From positions 2,407,489 to 2,471,488 of the forward strand of contig NZ_CP100416.1 in NCBI RefSeq assembly GCF_026017845.1: a DNA stretch of 64,000 nt, in the 5' to 3' direction. The stretch is from Amycolatopsis mediterranei. GTDB lineage: Bacteria; Actinomycetota; Actinomycetes; Mycobacteriales; Pseudonocardiaceae. Under the pieces are notes generated by a model, which was not told where the DNA came from, made no database searches, and saw nothing but the letters and a program-made list of their open reading frames with translations. Positions 1-64,000 of the stretch are shown in pieces (the first letter of the stretch is position 1; the number at the start of each line of letters is the position of its first letter). The position numbers and the translations under genes are program-made.

Positions 1-2
1 AG

Positions 3-26
3 GACACCGCCGAACTCAACATGTGA
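3..26 (+). CDS. Possible 3' end of a gene entering from the left edge
   Basis: Only seven sense codons and a TGA are inside the window, reading D-T-A-E-L-N-M-stop. The reason to suspect a real gene end is position: the stop codon sits directly against a strong plus-strand terminator hairpin starting at base 26. Nothing can be said about function. It could equally be chance open frame. Confidence 0.3.
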   Translation, partial: DTAELNM

Positions 27-70
27 AAGGCCCCGGTCGAGAACCCGAAAATGGTTCTCCCGGGGCCTTT
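26..70 (+). terminator. Intrinsic-type terminator hairpin
   Basis: An AAAGGCCCCGG arm pairs with CCGGGGCCTTT, and an inner GAGAACC pairs with GGTTCTC around a short A-rich loop. The run of T at the end and the position after a plus-strand stop codon suggest it ends the gene entering from the left. Confidence 0.65.
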
Positions 71-73
71 CCG

Positions 74-373
74 CATGCCCAAAACCCGACCCGACCCTCC
101 AGGCACGTCGGCCGCGGCCCCGGCCGGCACCGTGATGCCTCTCCAATCACGCGAGATGCCTCTCCGGTCACGCATGAAGCCTCCCGGATCACGGGTGATG
201 CCTCCCGCCGCTCGCCGCCGCTGTGAACAGGCGCGGAACTCACGTGATCACAACCGCAACTCGCGTGATTGAAGACGGAACTTGCGTGATCAGCGGGGCA
301 TCTCGCGTGATTGAAGGGGCATCACCTGTGATTGGAGAGGCATCAGGCGTGCCTGGAGGGTCGGGTGGGCATG
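74..373. repeat. Symmetrical structure of opposing 21-bp tandem repeats
   Basis: Six consecutive degenerate 21-bp units fill 235-360, typified by GCATCTCGCGTGATTGAAGG. Four units in the opposite orientation fill 135-218, the fourth being poor; they read ATGCCTCTCCAATCACGCGA and variants. The whole is bracketed by an imperfect terminal inverted repeat: CATGCCC plus CCGACCCTCCAGGCACG at 74-107 against its complement at 348-373, the left copy carrying about 8 extra bases. There is no coding signal inside. A second structure with related 21-bp units lies at 44574-44778. The function is unknown; two-helical-turn spacing would suit cooperative protein binding, but that is inference. Confidence 0.8.
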
Positions 374-375
374 AA

Positions 376-410
376 GAAGGGGGTCAGGAGCGGAGCTCCT
401 GACCCCCTTC
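376..410 (-). terminator. Terminator of the L,D-transpeptidase gene
   Basis: A near-perfect hairpin, AAGGGGGTCAGGAG paired with CTCCTGACCCCCTT around a very short loop, lies 15 bases past the minus-strand stop codon at 425. It probably ends transcription of the L,D-transpeptidase gene. Confidence 0.75.
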
Positions 411-424
411 GAAACGAGCTGGGG

Positions 425-1636
425 TTACTTGATGGCGGAGCCGGCTTGCCAGTCGGCCCAGGACTTGGACCAGTCGCCGTACAGGTCCCAGACCGGGAGC
501 TGCGGGCCGCCCGAATTGGTGACCTCCACGACGTCGCCCAGGCCCATGTTCTGGAAGAACCACTGGGCGTTCGCGTCGTTCAGGTTGATGCACCCGTGCG
601 ACACGTTGGAACTGCCCTGCTGGCCCACGCTGTTCGGGTTCTCGTGGACGAACTCACCGTCGTTGGAAATGCGCTCGGAGAACTTCTCGTTCGAGCGGTA
701 CGCCTTCGGATCCGGCGGGCAGACGCCGTACGTGCAGGAATCCATCGTGTAGTTCGCCTGCTTGTCCGAAATCACGTGCGCGCCCAGGTGTGTCGGCGTG
801 GCGTCCTTGCCCATCGAAATCGGCATCGACTTCACCATCTCGCCGTTGTGGAAGATCTGCATCTGCTCGCTGTTCCCGTCCGCCTTCGCGATCCAGGAAT
901 CGTGCACCTTGTACGTCTCCGTACGATCCTCCGCGCCGAACACCCCGCCGCCGAAATCGACGCCGTAGATCTTCGCCGTCACCTTCAGCGTCGTGCCGGC
1001 CTTCCAGTACTCCTTCGGCCGGTAGTGGACGTTCGAGTCGTCGATCCAGTACCAGCTGCCGTCCTGCTTCGGGGTCGACTCCACCGTCAACGCCTTCTCG
1101 ACCGCCGCCTTGTCCTTGACGGCGACCTTGCCGAAGCTGAACACGATCGGCTGGCCGACGCCGACCCCCGTGCTCGCCACCGCGGCCGGCGCCGGGATCA
1201 GGTTGGCGTTCGCCTGCTTCTTCGGCGACAGCGTCGTGATCTGGTTGTCCTGCTCGACCGGCTTCCCGTTGGCGCCCTGGGCGTGCGCGACGATCTTGTA
1301 CGTCGTGCCGTAGCCGAGGGGCTCGCTGGACGTCCAGCTCGACCCGTCGGCCGCCAGCTTCCCGGCGACCGTCTTCCCCTTGGCCGTGTTCGTCACCGCC
1401 ACGTCGAGGAGCTTCCCGTTGGCCGCTTTGACGACGATCGGCGTCGCCGGGTTCACCGCCGTGCCGCCCGCCGGCTCGAACGTCACCGCGACCGGGGTTT
1501 CGGACGGCGAGGCGGACCCCGCCGCCGGCGTCCCACCGGCGGGCGAACCGCCGTCGTCACCGGACGAGCAGGCGGAAAGCAGCAGTGCTCCGGCAAGGAT
1601 TCCGGCCACCGAAAGTAAAATCTTCTTGGGGAGCAT
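425..1636 (-). CDS. L,D-transpeptidase lipoprotein (YkuD domain)
   Basis: Predicted to form 3-3 cross-links in peptidoglycan on the outer face of the membrane, as LdtMt2-type enzymes do. The 403-residue protein begins with a lipoprotein signal; lipobox L-S-A-C puts the lipidated cysteine at residue 23. Immunoglobulin-like domains fill the middle (roughly 50-240), followed by the YkuD catalytic domain with the signature SHGCINLNDANAQ, where Cys349 is the expected nucleophile and His347 its neighbour. The ATG at 1636 is chosen because AAGAGA lies just upstream and the signal peptide then starts naturally; an upstream in-frame ATG at 1681 would add 15 charged residues. A terminator follows. The family assignment is firm; the exact paralogue is not determined. 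Confidence 0.9.
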   Translation of the reverse strand: MLPKKILLSVAGILAGALLLSACSSGDDGGSPAGGTPAAGSASPSETPVAVTFEPAGGTAVNPATPIVVKAANGKLLDVAVTNTAKGKTVAGKLAADGSSWTSSEPLGYGTTYKIVAHAQGANGKPVEQDNQITTLSPKKQANANLIPAPAAVASTGVGVGQPIVFSFGKVAVKDKAAVEKALTVESTPKQDGSWYWIDDSNVHYRPKEYWKAGTTLKVTAKIYGVDFGGGVFGAEDRTETYKVHDSWIAKADGNSEQMQIFHNGEMVKSMPISMGKDATPTHLGAHVISDKQANYTMDSCTYGVCPPDPKAYRSNEKFSERISNDGEFVHENPNSVGQQGSSNVSHGCINLNDANAQWFFQNMGLGDVVEVTNSGGPQLPVWDLYGDWSKSWADWQAGSAIK

Positions 1637-1739
1637 ATTATCTCTTTTTGGGAATCGGGATCGGCGGGCATTCGTCATCAAAACTACGCGATAGCGATGA
1701 CGTTCTTGCCGGCGGATCGGTGCATCGGCGTGACGTGGA

Positions 1740-2609
1740 TCACGTGATGACGAGTCCGGGTGCGCCGTACAGCCCCGGCCCGGTCACCGACAGTGCGCCG
1801 AGGTATTCGCGCGCCGCCCAGTACGCCTCTTCCGCCAGTGTTTCCGTGTGCCCGAAATCCAAGGGGTTCACACGTACCGGCGCGGGGCCGGGCAGGTAGA
1901 GCACCGGCACCTGCGCGGCCGCCACCGGTGCCTCCAGCACGGCCTGGTTCCGCATGCTGATCATCGCGGTGAACATCATCACCTCGGCGAACGTCCGCGG
2001 CGCGCCCGGCAGCTTCCCGGGGAACGCGCAGTCGAGGACCACCAGGGACTTCGCCCCCATGCCGAGGGCTTGGCGCATCGGCACGTTCGCGACGAGCCCG
2101 CCGTCGTACAGCAGCTGCCCGTCGTGCTCCACCGGCGGGAAGATGCCGGGGATCGCGCAGCTCGCCAGCAGCGGCTCGAGCAGGCGCCCGGAGCGGATCA
2201 GCAACGGCTCGGCCGTGTCGACCTGCGTGGTGACGACGCCCAGCGGAAGCGCCAGGTCCTCGAAGCGCGTCTCGGAGCCGAGGTGGTCGGCGATGATCCC
2301 GGCCAGCCCGGTGTTGGGGAACAGGTGCGTCTTGCTCTGCGTCAGCGTCCGGACGCGGCTGAGCACGCCGCCGGGGAACGCCTCGGCTCGCGTCATGTGC
2401 GCCCAGATGTCGTGCAGCCGGGCGAGCGCGTCTTCGCCGGAGTGGGCCAGCACCGCCGCGTTGAGCGAACCGACGGACGTGCCGGTCACGACGTCCGCCG
2501 TGAGCCCGGCTTCGGTCAGGGCGCGCAGCATGCCGACCTGCATGGCGCCGAGGCTGCCGCCCCCGCCGAGGACGAAGCCGATCGGCCGGGGAAGATCCGC
2601 GAGACTCAT
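1740..2609 (-). CDS. Patatin-like phospholipase family protein
   Basis: A 289-residue predicted lipid acyl hydrolase of the RssA/patatin family. It has the glycine-rich oxyanion loop GGGGSLGAMQ near the N-terminus (about residue 12), the serine elbow GTSVG (Ser about 42) and the catalytic-dyad aspartate in DGGLVANVP (about residue 165). No signal peptide is evident, so it is probably cytoplasmic or membrane associated. The start is set at the ATG that begins MSLADLPRP; the open frame continues upstream but only overlaps the DedA gene. It lies 17 bases after the DedA gene on the same strand, so the two may be co-transcribed. The substrate is unknown. Confidence 0.85.
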   Translation of the reverse strand: MSLADLPRPIGFVLGGGGSLGAMQVGMLRALTEAGLTADVVTGTSVGSLNAAVLAHSGEDALARLHDIWAHMTRAEAFPGGVLSRVRTLTQSKTHLFPNTGLAGIIADHLGSETRFEDLALPLGVVTTQVDTAEPLLIRSGRLLEPLLASCAIPGIFPPVEHDGQLLYDGGLVANVPMRQALGMGAKSLVVLDCAFPGKLPGAPRTFAEVMMFTAMISMRNQAVLEAPVAAAQVPVLYLPGPAPVRVNPLDFGHTETLAEEAYWAAREYLGALSVTGPGLYGAPGLVIT

Positions 2610-2626
2610 GCCGCCGAATGTAGTAC

Positions 2627-3274
2627 TCAGGGCACGCGTTCGGGCTCCCGCTCGGGTGTGGCCGGTGTCTTGCGCTTCTTCAGCCGCACCAGGAAGAACA
2701 CCGCGACCGCGACGAGCACGCCGACCACGATGAGACCGCCGGTGTTCAAGGCGCCTTCGATGCGCTTGGCGGCTTCGCCCAGCGCCGCGCCGATGCTGAT
2801 GTGGACCAGCGACCAGCAGAACGCACCCGCCGCCGCGGCCGGCAGGAACTTGCGGAACGCCAGCCCGGACGTCCCGGCCGCGGCCGGGGTCAACGTCCGG
2901 ATCACCGGCAGGAACCGGGCGAAGAACACCGCCCAGACACCCCGGCGTTCGAGGACGGCGGTGGCCTTGTCCCAGGCCTCCAGGCCGTACTTGCGGATCA
3001 GCTTCGTCTCGCGCAGGCGCGGCCCGAAGCGGCGGCCGATGCCGTAGCCGAGTGCGTCGCCCGCCGTTGCGCAGAGGGGGACGACCAGCCACAGGACCAG
3101 GAATCGCGGGACGGTGTTCGCCGTCGTCGCGGCGACGAGCAGCCCGGATTCGCCGGGGGCCAGGAAGCCCAGCCCGATCGTGCACTCGGCGAACACCAGG
3201 CCGCCGGTCGCGGCGACGAGCCCCGGTTCCGGCAGTCCTTGCAACCAGCTGAGGAGGTCCGAAACCAGGGCCAT
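2627..3274 (-). CDS. DedA family membrane protein
   Basis: A 215-residue integral membrane protein of the DedA/SNARE-associated family, whose members act in lipid-carrier or phospholipid flipping and in membrane homeostasis. Seen here are the family pattern FLAPGESGLL near residue 37, the central G-[YD]-x-[IL]-G-R-x-F-G segment (GYGIGRRFG), and the R-F-[LI]-P-x-x-R motif (RFLPVIRTLTPAAAG) around 120-135. Several hydrophobic segments and a basic C-terminal tail complete the protein. The ATG at 3274 starts close to the end of the lipA transcript. The family is secure; the substrate is not known. Confidence 0.85.
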   Translation of the reverse strand: MALVSDLLSWLQGLPEPGLVAATGGLVFAECTIGLGFLAPGESGLLVAATTANTVPRFLVLWLVVPLCATAGDALGYGIGRRFGPRLRETKLIRKYGLEAWDKATAVLERRGVWAVFFARFLPVIRTLTPAAAGTSGLAFRKFLPAAAAGAFCWSLVHISIGAALGEAAKRIEGALNTGGLIVVGVLVAVAVFFLVRLKKRKTPATPEREPERVP

Positions 3275-3318
3275 GCCGCCACTTTACCGATCCTTTAAGG
3301 ATGGTGGGGTGGCGTGCG

Positions 3319-4320
3319 TCACCTGGCCAGGAGTGACGCGGCTTCCTGAGCTGCGGGACCTTCGGCCGCCAGGTGCTGCAGGTTCTCGGGCAGGACCTCG
3401 CCCCGGTGGGCCTTGGTCTGCGCGTAGAGCCGTCCCGCGCGGTACGACGAACGCACCAGCGGCCCGGCCATCACCCCGGCGAAGCCCATCGCTTCGGCAG
3501 CCTTCGAGTGCTCGACGAACTCCTCCGGCTTCACCCACCGGTCCACCGGGTGGTGCCGGGCAGAAGGACGCAGGTACTGCGTGATCGTCAAGATCTCACA
3601 CCCCGCATCCACCAGATCCCGCATCGCCGGAGCCACCTCATCGGGCGTCTCCCCCATCCCCAGGATCAGGTTGGACTTCGTCACCAAACCGGCCTCACGC
3701 GCCGCCGTGATGACCTCCAACGACCGCGCATAACGGAAACCAGGACGGATCCGCTTGAAGATCCGCGGCACCGTCTCCACGTTGTGCGCCAACACCTCCG
3801 GCCGCGACCCGAACACCTCAGCCAACTGGGCAGGCTCAGCGTTGAAGTCCGGAATCAACAGCTCCACACCCGTACCCGGGTTCAGAGCGTGAATCTGGCG
3901 CACGGTCTCCGCATACAGCCACGCACCACCATCAGGCAGATCGTCCCGCGCGACACCGGTGACCGTCGAGTACCGCAAGCCCATCGCCTGCACCGACTCC
4001 GCGACCTTCCGCGGCTCAGTCCGATCCAGCTCAGCGGGCTTCCCGGTGTCGATCTGACAGAAATCACAACGACGGGTGCACTGGTCGCCGCCAATGAGGA
4101 ACGTGGCCTCCCGGTCTTCCCAGCATTCATAGATGTTGGGACAACCGGCCTCTTCACACACCGTGTGCAGACCCTCGCGACGCACGAGACCCTTGAGCTC
4201 GGTGAACTCCGGCCCCATCCGCACCCGCGTCTTGATCCACGACGGCTTCTTCTCGATCGGCGTCTCACTGTTGCGAACCTCGAGACGCAACAGCTTCCGG
4301 CCTTCAGGCGCAGCACTCAC
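3319..4320 (-). CDS. lipA: Lipoyl synthase
   Basis: Radical-SAM enzyme that inserts two sulfurs into octanoyl-lysine on carrier domains to make lipoyl groups, finishing the pathway begun by LipB (encoded at 7.6-8.4 kb). The auxiliary cluster motif [12 protein letters not shown] supplies Cys55, Cys60 and Cys66; the SAM cluster motif CTRRCDFC supplies Cys81, Cys85 and Cys88; and the conserved C-terminal RSSYRAG provides the serine ligand. The length (333 residues) is typical. Starts at GTG. Client proteins in the same window are the two lipoyl domains of SucB at 10.1-11.9 kb. Confidence 0.97.
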
Positions 4321-4345
4321 GATCTCAACCGTACGCCCGTCCGGG

Positions 4346-5296
4346 CTACGCGGGATCCGGGGTGACGCCGGTCAGCTTCGCGGTGACGTCCCACAACGCA
4401 GCTCCCAGCGACTCGCTCCGCGCGGCCGGCAGCGGGCGCACCTTGACCGGGTGGCCGCGGACGCCGCCGAGGCTGCCCGGGGCGATGTAGTCGCCGCCCT
4501 CGACGCCGTCCGCCGTGGCCGCGTACAGCTGCGGCAGCGCGCCCTGGCGGACGTTCTGCGCGAAGAGCGCTTCGCCGATCCGGTGGCCGCCGGCGATGAT
4601 CGAGCGGACGACCGGATTGGTGTACGAGCGCGCCATCCCGCTGCCGAGGCCGGTGGCGGTGTAGCCGGGGTGGGCGGCGACGCTGAGGACGTCGTCGCCT
4701 GCCGCGCGCAGCCGCCGGTCGAGTTCCAGGGCGAACACCTGGTTGGCGAGCTTCGACTGCCCGTACGCGGTGGCCGGGTTGTAGCGGCGGTGCTCGGCGT
4801 TGGGGTCTTCGAGGTCGATCCGGGCGCCGACGGCGGCCAGGCTCGACAGCGCGACGACGCGGGCGTGCCGTCCGCCGCGCAAGGCGGGCAGCAGCAGCCA
4901 GGTGAGCGCCGCGTGCCCGAGGTGGTTGGTGCCGAACTGCAGCTCGAAGCCGTCGGCGGTGCGGCCGCGGGCGGTCGCCATCACGCCGGCGTTGTTGATC
5001 AGCACGTCCAGCGCGTCACCGGTGCGTTCCCGCACCGACGCGGCGGCCGCGCGCACCGAGGCGAGCTCGCTCAGGTCCAACGGGATGAGCTCGGGTTCGG
5101 TGCCCGCGGCGGCCGCTTTCACGGTCTCGAGTGCTTTCGCGCCGCGCTCGGCGGAGCGGCAGGCGAGGAGCACGCGGGCCCCCTTGCCCGCGAGCACCTC
5201 GGCGGTGCGCAGCCCCAGACCGGAGTTCGCCCCGGTGACCAGGACGGTCCGGCCGCTCTGGTCGGCGATGTCGGCTTCGCTCCAGCGCTGAGTCAT
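4346..5296 (-). CDS. Short-chain dehydrogenase/reductase
   Basis: A 316-residue SDR-family NAD(P)-dependent oxidoreductase resembling the retinol/WW-domain oxidoreductase type. The cofactor motif TGANSGLG lies near residue 20, NNAG near 96, and the catalytic YxxxK as YGQSK near 173. It ends 25 bases before lipA on the same strand. The regulator-like gene at 5315-5836 ends 18 bases upstream of its start, so those two probably share a transcript. The substrate cannot be predicted from sequence. Confidence 0.85.
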
Positions 5297-5314
5297 GCGC
5301 TTACTTAACCGCGT

Positions 5315-5836
5315 TTACGCACTCGGCGCGAGCAGTCGCCGCAGGTGTCCGATCATCGGACGGCGGCGCACGGATTCCTCACGGCCCGCCCGCAGCAGCG
5401 CCTCGAGCGCGCGGCCCACCTTGACGATTTCGCCGGCCGGTTCGCGCGGGTCGGCCAGTCCGGCCGTGACGGCGAGCATCCGCAGCTCGCCTTCGTGCAT
5501 CCGGCGCAGCGACGCGTGCCGCTCGCAGGCGCCGTCGAGGACCGTGCGCAGGTCGGCGTGCTCGTCGACGGCGGCGCGCCAGGCGCGGGTGACGGCGTCG
5601 ACGTGGTCGCCGAGGCCGTCGGCGTCGTCCGGGTCGATGACCTCGGTGCGCAGGCGCCCGCTCAGCGTCCGCGTCCACTGGTACTGCAAGGCGGTGAGGA
5701 GGTTCTCCTCGGTGCCGAAGTGGTCCTCGGCACCGGGAACCTCGTCCAGCGGCAGCGGCGCGCCGGGGTTCCGGGCGGCCACGCGTACGGCGGCTTCGAG
5801 GATTTCCTGACGTCGGTAGAAGTCTGTCCAGCTCAT
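5315..5836 (-). CDS. TetR-like regulator, degenerate
   Basis: A 173-residue protein whose first 50 residues look like a worn TetR helix-turn-helix region: IL-E-A-A-V-R-V-A-A-R, then a turn, then F-G-T-E-E-N-L-L-T-A-L in place of the usual yhHF-x-s-K-e-x-L. The rest is helical and fits a TetR ligand domain. It sits just upstream of, and probably co-transcribed with, the SDR gene. It is divergent from a bona fide TetR gene at 5968, with a palindrome between them. The call rests on overall pattern, so other helical regulators remain possible. Confidence 0.55.
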   Translation of the reverse strand: MSWTDFYRRQEILEAAVRVAARNPGAPLPLDEVPGAEDHFGTEENLLTALQYQWTRTLSGRLRTEVIDPDDADGLGDHVDAVTRAWRAAVDEHADLRTVLDGACERHASLRRMHEGELRMLAVTAGLADPREPAGEIVKVGRALEALLRAGREESVRRRPMIGHLRRLLAPSA

Positions 5837-5913
5837 TGTGGGGTTCCCCTTCCGTGGCCCGGGTCATACCGCGGGTCTGCGGCATACTCCCGGTACGGAC
5901 CTGACGCGCCGAA

Positions 5914-5928
5914 CATACCATGAGTATG
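5914..5928. promoter_or_regulatory. Candidate TetR operator in a divergent promoter region
   Basis: CATAC-N5-GTATG is a perfect 5-bp-arm inverted repeat between two divergent regulator genes. Two further CATAC copies lie nearby (about 5872-5886). TetR repressors commonly bind such palindromes in the spacer to the neighbouring divergent gene. This is inference from position and symmetry only. Confidence 0.4.
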
Positions 5929-5967
5929 GAGAGCTGTTCCCGGCGTAAAGTTGTGAAGGTGGCGACA

Positions 5968-6579
5968 ATGAGGTCCAGACGACTCGACTACTCCGAGTCG
6001 ACGCGGTCCGCGCTGGTCGACAGCGCGGTCGAACTGTTCACCAAACGGGGTTACGCGGGAACCTCGCTCGACGAGATCGCCAAACGCGCCCGGGTGACCA
6101 AGGGCGCGCTGTACCACCACTTCAGCGGCAAGCAGGCGTTGTTCGAAGCCGCGTTCGACCAGGTCGAGAGCCTCGTCTACGACCGGCTCGACAAGATCAT
6201 GACCGGCGAGGGCACGCCGTGGGAACGGGCGCTCGGCGGGCTCAACGCGTTCATCCGCGCCTGCCTCGACCCCGCCTACCAGCGGATCGCCATCCACGAG
6301 GCGCCGGTCGTGATGGGCTGGGAACGCTGGCGCGAGGCCGAGGAGCGGTGCAGCTTCGGGCTGGTCCGCTCGGGCCTGCAGTCGCTGATCGACGCGGGCG
6401 AGGTCGAGCCGGTGCCGGTCGAGGTCACCGCGCGGCTGCTGTTCGGCGCGCTGTCGAGCGCGGCGACCGAAATCGCCAGTTCGCCCGACCCGAAGAAGGT
6501 CGGCGCCGAGATCGAAGACGTGATCGTCCGCATGCTGGTCCGGCTGAGGCGCACGGAGCCCGACGTCTCTATAGGCTGA
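5968..6579 (+). CDS. TetR/AcrR family transcriptional regulator
   Basis: A 203-residue one-component repressor-type regulator. The N-terminal DNA-binding domain (about 8-60) has the full TetR pattern, including GYAGTSLDEIAKRARVTKG and YHHFSGKQALFEA. The C-terminal half is the ligand/dimer domain. The ATG at 5968 is chosen because AAGGTGG lies six bases upstream; an earlier ATG at 5920 would place extra residues across the candidate operator. The oxidoreductase gene starts 4 bases after its stop, so the regulator probably controls that gene and itself. The ligand is unknown. Confidence 0.88.
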   Translation: MRSRRLDYSESTRSALVDSAVELFTKRGYAGTSLDEIAKRARVTKGALYHHFSGKQALFEAAFDQVESLVYDRLDKIMTGEGTPWERALGGLNAFIRACLDPAYQRIAIHEAPVVMGWERWREAEERCSFGLVRSGLQSLIDAGEVEPVPVEVTARLLFGALSSAATEIASSPDPKKVGAEIEDVIVRMLVRLRRTEPDVSIG

Positions 6580-6583
6580 CGTC

Positions 6584-7519
6584 GTGGACTTGAGGATCTT
6601 CACCGAGCCCCAGCAAGGGGCCAGCTACGACGACCTGCTGCGCGTCGCCAAGGCGACCGAAGCCGCCGGGTACGACGCCTTCTTCCGCAGCGACCACTAC
6701 CTGAAGATGGGCTCGGCCGACGGCCTGCCCGGCCCGACCGACGCGTGGATCACCCTCGCCGGCCTGGCCAGGGAGACCAGCCGGATCCGGCTCGGCACGC
6801 TCGTCACCGCGGCGACGTTCCGGCACCCGGGCCCGCTGGCCATCTCCGTGGCGCAGGTCGACCAGATGTCCGGGGGCCGCGTCGAATTCGGCTTCGGCGC
6901 CGGCTGGTACGACGCTGAGCACGCGGCATACGGCCTGACGCTGCCGCCGCTGAAGGAGCGCTTCGACCGCTACGCCGAGCAGCTCGAGATCATCACCGGG
7001 CTGTGGAAGACGCCGGCGGGCTCGACGTACTCGTTCGCGGGTGAGCACTACACGCTGTCGGCCTCGCCGGCGCTGCCGAAGCCGGCGCAGTCCCCGGCTC
7101 CGCCGGTGATCATCGGCGGTGGCGGCAAGAAGCGCACCCCGGCACTGGCGGCCCGGTTCGCCGACGAGTTCAACCTGCCGTTCACCGACGCGGAGACGGC
7201 GGCGGCCCAGTTCGCCCGCGTCGAGGCCGCGGCGGCGGAGATCGGCCGCGACCCGAAGGAGATCCTGCGGTCGGTCGCGCTGGTGATCGCGGTCGGCCGG
7301 TCCGACGCGGAGGTCGCCCAGCGGGCTTCGGTGATCGGGCGGGACGTCGACGAACTGCGGGCCAACGGCCTGGCCGGGTCGCCCGCGGAGGTCGTCGACC
7401 GGATCGGGCAGTGGCGGGAGAAGACCGGGGTCACGCGGGTTTATCTGCAGCTGCTGGATCTGTCGGACCTGGACCAGATCGACCTGGTTGCCGCCGAGGT
7501 GGCGCCGCAGCTGGACTGA
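6584..7519 (+). CDS. LLM-class F420/FMN-dependent oxidoreductase
   Basis: A 311-residue luciferase-like (TIM-barrel) oxidoreductase. The start MDLRIFTEP, the FFRSDHY segment, LGTLVTAATFRHPGPLA and GRVEFGFGAGWYDAEH follow the actinobacterial F420-dependent subgroup closely, so deazaflavin F420 is the likely cofactor, although FMN cannot be excluded. It starts at GTG only 4 bases after the TetR stop, so the two form an operon. The substrate is unknown; members of this group often reduce or oxidise small organic molecules and xenobiotics. Confidence 0.85.
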   Translation: MDLRIFTEPQQGASYDDLLRVAKATEAAGYDAFFRSDHYLKMGSADGLPGPTDAWITLAGLARETSRIRLGTLVTAATFRHPGPLAISVAQVDQMSGGRVEFGFGAGWYDAEHAAYGLTLPPLKERFDRYAEQLEIITGLWKTPAGSTYSFAGEHYTLSASPALPKPAQSPAPPVIIGGGGKKRTPALAARFADEFNLPFTDAETAAAQFARVEAAAAEIGRDPKEILRSVALVIAVGRSDAEVAQRASVIGRDVDELRANGLAGSPAEVVDRIGQWREKTGVTRVYLQLLDLSDLDQIDLVAAEVAPQLD

Positions 7520-7574
7520 CTGAGCAGCCCCCGATTTCCACGCTAGCGGAACGGTCCGACAGTTCCGGAGCCTG

Positions 7575-7620
7575 AAACCGTGAAGGCCACCTGTTGTCCA
7601 CAGGTGGCCTTCACGGTTTT
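7575..7620. terminator. Bidirectional terminator hairpin
   Basis: A 19-base stem, AAACCGTGAAGGCCACCTG with its exact complement, encloses a 7-base loop and ends in TTTT. It lies between the convergent oxidoreductase and lipB genes and touches the lipB stop codon, so it can serve both. Confidence 0.8.
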
Positions 7621-8363
7621 CAGTTCTGGAGGGCGAAAGTGACGCCGGGGGCCTGCGGGGCTTCGGCGCGGGGGAGCCAGCGGTCCTCGCTGACCGGGAG
7701 CTCGCCTTCGAGGGCAGCCAACACCGCGTCGCGGGCCAGGGGGAGGACGGCTTCCACCGTCACGTCCCGCTGGAGCTCGTACGACAGCGACGTCACGCCC
7801 GCGTCGCGGATGCCGCACGGGACGATCGAATCGAACGCCGCCAGGTCCGCGTTGCAGTTCAGCTCGAAGCCGTGCATCGTCACGCCGCGCTGGACGCGGA
7901 TGCCGATCGCCGCGATCTTGCGCTCGATGCCGCGGTCGTCGGCCGGGATCCACACGCCGCTGCGGCCCTCCACGCGGCCGCTCGCCACGCCGAGCTGGTC
8001 GCACACGTGGATCAGCGCCTCCTCCAGGCGCCGCACGTAGTGCACGACGTCGATCGGGTCGGCGAGCTTCACGATCGGGTAGCCGACCAGCTGGCCCGGG
8101 CCGTGCCAGGTGATCTTGCCGCCGCGGTCGACGTCGATCACCGGGGTGCCGTCCACCGGCCGGTCGGCCGGCTCGGTGCGCTTGCCCGCCGTGTACACCG
8201 ACGGGTGCTGCAGCAGGAACATCGTGTCCGGTGCGGTGCCGTCGGCGCGCTCGGTGAGCCGGCTGCGCTGGAGCTCCCAGGCTTCGGTGTAGTCGATCGT
8301 GCCGAGTTCCCGGACGTCGACGGGCTCGGTGCTGGCGCGGCAGGAAGTGCGGGAAGAACTCAC
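7620..8363 (-). CDS. lipB: Lipoyl(octanoyl) transferase
   Basis: Moves octanoate from acyl carrier protein to the lysine of lipoyl domains, the step before LipA. In the 247-residue protein the family motifs are visible: [16 protein letters not shown], the catalytic lysine in [19 protein letters not shown], and the catalytic cysteine in [13 protein letters not shown]. Its start codon overlaps the stop of the upstream PAP2 gene by 4 bases, as does PAP2 with the epimerase gene before it. The three genes 9855-7620 are therefore a translationally coupled operon. Confidence 0.96.
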
Positions 8364-8983
8364 CCGTCGAGGCTACGCCCGTCACCCGGGGGAAGCAGCC
8401 GCAAGGCGCACGCTGAGAGCAGCCCGACACCGGTCACCGCCAGCACTGCGCCGATCGTGTCCGTCACCCAGTGCACGCCGAGCACGACGCGGCAGGCGGC
8501 CGACAGCACCACCGCCACCGCGACGGCTGCCGCCACGCGCTTGACCAGCCGCGGCCACACCCACGCGCACAGCAGGAGCAGGACGAACCCGGTGCTCGCC
8601 ACCGACACCACGTGCCCGCTCGGATAACTCAGCTCCGGGTAGTCGCGCGGGCGTTCCCGCAGGAAGATCGGCTTGAACACCAAGCTGGTCAGCCGGCACA
8701 ACAGCAGCACGACGGCCAGCCGGACGCACAGGCCGAAGTGCTCGCGCCGCCGCAGCGCCAGGGCCAGCAGCGCGGCGCCGAGGACGTAGGGGAGCACCGG
8801 GCCGAGGACGTCGCTGCCCGCCTGCGCGACCCGCCCGAGCGGCTGCGCGTACACGCCGTGAAGCGCCTTCGAGACCGCGACGTCGAGGGCCAGCGGCTGC
8901 CGCGCCACGCTCAGCCCGAGCAGGACGAACGCGGCCGAGAACACCAGGCCCACGACCAGCCAGCGCTGCAGCCGGACACTCAT
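8360..8983 (-). CDS. PAP2-superfamily membrane phosphatase
   Basis: A 207-residue integral membrane protein with about six hydrophobic segments and the acid-phosphatase signature in order: K-x6-R-P as [14 protein letters not shown], and the third motif as [12 protein letters not shown], where Cys replaces the usual Ser/Arg-flanking residue but His and Asp are present. Family members dephosphorylate phosphatidic acid, phosphatidylglycerol phosphate or undecaprenyl pyrophosphate. It overlaps both neighbours by 4 bases. The exact substrate is unknown. Confidence 0.85.
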
Positions 8984-9855
8984 GCCGCGGCGAGCGCGCT
9001 GTCCAGGTTCCGGTGCCGGAACTCGTACCCCGACCGCTCCAGCACGGCCGGGACGGCCCGCTGCCCGAACAGCGCCATCTCCTCACCGGCCTGGCCGAGC
9101 ACCGCCTTGAGCGCCACCCCGGGCACCCACCACGGCGCGGGCCGGTGCAGCGCGCGGCCGACGGCCCGGGTGAACTCGGCGTTGGTCACCGGTTCCGGGC
9201 CGGTCAGGTTCACCGGCCCGGAGACGTCGTCGTGCGTGAGGACGTGCACGATCGCGCCGGCCTCGTCCTCGAGGGAGATCCACGGCATGTACTGGCGGCC
9301 GTTGCCGAGCCGGCCGCCCAGGCACAGGGCGAAGAGCGGGCGCAGCGTGCCGTACAACCCGCCCTTCGCGGACAGGACGAGCCCCGTCCGGATCCGCACG
9401 ACCCGCGCGTCCCCGGCGGCCGCCGTCGCCGCTTCCCACGTTTCGCACAGCTCGGCCAGGAAACCCCGGCCGCGCGGCGCGGACTCGTCCACAATGGACT
9501 CATGGGTGTGGCCGTAGTACCCGACGGCGGAGGCGTTGACGAGCACGCCGATCCCGTGTTCGGCCACGGCTTCGGCGAGCACCTCGGTGGGCTCCACCCG
9601 GCTGTCGATGAGCTGCTGCTTGCGCATCGCGCTCCACCGCCCGGGGAACAGCCGCTGCCCGCCCAGGTTCACGACGGCGTCGACACCCTCGAAGGCGCCG
9701 CTCGCGACGGTGCCCGACGGCGGGTCCCACCGGAATTCGCCGCCTTCGCGGGCTTCGCGCCGCACCAGGCGGCGGACTTCGTGGCCCTCGCGCCGCAGGC
9801 GTTCGCCCAGCGCCGACCCGATCAAGCCGCTCGCTCCGGCGATGAGTACTCGCAT
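8980..9855 (-). CDS. TIGR01777-type NAD-dependent epimerase
   Basis: A 291-residue extended-SDR (YfcH/SulA-like) protein. The Rossmann motif GASGLIGSAL is at the N-terminus and the catalytic-tyrosine region is SAVGYYGH; the C-terminal part contains the family's conserved WVPGVALKAVLGQ segment. It corresponds by position to M. tuberculosis Rv2216, between the lipB and sucB genes. The ATG at 9855 is preferred because the Rossmann strand MRVLIAG then opens the protein; a GTG/ATG 18 bases upstream is possible. The biochemical role of this family is still unclear. Confidence 0.87.
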   Translation of the reverse strand: MRVLIAGASGLIGSALGERLRREGHEVRRLVRREAREGGEFRWDPPSGTVASGAFEGVDAVVNLGGQRLFPGRWSAMRKQQLIDSRVEPTEVLAEAVAEHGIGVLVNASAVGYYGHTHESIVDESAPRGRGFLAELCETWEAATAAAGDARVVRIRTGLVLSAKGGLYGTLRPLFALCLGGRLGNGRQYMPWISLEDEAGAIVHVLTHDDVSGPVNLTGPEPVTNAEFTRAVGRALHRPAPWWVPGVALKAVLGQAGEEMALFGQRAVPAVLERSGYEFRHRNLDSALAAA

Positions 9856-9872
9856 GGTTCGATCGTGGCCCA

Positions 9873-10034
9873 TCAGGGGCGCAGCCGCACGCCCAGGTCC
9901 CGCGCGAACGCGGGGAGGCCGGCCAGGATCGCCAGTCCCATGGACATGGCGAACCGCCGGCGGCCCCCGCCGCCGGTCGAAGACACCGCGAACCAGGTCA
10001 ACGCCGCACCCTCCCCGGAAACGCCGAAGGCCAC
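9873..10034 (-). CDS. Possible small protein downstream of sucB
   Basis: A 53-codon frame from GTG to TGA lies in the 200-base gap between sucB and the epimerase gene, in the same frame as sucB and directly after its stop. It reads as a plausible protein with a W-F-A-V-S-S segment, an RRR patch and a hydrophobic MSMGLAILAGLPAFA helix. No clear Shine-Dalgarno sequence precedes the GTG. I recognise no family. It could be a small membrane-associated peptide or just open frame left behind sucB. Confidence 0.35.
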   Translation of the reverse strand: MAFGVSGEGAALTWFAVSSTGGGGRRRFAMSMGLAILAGLPAFARDLGVRLRP

Positions 10035-10076
10035 CGCCGGGTCGCCCCGGTGGTGACCTTCAGCGGCTCGAGTGGC

Positions 10077-11870
<1,794 letters not shown>

Positions 11871-11925
11871 CGTTCGCTGACTCCTCTTCCAAGTTCTGCG
11901 TGGTCTGGATTCTGCTGGTGGGACG

Positions 11926-13299
11926 TCAGCTGTGCACGTGCAGCGGCTTCCCCGCGAGGGCGAGGAACGCTTCACCGAGGGCCTCGGTCTGGGTGGGGTG
12001 CGCGTGGATGAGCGGTGCGACGTCTTCGGGGAAAGCCTCCCAGCTGTAGATCAACTGCGCTTCACCGATCAGCTCGCCGACGCGGTCGCCGACCATGTGC
12101 ACGCCGACGACCGGGCCGTCCGGGGCCTTGACCAGCTTGACCCCGCCGGAGGTCTTGAGGATCTGGCTCTTGCCGTTGCCGCCGAGGTCGTAGGTGAACG
12201 TCGTGACGTCGGAGCCGTACTTGTCCTTCGCCTGCGACTCGGTCAGCCCGACCGACGCGACCTCCGGGTGCGAGTAGGTGACCCGCGGGATGCCGCTCTC
12301 GTCGATCACGCGCGGGTTCTGCCCGGCGATCTCCTCGGCGACGAAGATGCCCTGCTGGAAGCCGCGGTGCGCGAGCTGCAGGCCGGGGACGATGTCGCCG
12401 ACGGCGTAGACTCCTGGCAGGTTCGTGCGCAGCCGCTCGTCGGTGAGGACGAAACCGCGCTCGATCTTGACGCCGGCCTCCTCGTAGCCGTGGCCGGCCG
12501 AGTTCGGCCCGCGGCCGACGGCGACCAGCAGCAGGTCGGCCTCGATGGTCTCGCCGGACTCCAGCGAAACGCTCACGCCGTTGTCGTCCTGCTTCGCGCC
12601 GGTGAACTTCACCCCGGTCTTGAAGGCGATCTTGCGGCGGCGGAAGGCGCGCTCGAGCTGCTTGGACGCGAACTCGTCCTCGTTCGGGACCAGCCGCGGC
12701 AGGGCCTCGACGATGGTGACGTCGACGCCGAAGGAGGCCCACACGCTGGCGAACTCGACGCCGATGACGCCGCCGCCGAGGACCACGACCTTCTTGGGCA
12801 CGTAGTCGAGGGACAGGGCCTGCTCGCTGGCGATGATGCGCCCGCCGAGCTCCAGGCCGGGCAGCGTGCGCGAGTACGAGCCGGTGGCGAGGATGACGTT
12901 CTTGCCGGTGTAGCGGGTGCCGTCCACCTCGACGGTCGTGCCGCCGACGAACGTGCCGCTGCCCTCGACGAGGTTCACCTTGTGCGCCTTGGCCAGGCCC
13001 TGCAGGCCCTTGTACAGGCGGGCGACGATCCCGTCCTTGTACTTGTTGACCCCGGCGATGTCGATGCCCTCGAAGACGGCCTTGACGCCGACCGCTTCGG
13101 CTTCCCGGGTCTCGTCGGCGACCTCGGCGGCGTGGAGCAGGGCCTTGGTCGGGATGCAGCCCCGGTGGAGGCACGTCCCGCCCAGCTTGTCCTTCTCGAT
13201 CAGCGTGACGGAAAGGCCCAGCTCGGCCGCGCGGAACGCCGCGGCGTAGCCGCCCGATCCGCCTCCCAGGATCACGAGGTCGGCGGAGGTGTCGGTCAC
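11926..13299 (-). CDS. lpdA: Dihydrolipoyl dehydrogenase (E3)
   Basis: FAD enzyme that reoxidises dihydrolipoyl groups with NAD+, the E3 of 2-oxo acid dehydrogenase complexes. The 457-residue protein has the FAD-binding [10 protein letters not shown], the redox disulfide [13 protein letters not shown] (Cys43 and Cys48), the NAD-binding [13 protein letters not shown], and the C-terminal catalytic [13 protein letters not shown]. The GTG at 13299 is chosen because GAGGAG lies about ten bases upstream and the Rossmann strand follows directly; an out-of-frame ATG overlaps it. It sits in an operon with sucB. Confidence 0.96.
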
Positions 13300-13490
13300 T
13301 TCATTAACTCCTCGGCAAGCAGTGGGGTGATGCTCTGTCGTCGCCCCTGCCCGGTATAACCGCGCGCGCGACACCCGCCATCTTGTCACTACGCCGGACG
13401 GGGCTGCGAGCTAGCCGGGTGTGCGACGCCGACCACACGCGGAGTCCGGGATACTGAATGGTGTACGTCTCGGGAGGAGAGGTGGTCGAG

Positions 13491-13826
13491 GTGGGGCTCT
13501 TCGACTCGCTGCGCAGGCGGGCCAAGGGTGGACAGCGGGCCGGTACGCTGCGGAAAGCCAGTTCCGAGGACACCCGCCACCTGGAGGAGTGGATGGCCAC
13601 GCGGCGGGGTGTCGAGGCGTTCGTGGAGCCGAAGACCAACATCACGGACACCACTGTGGTGTTGATCGCCCACGACGGCGAATGGACCCGTCGGCGCATC
13701 GGCAGCCTGGAGGCCGCGCAGCAGTTCGGCCACCGCCGCTCGATCCCGGTGTACGAGGTCGCGCGCGTGGGCTATCCGAAGCGGATGCGCGAGTACACCG
13801 AGCGGAAGAAGCGCGGCCAGGTTTAG
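13491..13826 (+). CDS. Conserved actinobacterial small protein, function unknown
   Basis: A 111-residue basic protein starting MGLFDSLRRRAKGG. The central part (VVLIAHDGEWTRRRIGSLE) resembles a small beta-rich fold, and the C-terminus is strongly basic (RMREYTERKKRGQV). A GGAGGAG lies upstream; GTG 13491 or GTG 13482 could be the start. It is divergent from lpdA and overlaps the convergent acetyltransferase gene by 4 bases. I do not recognise the family. Confidence 0.7.
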   Translation: MGLFDSLRRRAKGGQRAGTLRKASSEDTRHLEEWMATRRGVEAFVEPKTNITDTTVVLIAHDGEWTRRRIGSLEAAQQFGHRRSIPVYEVARVGYPKRMREYTERKKRGQV

Positions 13827-14275
13827 AGGTCGATCCGGCCGACGACCTCGCCGTGGTGGGTCTGTCCGGTGGGGCGGAAGCCCAGCTTGAGGTAGAAGTC
13901 CTCCGGACCGCCCTCGGCGGGGAGCCACAGCACGGTGGCCGTCCGCTGGCCCCGCCGCCGGGCCTCGGCCAGGACGGTTTCGACGGCGAACCGGCCGTAG
14001 CCGCGGCCCTGGACCCCGGCGCCGACGTTGAGCCGCCAGATCCCGCAGCGGAAGAAGTCGAACTCGGCGTCCGGGTCGAACGCGCCCATGACGAAGGCGA
14101 CCGGTTCCCCGTCCCGCAGGATCAGCCGGGGCCAGGCCACTTCCGGCTGGGTGTAGGCCTCGGCGAGCGAGACGGCGACCGGCGCGACGAAGTCCTTCTG
14201 GTGCGGTTCGACGGCCAGCTGGCACGCGGCGGCGACGTTCTCGCGGGTGATCTGCTCCGCGGTGAGAGTGGTCAC
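13823..14275 (-). CDS. GNAT family N-acetyltransferase
   Basis: A 150-residue acetyl-CoA-dependent acyltransferase of the GNAT fold. The N-terminal strand/helix pattern ends in a clear acetyl-CoA-binding loop, GVQGRGYGRFAVE (R/Q-x-x-G-x-G/A), near 95-107, and ends with DFYLKLGFRPTGQ, the typical strand 6-7 segment. It most resembles spermidine/streptothricin-type relatives with a PHQKDFVAP N-terminal motif. Start taken at GTG 14275. The substrate is unknown. It lies 10 bases past the SUKH gene, probably in the same transcript. Confidence 0.82.
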   Translation of the reverse strand: MTTLTAEQITRENVAAACQLAVEPHQKDFVAPVAVSLAEAYTQPEVAWPRLILRDGEPVAFVMGAFDPDAEFDFFRCGIWRLNVGAGVQGRGYGRFAVETVLAEARRRGQRTATVLWLPAEGGPEDFYLKLGFRPTGQTHHGEVVGRIDL

Positions 14276-14285
14276 CCGGTCCAAC

Positions 14286-15245
14286 CTACGTGGCTTGGGC
14301 GAGCAGCGCGGCGTGCCGGCCCAGCGCGGCGCGGAACGACGGGTGGACCGTCGTGCCCAGCACCGGGTCCACCTCGACGACGTGCCCCGCCGAAAGGAGC
14401 AGCACCGCCGGGTCCGACAGGACCACGACGCCGTGCTCGGCACGCAGGTCCGCCGTGCCGAGCAGCCGCGGGAACACGACGTCCGCGGGCAGGCCGTCGC
14501 AGGTGCGCAGGAATTCGCGGTGGTCGGCGGGCAGCTCGACGCCCAGCCGCAGCTCGGCCGAGCGGATCGCCGCCTCCGACGCCGGAGGCGGGGTCGATGC
14601 GCCGCCACGCAGGCGCGTGATCTCCGCGACCAGCTCCGGCCAGGTGCCGAGGTCCGGCGGGTACCGCTCGTGCAGGGCCGCGACCAGCGCCCCCGCGCAC
14701 TCCGGCGCCCAGTCTCGAAGGCCGAGCGGGTCCGCACCCGCCACCAGCGCGGGAGCCAGCGCACGGGTGGCCGCCAGCGTCGCGACGTCCGGGTGCGGCC
14801 CGGCGAGGGAAACCCAAAGGCCCAGGTCACCGTCCGCGAGGGCGGTGCGCTCCCGGTCCGGGCGCGCCGGCGCCACCTGCTTGACCACCTCGGCGACCGG
14901 GCCCGGCGGCAGGACACCTTCCAAATCGGAGACCGGACGACGCAACGAAGCAGCGTGTCTGCGTTCCTCAAGATCCAAGTCGAGCGGCGGGAGGCCCTCG
15001 GCCCAATCCGGCCGCGCTCCCCGGGCTTCGAAGAGCATCGCCCACGCGCGAGCGCGCACGGGGTCGGTGGCCAGCGCGGTCACCGGTCGTTCGGTCCGGG
15101 CCAGCCACTGCGTGACCAGCCGGTCGGCTTCGTCGAGGGCGCCGGAGACCGCGAGCAGCAAGGCCGCGTAACCCACCTGGTCGTCGACGCGCGCCTCGGG
15201 CGCCGTCAGAACGTCGCGGACCGCCGCTTCGAGGTAGTCCTGCAC
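14286..15245 (-). CDS. SMI1/KNR4 (SUKH) domain protein
   Basis: A 319-residue protein. The N-terminal two thirds are helical and anonymous. The C-terminal ~110 residues carry the SUKH pattern: an E-A-A-I-R-S-A-E-L-R-L-G helix, LPADHREFLRTCDGLPADVVF, then a beta-rich tail ending in a VVEVDPVLGTTVHPSF segment. SUKH proteins are frequent immunity proteins against contact-dependent or polymorphic toxins, but many are housekeeping. No toxin gene is next to it here, so an immunity role is only a possibility. Confidence 0.7.
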   Translation of the reverse strand: MQDYLEAAVRDVLTAPEARVDDQVGYAALLLAVSGALDEADRLVTQWLARTERPVTALATDPVRARAWAMLFEARGARPDWAEGLPPLDLDLEERRHAASLRRPVSDLEGVLPPGPVAEVVKQVAPARPDRERTALADGDLGLWVSLAGPHPDVATLAATRALAPALVAGADPLGLRDWAPECAGALVAALHERYPPDLGTWPELVAEITRLRGGASTPPPASEAAIRSAELRLGVELPADHREFLRTCDGLPADVVFPRLLGTADLRAEHGVVVLSDPAVLLLSAGHVVEVDPVLGTTVHPSFRAALGRHAALLAQAT

Positions 15246-15255
15246 TCCACCGACC

Positions 15256-16230
15256 CTAGCCCAGGGCTTGTTTGGCGCCCGGGTGCAGCGGCACCGGGTC
15301 GGTCTGGGTCGCCAGCTGCCGCGAGATCTCCTTCGCCGCCGGATGCACCTTCGCCAGCTCCGCCTGCTTGTCGAAGATCAGCTTCGTGATCGCGCACGCG
15401 TTGCCCGCCGGGAAGTCCTCGCGCACCAGCAGCAGGTTGGGCACCACCACCGTCGGCACGTCCGCGGGCTGCGCGTAGGCCGCCTTCGGGATCACGGCCT
15501 GGTCGTAGACCGGGTTGACCTTCTTCAGCGCGGGCAGCAGCGGCGTGATGTCGAGGAACTTCACCTTGTCCTTCATGGCCGTGGTGATGTCGGTGATCTG
15601 CGCGGTCGGCAGCCCGCCGGACCAGACCAGCCCGTCGAGGGTGCCCGCCTTCATGCCGTCCGCGGTCTTGGCCAGGTCCAGCCGCTGCGCCTGGACGTCG
15701 GTGTCGGGCTTGAGCCCGGCCGCCTGCAGGAGGCGGTTCGCGATCACCTCGGTGCCGGACTTCGGCGAGCCGGTCGAGATCCGCTTGCCCTTCATGTCCG
15801 CGACGCTGCTGATCCCGGCGTCCGTGCGCACCAGCACCTGCGTCGAATTCGGGTAGATCCGGGACAGCGCCTGGATCTTCTGCGGCTTGCCGTCGAAGGA
15901 GCCCTTGCCGTTGACCGCGTCGGCCGCGGTGTCGGCCAGCGAGAACGCGACGTCGTAGTTGCCGGCGACCAGCTGCTGGATGTTCTGCACCGACGCCCCG
16001 GTCTCCGCGGCCGTTGCGCGCAGCTTCGTGTTGGTGCTGATCAGCTGGGCCAGCCCGCCGCCCAGCACGTAGTACACGCCGCCGCTGTTGCCGGTGGCGA
16101 TGGTGATGCGGCCTTCGCCGGCTTCGCAGGACTGCGTGCCGCCCGGGGCGGCCTGGTCGGTCTGCTGTTTCCCGCCGCAGCCGGTGACGGCCAGAGCGAG
16201 CACCGCGGCGGCGGCGACTGCGCGTTTCAT
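15256..16230 (-). CDS. TAXI-family TRAP transporter solute-binding lipoprotein
   Basis: Extracytoplasmic receptor of a TRAP uptake system. The 324-residue protein opens with a lipoprotein signal (LALAVTGC, lipidated Cys18). It then shows the TAXI-type pattern: IATGNSGGVYYVLGGGLAQL near 40-60, TGASVQNIQQL, and the later KGKRISTGSPKSGTEV segment. GAGGAGG lies six bases before the ATG. Its start overlaps the permease stop by 4 bases, so the two are translationally coupled. TAXI receptors typically bind glutamate or other carboxylates; the ligand here is not determined. Confidence 0.9.
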   Translation of the reverse strand: MKRAVAAAAVLALAVTGCGGKQQTDQAAPGGTQSCEAGEGRITIATGNSGGVYYVLGGGLAQLISTNTKLRATAAETGASVQNIQQLVAGNYDVAFSLADTAADAVNGKGSFDGKPQKIQALSRIYPNSTQVLVRTDAGISSVADMKGKRISTGSPKSGTEVIANRLLQAAGLKPDTDVQAQRLDLAKTADGMKAGTLDGLVWSGGLPTAQITDITTAMKDKVKFLDITPLLPALKKVNPVYDQAVIPKAAYAQPADVPTVVVPNLLLVREDFPAGNACAITKLIFDKQAELAKVHPAAKEISRQLATQTDPVPLHPGAKQALG

Positions 16231-18191
16231 GCTGTCCTCCTCTTGATCACGGCGTGCGTTCCCACGGCGGCGGCGCCGCACGCGGCGCCGATCGCAATCG
16301 GCACCGGCTCCAGGTAGAGCAGGCAGAGAGCGGCGGGCACGAACAGCAGCCGGACCGGCAGGCTGACCGGCCCGAAGAGCCAGCCCCCGGTGACCACCGC
16401 CAGCGCGGCGACGGCGAGCGCGGACACCGCCGTCACCCAGAGCACGGTGAGCACGTCGGACTCCAGCAGCAGCGCGGCGCCGTTGTCGGTCAGCACGAAG
16501 GCGATCGGCACCAGGAACGCCGGGAGCGTGTACTTCCAGCACTGCCACATGGTGCCGAGCACCGAGCCGCCGGTGATCGCGGCCGAAGCCACCGCCGCGA
16601 GCGCGGTCGGCGGCGTGACCTCCGACAAGACGGCGTAGTAGAAGATGAACATCGCGCGCTCGGCGTCGGCGACGCCGAGCGTCTCCAGCGCGGGACCGAT
16701 CACGACCCAGGCGATGATGAAGCTGGCGGTGACCGGCACGGCGAGTCCCAGCACGCCGACGGCGATCGCCGAGAGCAGCACGGTCAGGATGAGGATCAGC
16801 GTGCCGTTGTCGGTGAGCGCGCCGGCCAGTTCCACCAGCGCGTCGGCGAGTTCGAGACCCAGCCCGGTCTTGGTGATGGTCGAGGTGATCACCCCGGCCG
16901 CCGCGCACACCGCGATCACCGGCAGCGCACCCCGGACACCGGCCGACAGCGCGTCCACCATGTCCTTGGCCCAGCCGCGCACGTCGTGGCGCCGGGCGAG
17001 CAACGCGAACAGCGCGGCCACCCCGGTGGCGTAGACCACCGCGGCGAACGGCGGGATGTCCAGTGCGAGGAACACGACGATGATCGCCAGCGACAGGAAG
17101 TGATAACCCCCGCGCCGCAACAGCTTCCACGGATCTTCGTGCGGGACGTCGACGGCTTCGGCCTTGAAGCGCCGCGCGTCGGCCTCCATCGCGAACACGA
17201 TGCCGAGGTAGTAGAGCAGCGTCGGGACGGTCGCCCAGACCAGCACCTTCAGGTACGACGTCTGCAGGTACTCGGCGATGATGAACGCCGCGGCACCCAG
17301 CGTCGGCGGCGAGAGGATGGCCCCGATGCCGGACGCGGCGAGCAGCCCGCCCGCGTTTTCCTTGGGGTAGCGGGCTTTCTGCAGGATCGGCCAGGTGATC
17401 GAGCCGAGGCTGACCGCCGTCGCGGTGCCCGAACCCGACACCGTGCCGAGCAGGAAGCCCGACAGCACGGTGGTCCGGCCCGGCGCCGTCCGCGACCGGC
17501 GGAACGCGGCGAAGGAGATGTCCACGAAGAACTTCCCGGCGCCGGAAGCGTTGAGCACCGCGCCGTAGAGGGTGAACAGCACGATGTAGCTCGCCGCGAC
17601 GTCCAGGGGCGTGCCGTAGAACCCGCTCGCGTCGTTGAAGAGGGCGTTGACGATCTGGCTGAAGTCGACGCCGGCGTGGGCGATGCCCCAGCTCTGCGGG
17701 AGAAAGCCGCCGTAGTAGGCGTAGGCGAGGAACAGCAGGCAGACGATCGGCAGCACCAGCCCGGTGGTGCGGCGGGTGGCTTCGAGGATCAGCACCAGCA
17801 GCAGCGCGCCGGCCACGATGTCCAGCGGGGACAGGATGCCCTGGCGGTCGAGGAAACCGTCGTAGCCGACGAGCACGGGGTAGAGGCCGGCGGCGAGGGC
17901 GACCACGGCCAGCACCCAGTCGGTCCGGCCCGGGTCGTCACGGCCGCGCAGCCGCGGGCGGTAGCAGAGGAAGACCAGCGGCAGCGTCACGCCGAGGAAG
18001 AGCACCAGGTAGAACTGGTTGCCCTTGGCGAACGGGAAGAACACCTGCTTGAGCACCAGGACCGCGACGGCGAGGGCGACGAAGTAGACGACGCGGTCCG
18101 GAACCCCGGAGAGCTTGCGCGCCGGGCGTTCCTCGTCGTGCTCGGCGGCGATTTCGGCGGGGGAATCGCGGTCCACCGGCTCGGTCGTCAC
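16227..18191 (-). CDS. TRAP transporter fused permease (4TM/12TM)
   Basis: A membrane protein of about 654 residues combining the small (DctQ-like) and large (DctM-like) TRAP subunits, as is usual for TAXI systems. It uses an ion gradient to import the solute delivered by the neighbouring receptor. Visible are many hydrophobic helices, the motif GSGTATAVSLGSITWPILQ and the conserved SPPTLGAAAFIIAEYL segment, repeated in the second half as EVTPPTALAAVASA. GTG 18191 is taken as start because TACCGT just upstream could be a -10 of a leaderless transcript; GTG 18212 is also possible. Confidence 0.88.
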   Translation of the reverse strand: MTTEPVDRDSPAEIAAEHDEERPARKLSGVPDRVVYFVALAVAVLVLKQVFFPFAKGNQFYLVLFLGVTLPLVFLCYRPRLRGRDDPGRTDWVLAVVALAAGLYPVLVGYDGFLDRQGILSPLDIVAGALLLVLILEATRRTTGLVLPIVCLLFLAYAYYGGFLPQSWGIAHAGVDFSQIVNALFNDASGFYGTPLDVAASYIVLFTLYGAVLNASGAGKFFVDISFAAFRRSRTAPGRTTVLSGFLLGTVSGSGTATAVSLGSITWPILQKARYPKENAGGLLAASGIGAILSPPTLGAAAFIIAEYLQTSYLKVLVWATVPTLLYYLGIVFAMEADARRFKAEAVDVPHEDPWKLLRRGGYHFLSLAIIVVFLALDIPPFAAVVYATGVAALFALLARRHDVRGWAKDMVDALSAGVRGALPVIAVCAAAGVITSTITKTGLGLELADALVELAGALTDNGTLILILTVLLSAIAVGVLGLAVPVTASFIIAWVVIGPALETLGVADAERAMFIFYYAVLSEVTPPTALAAVASAAITGGSVLGTMWQCWKYTLPAFLVPIAFVLTDNGAALLLESDVLTVLWVTAVSALAVAALAVVTGGWLFGPVSLPVRLLFVPAALCLLYLEPVPIAIGAACGAAAVGTHAVIKRRTA

Positions 18192-18248
18192 CCGCCAACG
18201 GTACGGTGTCACGGATCACACCGAAAGGGATCTTCCGGCGGAAAACGC

Positions 18249-18282
18249 CGGAGGGACCCCCGCCGTGGCGGGAGCCCCTCCG
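18249..18282 (-). terminator. Terminator after pepA
   Basis: A hairpin with CGGAGGG pairing with CCCTCCG and an inner CCCCGCC/GGCGGG lies a few bases beyond the pepA stop codon and before the TRAP permease start. It separates the two transcription units. Confidence 0.6.
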
Positions 18283-18293
18283 AGGAAACGCGG

Positions 18294-19793
18294 TCAGCCG
18301 TTGGCGGCGATGTCCGCCAGCACCGCGGCGATCGACCGCACCGGGACACCGGTGCCGCCCTTGCCGGTGTAGCCCCACGGCGAGCCGGTGTTGAACGACG
18401 GGCCCGCGATGTCGATGTGGACCCAGTCGAGGCCGTCGGCGACGAACTCGCGCAGGAAGATCCCGGCGGCGAGCATGCCGCCCCAGCGGTGGCCGGTCAC
18501 GTTGGCCAGGTCGGCCAGCCGCGAGTCGAGGTCGGTGCGCAGTTCCTCCGGCAGCGGCATGGCCCAGCCGTTTTCGCCGGTGGCCTGCATGAGCGCCGCG
18601 ACGCGGTCGCGGAAGTCCTCCGTGCCCATCACGCCGGCGGTGCGGTTGCCGAGCGCGACGACCTGGGCGCCGGTCAGGGTCGAGGTCTCGATCAGGTAGT
18701 CCGGGTTCTCCTCGGCCGCGCGCACCATGGCGTCCACGAGCACGAGCCGTCCCTCGGCGTCGGTGTTGAGCACCTCGACGGTCTTGCCGCCGTACATGGT
18801 CAGCACGTCTCCCGGGCGGTACGACGTCCCCGACGGCAGGTTCTCCGCCAGCGGGATGTGCGCGACGACTTCCAGCGGGTACTTCAGCTTCGCCGCCAGC
18901 ACGACCGACGCGAGCACGCCGGCCGCGCCGGACATGTCCGAGGTCATGTGGTCCATGTTCGCGGCGGGCTTGAGCGAGATGCCGCCGGAGTCGAAGGTGA
19001 TGCCCTTGCCGACCAGCGCGACCTTCTTGGCGGCCTTGGCCGGCTGGTAGGCCAGGCGCAGCAGCCGCGGCGGGCGCGACGAGCCGCCGCCGACGCCGAG
19101 GATGCCGCCGAAGCCCTTGCGCTTCAAGGCCTTCTCGTCGAGCACCTCGAACTCGAGGCCGTTGTCCTCGGCCAGCTTCTTCGCGCGGTCGGCGAAGGAA
19201 GCCGGGTAGAGGTCGTTCGGCGGGGTGTTGATCAGGTCGCGGGCGACGATGACGGCTTCGGCGATGGTGCCGGCCGCCTTCAGGGTCGCCTTGTGCTCGC
19301 GGGCGGTGCCGTCGGCCGGGCTCGTGAAGTCGGCCTTCGCCAGCGGGGCGTCGCCCTTCTCCGAGCGGTAGGCGGTGAAGACGTACGAGCCGAGGATCGT
19401 GCCCTCGACGGCGGCCTGCAGGTCGAGCTCGGACAGCGTGACCAGCGCGCGGTCGGTGCCGGCCAGCGCGCGGCCGGCGGCGCCCGCGGCGCGGCGGACC
19501 TGCTCCGGGGTGACGGCGCCGGCCGCCTTGCCCAGGCCGACGGCGAGCACGACACCGGCGGGCAGCTTGCCCAGCGTCGGGACCTTGACGACCTCTTCGG
19601 CCTTGCCGCTCGCACCGAGCGTGGCCAGCAGGCCGGCGAGCCGGCCGTCGAAGGCGGCGTCCACGGCGGCGGCGCCGGGGGCGAGCACGGGACCGTCCTC
19701 GCCGGCCAGGGTGCCGATGACGACCACATCGGCGCGCGTCTTGGCCAGTGCCTCCCCGGTGTTGTCGGACAGGGCGAGCTTAGGCACGGTCAC
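18294..19793 (-). CDS. pepA: Leucyl aminopeptidase (M17)
   Basis: Two-metal cytosolic aminopeptidase that removes N-terminal residues from peptides. Of the 499 residues the first ~180 form the N-terminal domain. The catalytic domain shows [17 protein letters not shown] (metal-binding Lys and Asp), a DMSGAAG loop and the signature [10 protein letters not shown]. The position matches M. tuberculosis Rv2213 between the lipoate/E2 genes and ilvE. Starts at ATG, divergent from the membrane-protein gene at 19903. Confidence 0.96.
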
Positions 19794-19902
19794 TTCTGGC
19801 TCCTCGCGCGTTCGCGGTGGTACCGGGCACCGGCCCGGTCGGGATCGTGAGCCATGCTAATGACGGCGGAACCGCGGGTGAACAGAGGTACGGGAGGGCC
19901 GC

Positions 19903-20751
19903 GTGCGGCTGGGTGGTGGACTGCTGGTGGCGCTGGCGGCCGGGGCGGCGGGCGCGGGCTGGTGGCTGCTGGCCGGGCTCGTGCTGGCGGCGGTGGCCGC
20001 CGGCGTGACGGCGCGGGTGCCGGAACCGGGGGATGCCCTGGTGGACCGGGTTGTCGTCGCCGTCGCGCGGCTGTCCGAGGTGACGGTCTACGCGATCGCG
20101 TTCGGAGCCTACGTCTTCCCCGCCCACCGCGCGGTGGCCGCCGCGGCGTTCGTCGTGGTGGTCGCCGGCGCCGGGTACGCCGGGCTGAAGATCCCGACGA
20201 TCGTCGTACGGGCCGCGGGTGGACTGCTGCTCGCGGCGGGGCTCGCGCTGGTCGCGGTGTGCGTCGCGGTGGCGCCGGTGACGACCGCCGGCGGCGGCCT
20301 GCAGCCGCCGGACTTCGCGGGCGTGCTGGTCGCCGCCGTGGTGGCGTTCCCCTTCCTGCGGCCCGGTGGACGCGGGAACGCGGGCCTGCGGGTGCTGCTG
20401 CTCGGCGCGTTCGCCGTCGTGGCCGCCTTTGCCGCGCTCTACCAGCTCGGCGCGCTGCGGCTCGGGCTGTCGCTCACCTCGCTGCGCGACCTGCTGTCCG
20501 CCGCCGACGCGGACGCGCTGCAGCCGCTGCTCACCGTCGTCGCCGTGATCGCGACCCTCGTGCCCGCCCTCGCGGCCGGGACCGAGGTCCGGGCCCGCGC
20601 CGGGATGCCCGGGCTCGCGGGCGTCGCCGTCGCCGCCGTGGCCGCGTACTTCCTGCCGGTGCTGCCCGTGCTCGTCGTCGCCGGGCTGGCTGCCGTGTTC
20701 GAGCTGCTACTGGGCGTACGCGCGCGCAGGTACAGTGAAACCCGTGAGTGA
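19903..20751 (+). CDS. Multi-pass membrane protein, function unknown
   Basis: A 282-residue, very Ala/Val/Leu-rich protein with about eight predicted membrane helices and almost no polar loops. One short conserved-looking loop follows the second helix (TARVPEPGDALVDR), and the segment YAIAFGAYVFPAHR may line a pore or active site. GGGAGGG lies five bases before the GTG start. The 3' end overlaps the DUF402 gene start by 17 bases, so the two are likely co-transcribed. I recognise no specific family. Confidence 0.7.
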   Translation: MRLGGGLLVALAAGAAGAGWWLLAGLVLAAVAAGVTARVPEPGDALVDRVVVAVARLSEVTVYAIAFGAYVFPAHRAVAAAAFVVVVAGAGYAGLKIPTIVVRAAGGLLLAAGLALVAVCVAVAPVTTAGGGLQPPDFAGVLVAAVVAFPFLRPGGRGNAGLRVLLLGAFAVVAAFAALYQLGALRLGLSLTSLRDLLSAADADALQPLLTVVAVIATLVPALAAGTEVRARAGMPGLAGVAVAAVAAYFLPVLPVLVVAGLAAVFELLLGVRARRYSETRE

Positions 20752-21394
20752 TCGACGTTGGCGGCCGGGGGAGACCGTGGCCGAACGGTTCCACCGCCCC
20801 GACGGCTCGATCGGCCAGGTCCACCCGCTGCGCGTCCTCGAAGACGACGGCCGCGTCCTGCTCGCCTGGCTGCCGGCCGGCACGCCGATCATCGGCAGCA
20901 GGCTCGCCGACGGCCGCCTGATGCGGGACGCCCCGCTGGAGCAGCGGTTCCGCATTCCGCGGGTGGCGGTGCCGGACTTCTGGCACGGCGCGTCGACGCT
21001 GCGCCGGATTCCCGAAGACGAGTGGTCGTCGGTCTGGTGGTTCTTCGACCTCGAAGGCCGGTTCAAGAACTGGTACGTCAACCTGGAGATCCCGCTGGGC
21101 CGCACGCCGGGCGCGGTCGACCGGATCGACGGCGTCCTCGACGTCGTCGTCGAGCGCGACGGCAGCTGGCGCTGGGACGACGAGGACGAGGCGGAGGCCG
21201 CGCTCGAGGTCGGCCGCCTGACGCTCGAGCAGTTCGACCGGCTGCGCGCGGAGGGCGAACGGATCGGCGCCCTGGCCGAACGCGGCGCCTACCCGTTCGA
21301 CGGCACGGACACCGACTTCCGCCCGGACCCCGGCTGGCCGGCGCCGGAGCTCAGCCCGCGGTCAGGAGAAGGATCAGCGCCAGCACGGCGTTGA
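20735..21394 (+). CDS. DUF402 domain protein
   Basis: A 219-residue protein of the DUF402/FomD-like family, whose characterised members hydrolyse nucleotide or phosphonate-nucleotide esters with a divalent metal. Visible are the family's beta-barrel elements, WWFFDLEGRFKNWYVNLE (the hallmark W-Y-V-N-[LI]-E) near 108-125 and the acidic DRIDGVLDVVVERDG. Two GTG starts are possible (20735 and 20744); both overlap the preceding gene. Its 3' end runs 44 bases into the convergent gene at 21351. The substrate is unknown. Confidence 0.8.
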   Translation: MKPVSDRRWRPGETVAERFHRPDGSIGQVHPLRVLEDDGRVLLAWLPAGTPIIGSRLADGRLMRDAPLEQRFRIPRVAVPDFWHGASTLRRIPEDEWSSVWWFFDLEGRFKNWYVNLEIPLGRTPGAVDRIDGVLDVVVERDGSWRWDDEDEAEAALEVGRLTLEQFDRLRAEGERIGALAERGAYPFDGTDTDFRPDPGWPAPELSPRSGEGSAPARR

Positions 21395-21650
21395 CGACCG
21401 CGAGGATCACCACCGACTTGGCCGGGAGCACCTTCGGGAACGCCTTGCCGTGGATCTTCCGCCACCACACGACGCCGAAGACGCCGCCGACCAGGCCGAG
21501 GAAGCCGCCGAAGCCGCTGTCCAGCACGGCCCAGCCGACCATGCCGAGCAGGCCGACGCCGAAAGTCAGCAGCACCGCGGCGACGAAGGTCTTGATGTCG
21601 GCGCCGGTGCTCTTGGGCCGGGGGACCGGCTCAGTGGAGTGGTAGGTCAC
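21351..21650 (-). CDS. Small membrane protein, function unknown
   Basis: A 99-residue protein with an 18-residue polar N-terminus and three hydrophobic helices (about 22-45, 47-62, 78-98) separated by a WWRKIHGK basic loop. Codon use matches its neighbours, so it is probably real although its last 44 bases overlap the convergent DUF402 gene. No family recognised. Confidence 0.65.
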   Translation of the reverse strand: MTYHSTEPVPRPKSTGADIKTFVAAVLLTFGVGLLGMVGWAVLDSGFGGFLGLVGGVFGVVWWRKIHGKAFPKVLPAKSVVILAVVNAVLALILLLTAG

Positions 21651-21747
21651 CAGGGCATCTTAGAGGGGCCACGCCGCGGGCGCGGGGAACTCCGGAACAG
21701 ATGGACATCCGACTAACGCGCGTCCGAGCAAGCGGTATCGTCTAGCC

Positions 21748-22851
<1,104 letters not shown>

Positions 22852-22871
22852 TCCTGATTCCACCGGCCGAT

Positions 22872-22917
22872 ACCCTAGCGGTAACTGCCTCATCCATGAG
22901 GCAGTTACCGCTAGGGT
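22872..22917. terminator. Perfect 22-bp hairpin between convergent genes
   Basis: The arm ACCCTAGCGGTAACTGCCTC plus AT is followed by a 2-base loop and its exact complement. It lies between the ilvE and cobT stop codons, so a bidirectional terminator is likely, although a perfect stem this long with no T tract is unusual. Confidence 0.65.
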
Positions 22918-22963
22918 CGGCGAGCCGACCTTCCCGGCGAGTGCCGGGGTTCGCTTTCGTGGT

Positions 22964-24040
22964 TCAGGAAGCGGGCGCGGTGATCAGCGGGCCGGAGACG
23001 CCGGCCTGCTCGTGGGTGGCCGTCTCGGCGAGGACGCGGGCCGCCATCATCAGCAGCGGCAACGCGGTCACGGCGCCGGTGCCTTCGCCGAGCCGGACGT
23101 CCAGTTCCAGCAGCGGGCCCAGGTCGAGGTGCTCCAGCGCGAGGGCGTGCGCCGGTTCGGCCGTCCGCTGACCCGCGACCCACCAGCGCCGCGCGCCCGG
23201 GGCGAGCTCCTCGGCGACCAGCGCGGCGGCGCAGGCGACCAGGCCGTCCAGCACCACCGGCGTCCGGCGGACCGCGGCCTGGGCGAGGAACCCGGCCATC
23301 GCGGCGATGTCCGCACCGGCCGTGGTGCGCAGCAGACCGACCGGGTCGGCCAGCACCGCGCGGGCCCGGCGCAGGGCGTCGCGCACGGCGGTGGCCTTGC
23401 GCATCCACGCGTCGTCGTCGATGCCGGAGCCGCGGCCGACGACGGCGACCGGCTCGCTGCCGGTCAGGGCCGCCACCAGCACCGACGCCGGCGTGCTGTT
23501 GCCGATCCCGAGGTCGCCGGGGATGAGCAGGTCGGCCCCGCCGTCGACTTCGGCGTCGGCGATCGCGATCCCGGCGCGGACGGCGGCCTTGGCCTCGTCG
23601 GCGGTCAGCGCGTCTTCGACGTCGATGGAGCCCGAGCCGCGGCGGACCTTGAACTCGCCGATCGAGCGCGTCGCGGGGGCCTCGGTGTCGACGGCCAGGT
23701 CGACGACGCGCACGCTCGCGCCGGCGGCGGCGGCCAGGACGTTGATCGCGGCGCCACCGGTGAGCATGGTGCCGAGCAGCTGCGCGGTGACCTCGGCGGG
23801 ATAGGCGGAGACGCCCTTCGCGGCGATGCCGTGGTCCCCGGCGAAGACGACGACGCGCGGCCGGGTGAACGGCCGCGGCGGCGACTGCCCCTGGCAGGCG
23901 GCGATCCAGACGCCCAGCTCTTCCAGCCTGCCCAGCGACCCGGCGGGCTTGACGAGCTTGCCGTGCAGCGCGATGGCGGCGGACCGAGCGTGGTCATCGG
24001 GCGGGGCGATCTCGGGGAACTCGATGTTTTCCGGCTCCAC
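22964..24040 (-). CDS. cobT: Nicotinate-nucleotide-dimethylbenzimidazole phosphoribosyltransferase
   Basis: Makes alpha-ribazole phosphate for the lower ligand of cobalamin. The 358-residue protein has [17 protein letters not shown] near 31-48, [16 protein letters not shown] near 66-81, [12 protein letters not shown] near 174-186 and, near the C-terminus, GEGTGA with the expected catalytic glutamate. No cobU or cobS is adjacent in this window, unlike many operons. A minus-strand transcript would start in the 440-base spacer upstream, close to a double-hairpin repeat. Confidence 0.95.
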
Positions 24041-24060
24041 ACCAGGCCCTTCGACTCTTT

Positions 24061-24107
24061 GGGGTTCCGGGTGGCGGAGCCCCCGGCCCGGGGCGGAGCC
24101 CCGGTTT
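24061..24107. repeat. Double-hairpin repeat, copy 1
   Basis: CCGGGTGGCGGAGCCCCCGG followed by CCCGGGGCGGAGCCCCGG. The element folds into two GC hairpins, GGGGCTCC/GGAGCCCC-type then CCGGGGC/GCCCCGG. Near-identical copies lie at 38950-38996 (same orientation), 49880-49925 and 60710-60757 (opposite orientation). This copy lies just upstream of cobT in its promoter region. Confidence 0.8.
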
Positions 24108-24482
24108 CAACGCTGTGGCACGGCAACGCTGTGGCCAACTTACCGGGCAGCGGCGGCCGCGAGTCGTGCGGCCGGGGTGGCGGACCACGGCGTTGGCGTT
24201 GGCGGTGTGGTGGCGGGCGGTCCGGTGCCGGTGGCGCGGCTTCCGCGAGGTCGCGCGGGGATCCGGCTTGGCCTTGGGGGAGGGCCGGTGCCCGGCGGGC
24301 GGCGCGGGTTTCCGGGGGGCTGGGGGAGCGGGCCCGCCCGGGTGCGGCTTCGCGGTCGGCGGCGGCCGTGCCGAGCCGGCCGGAGTGGGCCGGCGGCGGC
24401 TCGATCCCCGCCTCCGCGAGGTCTCGCGGGAATCGGCGCAGCGTCCGGCCGCGCTCACCGGCGCCCAGTAGTCTCGCGGCTC
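24108..24482. other. GC-rich spacer without a convincing gene
   Basis: Between the repeat upstream of cobT and ispD. An open frame on the plus strand exists but is low-complexity Gly/Arg/Ala and has no start signal. A roughly 22-bp direct repeat is visible: TCCGCGAGGTCGCGCGGGGA at 24242 and TCCGCGAGGTCTCGCGGGAA at 24413. I see no promoter I can defend. Confidence 0.5.
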
Positions 24483-25160
24483 GTGGAGACGACGGCGGCC
24501 GCGGTGGTGCTGGCCAGCGGCGCGGGGACCCGCGTCGGCGCGAAGCTGAACAAGGTCTACCTGCCCCTGGCCGGGCGGCGGGTCGTGGCCTGGTCGCTGG
24601 ATGCCTTCGAACGCGTCCCCGGGATCGGCGTGCTCGTGCTGGTGATCCGGCCGCAGGACCGCGAACTCGCCGAAGAAGTCACCGGCGAAGGCGTCGAGAT
24701 CGTGTACGGCGGCGACACCCGCCAGGCCTCCGAGCTCAATGCGCTGCGCCACCTCGCCCCGCGCATTAGAGGCGGCCGGGTCGACGCCGTGCTGCTGCAC
24801 GACGCGGCCCGGCCGCTGGTCCACCCCGAACTGGTCGGTGCGGTGCTGGCCCGGACACGCGAGGACGGGGGGGCTGTGCCGGGCCTGGCCGCGGACGACG
24901 TCGTCGAGGTGGAAGCCGGGCACCTGGTCGCCCAGGTGCCCGGCGCGATCCGCGTCCAGACGCCTCAGGGCTTCCGGGCCGGACCGCTGCTCGAGGCCTA
25001 CGAGAAGGCCGAGCGTGAAGGCTTCGTGGGTACGGACACTTCGTCGTGCATGGAGCGGTTCTCCTCCCTGCCGATCCGCTGGGTCCCGGGTGCTCCCGAG
25101 AACCTCAAGATCACCTATCCCCACGACCTCGTCGTCGCGGAGCGGCTGCTGGCCCGCTAG
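24483..25160 (+). CDS. ispD: 2-C-methyl-D-erythritol 4-phosphate cytidylyltransferase-like
   Basis: A 225-residue nucleotidyltransferase of the IspD family, which makes CDP-methylerythritol in the MEP isoprenoid pathway. VVLASGAGTRVGAKLNKVYL is the CTP-binding N-terminal motif, although canonical members have P-K where this has N-K. LLHDAARPLV, the signature D-A-A-R-P, lies near 103-112, and VQTPQGFRAGPLLEAY near 160. Starts at GTG. Unlike the usual ispD, neither ispF nor carD is next to it, so it may be a second copy or a related cytidylyltransferase (for example for another polyol phosphate). Confidence 0.78.
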   Translation: METTAAAVVLASGAGTRVGAKLNKVYLPLAGRRVVAWSLDAFERVPGIGVLVLVIRPQDRELAEEVTGEGVEIVYGGDTRQASELNALRHLAPRIRGGRVDAVLLHDAARPLVHPELVGAVLARTREDGGAVPGLAADDVVEVEAGHLVAQVPGAIRVQTPQGFRAGPLLEAYEKAEREGFVGTDTSSCMERFSSLPIRWVPGAPENLKITYPHDLVVAERLLAR

Positions 25161-25603
25161 GCGCACGCGGGCGGGCCGCCGCCGTCGTCTCCCTCCCCAC
25201 GCCCCGTCGGCCGGATGGTGACGTCGTGGCGCAGTTCGGGCGGGATCCGGCACTCCCGCTGTGGCCGGAGTGCCTGCAGCGGAGCTCCCGGGGTGCCGGG
25301 TTCCGCCAGGGTGAGCACCGCTCTCAGGGTCCACACCGGGGTGGCGTGGTACTGCCAGGTGACGACCCGCGGGCTGAACACGTCGGTGCCCGGGAAGGTC
25401 GGCACGCGGTAGGCGCTGGCCCGGTGCTCGTCGCGGAGGATGATGACGTCCGCGCAGGTCGGCCAGCGGTATACCGCCGCGTAGATCTCCGGTGCCTCGC
25501 GGCCACCGAACAGGTGCAGCACCCATTTGCGGCGCCGGAGTTCCTCGAGGAGTTCCTCGAGGCCCTGGCCGCTGGAGCCGGAGTGCGGTGTGGGCGGGGA
25601 CAC
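25157..25603 (-). CDS. Conserved protein, function unknown
   Basis: A 148-residue soluble protein, beginning at GTG and overlapping the convergent ispD stop by 4 bases. The first 70 residues have a helix (LEELLEELRRRKWVLHLFGG) and a strand ADVIILRDEHRASAYR; a W-Q-Y-H-A-T-P-V-W-T-L-R motif follows, and the tail is Gly/Pro-rich. Proteins with this look occur as single genes in actinomycetes. No family is claimed. It is divergent from the GntR gene and may be under the same operator. Confidence 0.6.
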   Translation of the reverse strand: MSPPTPHSGSSGQGLEELLEELRRRKWVLHLFGGREAPEIYAAVYRWPTCADVIILRDEHRASAYRVPTFPGTDVFSPRVVTWQYHATPVWTLRAVLTLAEPGTPGAPLQALRPQRECRIPPELRHDVTIRPTGRGEGDDGGGPPACA

Positions 25604-25620
25604 ACTTTCGAGGGTAACTT

Positions 25621-25658
25621 GCGTACTAGCGCACAGTCCAGTGCGTGTACTAGTACGC
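25621..25658. promoter_or_regulatory. Candidate GntR operator
   Basis: GCGTACTAGCGCAC and, 6 bases on, GTGCGTGTACTAGTACGC form an interrupted inverted repeat, with the exact palindrome GTACTAGTAC at 25647-25656. It lies between the divergent gene at 25603 and the GntR gene at 25742. GntR-UTRA regulators generally bind such palindromes near their own promoter. Assignment is by position and symmetry. Confidence 0.45.
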
Positions 25659-25741
25659 CTGGGTGGTTCTGGCCAGGCCTTTGTGGGACACCCCCCGGCG
25701 TGCTAGAACACTTGTGCGTGTTGTCCCTGTGAGGAGCCGCC

Positions 25742-26491
25742 TTGCCCACCCTCGACCGCCCTGAGCCGCCGTACCTGCAGATCGCGGGCCGGATCCGTGA
25801 CGACATCCTGTCCGGCCGGCTGCAGGAGGGCGACGCGGTGCCGTCCGCCCGCGAGATCGCGCGCACCTGGGCCGTCGCCATGGCGACGGCCACCAAGGTG
25901 CTGGCCACGCTCCGCTCGCAGGGGCTCGTGCGGCCCGTGCGCGGGGTCGGCACGGTCGTCGACCGCGGTGGCCTGCACCGCACGGCCCGCGACCGCACCG
26001 CCGCCTCGGGGCGGACGGGCCGGATCTACCCGCCGGGCCACTACGCGGTGATCCGCGCGGCCGGTCTCGAGCCCGCGCCCGAACGCGCCGCGGCCGCACT
26101 CGGCCTCGAGGAAGGCGCCCCGGCGATCCGCCGCCGGCGTACCACCTACGGTCCCGACTCGCGGCCGCTGTCGACGTCGACGTCGTGGTTCGACGGCACC
26201 CTGTCGGCCAAGGCGCCGGCGCTGCTGGTGGCCGAGCGGATCGTCGAGGGCACCGCGGCCCACGCGGCCGCCCGGCTCGGCACGAAGATCGCGACCACGC
26301 AGGAACGGCACGCGGCGGGCCCCGCGGGCGAGGAGGAGGCGGCCGAGCTGGGGCTGGCCGCCGGGTCGCCGGTGCTGCTCGGCCGGAGCACCTTCGTGGC
26401 GGCCGACGGGACGGTCGTCGAGTACGGTGAATCCGCCGCCTTGCCCGACCACTGGGTTTTCTACGAGTACACGACTGAGGACGGCGAATGA
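25742..26491 (+). CDS. GntR family regulator with UTRA domain
   Basis: A 249-residue HutC-subfamily transcription factor. The winged-helix domain (about 8-75) contains YLQIAGRIRDDILSGRLQEG and VPSAREIARTWAVAMATATK. The UTRA ligand-binding domain (about 90-245) ends in a DGTVVEYGESAALPDHWVFY strand pair. GAGGAG precedes a TTG start. Its end overlaps the purC start by 4 bases (ATGA), so the two are translationally coupled, and a link to purine or a related metabolite signal is plausible. A palindromic candidate operator lies about 100 bases upstream. Confidence 0.9.
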   Translation: MPTLDRPEPPYLQIAGRIRDDILSGRLQEGDAVPSAREIARTWAVAMATATKVLATLRSQGLVRPVRGVGTVVDRGGLHRTARDRTAASGRTGRIYPPGHYAVIRAAGLEPAPERAAAALGLEEGAPAIRRRRTTYGPDSRPLSTSTSWFDGTLSAKAPALLVAERIVEGTAAHAAARLGTKIATTQERHAAGPAGEEEAAELGLAAGSPVLLGRSTFVAADGTVVEYGESAALPDHWVFYEYTTEDGE

Positions 26492-27330
26492 AGCACATCC
26501 ACGCGGGCAAGGTCCGTGACCTGTACGAACTCGACGGCGGGGACATCCTGCTGGTCGCGTCCGACCGCGTCTCGGTCTACGACGTCTCGCTGCCGACGCC
26601 GATCCCGGACAAGGGCAAGCTGCTCAACCAGCTCTCCGCCTGGTGGTTCGACCGGATGGCCGACGTCGTCCCGAACCACGTCGTGTCCACCACCGACGTG
26701 CCGGAAGAGTTCGCGGGCCGCGCCATGCGCTGCAAGCCGCTGAAGATGATCCAGGTCGAGTGCATCGCGCGCGGCTACCTGGCCGGCCTCGGCCTGCGCG
26801 AGTACCAGCGCGACGGCCGAATCTCCGGCGTCGCGCTGCCGCCGGGCCTGGTCGAGGGCGACAAGCTGCCGGAGCCGATCTTCACGCCGACGACGAAGAT
26901 CTCCGACACCGGCCACGACGAGTTCATGACCTTCGACGAGGTCCTGAACGAGATCGGCGAAGACACCGCGAAGCGGCTTCGCGAGCTGACGCTGGAGATC
27001 TACACGAAGGGCGCCGAACACGCCGCGAAGCAGGGCGTCATCATCGCCGACACGAAGCTGGAGTTCGGCTTCGACGCCGACGGCACGCTGACCCTCGGCG
27101 ACGAGGTCCTGACGTCGGACTCGTCGCGGTTCTGGCCGGCCGACGCGTGGGAGCCGGGCCGCCCGCAGCACGCGTTCGACAAGCAGTTCGTCCGCGACTG
27201 GTCGCGGTCGACCGGCTGGGACCAGACCCCGCCCGGGCCGGAGATCCCGGCGGACATCGTCGAGCAGACGCGGCAGCGCTACACCGAGGTCTACGAGCGG
27301 ATCACCGGGAAGACCTGGGTCCGCGGGTGA
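26488..27330 (+). CDS. purC: SAICAR synthase
   Basis: Phosphoribosylaminoimidazole-succinocarboxamide synthase of de novo purine synthesis; it joins CAIR and aspartate with ATP. The 280-residue protein shows GKVRDLYEL at the N-terminus, LLVASDRVSVYDV, the signature VECIARGYLAG near 89-100, and LPEPIFTPTTKISDTGHDE, as well as IIADTKLEFGFD. The length suits the longer (eukaryote/actinobacterial-like) class. It is coupled to the GntR gene; no other pur gene is in the window. Confidence 0.96.
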   Translation: MKHIHAGKVRDLYELDGGDILLVASDRVSVYDVSLPTPIPDKGKLLNQLSAWWFDRMADVVPNHVVSTTDVPEEFAGRAMRCKPLKMIQVECIARGYLAGLGLREYQRDGRISGVALPPGLVEGDKLPEPIFTPTTKISDTGHDEFMTFDEVLNEIGEDTAKRLRELTLEIYTKGAEHAAKQGVIIADTKLEFGFDADGTLTLGDEVLTSDSSRFWPADAWEPGRPQHAFDKQFVRDWSRSTGWDQTPPGPEIPADIVEQTRQRYTEVYERITGKTWVRG

Positions 27331-27407
27331 GGACGACCCGGATGGCCCCCGAAACCGCGTTCGACCTCGGGGTGCCGTTCCAGGACCGGACCGGCCGGGA
27401 CTAGCGA

Positions 27408-28397
27408 CTAGGGGCTCTTGGTCAGGCTCGCGTCGCGCTCGACGACGTCGCCCAGGGCCTCGTCGATGGCGGTCATCAGGTCGGCGTCGAGCTTCTTGCC
27501 GGCGGCCTTGACGTTCTCGTGCACCTGCTCCGGCCGCGAAGCCCCGATGATCGCCGAGGCGACGTTCGGGTTCTGCAGCACCCACGCGACGGCCAGCTGG
27601 GCGAGGCTGAGGTCGGCCTCCTTGGCGAGCGGTTCGAGCCGGGCGACGCGCTCGAGGACGTTTTCGTCGAGGAAGCGGGCGACCATGTCGGCACCGCCCT
27701 TTTCGTCGGTGGCGCGCGAGCCTTCGGGGTAGGCCTGGCCCGGCTTGTACTTGCCGGTGAGCACGCCCTGGGCGATCGGCGACCAGACGATCTGGCTCAG
27801 GCCTTCGCGCTCGGAGGCCGGGATGACCTGCTCCTCGATGACGCGCCAGAGCATGTTGTACTGCGGCTGGTTCGACACGAGTGAGATGTTCAGCTCGCGG
27901 GCGAGAGCGGCGCCGCGGGAGATCTGCTCGGCGGTCCATTCCGAGACGCCGACGTAGAGCACCTTGCCCTGCCGCACGAGGTCGGCGAAGGCGGTCATGG
28001 TCTCTTCGAGCGGGGTGTGCCGGTCGAAGCGGTGTGCCTGGTAGAGGTCGACGTAGTCGGTGCCGAGCCGCTTCAGGCTGGCGTGTGCCGACTCCATGAT
28101 GTGCTTGCGGGACAGGCCCCTGTCGTTCGGGCCCTTGGGGCCGGTGGGCCAGAAGACCTTGGTGAAGATCTCGAGGCTTTCCCGCCGCTGCCCCTGCAGG
28201 CCGCGCCCGAGCACGGACTCGGCGGCGGTGTTGGCGTAGGCATCGGCGGTGTCGAAGGTGGTGATGCCGGCGTCGAGTGCGGCCTGGATGCAGGCGCGGG
28301 CCTGATCTTCCTCGACCTGGGAACCGTGGGTGAGCCAGTTCCCGTACGAGATCTCACTGACGTTGAGGCCACTGCGGCCGAGGCGACGAAACTCCAT
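27408..28397 (-). CDS. Aldo/keto reductase
   Basis: A 329-residue NADPH-dependent TIM-barrel oxidoreductase similar to voltage-gated K-channel beta subunits and YghZ-type enzymes. The catalytic tetrad region reads TFDTADAYANTAAESVLGRG (Asp and Tyr) with Lys in IFTKVFWP and His in YQAHRFDRHTP. The C-terminal cofactor motif is IIGASRPEQVHEN. Starts at ATG. The physiological aldehyde or ketone is unknown. Confidence 0.9.
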   Translation of the reverse strand: MEFRRLGRSGLNVSEISYGNWLTHGSQVEEDQARACIQAALDAGITTFDTADAYANTAAESVLGRGLQGQRRESLEIFTKVFWPTGPKGPNDRGLSRKHIMESAHASLKRLGTDYVDLYQAHRFDRHTPLEETMTAFADLVRQGKVLYVGVSEWTAEQISRGAALARELNISLVSNQPQYNMLWRVIEEQVIPASEREGLSQIVWSPIAQGVLTGKYKPGQAYPEGSRATDEKGGADMVARFLDENVLERVARLEPLAKEADLSLAQLAVAWVLQNPNVASAIIGASRPEQVHENVKAAGKKLDADLMTAIDEALGDVVERDASLTKSP

Positions 28398-28455
28398 AGC
28401 CGTGAGCTTAGGCGGTAATCGTTTACTTTGCTAACGACCTGGCGTGACTCCGGCT

Positions 28456-28671
28456 TCATTCCGGCCGGTCGCCGTCGGCCGGCGGCCCGGCCTCGATCTC
28501 GAAGAACGGCATCTTGAGGCGGAAGCGCTCGGCGTCCTTGCGCTTGGTGAGATGGAGCCGGTAGAGCAGCCAGGCGCCGAGGAAGACGATGAAGAGGATG
28601 GCGGCGATCGCCCAGAGGCTCGCCGCGGACATCCCGGCGACGCGGGACAAGACGATTTCGAACGACGACAC
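28456..28671 (-). CDS. Small single-pass membrane protein
   Basis: A 71-residue protein with one strong hydrophobic helix (about 16-41, LWAIAAILFIVFLGAWLLY) and then a basic stretch RLHLTKRKDAERFRLK followed by an acidic tail. It starts at GTG and stands alone between the aldo/keto reductase and the DUF3043 gene. No family recognised; the N-out/C-in topology is inferred from the positive charges after the helix. Confidence 0.55.
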   Translation of the reverse strand: MSSFEIVLSRVAGMSAASLWAIAAILFIVFLGAWLLYRLHLTKRKDAERFRLKMPFFEIEAGPPADGDRPE

Positions 28672-28870
28672 GCGGCCCTCACCGCTGACCGGCCCGGGAC
28701 TTCTCCGCCAGCTGGCTCAGGTGCGCAACGCGGTGGAAGGCGGCTCTCGCCGACGCGTGCTTTCGGCGTCCGGTCCCGGGTGGCCTGCTGACGATCAAGC
28801 CAGACAAAACGCCGGATCAGCCGGTGCGACGACCGATCCGTTACGGAGGGTACCGCAGTCGCGGACAGCA

Positions 28871-28904
28871 AGAAGCCGGGTGGAGGCTCGCTCCACCCGG
28901 CTTC
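28871..28904 (-). terminator. Terminator of the DUF3043 gene
   Basis: A 14-bp stem, AGAAGCCGGGTGGA with its complement, encloses a 6-base loop 12 bases past the minus-strand stop codon at 28916. The rest of the spacer up to 28672 shows nothing I can name. Confidence 0.7.
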
Positions 28905-28915
28905 TCGGAAACTGC

Positions 28916-29563
28916 TCAGTTCGGGATCGGGTCCCCGGGCTTCAGCCGCGGCTTCGGCATCCGCAGCCGCCGGATCTGGGACGCCCGGACGAACGCGTAC
29001 CAGCCGAGCGACCGGCCGCTCACCGCTTCCTTCGGGAACTTCTCCCGGACCAGCTTGGCGATCTTCCGGCCGTTCACGAAGCCCTCGATCGCCATCACCA
29101 GCAGCATCGCCGTGCACAGCAGCGTGATGTACGACTGGACCTGGGGCAGCGGCACCAGCAGCGCCAGGAACACCAGGATGGCCAGCGGCATGAACAGGCC
29201 GAGCAGGTTGCGCCGGCTGTCGACCAGGTCGCGGACGTACGCCTTGACCGGCCCGCGGTCGCGGGGGAGCAGGGCCTTGTCGTCGCCGCGCATCATCGCC
29301 TCGCGGCGGGCCTTGGCCGCCGCGCGGCGGTCTTCCTTGGTCTGCGGGTTCGCCTTGCGCAGCTCCTTGTTGCGCTTCATCGCCTCACGCATCGTCGTGG
29401 GCGGTGGCGCCACCGGGCCACGCCGCTTCGCCTCGGCCTCGCGGCGCTTGGGCGTAGCTTTGCCCTTACCGGGCGTGTACGCCTTGCCGGCGACGTCGAC
29501 GGCTTCGGCCGACTCCGGCTCTTCGGCGGCGGTGTCTGTGGTGCTTCGGCGCAGGAACCTCAC
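28916..29563 (-). CDS. DUF3043 membrane protein
   Basis: A 215-residue actinobacterial protein. The first 110 residues are highly charged and Lys/Arg-rich (KRREAEAKRRG, REAMKRNKELRKANPQT). RDLVDSRRNLLGLFMPLAI then leads into two close membrane helices (about 124-143 and 146-164), and the C-terminus is basic, with SLGWYAFVRASQIRRLRMPK. That C-terminal pattern is the DUF3043 hallmark. It is divergent from the erpA-like gene. Function is unknown. Confidence 0.82.
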   Translation of the reverse strand: MRFLRRSTTDTAAEEPESAEAVDVAGKAYTPGKGKATPKRREAEAKRRGPVAPPPTTMREAMKRNKELRKANPQTKEDRRAAAKARREAMMRGDDKALLPRDRGPVKAYVRDLVDSRRNLLGLFMPLAILVFLALLVPLPQVQSYITLLCTAMLLVMAIEGFVNGRKIAKLVREKFPKEAVSGRSLGWYAFVRASQIRRLRMPKPRLKPGDPIPN

Positions 29564-29708
29564 CTCACCAGGGTATTGCAGGCGTCACGCCGCCGGTAAC
29601 CAGGGCGATCGATGTGCGACGATGGTGGGGAACAGATCGGACGTCCCCGGTGTTGAACACGTCAGCACGAGGAGTATCCGCAGCGAGTTCGAACTTAGAG
29701 GGAGTGCC

Positions 29709-31477
<1,769 letters not shown>

Positions 31478-31486
31478 CGCTTCCAC

Positions 31487-31528
31487 GGCGAAGGCCCCGC
31501 ACCGAGCTGGTGCTGGGGGCCTTCGCCG
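31487..31528 (+). terminator. Terminator after adoK
   Basis: GGCGAAGGCCCC pairs with GGGGCCTTCGCC, with an inner GCACC/GGTGC step. It lies 10 bases past the adoK stop. Confidence 0.65.
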
Positions 31529-31535
31529 GCTGGTT

Positions 31536-31748
31536 TCAGTCGGAGGAGCCGCTCGGCAGTGACTTCCGCGTCGGCTGGGGCAGGCCTTTCAGCAGCCCGC
31601 GGACCTCGACAACGGTGCGCCAGACTTGCTTCAAGGCCGTACCGGCGAGCCGTCGCTCGAGGTCGGAGAGCAGCAAGTCGATCTCGACCACCAGCTTGAG
31701 CAGCACCTGAGAGGTGGTCGAATACCCGGGCTGAGCGCGGACGTGCAC
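31536..31748 (-). CDS. Small protein, function unknown
   Basis: A frame of about 70 codons with a helical, heptad-like middle (SQVLLKLVVEIDLLLSDLERR, split by a Glu-Asp face) and a basic tail RGLLKGLPQPTRKSLPSG. The open frame continues upstream, but that extension would run through the asnB terminator hairpin. A GTG near 31748 is therefore a more natural start. Evidence is only protein-like composition. No family recognised. Confidence 0.45.
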   Translation of the reverse strand: MHVRAQPGYSTTSQVLLKLVVEIDLLLSDLERRLAGTALKQVWRTVVEVRGLLKGLPQPTRKSLPSGSSD

Positions 31749-31768
31749 CAGAGTGGCGGCACCGTGGT

Positions 31769-31813
31769 GACGGCGAAGGCCCCGCACTGATCCGGTGCGG
31801 GGCCTTCGCCGTG
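31769..31813 (-). terminator. Terminator after asnB
   Basis: An 18-bp stem, ACGGCGAAGGCCCCGCAC with its exact complement, encloses a 7-base loop immediately after the minus-strand stop codon at 31822. Confidence 0.8.
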
Positions 31814-31821
31814 AAAGAGCG

Positions 31822-33756
31822 TCAGAGCTTGACCGGGTACACCGGCTCCGGGATCTCGGGCTTGATCCGGTGCTCGACGAAGATCCCGTGCCACAGCATG
31901 AACACGATCAGCGCCCACAGCTGGCGGCTGCGGTCCAGCTGGCCCGCCTTGTGCTCCTCCAGCAGGGCCAGGATGGCCTTCTTGTCCAGCAGCTCCCCGG
32001 TCTGGGAATCGTTGATGATCCCGCGGGCCCAGTCGTACATCTCGTTGCGCAGCCACAGCCGGATCGGGACCGGGAAGCCGAGCTTGCGGCGGTTGAGCAC
32101 GTGCGCCGGGATGATCTTCGCCAGCGCCTGGCGCAGGGCGTACTTCGTCGTCCCGTGGGCGAGCTTCTGGTCCAGCGGGATCGACGCCGCGACCTTGAAC
32201 ACCTCGGCGTCGAGGAACGGCACCCGCAGCTCCAGCGAGTTCGCCATCGTCACCTTGTCGGCCTTGACCAGGATGTCGCCGCGCAGCCACGTGTAGAGGT
32301 CCACGTGCTGCATGCGGGCCACCGGGTCCCAGCCGCGCGAGACGTCGTACCAGGGCGCCGTGACGTCCTTGAAGCCCACGCCCTCCTGGTACGTCTTCAA
32401 CACGTTGCGCAGCTGGTCGTCGCGGAAGTTGCGGGCGTTGCCGTAGTAGCGGTCCTCCAGCGGGAGCGCGCCGCGGCGCAGCAGGTCCTTGCCGCGGGTG
32501 CCCTCGGGGATCTTCGTCGACACCTTGCCGATGAGCTTCCGCATGCCGCCGGGGATCTTCTCGAACGGCGCCAGCGAGATCGGCTCGTTGTAGATCGTGT
32601 AGCCGCCGAACAGCTCGTCCGCGCCCTCGCCGGAGAGCACCGCCTTGACGTGCTTGCGGGCCTCGCGGGCGATGAACCACAGCGGGACCAGCGCCGGGTC
32701 GGCCACCGGGTCGTCGAGGTACCAGACGATGAGCGGCAGGGCCTCCATCATCTCGTCCGCCGACACCGTGCGGACCACGTGCTTCACGCCGATCGCCGCG
32801 GCCGACTCGGCGGCGACGTCGACCTCGGAGTAGCCCTCGCGCTCGAACCCGGTGGTGAACGCGATCAGGTTCGGGTTGTGCTCCTTGGCCAGCGTGGCGG
32901 TGGCCGTGGAGTCGATGCCGCCGGAGAGGAACGCACCGACCGTGACGTCCGGGTCGGAGATCATGTGCTTGCCGACCGAGTCGCGCATCACATCGGCGAT
33001 GCGCTGGTGCAGCGCCTCGGCTTCGGCCTGCGTGTTCACCGGCTTCGCGCTGAACTGCGGGTGGAAGTAGCGGGTGAACCGCACCTCACCGCCGGGCACG
33101 ACCTCGAACGACGTCCCGGACTCGACGCGGCGGATCGCGGTGTGCAGCGACTCCGGCTCGGGCACGTACTGCAGCACCAGGTAGTGCTGCAGGGCCTTCC
33201 GGTCCAGCTCCTGCGCGACGCCGAGGACGTCCGAGAGCTCCAGGAGGCTCTTCTTCTCGCTGGAGAACGCCACGCCGCCGGGGCCGGCCGAGTAGAACAG
33301 CGGCTTGATCCCGAACGGGTCGCGCGCGCCGAAGACCCGCTTCTCCTGGGAGTCCCAGATCATGAAGGCGAACATCCCGCGCAGGCGCTTCACCCAGTCC
33401 GCGCCGAGGTAGTGGAAGCCGGCGACGATGGCCTCGCCGTCACCCTCGGTCTCGAACTTCGCGCCGTGCTTCTCGGCGAGCTCCGCCCGCAGCTCCAGGT
33501 AGTTGTAGATCTCCCCGTTGAAGTTCATGGTGTAGCGGCCCGGCGCCTCCGGCGGGCCCCAGACCAGCGGCTGGTGCGCGTGCTCGACGTCGATGAAGGC
33601 GAGCCGGTTGAAGCCGTAGACGACCTCGGCGTCGGCCCAGGTGTCCTGCTCGTCGGGGCCGCGGTGGCGCTGGCAGCGCATGGCCGCGCCGACGGCGTCA
33701 CGCGCGTTCGCCGCGCCGGTCTCGGTCGCGCAGATCAGTCCAAGCAGGCCGCACAC
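31822..33756 (-). CDS. asnB: Asparagine synthetase (glutamine-hydrolysing)
   Basis: Makes asparagine from aspartate, glutamine and ATP. The 644-residue protein starts MCGLLG, so Cys2 is the glutaminase nucleophile after Met removal; RHRGPDEQ and FNGEIYNY complete the class II amidotransferase site (about 1-210). The synthetase domain has the ATP-pyrophosphatase loop FLSGGIDSTAT near 260, then LSGEGADELFGGY. Starts at GTG, divergent from ctaC. In corynebacterial relatives (LtsA) and in mycobacteria, AsnB also affects cell-wall amidation and drug resistance; that role here would be inference. Confidence 0.95.
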   Translation of the reverse strand: MCGLLGLICATETGAANARDAVGAAMRCQRHRGPDEQDTWADAEVVYGFNRLAFIDVEHAHQPLVWGPPEAPGRYTMNFNGEIYNYLELRAELAEKHGAKFETEGDGEAIVAGFHYLGADWVKRLRGMFAFMIWDSQEKRVFGARDPFGIKPLFYSAGPGGVAFSSEKKSLLELSDVLGVAQELDRKALQHYLVLQYVPEPESLHTAIRRVESGTSFEVVPGGEVRFTRYFHPQFSAKPVNTQAEAEALHQRIADVMRDSVGKHMISDPDVTVGAFLSGGIDSTATATLAKEHNPNLIAFTTGFEREGYSEVDVAAESAAAIGVKHVVRTVSADEMMEALPLIVWYLDDPVADPALVPLWFIAREARKHVKAVLSGEGADELFGGYTIYNEPISLAPFEKIPGGMRKLIGKVSTKIPEGTRGKDLLRRGALPLEDRYYGNARNFRDDQLRNVLKTYQEGVGFKDVTAPWYDVSRGWDPVARMQHVDLYTWLRGDILVKADKVTMANSLELRVPFLDAEVFKVAASIPLDQKLAHGTTKYALRQALAKIIPAHVLNRRKLGFPVPIRLWLRNEMYDWARGIINDSQTGELLDKKAILALLEEHKAGQLDRSRQLWALIVFMLWHGIFVEHRIKPEIPEPVYPVKL

Positions 33757-33853
33757 GGGTACTCACACACCTTCAGGGGCGTCATCGGGCTGGGGAAGTG
33801 CCCAGTATGCCGGGCGGCTCGTGGCGAGTAACACGCGCGTCGAGGGTTACCCC

Positions 33854-33886
33854 TTGGTCAGCGGGACGGGCCAACTCGGCTAGGCT
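33854..33886 (+). promoter_or_regulatory. Candidate promoter of ctaC
   Basis: TAGGCT at 33881-33886 fits a -10 box. TTGGTC (33854) or TCAGCG (33858, 17-bp spacing) could be the -35. A start about 7 bases downstream would leave a short leader carrying AGGAGG before the ctaC GTG. This is pattern only. Confidence 0.35.
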
Positions 33887-33922
33887 CCGCCTGTCACGAA
33901 GATCGGTCGTAGGAGGCTCTGG

Positions 33923-34885
33923 GTGAAAGGGCGAGGCGCAGTGGGACAACCCGAGCGCACCCTGGGGAAGCGGACCGTGCGGATCGCCGCGCTGGCCGTG
34001 CTGGTCGCGCTGACCGCGACGGGCTGCTCCGGCGACGAGATCCTGCGGTTCGGCTGGCCGGTCGGTGTCACCGAGCAGGCGAACCAGATGCGCACGCTGT
34101 GGACCTGGGCCGTGGTGGCCGCGCTGGTCGTCGGGGCCATCGTGTGGGCGCTGATCTTCTGGACCGCGACGTTCCACCGCAAGAAGAAGACCGCCGACGG
34201 CGAGCCGGAGGAGCTGCCCCGGCAGTTCCAGTACAACATCCCGCTCGAGCTGTTCACGGTCGTCGTCCCGACGATCATGGTCTGCGTCCTGTTCTTCTTC
34301 ACCGCGACGACGGAGTCGAAGGTCCTCGACAAGATCCCCAACCCGGACCTCAAGGTCCAGGTCGTGGCGTTCCAGTGGAACTGGGAGTTCAAGTACGAGG
34401 ACGCCAACGCGGCGAAGCCCGACGGCAGCGGCCAGGTCAGCACGGTCGGCTCGTCCGGCGAGATCCCGCTGCTGGTGCTCCCGGTCGGCAAGACCATCCA
34501 GTACGACCTGGTCTCCACCGACGTCATCCACTCCTTCTGGGTGCCGGAGTTCCACTTCAAGCGGGACGTCTTCCCGAACCCGGAGAAGAACAACCAGGAC
34601 AGTTCCTTCCAGAACAAGATCGACCGCGAAGGCTCCTTCGTCGGCCGGTGCGCGGAACTGTGCGGCACCTACCACTCGGTGATGAACTTCGAGGTCCGCG
34701 CGCTCTCGGCGGACAAGTTCGACCAGTACCTCTCGCTGCGCAAGCAGGTGAACCCGGCCACGGGCCAGACGTTCACCGCGGCCGAAGCGCTGGCGAAGAT
34801 GAACTGCGGCGAGCTGTGCACCCCGCACGCGGTGACCACCCAGCCGTTCAACACCGACCGCACGGCGCGGACCGCGTCCAACTGA
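33923..34885 (+). CDS. ctaC: Cytochrome c oxidase subunit II
   Basis: CuA-bearing subunit of the aa3 oxidase that receives electrons from the bc1 complex. The 320-residue protein has a lipoprotein-type signal (TATGC, Cys35), two membrane helices (about 58-80 and 108-128) and an extracytoplasmic cupredoxin domain. The CuA ligands are all seen: His203 (VIHSFWVPE), Cys243, Glu245 and Cys247 (CAELCGTYH), His251 and Met254. The C-terminal tail adds a second Cys pair (NCGELC, Cys295 and Cys299). AGGAGG precedes the GTG. ctaF follows after 31 bases. Confidence 0.96.
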   Translation: MKGRGAVGQPERTLGKRTVRIAALAVLVALTATGCSGDEILRFGWPVGVTEQANQMRTLWTWAVVAALVVGAIVWALIFWTATFHRKKKTADGEPEELPRQFQYNIPLELFTVVVPTIMVCVLFFFTATTESKVLDKIPNPDLKVQVVAFQWNWEFKYEDANAAKPDGSGQVSTVGSSGEIPLLVLPVGKTIQYDLVSTDVIHSFWVPEFHFKRDVFPNPEKNNQDSSFQNKIDREGSFVGRCAELCGTYHSVMNFEVRALSADKFDQYLSLRKQVNPATGQTFTAAEALAKMNCGELCTPHAVTTQPFNTDRTARTASN

Positions 34886-34916
34886 TCTCCCAGGAATACA
34901 GGAGTAGAGGAAGACC

Positions 34917-35336
34917 ATGAAGGTCGAAGCCCGCATCTTCTTCATCGTGGCGATCTTCGCCGTGTTCATGGCGGGGGTCTACTGGGTGTGGACCGCGCTG
35001 GCCGCGACCCACGGTGCCGAGCCGGTGGGCATCGTCGCGCTGTTCCTCACCGGTGGCCTCGCGTTCCTGGCCGGCAGCTACATGCAGTTCGTCGCCCGCC
35101 GCATCGAACCGCGCCCGGAAGACCGCGAGGACGCCGAAATCAGCGACGGCGCGGGCGAGCTGGGCTTCTTCAGCCCGGGCAGCTACTGGCCGATCAGCAT
35201 GGCGGCCACCGCCGCCCTCGCCGCGCTGGGGCTGGCGTTCTTCCACATCTGGCTGCTGGTCATCGCGCTGGTCGCGCTGCTCATCACGATCGGCGGCCTG
35301 GTGTTCGAGTACCACACGGGCCCGTCGCACGACTGA
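34917..35336 (+). CDS. ctaF: Actinobacterial cytochrome c oxidase subunit IV
   Basis: A 139-residue small subunit specific to actinobacterial aa3 oxidase. It has four hydrophobic helices and the conserved loop between helices 2 and 3, RRIEPRPEDREDAEI, followed by GELGFFSPGSYWPI, the family hallmark. It stabilises the oxidase within the bc1-aa3 supercomplex. It is in an operon with ctaC; ctaE and the qcr genes are 4 kb further on. Ends well before a long perfect hairpin. Confidence 0.92.
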   Translation: MKVEARIFFIVAIFAVFMAGVYWVWTALAATHGAEPVGIVALFLTGGLAFLAGSYMQFVARRIEPRPEDREDAEISDGAGELGFFSPGSYWPISMAATAALAALGLAFFHIWLLVIALVALLITIGGLVFEYHTGPSHD

Positions 35337-35412
35337 CGTCCCCAGCCTGAACGAACCGGCCGTCGCACTCCGGTGCGGCGGCCGGTTCGTGTCGGTGCCG
35401 TGGTCGCCCCAT

Positions 35413-35465
35413 GCAGTGAATGACTCATTCCTGGCGTCCGACGCCAGGAATGAGTCATTCACTGC
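35413..35465. terminator. Perfect 25-bp hairpin between convergent genes
   Basis: GCAGTGAATGACTCATTCCT plus GGCGT is followed by a 3-base loop and its exact complement. It lies between the ctaF stop and the stop of the AraC-type gene. Probably a bidirectional terminator; no T tract follows. Confidence 0.65.
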
Positions 35466-35493
35466 GTTTCCGGCCGGGCGGGCGCGCGGCGGG

Positions 35494-36453
35494 TCAGCCG
35501 CGGAACGCCGTCCGGTAGGACGACGGGCTCGTCCCCCGCAGGCGGCTGAACTGGTGCCGCAGCGCGGCCGCCGACGCGTAACCGCACGCTGCCGCGATGT
35601 CCTCCACCGACAAGCCGCCCTCCTCCAGCAGGGCCTGGGCGCGGTCCAGTCGCCGTTCGGTCAGCCAGCGGTGCGGGGTGGTGCCCGTCGCCGCCGAGAA
35701 GCGGCGCAGGAACGTCCGCTCGCCCAAGCCGCTGCGGCGGGCCAGTTCCGCCACCGTGAACGGCTGGTCCAGCCGCCGCTCCACCCACTCCAGGGCCTCC
35801 GCGACCACGGCGTCGTCACCCGCCGCCGTCGCCGGAACGGGTGCCTGGACGAACTGCGCCTGCCCGCCCGCGCGGTGCGGTGCCGCGACCATCCGCCGGG
35901 CCAGCGTCGTGGCCGCGGCGACGCCGCGCAGCCGGCGGACCAGGTGCAGGCACAGGTCGACCGCCGCCACCGTGCCCGCGCTGGTCAGGATGCCGCCGTC
36001 GTCGGCGTAGAGCGCCTGCGGATCCACCTCGGCGGCCGGGAACCGCTGCCGGAACTCCGTCTCGTACACCCAGTGGACCGTGCACCGGCGGCCGTCGAGC
36101 AAGCCCGCGTACCCCAGCGAGAACACCCCCGCGCAGAACCCCGCCACCCACGCGCCCCGCCCGGCCGCGTCGCGCAGGACGTCCAGCACCGGTTCGGGTG
36201 GCGGCGCGGTCCGTGGCGCGCACGTCGGCACGATCAGCAGGTCCGCCGACGCCGCGAAATCCAGGTCCCGCAGTCCGGAGAGCCCGAACCCGGACCAGCT
36301 CTCGACCGCCGTCCCGCCGGGGGAGCAGACGGCGAAGTCCCAGCCCCCGATGCCGTCGGCGCTGCGGTCGGTGCCGAACACCTCGCACGCGACGCCCAGC
36401 TCGAACGGCGAAACGCGGTCGGCGAGCACCACCGCGACCCGGTTGACGTCCAT
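35494..36453 (-). CDS. GlxA-type AraC family regulator
   Basis: A 319-residue transcription factor. The N-terminal DJ-1/PfpI-like domain (about 5-180) has GAWVAGFCAGVFSLGYAGLL, retaining the nucleophile-elbow cysteine, and a HWVYETEFRQRFP segment. The C-terminal AraC domain has two helix-turn-helix units: FTVAELARRSGLGERTFLRR and LSVEDIAAACGYASAAALRH. It is divergent from an EamA exporter with a shared spacer carrying an inverted repeat, and probably controls that gene. Confidence 0.9.
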   Translation of the reverse strand: MDVNRVAVVLADRVSPFELGVACEVFGTDRSADGIGGWDFAVCSPGGTAVESWSGFGLSGLRDLDFAASADLLIVPTCAPRTAPPPEPVLDVLRDAAGRGAWVAGFCAGVFSLGYAGLLDGRRCTVHWVYETEFRQRFPAAEVDPQALYADDGGILTSAGTVAAVDLCLHLVRRLRGVAAATTLARRMVAAPHRAGGQAQFVQAPVPATAAGDDAVVAEALEWVERRLDQPFTVAELARRSGLGERTFLRRFSAATGTTPHRWLTERRLDRAQALLEEGGLSVEDIAAACGYASAAALRHQFSRLRGTSPSSYRTAFRG

Positions 36454-36458
36454 GGCGG

Positions 36459-36503
36459 CCAGTGTGTCACAAGTTTTGCGGCCGTTGTCATCTCTGACAC
36501 TGG
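36459..36503. promoter_or_regulatory. Inverted repeat in the divergent glxA-like/eamA spacer
   Basis: CCAGTGT at 36459-36465 is mirrored by ACACTGG at 36497-36503, with TGTCAC and TCTGACAC extending the symmetry. It occupies most of the 83-base spacer between divergent starts, where an AraC-family regulator would be expected to bind. Confidence 0.4.
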
Positions 36504-36536
36504 TTGGCGGCGACGAAGGCGACGAACCTGATCGGC

Positions 36537-37466
36537 ATGACGAACTCCGAAACCCGCCCCCTGCTCCAGTGGTCCGCGGCGATGGCGATGTCGGGCACGA
36601 TCGGCGCCGTAGTCCTCGAGAGCGGCGCGGCCGCCCCCGCCGTGGCCTTCGCCCGATGCTTCGTCGGCGGCGCCCTGCTCGTGCTCTGGTGCCTCTCCCG
36701 CGGCTGGCTGCAGTCCTGGCGGCCGTCGCGCCGCGACCTCGGCCTCGCCGTGCTGGGCGGGCTGTTCCTTGTCGGCAACTGGGTGCTGCTGTTCGCTTCG
36801 TACGCGCTGTCGTCGATCTCGGTCAGCACGGTCGTCTACCACACCCAGCCGCTGATCCTGGTCGGCCTGGCGGCCGCCTTCCTCGGCGAGAAGGTCGCCA
36901 AGAGCCACCTGGTCCGGGCCGGGATCGCGTTCGGCGGGGTGGCCGTGATCTCGCTGTCCGCCCACGGCGAGGACGGCAAACCGGTCCAGCTCGCCGGCAT
37001 TGCCCTGGCCCTCGGCGCGGCGTTCCTCTACGCCGGTGCGTCCTTCGTCGCGAAGCAGCTGAAGCACCTCCGCCCGCACCTCCTGGCCGCCGTGCAGACG
37101 ACCGTGGGCGCGCTGGTGCTGGCGCCCGCGCTGCTGATCACGCCGCTGCCGTCGACGACGTCGGGGCTGCTCTGGCTGGTGCTGCTGGGCACGGTGCACA
37201 CGGCCCTGATGTACGTGCTGATCTACGCGAGCATCGGCAAGCTGCCGACCACGACGGTGGCGCTGCTGTCCTACGTCTACCCGGTGGTCGCGGTCCTGGT
37301 CGACATCGCCTTCTACGGCCACCGCCCGACCTGGCCGGAGGCACTGGGCATGGTGGCGGTCCTGGCGGCGGCGCTGGCCCCCCAGCGCGGCCGCAAGCCC
37401 ACGGCCGCGCCGGAAGAGCCGGCCGCGACGACCGCCCGCCCCCGAGCGGGCGAGCAGGTCAGCTGA
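36537..37466 (+). CDS. EamA/DMT family transporter
   Basis: A 309-residue drug/metabolite transporter with ten membrane helices in two EamA repeats; [14 protein letters not shown] and, in the second repeat, [19 protein letters not shown] are typical. Likely an exporter of amino acids or other metabolites. The ATG at 36537 is chosen; the frame is open further up to a TTG but that would overlap the inverted repeat. The last 8 bases overlap the convergent trpD gene. The substrate is unknown; regulation by the divergent GlxA-type gene is probable. Confidence 0.85.
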
Positions 37467-38493
37467 AGGCGATCCAGCGGTCCAGCAGCGCGGCCGCGGC
37501 GCCCGAATCGATCGCCTCGGCCGCCCGCGCCAGACCCGCGCGGAGGTCGTCCTCGAGGGACTCGGAGAAGCCGGTGAAGGCGGTCAACGCGGCCGCCGCG
37601 TTGACCAGGACGGCGTCGCGGACCGGGCCCGGCTTGCCGCCCACCAGGTCGCGGACCACCTCGGCGTTCGCCGCCGCGTCGCCGCCGCGCAGGTCCTCCG
37701 CCGTCGCGCGGGCGATGCCCACCGACGCCGGGTCGAAACTGCGCTCGGTGACCGTGCCTTCGGACACCACCCACACGGTCGACGTCGTCGTCGTGGTGAT
37801 CTCGTCGAGGCCGTCGTCGCCGCGGACCACCAGGGCGCGGGTGCCGCGGCGGGCGAACGTCTCCGCCAGCACCCGCGTCTTGTCGGCGTACGCGCAGCCG
37901 ATCAGCGCGGCGCCCGGCTGGGCCGGGTTCGTCAGCGGGCCGAGCAGGTTGAACGTCGTCGGGATGCCGAGCTCGCTGCGCACCGGGCCGGCGTGGCGCA
38001 GCGCCGGGTGGAACGCCGAGGCCAGGAAGAACCCGATGCCGACCTCGGTGAGGCTGCGCTGGACGTCCTCCGGCGGCAGGCTGATCCGGACGCCGAGCGC
38101 TTCGAGGACGTCGGCCGCGCCGGACTTCGACGAGGCGCTGCGGTTGCCGTGCTTGGCCACCGGCGCGCCCGCCGCCGCCGTGACGATCGTCGCCATCGTC
38201 GAGATGTTCACCGAGTTGGAGCCGTCGCCGCCGGTGCCGACGATGTCGACCGCCGGGCGGTCCAGTTCGACCCGCCGGGCGTGCGCCAGCATCGTGGCCG
38301 CCATCCCGGCGATCTCCTCGGGCGTCTCGCCCTTGGCGCGCAGCGCCACCGCGAACCCGGCGATCCGGGCCGGGCTCGCCGCGCCGCTCATGATCTGGTC
38401 CATCGCCCACGCCGTGTCCTCCGCGGAGAGGTCGACGCCCGCGACGAGCTGCTTGAGCAGGGGTGGCCAGGTGCGGGGGACCGGGGTGGTCAC
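37459..38493 (-). CDS. trpD: Anthranilate phosphoribosyltransferase
   Basis: Second step of tryptophan synthesis, joining PRPP and anthranilate. The 344-residue protein has [20 protein letters not shown] near 88-107 (the PRPP loop), [20 protein letters not shown] near 119-138 and [13 protein letters not shown] near 175. Start at GTG 38493, 5 bases after the stop of the receiver-like gene, so both are in one transcript. Other trp genes are not in the window; the solitary location next to ctaE matches mycobacteria (Rv2192c). Confidence 0.95.
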
Positions 38494-38498
38494 CGGGC

Positions 38499-38909
38499 TC
38501 AGCCGTTCACGACCGGGACCCGTCGCGCGCGCAGCACGTCGGCGACGGTCTCCGCGGCGGTCAGCGGGTCGAGCGGGTGCACCAGCACGGCATCCGCCTG
38601 CGACCAGGTGGCCAGCCACCGGTCGTCCCGGCGCCGCACGGCGATCACGATCGGGGGACAGTCGGTGATTTCGCTCTTGAGCTGGCGGCAGAGGCCGATG
38701 CCGCCGGTGGGCTGCGCCTCGCCGTCGAGGATCGCCAGGTCGACGTTCCCCGCGTCCACCTCGGACAGCACGTCGGCGATGCCGGCCGCCTCGACGTAGT
38801 CCACGCGCGCCAGATCGGCGGCGGGCCGCCGGCCGACCGCGTTCACGATCGCCTCGCGCACCTCCGCCTTGTGGCTGAACACCAGGACCCGCATCGACCG
38901 CTCGCCCAT
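38499..38909 (-). CDS. Degenerate response-regulator receiver protein
   Basis: A 136-residue stand-alone receiver-fold protein with no output domain. Strand 1 reads MRVLVFSH, where the usual acidic pair is replaced by Ser-His; the strand 3 aspartate is kept ([13 protein letters not shown], Asp62); the Thr/Ser position is not obvious; and the lysine of strand 5 is replaced by His (VLVHPLD). Phosphorylation by the usual chemistry therefore looks impaired. GGAGG lies 8-9 bases before the ATG at 38909, which is preferred over the GTG at 38918. It is co-transcribed with trpD. Confidence 0.72.
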
Positions 38910-38949
38910 GTTGGACACGCCTCCATCTCGTCACCGCACACTGCTTTTC

Positions 38950-38996
38950 GGGGGCTCCGGGTGGCGGAGCCCCCGGCCCGGGGCGCAGCCCCGGTT
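38950..38996. repeat. Double-hairpin repeat, copy 2
   Basis: GGGGGCTCCGGGTGGCGGAG followed by CCCCCGGCCCGGGGCGCAGC and CCCGGTT. Nearly identical to the copy at 24061, with one changed base in the second hairpin. It lies in the 125-base spacer between the gene at 39035 and the receiver gene. Confidence 0.8.
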
Positions 38997-39034
38997 CAGC
39001 ACGTCTACCGCGATCGTATCGGCCGAGACCGACA

Positions 39035-39448
39035 TCACGCGGGCGCCTCCGGCTGGAGCGCGTCCCAGCCCAGCGCGTCGCCGCCGAGCCGCTGCGCCAG
39101 ACCCGCCATCCGGGACCGTTCCTGGGCGCAGTGCAGGGCGTCGAGCACCTGCACCCGGACCGCGAGCACGCGCGCCGGATCCTCCGAAGGGGACTGTTCC
39201 CGCAGCTCATAGCCGTCCTGGGCGAGGATCGACGCCGCCTCGGCGAGCCGGTCCGGCGGGAGCAGCAGGTGGTGCCGCAGGACAGCCGGTGCCGTGCTGA
39301 CCCAGGCGGGTGAACCGGCGAGCACGGCGGAGTCCGCGACGACCGGGTCGAAGGCCTCGGCGACGATCTTGAGATCGGGCTCGTCGGGGGTCAGACCGGG
39401 CGTTTCCCGCTTCTTGACCAGGTCACGCAGGCGGTCGAGTAAACCCAT
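39035..39448 (-). CDS. Conserved actinobacterial protein, function unknown
   Basis: A 137-residue soluble protein, starting [19 protein letters not shown] strand/helix middle ([20 protein letters not shown]) may be a small alpha/beta domain, and the tail includes Cys in [13 protein letters not shown]. It is divergent from ctaE with only 95 bases between starts. No family recognised; the conserved position next to ctaE suggests a housekeeping role, but that is a guess. Confidence 0.65.
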
Positions 39449-39543
39449 GAGTAGCTCTCACCTTCCCGGGCATCCGGTGTGATCGGTTACGCAGACGGCT
39501 CGCCGTGGACCCACCCGGCGGAGCGGCGGTGCGAGAGGACATA

Positions 39544-40167
39544 ATGCGACGCGTGACAACGGCAGCTCCCACCATCAGTCAGCGGGTCCACTCGCTGAAC
39601 CGGCCGAACATGGTCAGTGTCGGCACCATCGTGTGGCTTTCCAGCGAGCTGATGTTCTTCGCCGGACTGTTCGCGATGTTCTTCACCGTCAAGGCGCAGA
39701 ACTCGTCCGGCCAGTGGCCGCCGCCGCTGCACGACGAGCCGTTCCACCTCAACGTGGCGTACGCGATCCCGTTCACGGTGATCCTCGTGCTGTCCTCGCT
39801 GACCTGCCAGTTCGGCGTGTTCGCCGCCGAGCGCGGCGATGTCTACGGGCTGCGCCGCTGGTACATCGTCACGTTGATCATGGGCGCGATCTTCGTCGCC
39901 GGCCAGGCCAACGAGTACCACAACCTGGTCGAAGAGGGGATGACGATCCCGTCCGGCCCGTTCGGCACGGTCTTCTTCCTCGCCACCGGGTTCCACGGCC
40001 TGCACGTCATCGGCGGGCTCATCGCCTTCGTGTACCTGCTCATCCGCACGAAACTGAGCAAGTTCACGCCCGCCCAGGCCACGTCGGCGATCGTCGTGTC
40101 CTACTACTGGCACTTCGTCGACATCGTGTGGGTCGGCCTCTTCGGTGTGATCTACCTCCTGCCGTGA
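39544..40167 (+). CDS. ctaE: Cytochrome c oxidase subunit III
   Basis: Seven-helix subunit of the aa3 oxidase that supports the proton/oxygen path of subunit I. The 207-residue protein contains [17 protein letters not shown] near 30-46, [32 protein letters not shown] and the C-terminal [15 protein letters not shown], all diagnostic. The ATG at 39544 has GAGAGGA five bases upstream, so it is preferred to an earlier GTG-type start. qcrC follows after 66 bases in the same direction. ctaD (subunit I) is not in the window. Confidence 0.96.
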
Positions 40168-40233
40168 GGGTTTCACCCACAGCCGCCACCACCTTCACCA
40201 TCGGCCTGAACTGACAGCAAGGGTTGCCGCAAG

Positions 40234-41052
40234 ATGACCACCAGCACCAAAACCTCGGAGCGCCGCTACCGCGCGCGGTCGAAGCTGCGGAGGCGGTTCG
40301 CCGGCCTGCTCGCGCTCGGCATCGCGCTGGTGGGCGCCGGCGCCCTGTACGCCGTGTTCGCCCCGGAGCCGCAGACCGCGCAGGCCCAGGGCACGCCGGC
40401 GCAGCTGCGCCTCGGCGAGCAGGTCTACAACAACACCTGCATCGCCTGCCACGGCGCGAACCTCGAGGGCGTGCAGGACCGCGGGCCGAGCCTGATCGGC
40501 ATCGGCGACGCCGCGGTGTACTTCCAGACTTCTTCGGGCCGGATGCCCGCCGCGCGCCAGGAGGCGCAGATCGAGCGGAAGCCGCCGAAGCTGACCGAGG
40601 CCGAGATCGACGCGGTCGGCGCCTACATCCAGGCGCACGGCGGCGGCGTCCAGCGGCCCGCCGAGAAGGGCGAGGCCCTGCGCGGCGACGACCCGGCCCG
40701 CGGTGGCGAGCTGTTCCGCCTCAACTGCGCGTCGTGCCACAACTTCACCGGCCGCGGTGGCGCGCTGTCCGCCGGCAAGTACGCGCCGAACCTGGACCCG
40801 GCCAGCGAAGAGCAGATCTACACGGCCATGCTCACCGGCCCGCAGAACATGCCGAAGTTCTCCGACCGGCAGCTGTCGCCGGAGGAGAAGAAGGACATCG
40901 TCGCCTACGTGAAGTCGGTGTCGGACGGCAACAATGACCCGGGTGGTAACGGCCTCGGCGGGGTCGGCCCCGCTTCGGAGGGCGTCATCGCCTTCATCGT
41001 CGGGATCGCCGCGCTGATCGGCGTGACGTTGTGGATTGGATCGAAGGCATGA
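40234..41052 (+). CDS. qcrC: Di-haem cytochrome c subunit of the bc1 complex
   Basis: A 272-residue cytochrome cc, which in actinobacteria replaces soluble cytochrome c and hands electrons directly to CuA of the oxidase. An N-terminal helix (about 22-42) is followed by two haem c sites, CIACH (Cys69, Cys72, His73) and CASCH (Cys165, Cys168, His169), with the axial Met probably in GRMP and NMPKF. A C-terminal anchor helix lies near 250-268. Its stop overlaps the qcrA start (ATGA). Secreted and membrane anchored at both ends. Confidence 0.96.
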
Positions 41053-42215
41053 GTGCCGAGGGGCCGAAGCCGCCGTCGGAGGCGGAGCTGGCTGAGATGG
41101 ACCGTGACCAGCTGGTGAAGCTGGGCGGGGCGCTCGACGGCGTCGAGATCGTCGAGTACCCGACCCCGTGGCCCGTGGAGGGCACCCGCGCGGAGAAGCG
41201 GGCCGAACGCCTGGTCGCGTTCTGGTTCGGCCTGTCCGCGCTGGCCGGGATCGGGTTCGTCGTTTCGCTGATCTGGTGGCCGTGGCAGTACGAGGCGCCG
41301 GACAACGAGAGCGGCCACTTCTGGTACAGCCTCTACACCCCGATGCTCGGCATCACGCTCGGCCTGGCCATCCTCGGCCTGGGCATCGGCGTGATCCTGT
41401 ACACGAAGAAGTTCGTGCCCGCCGAGGTCGCGGTGCAGCAGCGCAGCGACAACCAGGGCGAGGGCTCGCCCGAGGTCGACCGCGCGACGATCCTCGCGCA
41501 CCTGGCCGACGCCGGGAACCGCAGCACCATCGCCCGCCGGTCGCTGGTCAAGCGCTCGGCGATCGCCGGTGCGGGTGCGCTCGGCCTCGCGGCCGCGGCG
41601 CTGCCCATCGCGTCCTTCATCAAGGACCCGTGGAAGAACACCGAGACCCGCGATTCGCTGTGGCACACCGGCTGGCAGCCGAACTTCCCCGGCGAGAAGG
41701 TCTACCTGCGCCGCAACACCGGCAAGCCGGTCGAGGTGGAGCACGGCAAGGAGACCGAGATCTCGCTGGTCAAGGCCGAGGACCTCGACGCGGGCGCGAT
41801 GGAGACGGTGTTCCCGTTCCGCGAGTCCGAGCGGAACGACGCGGAGGCGCTGGCCAAGGCGCTGACCCGCGTCGACAACCCGGTCATGCTGATCCGCCTG
41901 CGCCCGACCGACGCCGCGAAGGTGGTCAAGCGGGCCGGCCAGGAAGACTACAACTTCGGTGACTACTACGCGTACACGAAGATCTGCAGCCACGTCGGCT
42001 GCCCGACCTCCCTGTACGAGCAGCGGACCAACCGCATCCTGTGCCCGTGCCACCAGTCGCAGTTCGACGCGCTTCACTACGCCAAGCCGATCTTCGGCCC
42101 GGCGACCCGTCCGCTGGCCCAGCTACCGATCACGGTGGACGAAGAGGGATACTTGATCGCGCGAGGCGATTTCAACGAGGCCATCGGTCCGGCCTTTTGG
42201 GAGCGTAAGTCATGA
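41049..42215 (+). CDS. qcrA: Rieske iron-sulfur subunit of the bc1 complex
   Basis: A 388-residue Rieske protein of the actinobacterial type, with three membrane helices (about 62-82, 105-125, 175-195) rather than one. The [2Fe-2S] site is CSHVGC followed by CPCHQSQFD; ligands are Cys313, His315, Cys332 and His335, with Cys318 and Cys334 forming the disulfide. [20 protein letters not shown] before the last helix is a twin-arginine-like signal. The ATG at 41049 overlaps the qcrC stop by 4 bases and its own stop overlaps the qcrB start by 4, so the three are translationally coupled. Confidence 0.96.
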
Positions 42216-43894
42216 GTTCACTCACCACGCCGACCAAGGGGTCGAGCCCGGTCGAGAAGGCGCTGGGCGACGCCGCGAACAACGCCGACCAGCGGTACCA
42301 CCTGGCCAAGGGCCTGCGGCACCAGCTGAACAAGGTGTTCCCGACCCACTGGTCGTTCCTGCTGGGCGAGATCGCGCTCTACAGCTTCATCATCCTGCTG
42401 CTCACCGGTGTGTACCTGACGCTGTTCTTCGACCCCTCCATGCAGGAGGTCGTCTACCACGGCAGCTTCAAGAACATGCAGGGCCTGGAGATGTCGCAGG
42501 CGTTCCGCACGACGCTGGACATCTCGTTCGACGTGCGCGGCGGCCTGTTCATGCGGCAGCTGCACCACTGGGCCGCGCTGATCTTCGTCGCGTCGATGGC
42601 CGTGCACATGCTGCGGATCTTCTTCACCGGCGCGTTCCGGCGCCCGCGTGAGGCGAACTGGGTGATCGGCGGTCTGCTGCTGGTCCTGGGCTGCTTCGAA
42701 GGCTTCTTCGGGTATTCGCTGCCGGATGACCTGCTCTCCGGTACCGGTATCCGCGCGACGCTGTCGGGCATCGTGCTCTCGGTGCCGGTGGCCGGTACCT
42801 GGATCCACTGGGCGCTGTTCGGTGGGGAGTTCCCCGGCGACCAGATCATCCCGCGCCTGTACACGCTGCACATCCTGCTGCTGCCGGGCATCATGCTCGC
42901 GCTGGTCGGGGTGCACCTGGCGCTGGTCTGGTACCAGAAGCACACGCAGTTCCCGGGCGTGCGCCGCAAGGAGACCAACGTCGTCGGCGTCCGGATCATG
43001 CCGTACTTCGCGCTCAAGGGCGGGGCGTTCTTCACGCTGGTCATCGGCGTGCTGGCGCTGATGTCGGGCCTGTTCCAGATCAACCCGGTGTGGAACTTCG
43101 GCCCGTACAACCCGGCGCAGGTGTCGGCGGGCTCGCAGCCCGACTGGTACATGGCCTGGGCCGACGGCATGCTCCGGATCTGGCCGGCGTGGGAGGTCTA
43201 CCTCGGGAACTACACGATCCCGGCGGTGTTCTTCCCCGGCGCGGTCGGCATGCCGATCCTGATCGGCCTGCTGCTGGCCTACCCGTTCCTGGAGCGGAAG
43301 CTGTCCAAGGACACCGCGCACCACAACCTGCTCCAGCGGCCCCGGGACGCCCCGGTCCGCACGGCGCTGGGCGCGATGGCGCTGGGCTTCTTCCTGGTCA
43401 TCGAGCTGTCCGGCTTCAACGACATCATCGCCGACCAGTTCGACATCTCGTTGAACGCGACGACGTGGGCGGGCCGCATCGGCGTGCTGCTCGTGCCGCC
43501 GGTGGCCTACTACCTGACCTACCGGCTCTGCCTGGGTCTGCAGCGGGCCGACCGCGAGGTGCTGGAACACGGCGTCGAGACGGGCATCATCAAGCGGCTG
43601 CCGCACGGTGAGTTCATCGAGATCCACCAGCCGCTGGCCGGCGTGGACAGCCACGGGCACGCGATCCCGCTCGAGTACCAGGGCGCGTCGGTGCCGAAGA
43701 AGATGAACAAGCTGGGTTCGGCCGGGCACGCGGTGCCGGGCACGTTCTGGTCCCCGGACCCGGCCGAGGAGACCGCGGCGCTGCAGCGGGCCAACGGCAA
43801 CGGGCACTCCGGGGCCGAGAACGGTCAGCACGGCCAGCACGGCGAGTTCGACTCCGCCGAGACGGCGTCGACCGCGAAGCAGTCCGACCACTAG
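42212..43894 (+). CDS. qcrB: Cytochrome b subunit of the bc1 complex
   Basis: A 560-residue membrane core of the menaquinol:cytochrome c reductase. The haem-ligand histidines appear in [19 protein letters not shown] and in [20 protein letters not shown], and the quinol site in [14 protein letters not shown] and the [10 protein letters not shown] segment. It is longer than mitochondrial cytochrome b because of a cytoplasmic C-terminal extension rich in Gly, Asn, His and Gln. It is the drug target in mycobacteria. Ends the ctaE-qcrC-qcrA-qcrB operon, followed by a terminator. Confidence 0.97.
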
Positions 43895-43902
43895 CTCCAC
43901 CT

Positions 43903-43943
43903 ACGACGAAGGCCACCTCTTCCGGGAGGTGGCCTTTCGTCGT
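43903..43943. terminator. Terminator of the ctaE-qcrCAB operon
   Basis: ACGACGAAGGCCACCTC pairs with GAGGTGGCCTTTCGTCGT around a short loop, 8 bases after the qcrB stop and just before the stop of the convergent gene at 43950. The GAAGGCCACC core also occurs in the hairpin at 7575-7620. Confidence 0.75.
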
Positions 43944-43949
43944 CTATTG

Positions 43950-44132
43950 CTAGCCGGCGCGGAGCCGGGAGACGGTCTTCTCCGCCCTCGAGACGCGCGT
44001 TTCGGGCTTCTTGGCCTCGGCGACCCACTGGACGTACTCACGCCGGTGGGAGGGCGGCAGCGCCTCGAACAGCGCCGCGGCGTCCGGGGCGGCCGCGAGG
44101 GCGGTGGCCAGCTCCGCGGGGAGCTCGCTCAA
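43950..44132 (-). CDS. Short YdeI/OmpD-associated (OmdA) domain protein
   Basis: About 60 residues matching only the C-terminal OmdA module: LPAELATALAAAPDAAALFE, LPPSHRREYVQWVAEAKKPE and the basic tail TRVSRAEKTVSRL. The full-length family is longer, so this is either a minimal stand-alone module or a trimmed gene. The TTG start overlaps the stop of the gene at 44129 (TTGA), with GGAGG inside the upstream gene, which suggests translational coupling. Function is unknown. Confidence 0.6.
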   Translation of the reverse strand: MSELPAELATALAAAPDAAALFEALPPSHRREYVQWVAEAKKPETRVSRAEKTVSRLRAG

Positions 44133-44410
44133 TCCTCCACGCCGATCGAGAAGGCGGATTCGGTGTCGGCGCGGCTGTAGGACCGGAAGGCGATGTGCGT
44201 GACGGTGTCCAGCACGCCCGGCACCTTCCCGATCCGGCCGGGGATCAGGTCGGCCAGCTCCTCGTGCGTGGACACCTTCACCGTGGCGATGAGGTCGACG
44301 TCCCCGGCGCACGAGTAGACCTCGCCGACACCCTCGATGTCGGCGATCGCCTGCGCCGCGTCCGGGATCGCGTCCGCCTCTACCTGGATCAACACGATCG
44401 CGGTGATCAC
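44129..44410 (-). CDS. Stand-alone Lrp/AsnC ligand-binding (RAM) domain protein
   Basis: A 93-residue protein with the whole RAM/ACT-like fold and no DNA-binding domain: ITAIVLIQVEADAIPDAAQA, a VGEVYSCAGDVDLIATVKV strand pair, then LIPGRIGKVPGVLDTVTHIA. Such proteins form octamers that bind amino acids and can modulate full-length Lrp relatives. Starts at ATG. It is the first gene of a two-gene unit with the OmdA-like gene; the 360-base spacer upstream holds a 21-bp repeat structure. Confidence 0.82.
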   Translation of the reverse strand: MITAIVLIQVEADAIPDAAQAIADIEGVGEVYSCAGDVDLIATVKVSTHEELADLIPGRIGKVPGVLDTVTHIAFRSYSRADTESAFSIGVED

Positions 44411-44573
44411 CTGGGTCCTCCAAGACTCGTCTGCGGGTGTCGCCCGCGATCCTAGTGAGCCCTACGCCGCGGTGCGGGCCAGCCGGTGTCCGGTCACTGC
44501 GTTCCGCAGGACGCTGAACCACCGGACGACACCCCGGCTGAGACGCTATTGGCACCTGACGGCACACCCGGCC

Positions 44574-44778
44574 AGTCGCCTCGCGTACCTGGGTGGTCGC
44601 CTTGCGTGCCTGGAGGGTCGGCTCACGTACCTGGGCGGTCGGTCGCGTGCCCGGATCGGTAGGCCACGAACCGACCGGGTACGCCGGCCGACTCTCCGGG
44701 TACGCAAGCCGACCGGCTGGGTACGTCAACCGACCCGGGCAGGCGGGTCGGGCGGGGCGCCGGGGTACGTCAGCCGAC
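44574..44778. repeat. Second structure of opposing 21-bp tandem repeats
   Basis: Four consecutive 21-bp units at 44574-44657 (for example GGTCGGCTCACGTACCTGGG) face three units of opposite orientation at 44672-44734 (for example TCTCCGGGTACGCAAGCCGA). A further partial unit at 44762-44778 runs across the stop codon of the nuclease gene. The unit is related to that at 235-360 (shared core CTCGCGT and the phrase GCGTGCCTGGAGGGTCGG). Nothing coding is evident between 44411 and 44769. Confidence 0.8.
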
Positions 44779-46479
44779 GTGTTCCAGTGAATGGGCGTTA
44801 GCGACCAGGTCCAGCCAGCCGCGCCAGCCCGCGACCGCCGCCGGCTCGGCCCAGGGGCGGGTGGTGCGGACCAGCCGCACTCCCGGGCGGGCCAGCCAGC
44901 GCAGCAGCACCCCCACCTCCTCCGGGGGTGCGCCGTTGAGCGGGCCCGGGTCCGGGAGCACCGTCTCCGCCGACGCCACCAGCGCCTCCACCACCGGGAT
45001 CGGCGGCACCCCGCGCGGGGCCACGCCGGCCGAGGCCAGACGGCCGTAGCGGATCACCGACAGCTCCCAGCCGCCCGCTCCGTCCGGGGCCGCCGCGATC
45101 AGCTCGCCGATCGAGGCCAGCGAGGACTGCCGGTGAGCCCGGCCCAGCGCCCGGATCAGGCCCGCCAGCTCGTCGCGGTGGCGGGCCGCCTGCTCGTAGT
45201 GCCGGCCCTCCGCCAGGCGCTCCACGTGCGCGGCCGCCGTGTGCAGGGGACCGCCGTCCAGGCCCGCGATGAGCCCCGACACCGACTCGACGGCCGGGCC
45301 GTACTCCGCCACGCTCTGGCGGCCCGCGCACGGCGCTCCGCAGCGCCCCAGCTCCGCCAGCACGCACGGGGTCCCGTTCGCCGACCGCGGCGAGATCCGC
45401 TGCGTGCACGTCCGCAGGCCCGATGCCCCGGCCAGGGTGTCCGCGGTGGTGCGGGCGTCGGCCTGGTTGCGGAACGGGCCCAGCACCCCAGGCCGCGGCA
45501 GCCGCACCACCGACAGCCGGGGGAACGCCTCGTCCGTCAAGCCGATCCACCAGCCCTGGTGCCGGTTCTTCGACCGCCGGTTGTACGCGGGCCGGTGCGC
45601 GGCGATCAGCCGCAGCTCCCGCACCTCCGCTTCCAGCGCGTGCGCGCACACCACGTGGTCGACGCGCTCGGCCAGCGCGACCATCTCCCGGATCCGGCTG
45701 CGGTTCTCCGAACCCGTGAAGTACGTCCGCACCCGCCGCCGCAGGTCCTTCGCCGTGCCGACGTACAGGACCTCGTCCTTCGGCCCCTTGAACAGGTAGA
45801 CGCCCGGTGCCGACGGCAGGTCGGCGGCCAGGTGCCGCTTCGCCCGCTGGGCGACGGTCACCTCCGGCAGGTACCCCATCAGCTCCTCGAGCGAGTGCAC
45901 GCCCAGGTTCCCGACCCGCTCCAGCAGGCCGTGCAGGACGTCCACGGTCGCCCGTGCGTCGTCCAGCGCCCGGTGCGTGGGCCGCGTCCTCGCGCCGAAC
46001 AGCAGCGCCAGTGCCGTCAGGTTGTACCGGCCGACCTCGTCCCGCGGCACCACCCGCCGCGCCAGCCGGACCGTGCACACCACCGTCGCCTTCGGCCACA
46101 CGTACCCGTGCCCCTCGCACGCCGCCCGCATGTGCGAGGTGTCGAAGCCGGAATTGTGCGCCACCAGCACCGCACCCCCGATGAACTCGAGGAACGCCGG
46201 CAGCACCTCCTCGATCGGCGGCGCGTCGTAGACCATGGCCTGGGTGATCCCGGTCAGTGAGACGATCTGCGGCGGGATCGGCGCGCCCGGGTTGACCAGC
46301 GTCGCGAACTCGCCCAGCACCTCGCCGCCGCGCACCTTCACCGCCCCGATCTCGGTGATCCCCGACGGCCCCGGCGGAGCCCCGGTCGTCTCGAGGTCGA
46401 AGACGACGAAAGTGGTGTCCCGCAAGGGAGTTCCGAGCTCGTCGAAGGCGAGCTGAGCCTGGACCGAACGCATGGGCAC
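44770..46479 (-). CDS. DnaQ-like exonuclease fused to a UvrC-like GIY-YIG module
   Basis: A 569-residue two-part nuclease, the counterpart of M. tuberculosis Rv2191. The N-terminal DEDDh 3'-5' exonuclease (about 18-195) shows VVFDLETTG, LVAHNSGFD and HRALDDARAT. It is followed by a GIY-YIG endonuclease-type domain as in UvrC (about 218-300; APGVYLFKGPKDEVLYVGTA, then LRRRVRTYF), a Cys-bearing RCGAPCAGRQ segment and a C-terminal UvrC-like part. It resembles the E. coli Cho/UvrC class joined to a proofreading-type exonuclease and is presumably a DNA repair enzyme. GTG 46479 or ATG 46473 may start it. Confidence 0.88.
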   Translation of the reverse strand: MPMRSVQAQLAFDELGTPLRDTTFVVFDLETTGAPPGPSGITEIGAVKVRGGEVLGEFATLVNPGAPIPPQIVSLTGITQAMVYDAPPIEEVLPAFLEFIGGAVLVAHNSGFDTSHMRAACEGHGYVWPKATVVCTVRLARRVVPRDEVGRYNLTALALLFGARTRPTHRALDDARATVDVLHGLLERVGNLGVHSLEELMGYLPEVTVAQRAKRHLAADLPSAPGVYLFKGPKDEVLYVGTAKDLRRRVRTYFTGSENRSRIREMVALAERVDHVVCAHALEAEVRELRLIAAHRPAYNRRSKNRHQGWWIGLTDEAFPRLSVVRLPRPGVLGPFRNQADARTTADTLAGASGLRTCTQRISPRSANGTPCVLAELGRCGAPCAGRQSVAEYGPAVESVSGLIAGLDGGPLHTAAAHVERLAEGRHYEQAARHRDELAGLIRALGRAHRQSSLASIGELIAAAPDGAGGWELSVIRYGRLASAGVAPRGVPPIPVVEALVASAETVLPDPGPLNGAPPEEVGVLLRWLARPGVRLVRTTRPWAEPAAVAGWRGWLDLVANAHSLEHVG

Positions 46480-46591
46480 GGACTCTAGGGGCGACCCCCG
46501 ACAGTTTTGACGGTGCAGTGGCCGGCGCGATGCCCGCGCGGTCCGTGTGGCGTGCGGGGCGGGATGCGAGGGCGGGGCCTACCCTGGACCA

Positions 46592-47989
46592 ATGCACCCG
46601 CAGCCGCTCGTGCCGGAGCCGCCCGAGGACCCCGTCGGTCCTTCGGGTGTCGCGTCGCGCGCCGAGCCGGCCGAGGAGCCCGCTGACCAGGCCGGACATC
46701 CCGATCCGGCCACCTGGCCGGCGCTGCCCGAACCGGTGCGCGACCGCATCGCCGAGCTCGCCGCGGCCGCCGTCGCCAAGCTGCCCGCCACCGACGTGCC
46801 CCGCCAGCTGCGGCCGGTCGCCAAGTTCGCCCCGGCCAAGCGCGCCAAGCTCGGTGGCGCCGCCCTGCTCGCGGCCCTCGGCGACTCCTCCCAGTTCCGG
46901 ACCGCCGTCATCGAGTGGCTGCGCGAGCACCGCACCGACGCGCTCGACCCCAACGCCACCGAATCCGTCGCCGCGGCGGCCGCCGCCGTCCTGCTCGGCG
47001 AGTCCGGGGCCGCCGGGCGCGTCCGGCTGGTCGCCCGGAACGCCGAGGAAAACGCCCTGCGCGCCGAACGCGACGCTGCGCTCGCCCGCACCCAGCGGCT
47101 CGAGCTGGAGCTCGCCCAGGTCCGCGCCGAACTCGCCGAGGCGAAACGAGCCGCCGAGAACGCCCGGGGCGAGCGCGAGGGCGAAGTCGAGAAGCTCCTG
47201 AAGCGCCTTCGCGAACAAGGCGTCCAGCTGCGCCACGCCAGGGACGCGGCCGAAGCGGCCGCCGCCGACGCCGAACGCGGTTCCGCCGCGCGCAACGACG
47301 AGATCGCGGCCCTCACCACCCAGCTCGAGCGCGAACGCCAGCGCGTCGCCGGCGAGCGTGCCCGCGCCGAGCGCGCGGTCGCCGACGCCGAGATCGCCCG
47401 CCAGTCCGCGCGCGAGGCCCGGCAGGCCGACGAGGTCCGGCTCGCCCTGCTCATCGACACCATCGACGGCGCCGTCACCGGCCTGCGCCGCGAGCTCGCC
47501 CTCGGCGCGCGCGGCGCCCGCCCGGCGGACATGGTCCGCGGCGCGAGCTCCGGCCTCGGCCAGGGCGGCAAGATCGCCGACGTGTCCACGTTGGACCGCT
47601 ACCTCGCGCTGCCCAACGTGCACCTGATCGTCGACGGCTACAACGTCACCAAGACCGGCTACCCGGAACTCGCCCTCGCCGACCAGCGCGACCGGCTGAT
47701 CCACCAGCTGTCCGCGCTGGCCGCGCGCACCTCCGCCGAGGTCACCGTCGTGTTCGACGGCGCCGGCGTGCTGTCGGTCCCCGCCTCGGTGCCCCGCGGG
47801 GTGCGGGTGCTGTTCTCCGACCGGGGGGTGCTGGCCGACGACGTCATCCGCAACCTCGTCGCGGCCGAGCCCGCGGGGCGGCCGATGGTCGTCGCGACGT
47901 CCGACCGCGCGGTCGCGGACTCCGTGCGCGGCCGCGGCGCCCACCCCACGCCGTCATCTGTGCTGGTCAGCCGCCTCTCCCGGGTCTGA
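46592..47989 (+). CDS. Coiled-coil NYN (YacP-type) RNase-domain protein
   Basis: A 465-residue protein. A Pro/Glu-rich start is followed by a helical region (about 45-160) and a long Arg/Glu/Ala coiled coil (about 165-300; RNAEENALRAERDAALARTQ onward). The C-terminal NYN domain has VHLIVDGYNVTKTG, VTVVFDGAGV and VVATSDRAVAD, giving the aspartates of the PIN-like metal site. YacP/Rae1 relatives cleave RNA on ribosomes. Divergent from the DnaQ/UvrC gene, 112 bases between starts. The ATG at 46592 is chosen at MHPQPLVPEPPED. Confidence 0.85.
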   Translation: MHPQPLVPEPPEDPVGPSGVASRAEPAEEPADQAGHPDPATWPALPEPVRDRIAELAAAAVAKLPATDVPRQLRPVAKFAPAKRAKLGGAALLAALGDSSQFRTAVIEWLREHRTDALDPNATESVAAAAAAVLLGESGAAGRVRLVARNAEENALRAERDAALARTQRLELELAQVRAELAEAKRAAENARGEREGEVEKLLKRLREQGVQLRHARDAAEAAAADAERGSAARNDEIAALTTQLERERQRVAGERARAERAVADAEIARQSAREARQADEVRLALLIDTIDGAVTGLRRELALGARGARPADMVRGASSGLGQGGKIADVSTLDRYLALPNVHLIVDGYNVTKTGYPELALADQRDRLIHQLSALAARTSAEVTVVFDGAGVLSVPASVPRGVRVLFSDRGVLADDVIRNLVAAEPAGRPMVVATSDRAVADSVRGRGAHPTPSSVLVSRLSRV

Positions 47990-48055
47990 CCGCCGGAAAC
48001 TGTCGGTGGTGGCCCCTACCGTGTGGAGCAGCAGTTCCCCACGTGAGGAGGACAC

Positions 48056-48313
48056 ATGACCGGCACCCCCGAGCTGTCCGAAGTGGACGTCTCGCACATC
48101 GCCGTTTCGGACATCGAGAACCTGGTGGTCGATTGCGACCGCTGCGCGGTGCGCGGCATCTCGTGCCACGACTGCGTCGTGAGCGTGCTGCTCGGCGCGC
48201 CACCCGCCGTGGTGTGGGACGCCGACGAGCGGCGCGCGGTCGACGCGCTGGCCGAGGCCGGGATGGTGCCCCACCTTCGGCTGGTCGAAGAACCGATCCG
48301 GCGCACCGCCTGA
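48056..48313 (+). CDS. Small Cys-rich protein, function unknown
   Basis: An 85-residue protein preceded by GAGGAGG. The middle carries C-D-R-C followed by C-H-D-C (VDCDRCAVRGISCHDCVVS), an arrangement suited to a zinc or iron-sulfur site. The rest is alpha/beta with an acidic end. It follows the NYN gene by 66 bases in the same direction and precedes the long leader of the NlpC/P60 gene. No family name can be given; conservation between actinomycetes should be checked. Confidence 0.7.
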   Translation: MTGTPELSEVDVSHIAVSDIENLVVDCDRCAVRGISCHDCVVSVLLGAPPAVVWDADERRAVDALAEAGMVPHLRLVEEPIRRTA

Positions 48314-48756
48314 TTTCCACCGTTTCGTGGCGGCGCGCCGAATGGTCGATTGAATCGGTGAACGGTCGGTAGTCGAAATGCTCTCCGGAGAAACCCCAGC
48401 GTGTAACGCCCATCACATGTTTGTTCTTGCCCTGGTCCGATGGTGGTCAACGGCGTCACTCAGCGTTTTTGGCCGCGAGGTGGTGGACGTGGTGGCGGTC
48501 TTTTCGTAACCTGTCCGAGATCTCGTGGCCCCCGGCCGTCTGTGGAGGCGGCGACGCGGGATCGCCGCCGGACGCAGCTTTGTCGGGAAGCTGGGAACCG
48601 GAACCACCACCGCGTGCTTCACCTGTTGCGGCTCGTGCATGGCAAATGTGCACGGCTCGGGCGCGTGGTGGCGGGACAGCGGCGAAGAGGAACCCCCGAC
48701 CTCTTCGTGCCCCGGTCCCCGTCGGCGGCCGAGACGCAAAGGAGACCCGCGCGACC
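48314..48756 (+). promoter_or_regulatory. Long structured leader upstream of the NlpC/P60 gene
   Basis: 443 bases with no convincing gene. Several hairpins can be drawn: GGCGGCGA/TCGCCGCC near 48549-48571, CGTGCA/TGCACG near 48634-48655, and CGAAGAGG/CCTCTTCG at about 48684-48708. TAACCT near 48511 could be a -10 box, which would give an untranslated leader of roughly 240 bases. AAAGGAG lies 12 bases before the start codon. Such leaders on actinobacterial cell-wall hydrolase genes often hold riboswitches, but I could not match a known class. Confidence 0.35.
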
Positions 48757-49815
48757 GTGCAGTCGCATTCCCTCAGGCGCGTGGTTTCAGGTGCCCTCGC
48801 CGCGGCTTCGGTGATCACCCTCGTCACCGTGGCCCAGCCGATGGCCGCCACCGCCGCCCCCGTCCCCGTTCTCCAGACCCCACCCGCCGGCTCCGACGCC
48901 CTCGCCAAGTACCGCGACCTCGCGGCCCAGGCCGAGAAGCTCAACGAAGACCTGCTTTCGGCTCAGGACGACCTGAAGAAGAAGCAGGGCGAGCTCGACA
49001 AGGCCACCGGCGACGTCAACGCGGCGAAGCAGCAGGCTGCCCAAGCGTCCGAAAGCCAGAAGAAGTACCAGACCGAGGTCGACAAGTTCGCCGGCGCGTC
49101 GTTCACCAGCGGTGTCCAGCTGAACAAGCTGTCGGCGCTGCTGGCGGGCACGTCCACGCAGGACTTCCTCGACCGCTCCTCGGCCCTCGAGGTCATCGCG
49201 ACCGGCAAGAACGCCGCGATGGGCAACCTCACCGGTGCCGTCCAGCAGGCCACCGACGCGGCCGCCAAGGCCAGCGACGCCGCGAAGCGTGCGCAGGACG
49301 CGCGGGACACGGCAGCCAAGCTGACCGAGGACATCAAGGCCAAGCAGAAGACGCTGCAGGACCAGATCGACCAGATCAAGGCGGCCGACAAGAACCTGAG
49401 CTCCGCGGACAAGGCGGTGCAGAAGGACCGCGGCGGGTCCGTGCCCACCAACATCCAGGCCCCGACCGCGGCCGCCCAGGCGGCGGTCAATGCCGCGCTG
49501 AGCAAGCTCGGCAGCGCGTACGTGTACGGCGCCACCGGCCCGATCAACTTCGATTGCTCCGGTCTGACGAAGTGGGCTTACGGGCAGGCCGGGATCACCC
49601 TGCCGCGGACCAGCCGCGAGCAGTCCACCTTCGGCGCCGCGGTGCCGCGGGACCAGCTCCAGCCGGGCGACCTCGTGTTCTTCTACTCGCCGGTTTCGCA
49701 CGTCGGCATGTACATCGGCGACGGCAAGATGGTGCACGCGCCCGACACCGGTGACGTCGTGAAGATTTCGCCGCTGCAGAGCCAGTACTCGGGAGCGCGC
49801 CGCCCGACGGCGTGA
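48757..49815 (+). CDS. Secreted NlpC/P60 peptidoglycan hydrolase
   Basis: A 352-residue exported endopeptidase, like Rv2190c/RipA relatives, cutting peptidoglycan stem peptides during growth or division. A signal peptide (about 1-35, VVSGALAAASVITLVTVAQP) is followed by a long coiled coil (about 48-220). The catalytic domain has INFDCSGLTKWAYGQAG (nucleophile Cys267), VSHVGMYIGDGKMVHAP (both His) and PGDLVFF. GTG 48757 is the chosen start because the signal peptide then fits; AAAGGAG is upstream. It probably interacts through the coiled coil with an FtsX-type partner (inference). Confidence 0.9.
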   Translation: MQSHSLRRVVSGALAAASVITLVTVAQPMAATAAPVPVLQTPPAGSDALAKYRDLAAQAEKLNEDLLSAQDDLKKKQGELDKATGDVNAAKQQAAQASESQKKYQTEVDKFAGASFTSGVQLNKLSALLAGTSTQDFLDRSSALEVIATGKNAAMGNLTGAVQQATDAAAKASDAAKRAQDARDTAAKLTEDIKAKQKTLQDQIDQIKAADKNLSSADKAVQKDRGGSVPTNIQAPTAAAQAAVNAALSKLGSAYVYGATGPINFDCSGLTKWAYGQAGITLPRTSREQSTFGAAVPRDQLQPGDLVFFYSPVSHVGMYIGDGKMVHAPDTGDVVKISPLQSQYSGARRPTA

Positions 49816-49831
49816 CCTTCGATCAGTGGCA

Positions 49832-49869
49832 CGGAGGGGCGGTACCGCACACGCGGTGCCGCCCCTCCG
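49832..49869 (+). terminator. Terminator after the NlpC/P60 gene
   Basis: CGGAGGGGCGGTACCGC pairs with GCGGTGCCGCCCCTCCG around ACAC, with one G-U pair. It is 17 bases past the stop codon. Confidence 0.75.
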
Positions 49870-49879
49870 GCTGTGTCAT

Positions 49880-49925
49880 CCGAGGCTCCGCCTCGGGCCG
49901 GGGGCTTCGCCACCCGGACCCCCGA
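49880..49925. repeat. Double-hairpin repeat, copy 3
   Basis: CCGAGGCTCCGCCTCGGGCC followed by GGGGGCTTCGCCACCCGGAC and CCCCGA. It is the reverse-orientation form of the element at 24061, more diverged than the others but with compensating changes that keep the first hairpin (CCGAGGC/GCCTCGG). It lies just downstream of a terminator and before pimB'. Confidence 0.75.
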
Positions 49926-49953
49926 ACGGATAGGTGGCGGCTAGCCTTTGGGC

Positions 49954-51111
49954 GTGCTCCGGACTCTGCTCGTGACCAACGACTTCCCGCCCCGGCCCGG
50001 GGGGATCCAGAACTACCTGAACTCCTTCGCCACCCGGCTGCCGGCGGACGACCTGGTCGTCTACGCGCCGTCGTGGGAGTCGCGGACGGGGTCGCACGAG
50101 GAGTTCGACGCCGAGGCGCCGTTCGAGGTCGTCCGGCACCCGACGTCGCTGATGCTGCCGACGCCGGACGTGCTCCGCCGGGCGAAGCAGATCATGCGGG
50201 CGCGGGACTGCGAAGCCGTCTGGTTCGGTGCCGCGGCGCCGCTCGCGCTGCTGGGGCACCCGCTGCGCCGGGCCGGGGCACGCCGCGTGGTGGCGTCGAC
50301 GCACGGCCACGAAGTCGGCTGGTCCATGCTCCCGGCTTCGCGGCAGGCGCTGCGGCGGATCGGCGACACCGCCGACGTCGTCACCTACGTCAGCCGGTAC
50401 ACCCGTGGCCGCTTCGCCGCGGCGTTCGGCGCGATGGCCGGGCTGGAGCTGCTGCCCTCCGGCGTCGACACCGAGGTGTTCCGGCCGGATCCGGCCGCGC
50501 GCGCGGAGATCCGCGCCCGCCACGGCCTCGGTGACCGGCCGACCGTCGTCTGCGTGTCGCGGCTGGTCCCGCGCAAGGGCCAGGACCAGCTGATCCGCGC
50601 GCTGCCGGCGATCCGCGAGCGCGTTCCGGACGCCGCCCTGCTGCTCGTCGGCGGCGGCCCGTACCGCAAGAAGCTCACCGAACTGGTCACCGAGCTGGGC
50701 TTGGAGCGCGACGTCGTGCTCACCGGATCGGTGCCGTGGGCCGAGCTGCCGGCGCACTACACCGCCGGCGACGTCTTCGCGATGCCCGCGCGCACCCGGG
50801 GCAAGGGCCTCGACGTCGAAGGGCTCGGGATCGTCTACCTGGAGGCCTCGGCGACCGGGCTGCCGGTGGTCGCCGGCAACTCCGGCGGGGCGCCCGAAGC
50901 GGTGCTCGACGAGGTCACCGGGCACGTCGTCGAAGGCCGGGATGTCGTCCAGCTGAGCGAGACCCTGGTCAGCCTGCTGGCCGACCCGGTCCGCGCGCGC
51001 CGGATGGGCGAGGCCGGCCGGGCGTGGGTGACGGCGAACTGGCGCTGGGACGTCATGGCGCGGCGGCTGTCCGGCCTGCTGGACGGCGATCCGGTGGCCG
51101 TGGTCCGCTAA
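49954..51111 (+). CDS. pimB: GT4 mannosyltransferase, PimB' type
   Basis: GDP-mannose-dependent glycosyltransferase that adds the second mannose to phosphatidylinositol mannoside on the inner face of the membrane (Rv2188c position). The 385-residue GT-B protein has TNDFPPRPGGIQNYL (acceptor-side glycine loop), VASTHGHEVGW, LPSGVDTEVF, VCVSRLVPRKGQD and the donor-side E-x7-E as EGLGIVYLEA. GTG 49954 is preferred because TAGCCT seven bases upstream could be a -10 of a leaderless transcript; TTG 49948 is also in frame. The stop overlaps the convergent gene. Confidence 0.92.
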   Translation: MLRTLLVTNDFPPRPGGIQNYLNSFATRLPADDLVVYAPSWESRTGSHEEFDAEAPFEVVRHPTSLMLPTPDVLRRAKQIMRARDCEAVWFGAAAPLALLGHPLRRAGARRVVASTHGHEVGWSMLPASRQALRRIGDTADVVTYVSRYTRGRFAAAFGAMAGLELLPSGVDTEVFRPDPAARAEIRARHGLGDRPTVVCVSRLVPRKGQDQLIRALPAIRERVPDAALLLVGGGPYRKKLTELVTELGLERDVVLTGSVPWAELPAHYTAGDVFAMPARTRGKGLDVEGLGIVYLEASATGLPVVAGNSGGAPEAVLDEVTGHVVEGRDVVQLSETLVSLLADPVRARRMGEAGRAWVTANWRWDVMARRLSGLLDGDPVAVVR

Positions 51112-51722
51112 GGCGTGTAGAGCGCGGGGTGCCGGGGATCGTCGACCCGCACCACGACGTCGGCGAGCGAGCTCGGATCCACCTCTTCCTCGTAGCGCTC
51201 GTAGGCCGGGACCGCCCAGGCCTCCGGTACGCGGCGGCGCAGGGCGGCGGGGGAGAGCCACAGATGCACGGCCAGGTCGACGGCCAGCCCGGCGCCGAGC
51301 AGCAGTTCGCCGTCGAGGAGCACGACCCCGCCTTCGGGCAGCGGCACCCGCTCGGCGCGGGTGGCCCGGTCGCGCTCGGCGTCCCACAGCGACGGCAGGA
51401 CCTCGCCCGACCCCTTCAGCGGCTCCAGGACTTCGCGGCGCAGGGCACCGAGGTCGAGCCAGCCGGTGTAGCGGGCGTCGGGGTTCGTGCGGCCGTGCTC
51501 GAAGCGCAGGGACGCGGGGCGCAGGAAGTCGCCGGCCGAAACGCGCAGCGTCGCGCGGCCGCGCAGGCGTAGCGGATCGACCAGGGCATCGGCGAGTTCC
51601 GCGGTTCCGGTGGCGCCCGCCGCGCCGTCGACGGCCACCGCGATCCGCGGCGAGGTCAGTGCGTCGATGCGGTCGGTGAGTTCCTCGGCGAGGACGGCGG
51701 GGGAGATCGGGCGGTAGCGCAC
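51108..51722 (-). CDS. Uridine kinase-like protein without an intact P-loop
   Basis: A 204-residue P-loop-fold protein of the uridine-kinase-like group common in actinomycetes. RIAVAVDGAAGATGTAELAD occupies the Walker A position, but the G-K-[ST] is replaced by T-G-T, so the lysine is missing. Later parts are normal: SAGDFLRPASLRFEHGR, the YTGWLDLGALRREVLEPL lid region and VVLLDGELLL. GTG 51722 is preferred because longer versions would overlap the divergent SRPBCC gene. It may be inactive, or bind nucleotides differently. Confidence 0.72.
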   Translation of the reverse strand: MRYRPISPAVLAEELTDRIDALTSPRIAVAVDGAAGATGTAELADALVDPLRLRGRATLRVSAGDFLRPASLRFEHGRTNPDARYTGWLDLGALRREVLEPLKGSGEVLPSLWDAERDRATRAERVPLPEGGVVLLDGELLLGAGLAVDLAVHLWLSPAALRRRVPEAWAVPAYERYEEEVDPSSLADVVVRVDDPRHPALYTP

Positions 51723-51786
51723 GGGTTCCCATCTTCCACCCGGGCCACCCGCCGGTTTTGTCGTACCCCGGTGGGAAGATGAGGAC

Positions 51787-52200
51787 ATGAGTTCTTCAGT
51801 GGGGAAGACGGCCGATGTCGGGTGGAACATCGGCGTTTCGCGCACCTTGCCCTACCCGGCCGAGGTGGTGTGGGACTTCCTGGTCAGCCGCGAGGGCGTC
51901 ACGATCTGGCTCGGCCCCGGTGTGGAACTGCCCAGGGAGCCGGGCGCGGAGTACGAAACGGCGAACGGCACGGTCGGCGAGATCCGCAGCTTCGCCGACG
52001 GCGACCGCGTGCGGCTCACGTGGCGGCCGAGCGACTGGGACCACGACTCGACCGTGCAGGTGCGGCTGAGCGGCACGGGAGCCAAGACCACGCTGCGGTT
52101 CCACCAGGAATGGCTTGCGGACGCGGAAGAGCGCGCGCAACAGCGGGCATACTGGCAGGACGTGACGGAGCGCGTCGTGGCGGCACTCGCCGAACGCTGA
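51787..52200 (+). CDS. SRPBCC (AHSA1-like) domain protein
   Basis: A 137-residue START/Bet v1-fold protein with the pattern YPAEVVWDFLVSREGVTIWL near 24-43 and VRLTWRPSDWDHDSTVQVRL, ending in a long helix (AQQRAYWQDVTERVVAAL). AHSA1-like proteins bind hydrophobic ligands or modulate other enzymes; the ligand here is unknown. ATG start. Followed after 11 bases by the P450 gene, so they may be an operon. The neighbour order PimB - SRPBCC matches the Rv2188c-Rv2185c region. Confidence 0.82.
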   Translation: MSSSVGKTADVGWNIGVSRTLPYPAEVVWDFLVSREGVTIWLGPGVELPREPGAEYETANGTVGEIRSFADGDRVRLTWRPSDWDHDSTVQVRLSGTGAKTTLRFHQEWLADAEERAQQRAYWQDVTERVVAALAER

Positions 52201-52211
52201 CGCCGTGAGCA

Positions 52212-53435
52212 ATGGGGGCTGACGTGACGACCGACGAAATCCTCGAGGTGGCACAAGACTTCGCGCAGGACGCGCACCTCTTCTCGGAGATGTTGCGCGA
52301 AGGCGGCCCGGTGCGCCTGGTGCGGCTGCCGCCGCGGGGCCTGCCGTGCTACGTGGTCACCGGGTTCGCGGAGGCGCGGGCGCTGCTGGCCGATCCGCGG
52401 CTGCAGAAGAGCAGCCAGGGCATCCGTGCGGTCTTCGAAGCGAAGCTGCCGCCGGAGGCGCTGCAAAACGGCCTGGGGCAGGACCTGAGCTGGCACATGC
52501 TCAACTCGGACCCGCCGGACCACACGCGGCTGCGGAAGCTGGTGAACAAGGCGTTCACCGCGCGCACGGTGGCCCGGCTGCGGCCGCGGGTCGAGGAGAT
52601 CACCGCGGAGCTGCTCGACGCGCTGGCCGGGCAGGAGCGGGCCGACCTGGTGGCGTCGTTCGCCGCACCGCTGCCGATCACGGTGATCTGCGAGCTGCTC
52701 GGCGTGCGCGAAGAGGATCGCGCGGAGTTTTCCGGCTGGTCCAGGACACTGCTGAGCGCGGCGGTGAACCTGGAGCAGGTGCAGGCCGCGGCGGCGAGCA
52801 TGTTCGCCTACCTGACCGACCTGATCGCCCAGAAGCGCGCCGAGCCGGCCGAAGACCTGCTGTCGGACCTGGTGCACGCGAGCGACGACGGGGATTCGCT
52901 GTCCGAGCCCGAACTGGTGTCGATGGCGTTCCTGCTGCTGGTCGCCGGGCACGAGACCACGGTCAACCTGATCGCCAACGCTGTGCTGGCGCTGCTGCGC
53001 GAGCCGGAGCAGCTGGCCCGGCTGCGCGCGGAGCCGGAGCTGCTGCCGGGCGCGGTGGAGGAGTTCCTCCGCTTCGACGGCCCGATCCACCTGGCCACCC
53101 TGCGGTTCACGGCCGAGCCGGTGGAGGTCGCCGGAGTGACGATCCCGGCGGGCGAGCTCGTGCTGGTCTCGCTGCTGGGCGCCAACCGCGACGCGGAGCG
53201 CTACCCGGAGCCGGACCGCCTGGACATCACCCGCGCGGTGAGCGGCCACCTGGCGTTCGGGCACGGGATCCACTACTGCGTGGGGGCGCCCTTGGCCCGG
53301 CTGGAGGCGGAGATCGCGCTCGGCGGGCTGCTGGCGCGGTTCCCGGGGCTGGCGCTGGACGCGAAGGCGGACGAGCTGGTGTACCGGACGAGTTCGCTGG
53401 TGCACGGGTTGGAGACGCTGCCGGTCCGGCTGTGA
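52212..53435 (+). CDS. Cytochrome P450
   Basis: A 407-residue soluble class I P450, most like the CYP107/CYP105 groups of actinomycetes. The I-helix oxygen-binding motif is LLVAGHETTVNL, the E-x-x-R is in VEEFLRF, and the haem loop is FGHGIHYCVGAPLARLE with the thiolate Cys356. Upstream, LNSDPPDHTRLRKLVNKAFT is the C-helix. Start at ATG 52212; GTG 52224 has a GGGGG upstream and is an alternative. No ferredoxin gene is adjacent. The substrate is unknown: it could belong to secondary or lipid metabolism. Confidence 0.92.
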   Translation: MGADVTTDEILEVAQDFAQDAHLFSEMLREGGPVRLVRLPPRGLPCYVVTGFAEARALLADPRLQKSSQGIRAVFEAKLPPEALQNGLGQDLSWHMLNSDPPDHTRLRKLVNKAFTARTVARLRPRVEEITAELLDALAGQERADLVASFAAPLPITVICELLGVREEDRAEFSGWSRTLLSAAVNLEQVQAAAASMFAYLTDLIAQKRAEPAEDLLSDLVHASDDGDSLSEPELVSMAFLLLVAGHETTVNLIANAVLALLREPEQLARLRAEPELLPGAVEEFLRFDGPIHLATLRFTAEPVEVAGVTIPAGELVLVSLLGANRDAERYPEPDRLDITRAVSGHLAFGHGIHYCVGAPLARLEAEIALGGLLARFPGLALDAKADELVYRTSSLVHGLETLPVRL

Positions 53436-53558
53436 AGACGCTTCGGGCCGGGCCCGGGGAGCGAGGGGATGGGGCGGGCTGGGCGGATTTCGGCCGGTCG
53501 GTTCCACCCGCCGCCGAGGCGCGGGAACCCGGCTGAGGCGGTGTCGTAGGGTCGGCGG

Positions 53559-54839
53559 ATGGACTCCGCCGACCTGCTCGCGTTGGACGCCCAGCACGTC
53601 TGGCACCCCTACGCGCCGATGCCGGCGAAGGTGCCGGCGCTGCTGGTCACCGAGGCGAGCGGCGTCCGGCTGAAGCTCGCCGACGGCCGGGAACTCGTCG
53701 ACGGCATGTCCTCCTGGTGGTCCGCCATCCACGGCTACCGGCACCCCGTGCTCGACGCCGCCCTCACCGCGCAAGCCGGGCGGATGAGCCACGTCATGTT
53801 CGGCGGCCTCACCCACGAGCCCGCCATCACCCTCGCCAAGACCCTGGCCGACCTCAGCCCCGACGGCCTCGAGCACGTCTTCCTCTGCGACTCCGGTTCC
53901 GTCTCGGTCGAAGTCGCCGCGAAGATGTGCCTGCAGTACCAGCGCTCTCGCGGGCTCCCCGGGAAACGGCGGCTGCTCACCTGGCGCGGCGGCTACCACG
54001 GGGACACCTTCACGCCGATGAGCGTCTGCGACCCCGACGGCGGGATGCACTCGCTGTGGCGCGGGATCCTGCCCGAACAGGTCTTCGTGCCCGCACCGCC
54101 GTCCGGCTTCGACACCCCGCCCGATCAGTCCTATGTGGACCTCCTGGCCGCGGAAATCGAGCGGCACGAGGACGAACTCGCCGCGGTGATCGTCGAACCC
54201 GTGGTGCAGGGCGCCGGCGGAATGCGGTTCCACCACCCCGCCTACCTGCGCGCGCTGCGGGAACTCACCGAAGCGCACGACGTGCTGCTCGTCTTCGACG
54301 AGATCGCGACCGGCTTCGGCCGCACCGGCGCGCTGTTCGCCGCCGAGCACGCCGGTGTCACGCCCGACGTCATGTGCGTGGGCAAGGCGCTCACCGGGGG
54401 CTACCTGAGCATGGCGGCCGCCCTGTGCACCCCGGAAGTCGCCGCCGGGATCGCGCGCGGCGAACTGCCCGTCCTCGCGCACGGCCCGACCTTCATGGGC
54501 AACCCGCTCGCCTCGGCCGTCGCCAACGCCTCCCTCGGCCTGCTCGCCGACGGCGGCTGGCGCACCGACGTCACCCGGCTCGAAAAGGGCCTGCTCGACG
54601 GCCTGGCCCCGGCGCGCGACCTGCCCGCGGTCACCGACGTGCGGGTGCTGGGCGGGATCGGCGTGCTGCAGCTCGACCACCCCGTCGACCTGGCCGTCGC
54701 CACGGACGTCGTCACCGCGCACGGTGCCTGGTTGCGGCCGTTCCGGGACCTCGTCTACGCCATGCCGCCGTACGTTTCGACTGACGACGACCTCGCCGTG
54801 ATCACCGGCGCGATGCTCGCGGTCGCCGAGAAGGCCTGA
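53559..54839 (+). CDS. bioA: Adenosylmethionine-8-amino-7-oxononanoate aminotransferase
   Basis: PLP enzyme of biotin synthesis that converts KAPA to DAPA with S-adenosylmethionine as amino donor. The 426-residue protein has HVWHPYAPM at the N-terminus, [14 protein letters not shown] near 50-63, [24 protein letters not shown] near 246-260 and the PLP lysine in [18 protein letters not shown] nine bases before the ATG could be a -10 box of a leaderless transcript. It opens the biotin locus; bioF is absent from the window. Confidence 0.95.
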
Positions 54840-55008
54840 ATTCAGCACATCGGGTGTGACCACCGGCACACCGAGACCCGAACTCCCCTCATCGTCGCGC
54901 AGCGTGCCGGACCACGATTTACACCACGCGAACGGTCGAGGCGACCAGGGTGAAACCGGCGGCGATCCCGTCGATCCTGTGCCCGGTCGAACGCGAGAAA
55001 TCCTTGCG

Positions 55009-55033
55009 TAGCAGACATTTCGCCCGGTTTCGG
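55009..55033 (+). promoter_or_regulatory. Conserved 25-nt element before the first SulP-CA gene
   Basis: TAGCAGACATTTCGCCCGGT plus TTCGG lies 13 bases upstream of the start codon. The second SulP-CA gene has a copy identical at 20 of 25 positions (57476-57500). It may be a shared regulator site or promoter part, or a remnant of gene duplication. Confidence 0.45.
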
Positions 55034-55046
55034 CGATCCTGCCCCC

Positions 55047-57293
55047 ATGATCGAGATCGTTCGTGGCGAACACGACACCGGACCCCCGAAGCACTCCGCA
55101 CACCTGGAGAACCTCGAGCACGATTTCCTCGCGTCGATCGTCGTCTTCCTCGTCGCCGTCCCCCTGTCCCTCGGCGTGGCCTTCGCCGCCGGGGCGCCGC
55201 TGCTCTCCGGCCTGATCTCCGCGGTCGTCGGCGGGCTGGTCGCGAGCCTCTTCGGCGGATCGCCGCTGCAGGTCAGCGGGCCCTCCGCCGCCCTCACCGT
55301 GGTGCTGGCCGACACGATCGCCACCCACGGCTGGCCGGTCACCTGCGCGATCACCGTCGCCGCCGGCCTGCTCCAGATCCTCTTCGGCCTCACCCGGGCC
55401 GCCCGCGCCGCGCTCGCCGTGTCGCCGGCGATCGTGCACGGCCTGCTCGCCGGCATCGGCGTCACGCTCGTGCTCGGCCAGCTGCACGTCGTCCTCGGCG
55501 GCTCGGCCCAGGGCTCCGCGCCGGCCAACGTCCTGGCGCTGCCGGGGCAGGTCGCCGCCCACCACGACCAGGCCGTGCTGATCGGCGTCGTTACCCTCGG
55601 CGTCCTGCTGGCCTGGCCGCGGCTGCCGAACGCCGTCCGCCGCGTGCCCGCGCCGCTGGCCGCCGTCGCGCTGGCCACCGGCCTCTCCATCGCGACCGGC
55701 ATGACCCTGCCGCGCGTCGACCTCCCCGCCGGGCTGCCCTCGCTGCACCTCGTGCCGCGGCTGCCGGACGGCGGCTGGGGCGGCTTCGCCGTCGCCGCGG
55801 TCACCATCGCGCTCATCGCCGGCCTGGAGAGCCTGCTGTCCGCGGTCTCGGTGGACAAGCTCCGCGGCGGCCCGCGCACCGACCTCGACCGCGAACTCAT
55901 CGGGCAGGGCGCGGCGAACGTCGCCGCCGGCGCGCTCGGCGGCTTCCCCGTCACCGGCGTCATCGTGCGCAGCATGACCAACTTCGAGGCCGGCGCGCGC
56001 ACCCGGGCCTCGGCGATCCTGCACTGCGGCTGGATCCTCGCCGCCTGCCTGCTGCTCACCGGCGTGCTGCGGCTGATCCCGCTGGCGGCGCTGGCCGCGC
56101 TGCTGGTGTACGTCGGGACGAAGCTGGTGAACCTGCACGGCCTCAAGGAAGTGCGGCGCCACGGCGACCTGCCGGTGTACGCGGTCACCCTGGCCGGCGC
56201 GGTGGCCGTCAACCTGCTCACCGGCGTCGCGGCGGGGGTCCTGCTGGCGCTGGCGATGATGCTGCGGCGGATGATCTTCTCCGGCATTCACGTCGAAAGG
56301 GAAAGCACCGGACGGGCGGGTGACCGCCACCGCGTCGTCATCGAAGGCGCGCTGACGTTCCTGTCCGTGCCGCGGCTGACCCGGGTGCTCGCCGACGTGC
56401 CCCCGCACGCCGAGGTCACCCTCGAGCTGCTCGTCGACTACCTCGACCACGCCGCGTTCGACTGCCTGCGCGGCTGGCAGCAGGCGCACGCCGGGCCGGT
56501 CACGGTCGACGAGATCGGGCACCCGTGGTTCGGGCGCGGCCGCGCGGGGGAGCCGACCGTGCGCCGCAGCGTCGCCGCGCGCGTGGTGCCGAGGTGGCTC
56601 GCGCCGTGGTCGGAGTGGCAGGCCGAGCACGTCGTGCTGCCCGCCCAGCGCACCGCCAGTTCCCTGCTGTGCCGCGGTGCTTCGGAGTTCCAGCGCCGCA
56701 CGGCGCCGCTGCTGCGCGACACGTGGAGCGGGCTGGCGCACGGCCAGCAGCCGCACACGCTGTTCATCACCTGCGGCGACGCGCGGATCGTGCCGAACCT
56801 GATCACCACCAGCGGGCCGGGCGACCTGTTCACCGTGCGCAACATCGGCAACCTCGTGCCGCCGGCCGACGGCACGGACTCGTCGGTCGGCGCGGCGATC
56901 GAGTACGCCGTCGGCGTGCTCGAGGTCGCCGAGATCGTGGTGTGCGGCCATTCCGGCTGCGGCGCGATGAAGGCGCTGCTCGGCCGGGCCCCGGCCGGGC
57001 TCGACCAGCTCGGCAGCTGGCTGCGCCACGGCGAAGCGACGCTCCGGCGCCGCAGCCGCGAGGCACCGCTGCTGCTCGGCGGCGAGCGGCCGGCCGCCGA
57101 GGCCGATCAGCTGGCTCTGCAGAACGTGGCGCAGCAGCTGGAAATGCTGCGCGGCTACCCGGTGGTCGCGGCGGCCCTGGAGCGGGGCGCGCTGCGGCTG
57201 ACCGGGATGTACTTCGACGTCGGCGCGGCGCAAGTGTCCCTTTTGGACGATGTGGTGCGCGGGTTCGTCCCCGCGGGGGCGCTGGAGCACTGA
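55047..57293 (+). CDS. SulP anion transporter fused to a beta-carbonic anhydrase (1)
   Basis: A 748-residue fusion. The N-terminal SulP part (about 27-410) has the family's VVFLVAVPLSLGVAFAAGAP opening, GGLVASLFGGSPLQVSGPSA, and later FPVTGVIVRSMTNFEAGART. A STAS-like domain lies near 425-510. The C-terminal beta-carbonic anhydrase (about 555-748) keeps the zinc ligands Cys576, His635 and Cys638 and the Asp578-Arg580 dyad (TCGDARI, CGHSGCGAMKAL). Predicted role: bicarbonate uptake coupled to CO2/bicarbonate interconversion. Placed between bioA and bioD, suggesting supply of CO2 for BioD or bicarbonate for biotin carboxylases (inference). Starts at ATG. Confidence 0.9.
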   Translation: MIEIVRGEHDTGPPKHSAHLENLEHDFLASIVVFLVAVPLSLGVAFAAGAPLLSGLISAVVGGLVASLFGGSPLQVSGPSAALTVVLADTIATHGWPVTCAITVAAGLLQILFGLTRAARAALAVSPAIVHGLLAGIGVTLVLGQLHVVLGGSAQGSAPANVLALPGQVAAHHDQAVLIGVVTLGVLLAWPRLPNAVRRVPAPLAAVALATGLSIATGMTLPRVDLPAGLPSLHLVPRLPDGGWGGFAVAAVTIALIAGLESLLSAVSVDKLRGGPRTDLDRELIGQGAANVAAGALGGFPVTGVIVRSMTNFEAGARTRASAILHCGWILAACLLLTGVLRLIPLAALAALLVYVGTKLVNLHGLKEVRRHGDLPVYAVTLAGAVAVNLLTGVAAGVLLALAMMLRRMIFSGIHVERESTGRAGDRHRVVIEGALTFLSVPRLTRVLADVPPHAEVTLELLVDYLDHAAFDCLRGWQQAHAGPVTVDEIGHPWFGRGRAGEPTVRRSVAARVVPRWLAPWSEWQAEHVVLPAQRTASSLLCRGASEFQRRTAPLLRDTWSGLAHGQQPHTLFITCGDARIVPNLITTSGPGDLFTVRNIGNLVPPADGTDSSVGAAIEYAVGVLEVAEIVVCGHSGCGAMKALLGRAPAGLDQLGSWLRHGEATLRRRSREAPLLLGGERPAAEADQLALQNVAQQLEMLRGYPVVAAALERGALRLTGMYFDVGAAQVSLLDDVVRGFVPAGALEH

Positions 57294-57299
57294 CGAACC

Positions 57300-57340
57300 G
57301 ACGGCGGCCACCTCCGTTGCCGGCGGAAGTGGCCGCCGTC
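57300..57340 (+). terminator. Terminator between the two SulP-CA genes
   Basis: ACGGCGGCCAC at 57301-57311 pairs with GTGGCCGCCGT at 57329-57339. It lies 7 bases past the first gene's stop, so the second gene is likely to have its own promoter in the remaining 165 bases. Confidence 0.55.
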
Positions 57341-57475
57341 GCGCAAAGCCTTGTGTCGTACGGAATTCAACTGTCACCTGACAGGCGGCGGCTTGTGAAC
57401 GGCGTGTTAACGGGCTGCCCGGCATGTGACATCCGGGCTAATTGTGGCGATTTGTTCACTCGATCGGGTGGAACA

Positions 57476-57500
57476 TAGCGGACATTTCACTCGATTTCCG
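57476..57500 (+). promoter_or_regulatory. Conserved 25-nt element before the second SulP-CA gene
   Basis: TAGCGGACATTTCACTCGAT plus TTCCG, the partner of the element at 55009-55033. Here it is only 5 bases from the ATG, so it overlaps the ribosome-binding region, and spacing to the start differs from the first copy. Confidence 0.45.
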
Positions 57501-57505
57501 GTTGC

Positions 57506-59689
57506 ATGGTGATCATGAGACCCCTCGCCGTGCTCCGACACGACCTGCCGGCCTCACTGGTCGTCTTCCTCGTAGCCGTTCCCCTGTCCCTCGGCATCGC
57601 CCTCGCTTCGGGGGCCCCGGTCGCCGCCGGGCTGGTGGCCGCCGTCGTCGGCGGCATCGTCGCCGGCGCGCTCGGCGGCTCCGTGCTGCAAGTCAGCGGG
57701 CCCGCCGCCGGCCTGACCGTGGTCATGGCCGAAACCATCCAGACGTTCGGGTGGGTCGTCACCTGCGCGATCACCGTCGCCGCCGGCGCGTGCCAGATCC
57801 TGCTGGGGCTGAGCCGCATCGCGCGTGCCGCGCTGGCCATCTCGCCGGCGATCGTGCACGGCATGCTGGCCGGCATCGGCGTCACGATCGTGCTCGGCCA
57901 GCTGCACGTCATCCTCGGCGGCAAGGCCCAGAGCTCGGCCGTGGAGAACGTCGCCGAGCTGCCCGCCCAGATCATCGCCCACCACGACGCCGCCACCATC
58001 GTCGGCCTGATCACCATCGGCCTGCTGCTGCTCTGGCCGAAGCTGCCGGCCGCGGTCCGCAAGGTGCCGGGGCCGCTCGCCGCGATCGCGGTGGCCACGG
58101 TGGTGTCGGTGGTGTCCGGGATGACGCTCCCGCGCGTCGAACTGCCCGGTGACCTGCTGAACGTCCACCTCGTCCCGCAGCTGCCGGACGGCGGCTGGAG
58201 CGGGTTCGCCCTCGCCGTCGTCACGATCGCGCTGATCGCCAGCGTGGAGAGCCTGCTCTCGGCGGTCGCGGTCGACCGCATGCACACCGGGCCGCGCGCC
58301 AACCTCGACCGCGAGCTGGTCGGGCAGGGCGCGGCCAACATGCTCTCCGGCGCGCTGGGCGGCCTGCCCGTCACCGGCGTCATCGTCCGCAGCTCCACCA
58401 ACGTCACCGCCGGGGCGAAGTCCCGGGCGTCGGCGGTGCTGCACGGTGTCTGGGTGCTGCTGTTCGTCGTCCTGCTCGCCGGGCTGATCCAGAGCATCCC
58501 GCTGGCCGCGCTGGCCGGGCTGCTCGTGCACGTCGGCGCGAAGCTGGTCAACCCCGGGCACATGAAGACCGTGCTGGCCCACGGCGACCTGCCCGTGTAC
58601 CTGCTCACCCTCGCCGGCGTCGTGGTGTTCGACCTGCTCACCGGCGTGCTGGCGGGCATCGGGCTGGCGGTGGTGCTGATGCTGCGCCGCACGGTCTGGT
58701 CGGGTATCCACATCGAACGGGAGGGTGACGACTGGCGCGTCGTCGTCGAAGGTGTGCTGACGTTCCTGTCGGTGCCGCGGCTGTCGAAGGTGCTCGGGAC
58801 CGTCCCGGGCGGGGTCACCGTGCGGCTGGAACTGGTCGTCGACTACCTCGACCACGCCGCGTTCGAGAGCCTGCACACCTGGCAGCAGGCGCACGAGCGC
58901 GCCGGCGGCACGGTGGAGGTCGACGAAGTCGGCCACCCGTGGTTCGGCGAGGGCAAGGCGGGCCGCCCGACGCGGTCCCGGGTCGCCGCGAGCCGGGCGG
59001 TGCCGCGCTGGCTGGCGCCGTGGTCGGAGTGGCAGGCGGCGGAAGCGGTCGAGATCCCGGCCCAGCAGACCCGACGCGGCGCCACGGAGTTCCACCGCCG
59101 CGCGGCCCCGCTGCTGCGTGACACGCTGTCGGGCCTGGCCGACGGCCAGCGGCCGCGCACCCTGTTCATCACCTGCGGTGATTCCCGGATCGTGCCGAAC
59201 CTGATCACGACGAGCGGGCCGGGCGACCTGTTCACCATCCGCAACATCGGCAACCTGGTCCCGCCGGGCCAGGCGGACGCGTCGATGAACGCCTCGATCG
59301 AGTACGCGGTGGGCGTCCTCGGGGTCGAGGAGATCGTGGTGTGCGGCCACTCGAGCTGCGGTGCGATGGCGGCACTGGCCGACGGTCCGCCGCCGGGGCC
59401 GCTGTCGGCCTGGCTGCGCCACGCGGAACCGAGCGCGCACCGGCTGGGCTCGGCCACCCTCGACGGCGCGGTCCCGGACCGGGAGGGCGATCGGCTGGCG
59501 CTGCACAACGTCCTCCAGCAGCTGGAGCACCTGCGCGAGTACCCGGCGGTGGCGGCGGCCGAGCCGGCCGGGAAGCTGCAGCTGACGGGGATGTACTTCC
59601 ACGTCGGCGACGCCCAGGTGTACCTGTTCGACGCGGCCGGGCGGACGTTCCGCCCGGCCGGGGCGCCGGTGGTGGTGCCGGGCGCCTGA
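57506..59689 (+). CDS. SulP anion transporter fused to a beta-carbonic anhydrase (2)
   Basis: A 727-residue paralogue of the gene before it with the same three-part plan: SulP membrane domain (about 10-385; SLVVFLVAVPLSLGIALASG, GGSVLQVSGPAAGLTVVMAE), STAS-like domain (about 405-490), and beta-carbonic anhydrase with Cys557, Asp559, Arg561, His615 and Cys618 (TCGDSRI, CGHSSCGAMAAL). All catalytic residues are kept, so both copies look active. The two differ mainly in the linker between STAS and anhydrase domains. Probably arose by tandem duplication. bioD starts 181 bases downstream. Confidence 0.9.
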   Translation: MVIMRPLAVLRHDLPASLVVFLVAVPLSLGIALASGAPVAAGLVAAVVGGIVAGALGGSVLQVSGPAAGLTVVMAETIQTFGWVVTCAITVAAGACQILLGLSRIARAALAISPAIVHGMLAGIGVTIVLGQLHVILGGKAQSSAVENVAELPAQIIAHHDAATIVGLITIGLLLLWPKLPAAVRKVPGPLAAIAVATVVSVVSGMTLPRVELPGDLLNVHLVPQLPDGGWSGFALAVVTIALIASVESLLSAVAVDRMHTGPRANLDRELVGQGAANMLSGALGGLPVTGVIVRSSTNVTAGAKSRASAVLHGVWVLLFVVLLAGLIQSIPLAALAGLLVHVGAKLVNPGHMKTVLAHGDLPVYLLTLAGVVVFDLLTGVLAGIGLAVVLMLRRTVWSGIHIEREGDDWRVVVEGVLTFLSVPRLSKVLGTVPGGVTVRLELVVDYLDHAAFESLHTWQQAHERAGGTVEVDEVGHPWFGEGKAGRPTRSRVAASRAVPRWLAPWSEWQAAEAVEIPAQQTRRGATEFHRRAAPLLRDTLSGLADGQRPRTLFITCGDSRIVPNLITTSGPGDLFTIRNIGNLVPPGQADASMNASIEYAVGVLGVEEIVVCGHSSCGAMAALADGPPPGPLSAWLRHAEPSAHRLGSATLDGAVPDREGDRLALHNVLQQLEHLREYPAVAAAEPAGKLQLTGMYFHVGDAQVYLFDAAGRTFRPAGAPVVVPGA

Positions 59690-59870
59690 CCCGCCGGTCG
59701 CGTTGCCCGAGGTGCGAGCCGGGTCCGCTTCCGGCGGGCCCGGCTCGCTCCGCACGGTCGCCGCGGCCCGCCTCCGCAGGCCCGTGAAGCCCGGCGCCGC
59801 GCGGGCCGCCGGCCGCCCTGACCACGGCCCGCGTGCGCGCCCCGCCCCGGAGTCACTATGTTGATGGCCC

Positions 59871-60596
59871 GTGACCATGCTGGTGATGACGGGGACCGGG
59901 ACCGGGGTCGGCAAGACGATCACCACGGCGGCGATCGCGGCCCTGGCGGTGGCCGGGGGACAGCGGGTGGCCGTGCTGAAGCCGGCCCAGACCGGGGTGC
60001 GGCCCGATGAGCCGGGTGACCTCCAGGACGTCGTCCGCCTCGCGGGGCCGGACGTCACCACGCGCGAACTGCGCCGCTACCCGGATCCCCTGTCACCGGA
60101 GGCCGCCGCCCGGCGCAGTGGGCTGCCGTCGCTCGATCCCGGCGAAATCGCCCAAGCCGCGTCCGACCTCGACACCGCGCACGACCTCACCCTCATCGAG
60201 GGCGCCGGCGGGCTGCTCGTGCGTTTCGACCGCGCCGGCGCGAGCCTCGCCGACGTCGCCTGGTCGCTCGGCTCGCTCGTGATCATCGTGGCCGAGGCCG
60301 GGCTCGGCACGCTGAACGCCACCGCGCTCACCGCCGAGGTCGCCGGCAAGCGCGGGCTGACCGTCGCCGGCGTGATCATCGGCGCGTGGCCGGCCGAACC
60401 GGACCTCGCGGCGCTGTCCAACCTCGAAGACCTGCCGGTCGCGGCGGGGGCACCCCTGCTCGGCGTGCTGCCCGCCGGCATCGGCCGGTCCTCCCGCGAG
60501 GACTTCCTGGCCGCGGCGCGGGCCGGGCTCTCGCCGTGGTTCGGCGGCGAATTCGACCCGGAACTTTTCGCTGGTTGCGCTTCCGCCGGGAAGTGA
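59871..60596 (+). CDS. bioD: Dethiobiotin synthetase
   Basis: Closes the ureido ring of dethiobiotin from DAPA, CO2 and ATP, so it consumes CO2 directly. The 241-residue protein has the P-loop GTGTGVGKT near 8-16, VLKPAQTG near 35-42, IEGAGGLLVRF near 109-119 and a C-terminal nucleotide region. Starts at GTG; TATGTT about 12 bases upstream could be a -10 box, and no Shine-Dalgarno sequence is seen, so the transcript may be leaderless. bioB follows after 78 bases. Confidence 0.95.
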   Translation: MTMLVMTGTGTGVGKTITTAAIAALAVAGGQRVAVLKPAQTGVRPDEPGDLQDVVRLAGPDVTTRELRRYPDPLSPEAAARRSGLPSLDPGEIAQAASDLDTAHDLTLIEGAGGLLVRFDRAGASLADVAWSLGSLVIIVAEAGLGTLNATALTAEVAGKRGLTVAGVIIGAWPAEPDLAALSNLEDLPVAAGAPLLGVLPAGIGRSSREDFLAAARAGLSPWFGGEFDPELFAGCASAGK

Positions 60597-60674
60597 CCTG
60601 CATCGCTGTCGCCTCGACGCACCTTCGTGCACGATGAGGGACGCTTTCCGCACCACCTCGATCAAGGAGCCGCC

Positions 60675-61751
60675 GTGACCGCAGTCCCGGACACCGATGT
60701 CAGTGACAGCCGGGGCTCCGCCCCGGGCCGGGGGCTCCGCCACCCGGAGCCCCCGAAGGATGTCCTCGCCCTGGCACGCGAGCAGGTCCTCGAAAACGGC
60801 GTCGGCCTCGGTGAACAGCAGGTCCTCGACGTGCTCCGGCTGCCCGACGACCGGCTGCCCGACCTCCTCGCTCTGGCGCACGAGGTGCGGATGCGCTGGT
60901 GCGGGCCGGAGGTCGAGGTCGAAGGCATCATCAGCCTGAAGACCGGCGGCTGCCCCGAGGACTGCCACTTCTGCTCCCAGTCCGGCCGCTTCCCGACGCC
61001 GGTGCGCTCGGCGTGGCTCGACATCCCGAACCTGGTCAAGGCCGCCCGGCAGACCGCCGAAACCGGCGCGACGGAGTTCTGCATCGTCGCCGCCGTCCGC
61101 GGGCCGGACCAGCGGCTGCTCTCGCAGGTCCGCGAGGGCGTTCGCGCGATCCGCGCGGACGGGAACGACATCCAGATCGCCTGCTCGCTGGGCATGCTGA
61201 CGCAGGAGCAGGTCGACGAGCTCGTCGACATGGGCGTCCACCGCTACAACCACAACCTCGAGACGGCGCGTTCGCACTTCCCGTCGGTGGTCACGACGCA
61301 CACGTGGGAAGAGCGCTGGGACACCCTGCGCATGGTCGCCGACGCGGGCATGGAGGTCTGCTGCGGCGGCATCATCGGCATGGGGGAGACGGTCGAGCAG
61401 CGCGCGGAGTTCGCTGTGCAGCTGGCCGAGCTGAACCCGCACGAGGTGCCGATGAACTTCCTCATCCCGCAGCCGGGCACGCCGTACGAGCACTACGAGA
61501 TCGTCGAGGGTCGCGACGCGCTGCGGACGGTCGCGGCGTTCCGGCTCGCGATGCCGCGCACGATGCTGCGCTTCGCCGGCGGCCGCGAGCTCACGCTGGG
61601 CGACCTCGGTGCGGAGCAGGGCATGCTCGGCGGGATCAACGCGATCATCGTCGGCAACTACCTGACCAACCTGGGCCGGCCGGCTTCGGCGGACCTGGAG
61701 ATGCTGGACGAGCTCAAGATGCCCATCAAGGCCCTCAGTGACAGCCTCTGA
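60675..61751 (+). CDS. bioB: Biotin synthase
   Basis: Radical-SAM enzyme that inserts sulfur into dethiobiotin. The 358-residue protein has the SAM cluster CPEDCHFC (Cys93, Cys97, Cys100), [22 protein letters not shown] and [18 protein letters not shown] five bases before GTG 60675 defines the start. The first 28 residues are odd: residues 12-28 ([17 protein letters not shown]) are encoded by a copy of the double-hairpin repeat that is otherwise intergenic. The normal family N-terminus begins at [12 protein letters not shown]. The stop is overlapped by bsaP. Confidence 0.95.
60710..60757. repeat. Double-hairpin repeat, copy 4, inside bioB
   Basis: CCGGGGCTCCGCCCCGGGCC followed by GGGGGCTCCGCCACCCGGAG and CCCCCGAA, almost the exact reverse complement of the copies at 24061 and 38950. 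It is 48 bases (16 codons) long and therefore keeps the bioB frame; both hairpins remain perfect. Confidence 0.85.
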
Positions 61752-61941
61752 CGCGGCCTTTTGTGTCCACTGTGGACAGCAGTTGCCGGGTGGGGCGGAC
61801 CACCCGGCGTGCCACAACCCCCGGACGGCGCTGGAACCACCGCGCTACTGCACGTTCTGCGCGCGCCGGCTGGTGGTCCAGGTGAGCCCGCTCGGCTGGA
61901 CGGCCCGCTGCAGCCGCCACGGCGAGACCGCGAGCGGCTGA
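61738..61941 (+). CDS. bsaP: Biotin synthase auxiliary protein
   Basis: A 67-residue Cys-rich protein corresponding to Rv1590. Cysteines are at 9 and 12 (FCVHCGQQ), 25, 38 and 41 (YCTFCARR) and 58. In mycobacteria this protein carries an iron-sulfur cluster and helps biotin synthase regain its sacrificed sulfur cluster for repeated turnover. The GTG start lies inside the last codons of bioB (14-base overlap), so the two are translationally coupled, which fits a one-to-one helper. Confidence 0.85.
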
Positions 61942-61953
61942 CGGCGGCGTGGG

Positions 61954-62023
61954 GTAACGAACCGGATCGTTCATCAGTGGGGCGGGCCGGCTGGTGCGGC
62001 GCGGTGACGAACCGGATCGTTCA
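61954..62023. repeat. Two direct copies of a 20-bp palindrome-containing sequence
   Basis: GTAACGAACCGGATCGTTCA at 61954-61973 and GTGACGAACCGGATCGTTCA at 62004-62023, exactly 50 bases apart (about five helical turns). Each contains GAAC-N6-GTTC symmetry. They lie between bsaP and the DUF2567 gene, so they may be a paired operator or the promoter region of the downstream gene. Confidence 0.6.
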
Positions 62024-62125
62024 GCACGAGTCCGCACGGTCCGCGTCGGCGACACGGCGAGCGGCTCACCCCGCCCACGCCTCGACCGGTTACGCTCGGT
62101 GGCACTGTTGCAGGAGGGAGTCCTG

Positions 62126-62722
62126 GTGAGTGAGTCGTCGGGGCCCGCGCACCGGCCGTCGGCCGTCGCCGGCCCGTGGTCGGTGCCCGTGCTGGTCCGG
62201 GAGCGGCGGCCGCGCGTCGTCGTGAAGGCCGACCTGCTGCCCGCCATCAGCGTGCTCGGCACCCTGAGCCTGCTGAGCTTCCCGCTCGCCTTCGCGTGGT
62301 CGCGGCTCGCGCCGCCGGAGCGGGTGCGCATCGTCGCCGCCGACGGCACCCAGGGCGCCCTGGAGCTGGAGAGCTGGCACCGGTTCGACGACCTGGCCGT
62401 CTTCGGCTTCCTCACGCTCGGGCTGGGGATCGTCGTCGGCGTCGTCTGCTGGCTGCTGCGCGAACGGCGCGGGCCGGTGGTCTTCCTCGCCGCGGTGCTC
62501 GGCGTCGCGCTCGCCGGCGCGCTCGCCATGCTGCTCGGCGTCGGCTGGGCGAACAGCCACTACGCCATCTCCAGCCCGCCCGCGCTGGGTTCGGTGATCG
62601 AACTGGCGCCACGCCTGGAGTCGTGGTGGGTGCTGCTGACCGGCCCGCTCGGCGTGTCGATCGCCTACAGCCTGCTGACCACCTGGAACGGGCGCGACGA
62701 CCTGGGTCGCCGCCTCGGCTGA
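62126..62722 (+). CDS. DUF2567 membrane protein
   Basis: A 198-residue protein matching Rv1591, which also follows bioB and bsaP in M. tuberculosis. A polar N-terminus (about 1-38) precedes four hydrophobic helices (about 42-62, 88-112, 118-140, 168-188), with an extracytoplasmic loop carrying WSRLAPPERVRIVAADGTQG. CAGGAGGGAG lies five bases before the GTG. Function is unknown; the conserved neighbourhood is the only hint of a tie to biotin. Confidence 0.85.
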   Translation: MSESSGPAHRPSAVAGPWSVPVLVRERRPRVVVKADLLPAISVLGTLSLLSFPLAFAWSRLAPPERVRIVAADGTQGALELESWHRFDDLAVFGFLTLGLGIVVGVVCWLLRERRGPVVFLAAVLGVALAGALAMLLGVGWANSHYAISSPPALGSVIELAPRLESWWVLLTGPLGVSIAYSLLTTWNGRDDLGRRLG

Positions 62723-62770
62723 CCGCTTTCCCCTAAGGTGGTGTCCGTCACCTACAGGGGGGATCCAGCA

Positions 62771-63811
62771 GTGACCGAGGACATCGAGGTTTCGCGGCAC
62801 AACGCCGTCCGCTTTCCCGGCATCAGCCCGCGCGCGTACGAGCACCCGGTGGACCGCGGCGCGCTCGCCACGTTGCGCGCGGTGCCGGGCTTCGCCCAGG
62901 TCGTGAAGGCGGTTTCGGGCTTCTACAACGAGCGCGGCGAGCGGCTGATGGCGCTGGCGTCGTCGATCCGCGTCGGGCCGAAGCAGTACCCGGAGCTCGA
63001 GCGGCTGCGCCACGAATGCGCCGAGACGCTGGACCTGCCCGCGGTGCCGAACCTGTTCGTCTTCCAGAACGCGCAGATCCAGGCGCAGACGGTCGGCATG
63101 GACGAGCCGTTCATCGCGATCAGCACCGGGCTCGTCGAGCTGATGAACCAGGAGTCCCTGCGATTCGTGCTCGGCCACGAGATGGGGCACGTGCTCTCCG
63201 GGCACGCGGTCTACCGCACGATCATGGTGCGCCTGATCAGCCTGCAGCTGGCGATGTCCTGGACGCCGGTCAGCGCGCTCGGCATCCGCGCGATCATCGC
63301 GGCGCTGCGCGAGTGGTTCCGCAAGGCCGAGCTGTCGTGCGACCGCGCCGGCCTGCTGTGCAGCCAGGACCCGACGGCGGCGCTGCGCGCCCAGATCCAG
63401 GTGGCGGGCGGCATCGACCCGGCGCGCATCGACGTCCCGTCGTTCCTGCAGCAGGCCGCGGAATACGAGTCGGTCGAGGACATCCGCGACAGCTTCCTCA
63501 AGCTGAAGTCGGTCGAGACGGAGTCGCACCCGTTCGCGGTGGTGCGCGCGGCGCAGCTGCAGAAGTGGGCGGCCTCGGAGAACTACCGCGCGATCCTGGC
63601 GGGCGACTACGTGCGCCGGGATGCCGAAAGCCCGTCGTCGGACTGGAAGGACGACCTGAAGTCGGCGGCCCAGTCGTACAAGGAATCGTGGAACTCGTCG
63701 ACGGACCCGCTGACGAAGGTGTTCAGCGACGTCGGCGAAGCGGTTTCGGGCGCCGCGGGCAAGGTGTGGAACAAGTTCGGCAACGGGAACGGGAACGGCG
63801 CCGCGGACTGA
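62771..63811 (+). CDS. M48 family zinc metalloprotease
   Basis: A 346-residue HtpX/Ste24-type peptidase. The zinc motif is LGHEMGHVLSGH (His-Glu-x-x-His) near 137, and the third ligand is the Glu in KAELSCDRAGLL. Hydrophobic stretches after the zinc motif (VSALGIRAIIAAL) may anchor it in the membrane. The C-terminal 60 residues are polar and end in a GNGNGNG repeat. AGGGGGG precedes GTG 62771. Expected to degrade damaged membrane or cell-surface proteins; the substrates here are unknown. Confidence 0.87.
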   Translation: MTEDIEVSRHNAVRFPGISPRAYEHPVDRGALATLRAVPGFAQVVKAVSGFYNERGERLMALASSIRVGPKQYPELERLRHECAETLDLPAVPNLFVFQNAQIQAQTVGMDEPFIAISTGLVELMNQESLRFVLGHEMGHVLSGHAVYRTIMVRLISLQLAMSWTPVSALGIRAIIAALREWFRKAELSCDRAGLLCSQDPTAALRAQIQVAGGIDPARIDVPSFLQQAAEYESVEDIRDSFLKLKSVETESHPFAVVRAAQLQKWAASENYRAILAGDYVRRDAESPSSDWKDDLKSAAQSYKESWNSSTDPLTKVFSDVGEAVSGAAGKVWNKFGNGNGNGAAD

Positions 63812-63812
63812 G

Positions 63813-64000
63813 TCAGTTCAAGCTGGCCGGGCGGCTCAGATCGGTCAGCTCGCCCGGCGGCAGCGGCACCGCGCCCAGCGTGTTCAGGAAGCCCGCTTCC
63901 CGCGTCAGCAGGCGGCAGGCGATGCGGAGCCGGCGCAGCGGGTGGCGTTCCTCCAGCAACCGCTGGCGGTCCTCCAGCGGCAGCAGGCAGTCCGCCGCCA
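63813..64000 (-). CDS. LON substrate-binding-domain protein, 3' part
   Basis: Only the last 62 codons are inside the window; the gene continues past the right edge. They read AADCLLPLEDRQRLLEERHP, then LRRLRIACRLLTREAGFLNT and an end LTDLSRPASLN. The L-P-L-x-D-R-x-x-L-L-E pattern with the following R-L-x-x-A-x-x-L-L-x-R-E helix is typical of the C-terminus of actinobacterial stand-alone LON N-terminal-domain (ATP-dependent protease La-like) proteins. Convergent with the M48 gene; the stops are one base apart. Confidence 0.65.
   Translation of the reverse strand, partial: AADCLLPLEDRQRLLEERHPLRRLRIACRLLTREAGFLNTLGAVPLPPGELTDLSRPASLN

Follow-up and report, generated by a model that had tools for sequence, protein, structure and literature searches.

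Transporter–carbonic anhydrase fusions within the biotin locus of Amycolatopsis mediterranei and its relatives

In a window of 64,000 nt from the Amycolatopsis mediterranei genome (NZ_CP100416.1, positions 2,407,489 to 2,471,488), two fusions of a SulP transporter to a β-carbonic anhydrase (CA) stand in tandem inside a biotin locus. We lean toward reading the fusion as an autonomous CO2/HCO3- module lodged in that locus, serving general supply, with co-expression of bioD as an option. Heterotrophic actinobacteria require HCO3- for their biotin enzymes, and to our knowledge its provision in these organisms has been little studied. The locus forms a natural series in close relatives, in which the fusion is accompanied by the full set of biotin genes, by part of it, or by none, and biotin genes in turn occur with or without the fusion. 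This series makes it possible to ask in laboratory strains whether CO2 supply is tied to biotin supply.

Gene order, protein anatomy and spacing

The first-pass annotation had placed bioA, the two fusions, bioD, bioB and bsaP on one strand, and this order at 53559–61942 was upheld by family-model scores and by the frame and homologues of bsaP (Table 1). The start of bsaP overlaps the end of bioB by 14 bases, and across most relatives the conservation of bioB begins near residue 43, judging by match starts in a homologue search. The same annotation took the fusions to stand in place of bioF, which did not hold. A bioF replacement is ruled out by bioF-less loci that have no fusion, since 13 of the 16 loci fetched as fusion-less read bioA-bioD-bioB without bioF, and by a probable bioF that the genome carries ∼166 kb from the locus (TIGR00858 score 389 bits, cut-off 426). 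The fusion of genera g3, g5 and g42 stands between bioA and bioF.

Table 1. Features of the biotin locus, in window coordinates
Feature	Position	Strand	Details
bioA (adenosylmethionine-8-amino-7-oxononanoate transaminase)	53559..54839	+	TIGR00508 532.9 bits, cut-off 405; PRK05964 also above cut-off
Upstream element of fusion 1, CGTAGCAGACATTTC	55007..55021	+	25 nt 5' of start codon; 2 mismatches to CATAGCGGACATTTC
Fusion 1 (SulP/SLC26 + STAS-like + β-CA), 748 aa	55047..57293	+	PF00916 233 bits, PF00484 143 bits
Strong hairpin 3' of fusion 1, terminator-like without T tract	57299..57341	+	-40.4 kcal/mol over 67 nt, z -5.2
Upstream element of fusion 2, CATAGCGGACATTTC	57474..57488	+	17 nt 5' of start codon; sole exact genome match
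Fusion 2 (SulP/SLC26 + STAS-like + β-CA), 727 aa	57506..59689	+	PF00916 and PF00484 above cut-off
Hairpin 3' of fusion 2, 16-bp stem, terminator-like without T tract	59714..59748	+	fold of 59690-59790: -62.9 kcal/mol, z -2.9
bioD (dethiobiotin synthase)	59871..60596	+	TIGR00347 101 bits, cut-off 83.3
bioB (biotin synthase)	60627..61751	+	TIGR00433 359 bits, cut-off 225
bsaP	61738..61942	+	GTG start; hand-read frame, translation, homologues 3' of bioB in relatives
DUF2567 gene, start codon uncertain	61994..62722	+	PF10821 40.7 bits, cut-off 30

The two window fusions are 67% identical. Each begins with a SulP/SLC26 domain (PF00916 above cut-off, SLC26 fold match) and ends with a β-CA (PF00484 above cut-off, CcaA match). 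A STAS-like domain is indicated by a strand-helix pattern at 400–475 and by STAS-bearing SLC26 chains that align through residue 478; Pfam returned no STAS match in the window fusions. The zinc ligands and Asp-Arg dyad are intact in both copies, as had been reported (Cys557, Asp559, Arg561, His615 and Cys618 in P0003), and of 109 fusions aligned, 106 have the complete C-D-R-H-C set and three deviate at Arg. We picture an anion transporter of the SLC26/SulP type that includes a STAS-like domain and to which the β-CA would be attached by a flexible linker. Because the CA is tethered to the transporter, anion transport and CO2/HCO3- interconversion would occur at one membrane spot. Bicarbonate is a candidate substrate, with import as the putative direction.

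In many of these bacteria, the fusion probably also serves as the main Can-type CA, one tethered to the membrane. Of 22 fusion-bearing genomes tested, 19 showed no other Pro_CA match above 100 bits. Three fusion-less genomes from three genera (G012, G025 and G046) carry an unfused CA beside a SulP gene, away from bioA.

In the window, the gap between fusion 2 and bioD measures 181 nt and contains a 16-bp hairpin, unlike the short terminator-free spacer expected of a member of a bioD-bioB unit, and the two fusions look like separate transcription units. Among 32 loci with the bioD motif GTGTGVGKT within 700 nt, 26 have only 32–77 nt between the fusion stop and the motif, an operon-like spacing. 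In most g1-type loci, the fusion lies directly 5' of bioD, with spacers that are short or overlapping; such spacers mostly lack the strong hairpins found 3' of lone fusions, and their GC content differs as well. The upstream element is still discernible where bioA is not upstream, in G053 and several g26 loci. In g33 it went unrecognised in five of seven loci and is weak in the remaining two; the scanned loci of g3 and g42 likewise gave no recognisable copy. A pattern search of the window's own genome, allowing up to 2 mismatches, gave 11 sites against 2 for a reversed control pattern. Two of the 11 precede the fusions and most others lie inside predicted genes, and thus no clear regulon emerges. 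Rfam gave no match over 53000–62800; scans for sigma-70 promoters and for T-tract terminators found none, the latter also missing the hairpin of fusion 1.

Linkage to biotin genes and its dissociation

Among the matches listed, at least 45 genomes from 9 genera have the fusion no more than 4 kb upstream of bioB, and at least 17 further genomes from 3 genera have it immediately after bioA, which gives a link in at least 12 genera, all in the family of the window. Within this one family, linkage is far above chance. However, the conserved block also includes the unrelated flanking genes pimB, P450, DUF2567 and nadA, which are conserved about as well as the bio genes, so adjacency alone is no proof of a functional tie. 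(Gene calls in relatives were crude, using the longest start and a GC3 filter, and missed bsaP.) Across 297 family genomes, the fusion and an orthologous bioB occur together in 184, the fusion alone in 31, bioB alone in 29 and neither in 53, a table that counts matches listed at E-value thresholds alone (1e-110, 1e-120) and ignores kinship.

Outside the family, none of the 70 genomes tested has a fusion-bio link within 10 kb and one has a link at 11.6 kb, although just 13 matches share a contig with a bio gene, contig ends could conceal links, and some matches are open frames of <650 aa that may be unfused SulP. These 70 derive from 80 of the 108 genomes with a fusion-like match (28 of families f2 and f20 were left out), 10 of which had no bioA or bioB hit. 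In family f2, which belongs to the same order, a link within 10 kb occurs in 0 of 13 tested genomes, with one at 11.6 kb.

How firmly does the fusion travel with the biotin genes? An obligate biotin-synthesis gene would be gained and lost together with its partners, and here the two dissociate both ways. All seven surveyed g33 genomes keep the fusion at the same site, in the order pimB-fusion-DUF2567-nadA, and the 20 kb fetched contain no bio gene. Both named Prauserella loci (n = 2) share this layout; the named loci, taken as the best 80 of a larger number, are not independent of the numbered genomes. In nine g26 genomes, G246 and G053, bioD is the sole bio gene left beside the fusion, and in G223 and G267 bioA and bioD remain. 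Orthologous bioB is absent from 22 genomes, 18 of which have a divergent bioB elsewhere above the TIGR00433 cut-off; its absence in G249 is explained by a contig end. The fusion is in none of the 16 replacement biotin stretches fetched. Conversely, the biotin genes are in order in 15 of the 16 loci fetched as fusion-less, which were picked for that lack. These include G062, G128 and G185, whose genus has five fusion-bearing genomes, and G200 and G219, whose genus has 13 genomes with bioA-fusion.

One idea was that bioD persists only in genomes that need it. Of 12 genomes whose replacement stretch, as fetched, lacks bioD, 9 retain the native gene, as against 1 of 4 (G270) whose stretch carries one; on recount, this idea was weakened, as all six losses fall in one genus, g33. 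In the three losses among the 12 (G033, G149 and G164), no bioD was found.

In the fusion tree, bio-linked fusions occupy four separate places and fall in two well supported clades. The tree requires 7 changes for the link (at least 6 forced in one analysis, 5 in another). Approximately unbiased (AU) tests gave p 0.069 for g1-type fusions and g36 joining the clade of g42, g3 and g5, and p 0.074 for g42, g3 and g5 as a single clade, so a single origin of the link with later losses is possible. A clade of the g1-type with only the linked g42/g3/g5 rows (and G004) was rejected by the AU test.

Possible roles of the fusion

In the reading we favor, the module would be lodged, in the family of the window, between bioA and the remaining biotin genes, and its job would be to supply HCO3-/CO2 generally, or to balance pH, rather than to serve biotin synthesis itself. 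In most g1-type relatives, the fusion heads a close-packed fusion-bioD-bioB series and, being first, its promoter probably drives bioD as well. In the clade of the window, the fusion would have been duplicated, and the larger spacers and hairpins probably made the copies monocistronic. This reading is supported by the domain order, CA residues and SLC26-STAS fold of the fusion, by its own upstream element, by its retention without bio genes, by bio loci and replacement stretches that do without it, and by the scarcity of other strong Pro_CA matches in fusion-bearing genomes. Against it stand the tidy fusion-bioD spacing and the four tree places, which are less expected from purely neutral lodging, the positive co-occurrence with orthologous bioB, and the g33, g3 and g42 loci in which the upstream element went unrecognised.

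A possible but clearly less probable account is neutral synteny, a single insertion beside bioA inherited with a conserved block and bearing no regulatory or metabolic meaning. The similar conservation of the unrelated flanking genes, the dissociation in both directions and the AU tests that leave one origin open are all consistent with it, whereas the short spacers, mostly free of the hairpins of lone fusions (their GC content differs too), and the two well supported clades of bio-linked fusions argue against it.

The first-pass annotation had found that a predicted bicarbonate importer fused to a CO2-hydrating enzyme makes metabolic sense beside biotin genes. In a dedicated form of this proposal, the fusion would be a working member of the biotin system, importing HCO3- from which BioD receives its CO2 and providing biotin-dependent carboxylases with bicarbonate. 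We consider such dedicated coupling unlikely. The linkage in at least 12 genera of the family (among the matches listed), the co-occurrence with bioB, and the near-contiguity with CO2-using bioD sustain part of the proposal, as do the fusion-bioD pairs that outlast bioA and bioB (in the g26 genomes, G246 and G053) or persist despite a second bioD (G270). The dissociations leave a biotin-specific role unsupported: the g33 fusion persists without adjacent bioD, the fusion-less biotin loci and replacement stretches do without the fusion, and no link lies within 10 kb in the genomes tested outside the family. The window's own genome also encodes a small Rv1284-like CA, and 34 of 35 genomes have a match of similar size. 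More doubtful still is the bolder form, a membrane CA-transporter co-expressed with dethiobiotin synthase and supplying CO2 to it, in a Pseudonocardiaceae biotin operon coupled to inorganic-carbon supply and acquired in two fusion lineages (bioA-fusion-bioD-bioB and bioA-fusion-bioF-bioD-bioB).

Least likely is that the SulP part imports sulfate, BioB needing sulfur, while the CA serves solely to balance pH; the residues that suggest it make a weak case, and the transporter is fused to a CA. Arg295, present in 109 of 109 fusions, shares an alignment column with the Arg of SULTR4;1 and SLC26A11, where BicA has Gly. Bicarbonate-exchanging animal SLC26 proteins also carry this Arg, which counts against sulfate. 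Glu248 (101 of 109 fusions; Ala in 6, Gly in 1, Gln in 1) aligns with Glu of SLC26Dg and Asp of BicA. In the study of SULTR4;1, the proton-coupling Glu347 is equated with the Glu248-aligned position, and Arg393 is named as sulfate-stabilising (PMC8298490). The argument is weak because SLC26Dg carries Gln at the Arg295 column and the direct alignment of fusion with SULTR4;1 lies three residues off at Glu347.

Comparison with known systems

Consistent with the first-pass view that no described system links these functions, titles and abstracts of the open-licence literature gave no locus joining biotin, carbonic anhydrase and SulP. The closest protein is the SulP-CA fusion Rv3273 (mtCA 3) of Mycobacterium tuberculosis, similar in length and with the same domain order. 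Its CA domain is described as catalytically active (PMC6834203), and Rv3273 is listed elsewhere as a bicarbonate transporter, after Felce and Saier (PMC6458275), which also counts against sulfate. Unlike Rv3273-type fusions, those of the window lie within a biotin locus and in tandem, and relatives have bioD close behind. Compared with BicA, the cyanobacterial Na+/HCO3- symporter, the window fusions score 143 and 125.6 bits, below the curated NCBIfam cut-off of 880, and most aligned fusions have Glu where BicA has its Na+-binding TM8 Asp, with Arg where BicA has Gly. In family f2, the sole locus fetched (L146) has no fusion between bioA and bioF, its fusion lying 11.6 kb upstream of bioA.

SulP and β-CA also form one unit in the can2-sulP cluster of Acidithiobacillus ferrooxidans, whose transcripts are described as dropping with rising CO2 (PMC6458275). 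There the genes are separate, in an autotroph, and the available text of that source describes no biotin-gene link, in contrast to the fused genes here. Mycobacterial biotin loci are described as bioA-bioF-bioD and bioB-bsaP-rv1591, the latter an operon in Mycobacterium (PMC11099021), and the bioB-bsaP-DUF2567 order of the window matches this bioB-bsaP-rv1591 order.

SulP-carbonic anhydrase fusions in biotin loci

By all sequence and fold features tested, the two window genes are fusions of a SulP-type protein, predicted to be a transporter, and a beta-carbonic anhydrase (CA); the new part is the position of such a fusion inside a biotin locus. In the window (G000:C1:2407489-2471488; host genome 10.6 Mb, single contig), the + strand order is bioA, fusion 1, fusion 2, bioD, bioB, bsaP, and a DUF2567 gene, and the probable bioF lies ∼166 kb from the locus. 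Our searches of titles and abstracts did not find a locus of this kind described.

Features of the biotin locus in the window
Feature	Position	Strand	Remark
Spacer bioA to fusion 1			207 nt
Upstream element CATAGCGGACATTTC	25 nt before fusion 1; 17 nt before fusion 2
Fusion 1	55047-57293	+
Spacer fusion 1 to fusion 2			212 nt
Fusion 2	57506-59689	+
Spacer fusion 2 to bioD			181 nt
bsaP	start at 61738	+	GTG start, inside bioB end
DUF2567 gene	61994-62722	+

The first-pass annotation had proposed that fusions and biotin genes are linked, and this linkage is real and wide within one family, the Pseudonocardiaceae, but was absent within 10 kb in 70 genomes from outside it. We searched 297 family genomes; a fusion lies ≤4 kb upstream of bioB on the same strand in at least 45 of the 126 genomes with listed matches, representing at least nine genera (g1, g9, g10, g15, g20, g24, g26, g41, and g44), both counts being lower bounds among the matches listed for both genes. 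Tandem pairs occur in 18 of the 45, exclusively in the window's genus among the matches listed. In a separate bioA-fusion search of 75 family genomes, a fusion directly follows bioA in 13 of 15 genomes of genus g42 (the exceptions, G200 and G219, lack any fusion), 2 of 9 of g3, and 2 of 3 of g5, and these fusions are ∼50 to 64% identical to those of the window. For the remaining seven g3 genomes, either the bioA and fusion matches fall on separate contigs, in several cases at the contig ends, or no bioA was detected.

Among the best 80 named loci, 17 are bio-linked, every one from Pseudonocardiales and none from other orders: Amycolatopsis (12/12, two with bioD only), which also supplies the closest named fusions (best, 93%), Actinomycetospora (2/2), Herbihabitans (1/1), Saccharomonospora (1/1), and one further locus, with none in Prauserella (0/2), Actinokineospora (0/2), or Sciscionella (0/1). 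Outside the family, no fusion-like match lay ≤10 kb from a bioA or bioB hit in the 70 genomes holding both (nearest, 11.6 kb in one genome), a set in which some matches have reading frames <650 aa, possibly unfused SulP, and contig ends could hide links.

In the fusion tree, bio-linked members appear at four places, distributed over two separate clades with good support. Because three genomes (G016, G022, and G032) each carry one fusion from each of two clades, paralogy is likely; a single origin of the bioA-fusion link with later losses is possible. Among the matches listed, 17 genomes without direct linkage (G010, G019, G047, G057, G089, G109, G142, G158, and nine others) carry a fusion at a distance of 58 to 94 kb from bioB, and in 14 of them the two lie on opposite strands, which hints at a common ancestral region or an inversion. 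Separately, six g26 fusions (loci L057 and L066-L070) have Ala in place of the TM8 Glu otherwise kept in the transporter, which may mean a loss of ion coupling, and the fusion in L087 (G018) lies near a second, shorter SulP-type frame (526 aa) in the opposite direction.

Separation of fusions and biotin genes

The earlier reading that the fusions sit in place of bioF does not hold: bioF is also missing from 13 of 16 biotin loci fetched for absence of the fusion (bioA-bioD-bioB-bsaP-DUF2567), and it lies downstream of the fusion in the fetched g42, g3, and g5 loci. The other three fusion-less loci are bioA-bioF-bioD-bioB (G200 and G219) and a broken-up locus (G196). Three fusion-less loci (G062, G128, and G185) belong to genomes congeneric with fusion-bearing ones (G024, G090, G111, G144, and G160); in others, a fusion is present at another genome site (e.g., G057, G010, and G190).

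Clean natural separations, in which either partner is found without the other, weaken the proposal that the fusion serves biotin synthesis, although it retains support from co-occurrence. By E-value, 184 of the 297 genomes have fusion and bioB, 31 the fusion only, 29 bioB only, and 53 neither; without correction for kinship, the association is positive and argues for some tie, whereas the 60 off-diagonal genomes argue against the fusion being necessary. The fusion also persists where biotin genes have left. All seven g33 genomes carry pimB-fusion-DUF2567-nadA, with no bio genes in 20 kb, and two named Prauserella loci have the same layout. In all seven g33 loci, the DUF2567 gene has kept its place near nadA and the fusion and so is likewise not tied to biotin. 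Beside the fusion, bioD alone remains in eight g26 genomes, G270, G246, and G053, and bioA plus bioD in G223 and G267.

Eighteen of 22 genomes without orthologous bioB (including G209, also without fusion, and G249, truncated at a contig end) have a divergent bioB at another site that scores above the family cut-off. A distant BioB, ∼36 to 39% identical to the window's, has repeatedly taken the place of the family's own BioB (L106-L121, in G223, G267, G246, G270, and g26 and g33 genomes). Of the 16 replacement stretches fetched around it, 10 include bioA and bioF, none has a fusion, and none has a BsaP match, as if a BsaP-dependent BioB and BsaP had been exchanged together for a BsaP-free enzyme. 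Where the stretch lacks bioD, native bioD is retained in 9 of 12 genomes (G223, G267, G246, G092, G187, G113, G064, G162, and G130) and lost in 3 (G033, G149, and G164); where it has bioD, native bioD is lost in 3 of 4 (G133, G067, and G095). Since all six losses fall in g33, the trend reflects no more than a single event. The fourth, G270, has two bioD genes (L109 and L177), the native copy next to the fusion and a second within the replacement cluster, and is an intermediate stage of displacement.

Predicted transcription

The BioD motif GTGTGVGKT begins ≤700 nt behind 32 fusions, all g1-type, a group in which most relatives have a close-packed fusion-bioD-bioB series. It lies 32 to 77 nt after the fusion stop in 26 and 105 to 306 nt in 6, namely, in the window and in five relatives of its genus. 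The g42 fusion-to-bioF distance is variable (1.3 kb in G166). Strong hairpins directly follow both window fusions (70-nt folds, −40.4 and −45.3 kcal/mol). Lone g33 fusions are followed by 70-nt folds of −46 to −55 kcal/mol (one −36.9), compared with −25 to −31 in 20 of the 26 close pairs (outliers: G205, −15; G014, −34; G092, −33; G246, −35; G187, −36; G239, −37), a contrast that is no more than suggestive, as GC content differs between the groups; weaker folds also occur in some loci of the window's clade that have long spacers (G287, −33; G171, −31). In the window genome, CATAGCGGACATTTC matches exactly before fusion 2 only. It is recognizable ahead of many g1-type fusions, including where bioA has gone; most g33 loci, and the g3 and g42 loci that were scanned, gave no recognizable copy. 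Given these spacings, hairpins, and upstream element, transcription of the fusion probably starts at a promoter of its own; it probably continues into bioD in most g1-type relatives and probably stops before bioD in the window.

Carbonic anhydrase content and likely function

We searched 35 chosen family genomes for Pro_CA matches. Nineteen of the 22 fusion-bearing genomes have no second match >100 bits (exceptions: G033, G223, and G267). Among the 13 fusion-less genomes, three (G012, G025, and G046) encode an unfused CA next to a SulP gene at a site away from bioA, four (G003, G049, G081, and G209) have another CA >100 bits, and six (G062, G128, G185, G200, G219, and G038) have no match >100 bits. 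A weaker match (40 to 53 bits) is present in 34 of 35, all except G025. This inventory fits a general CO2/HCO3- module, useful yet dispensable. Among known systems, an Acidithiobacillus SulP-CA unit responds to CO2 (PMC6458275), and the CA of the Mycobacterium tuberculosis SulP-CA fusion Rv3273 is active (PMC6834203). The weaker match of the window genome is a 163-aa protein, equal in length to M. tuberculosis Rv1284 as given in PMC6834203.
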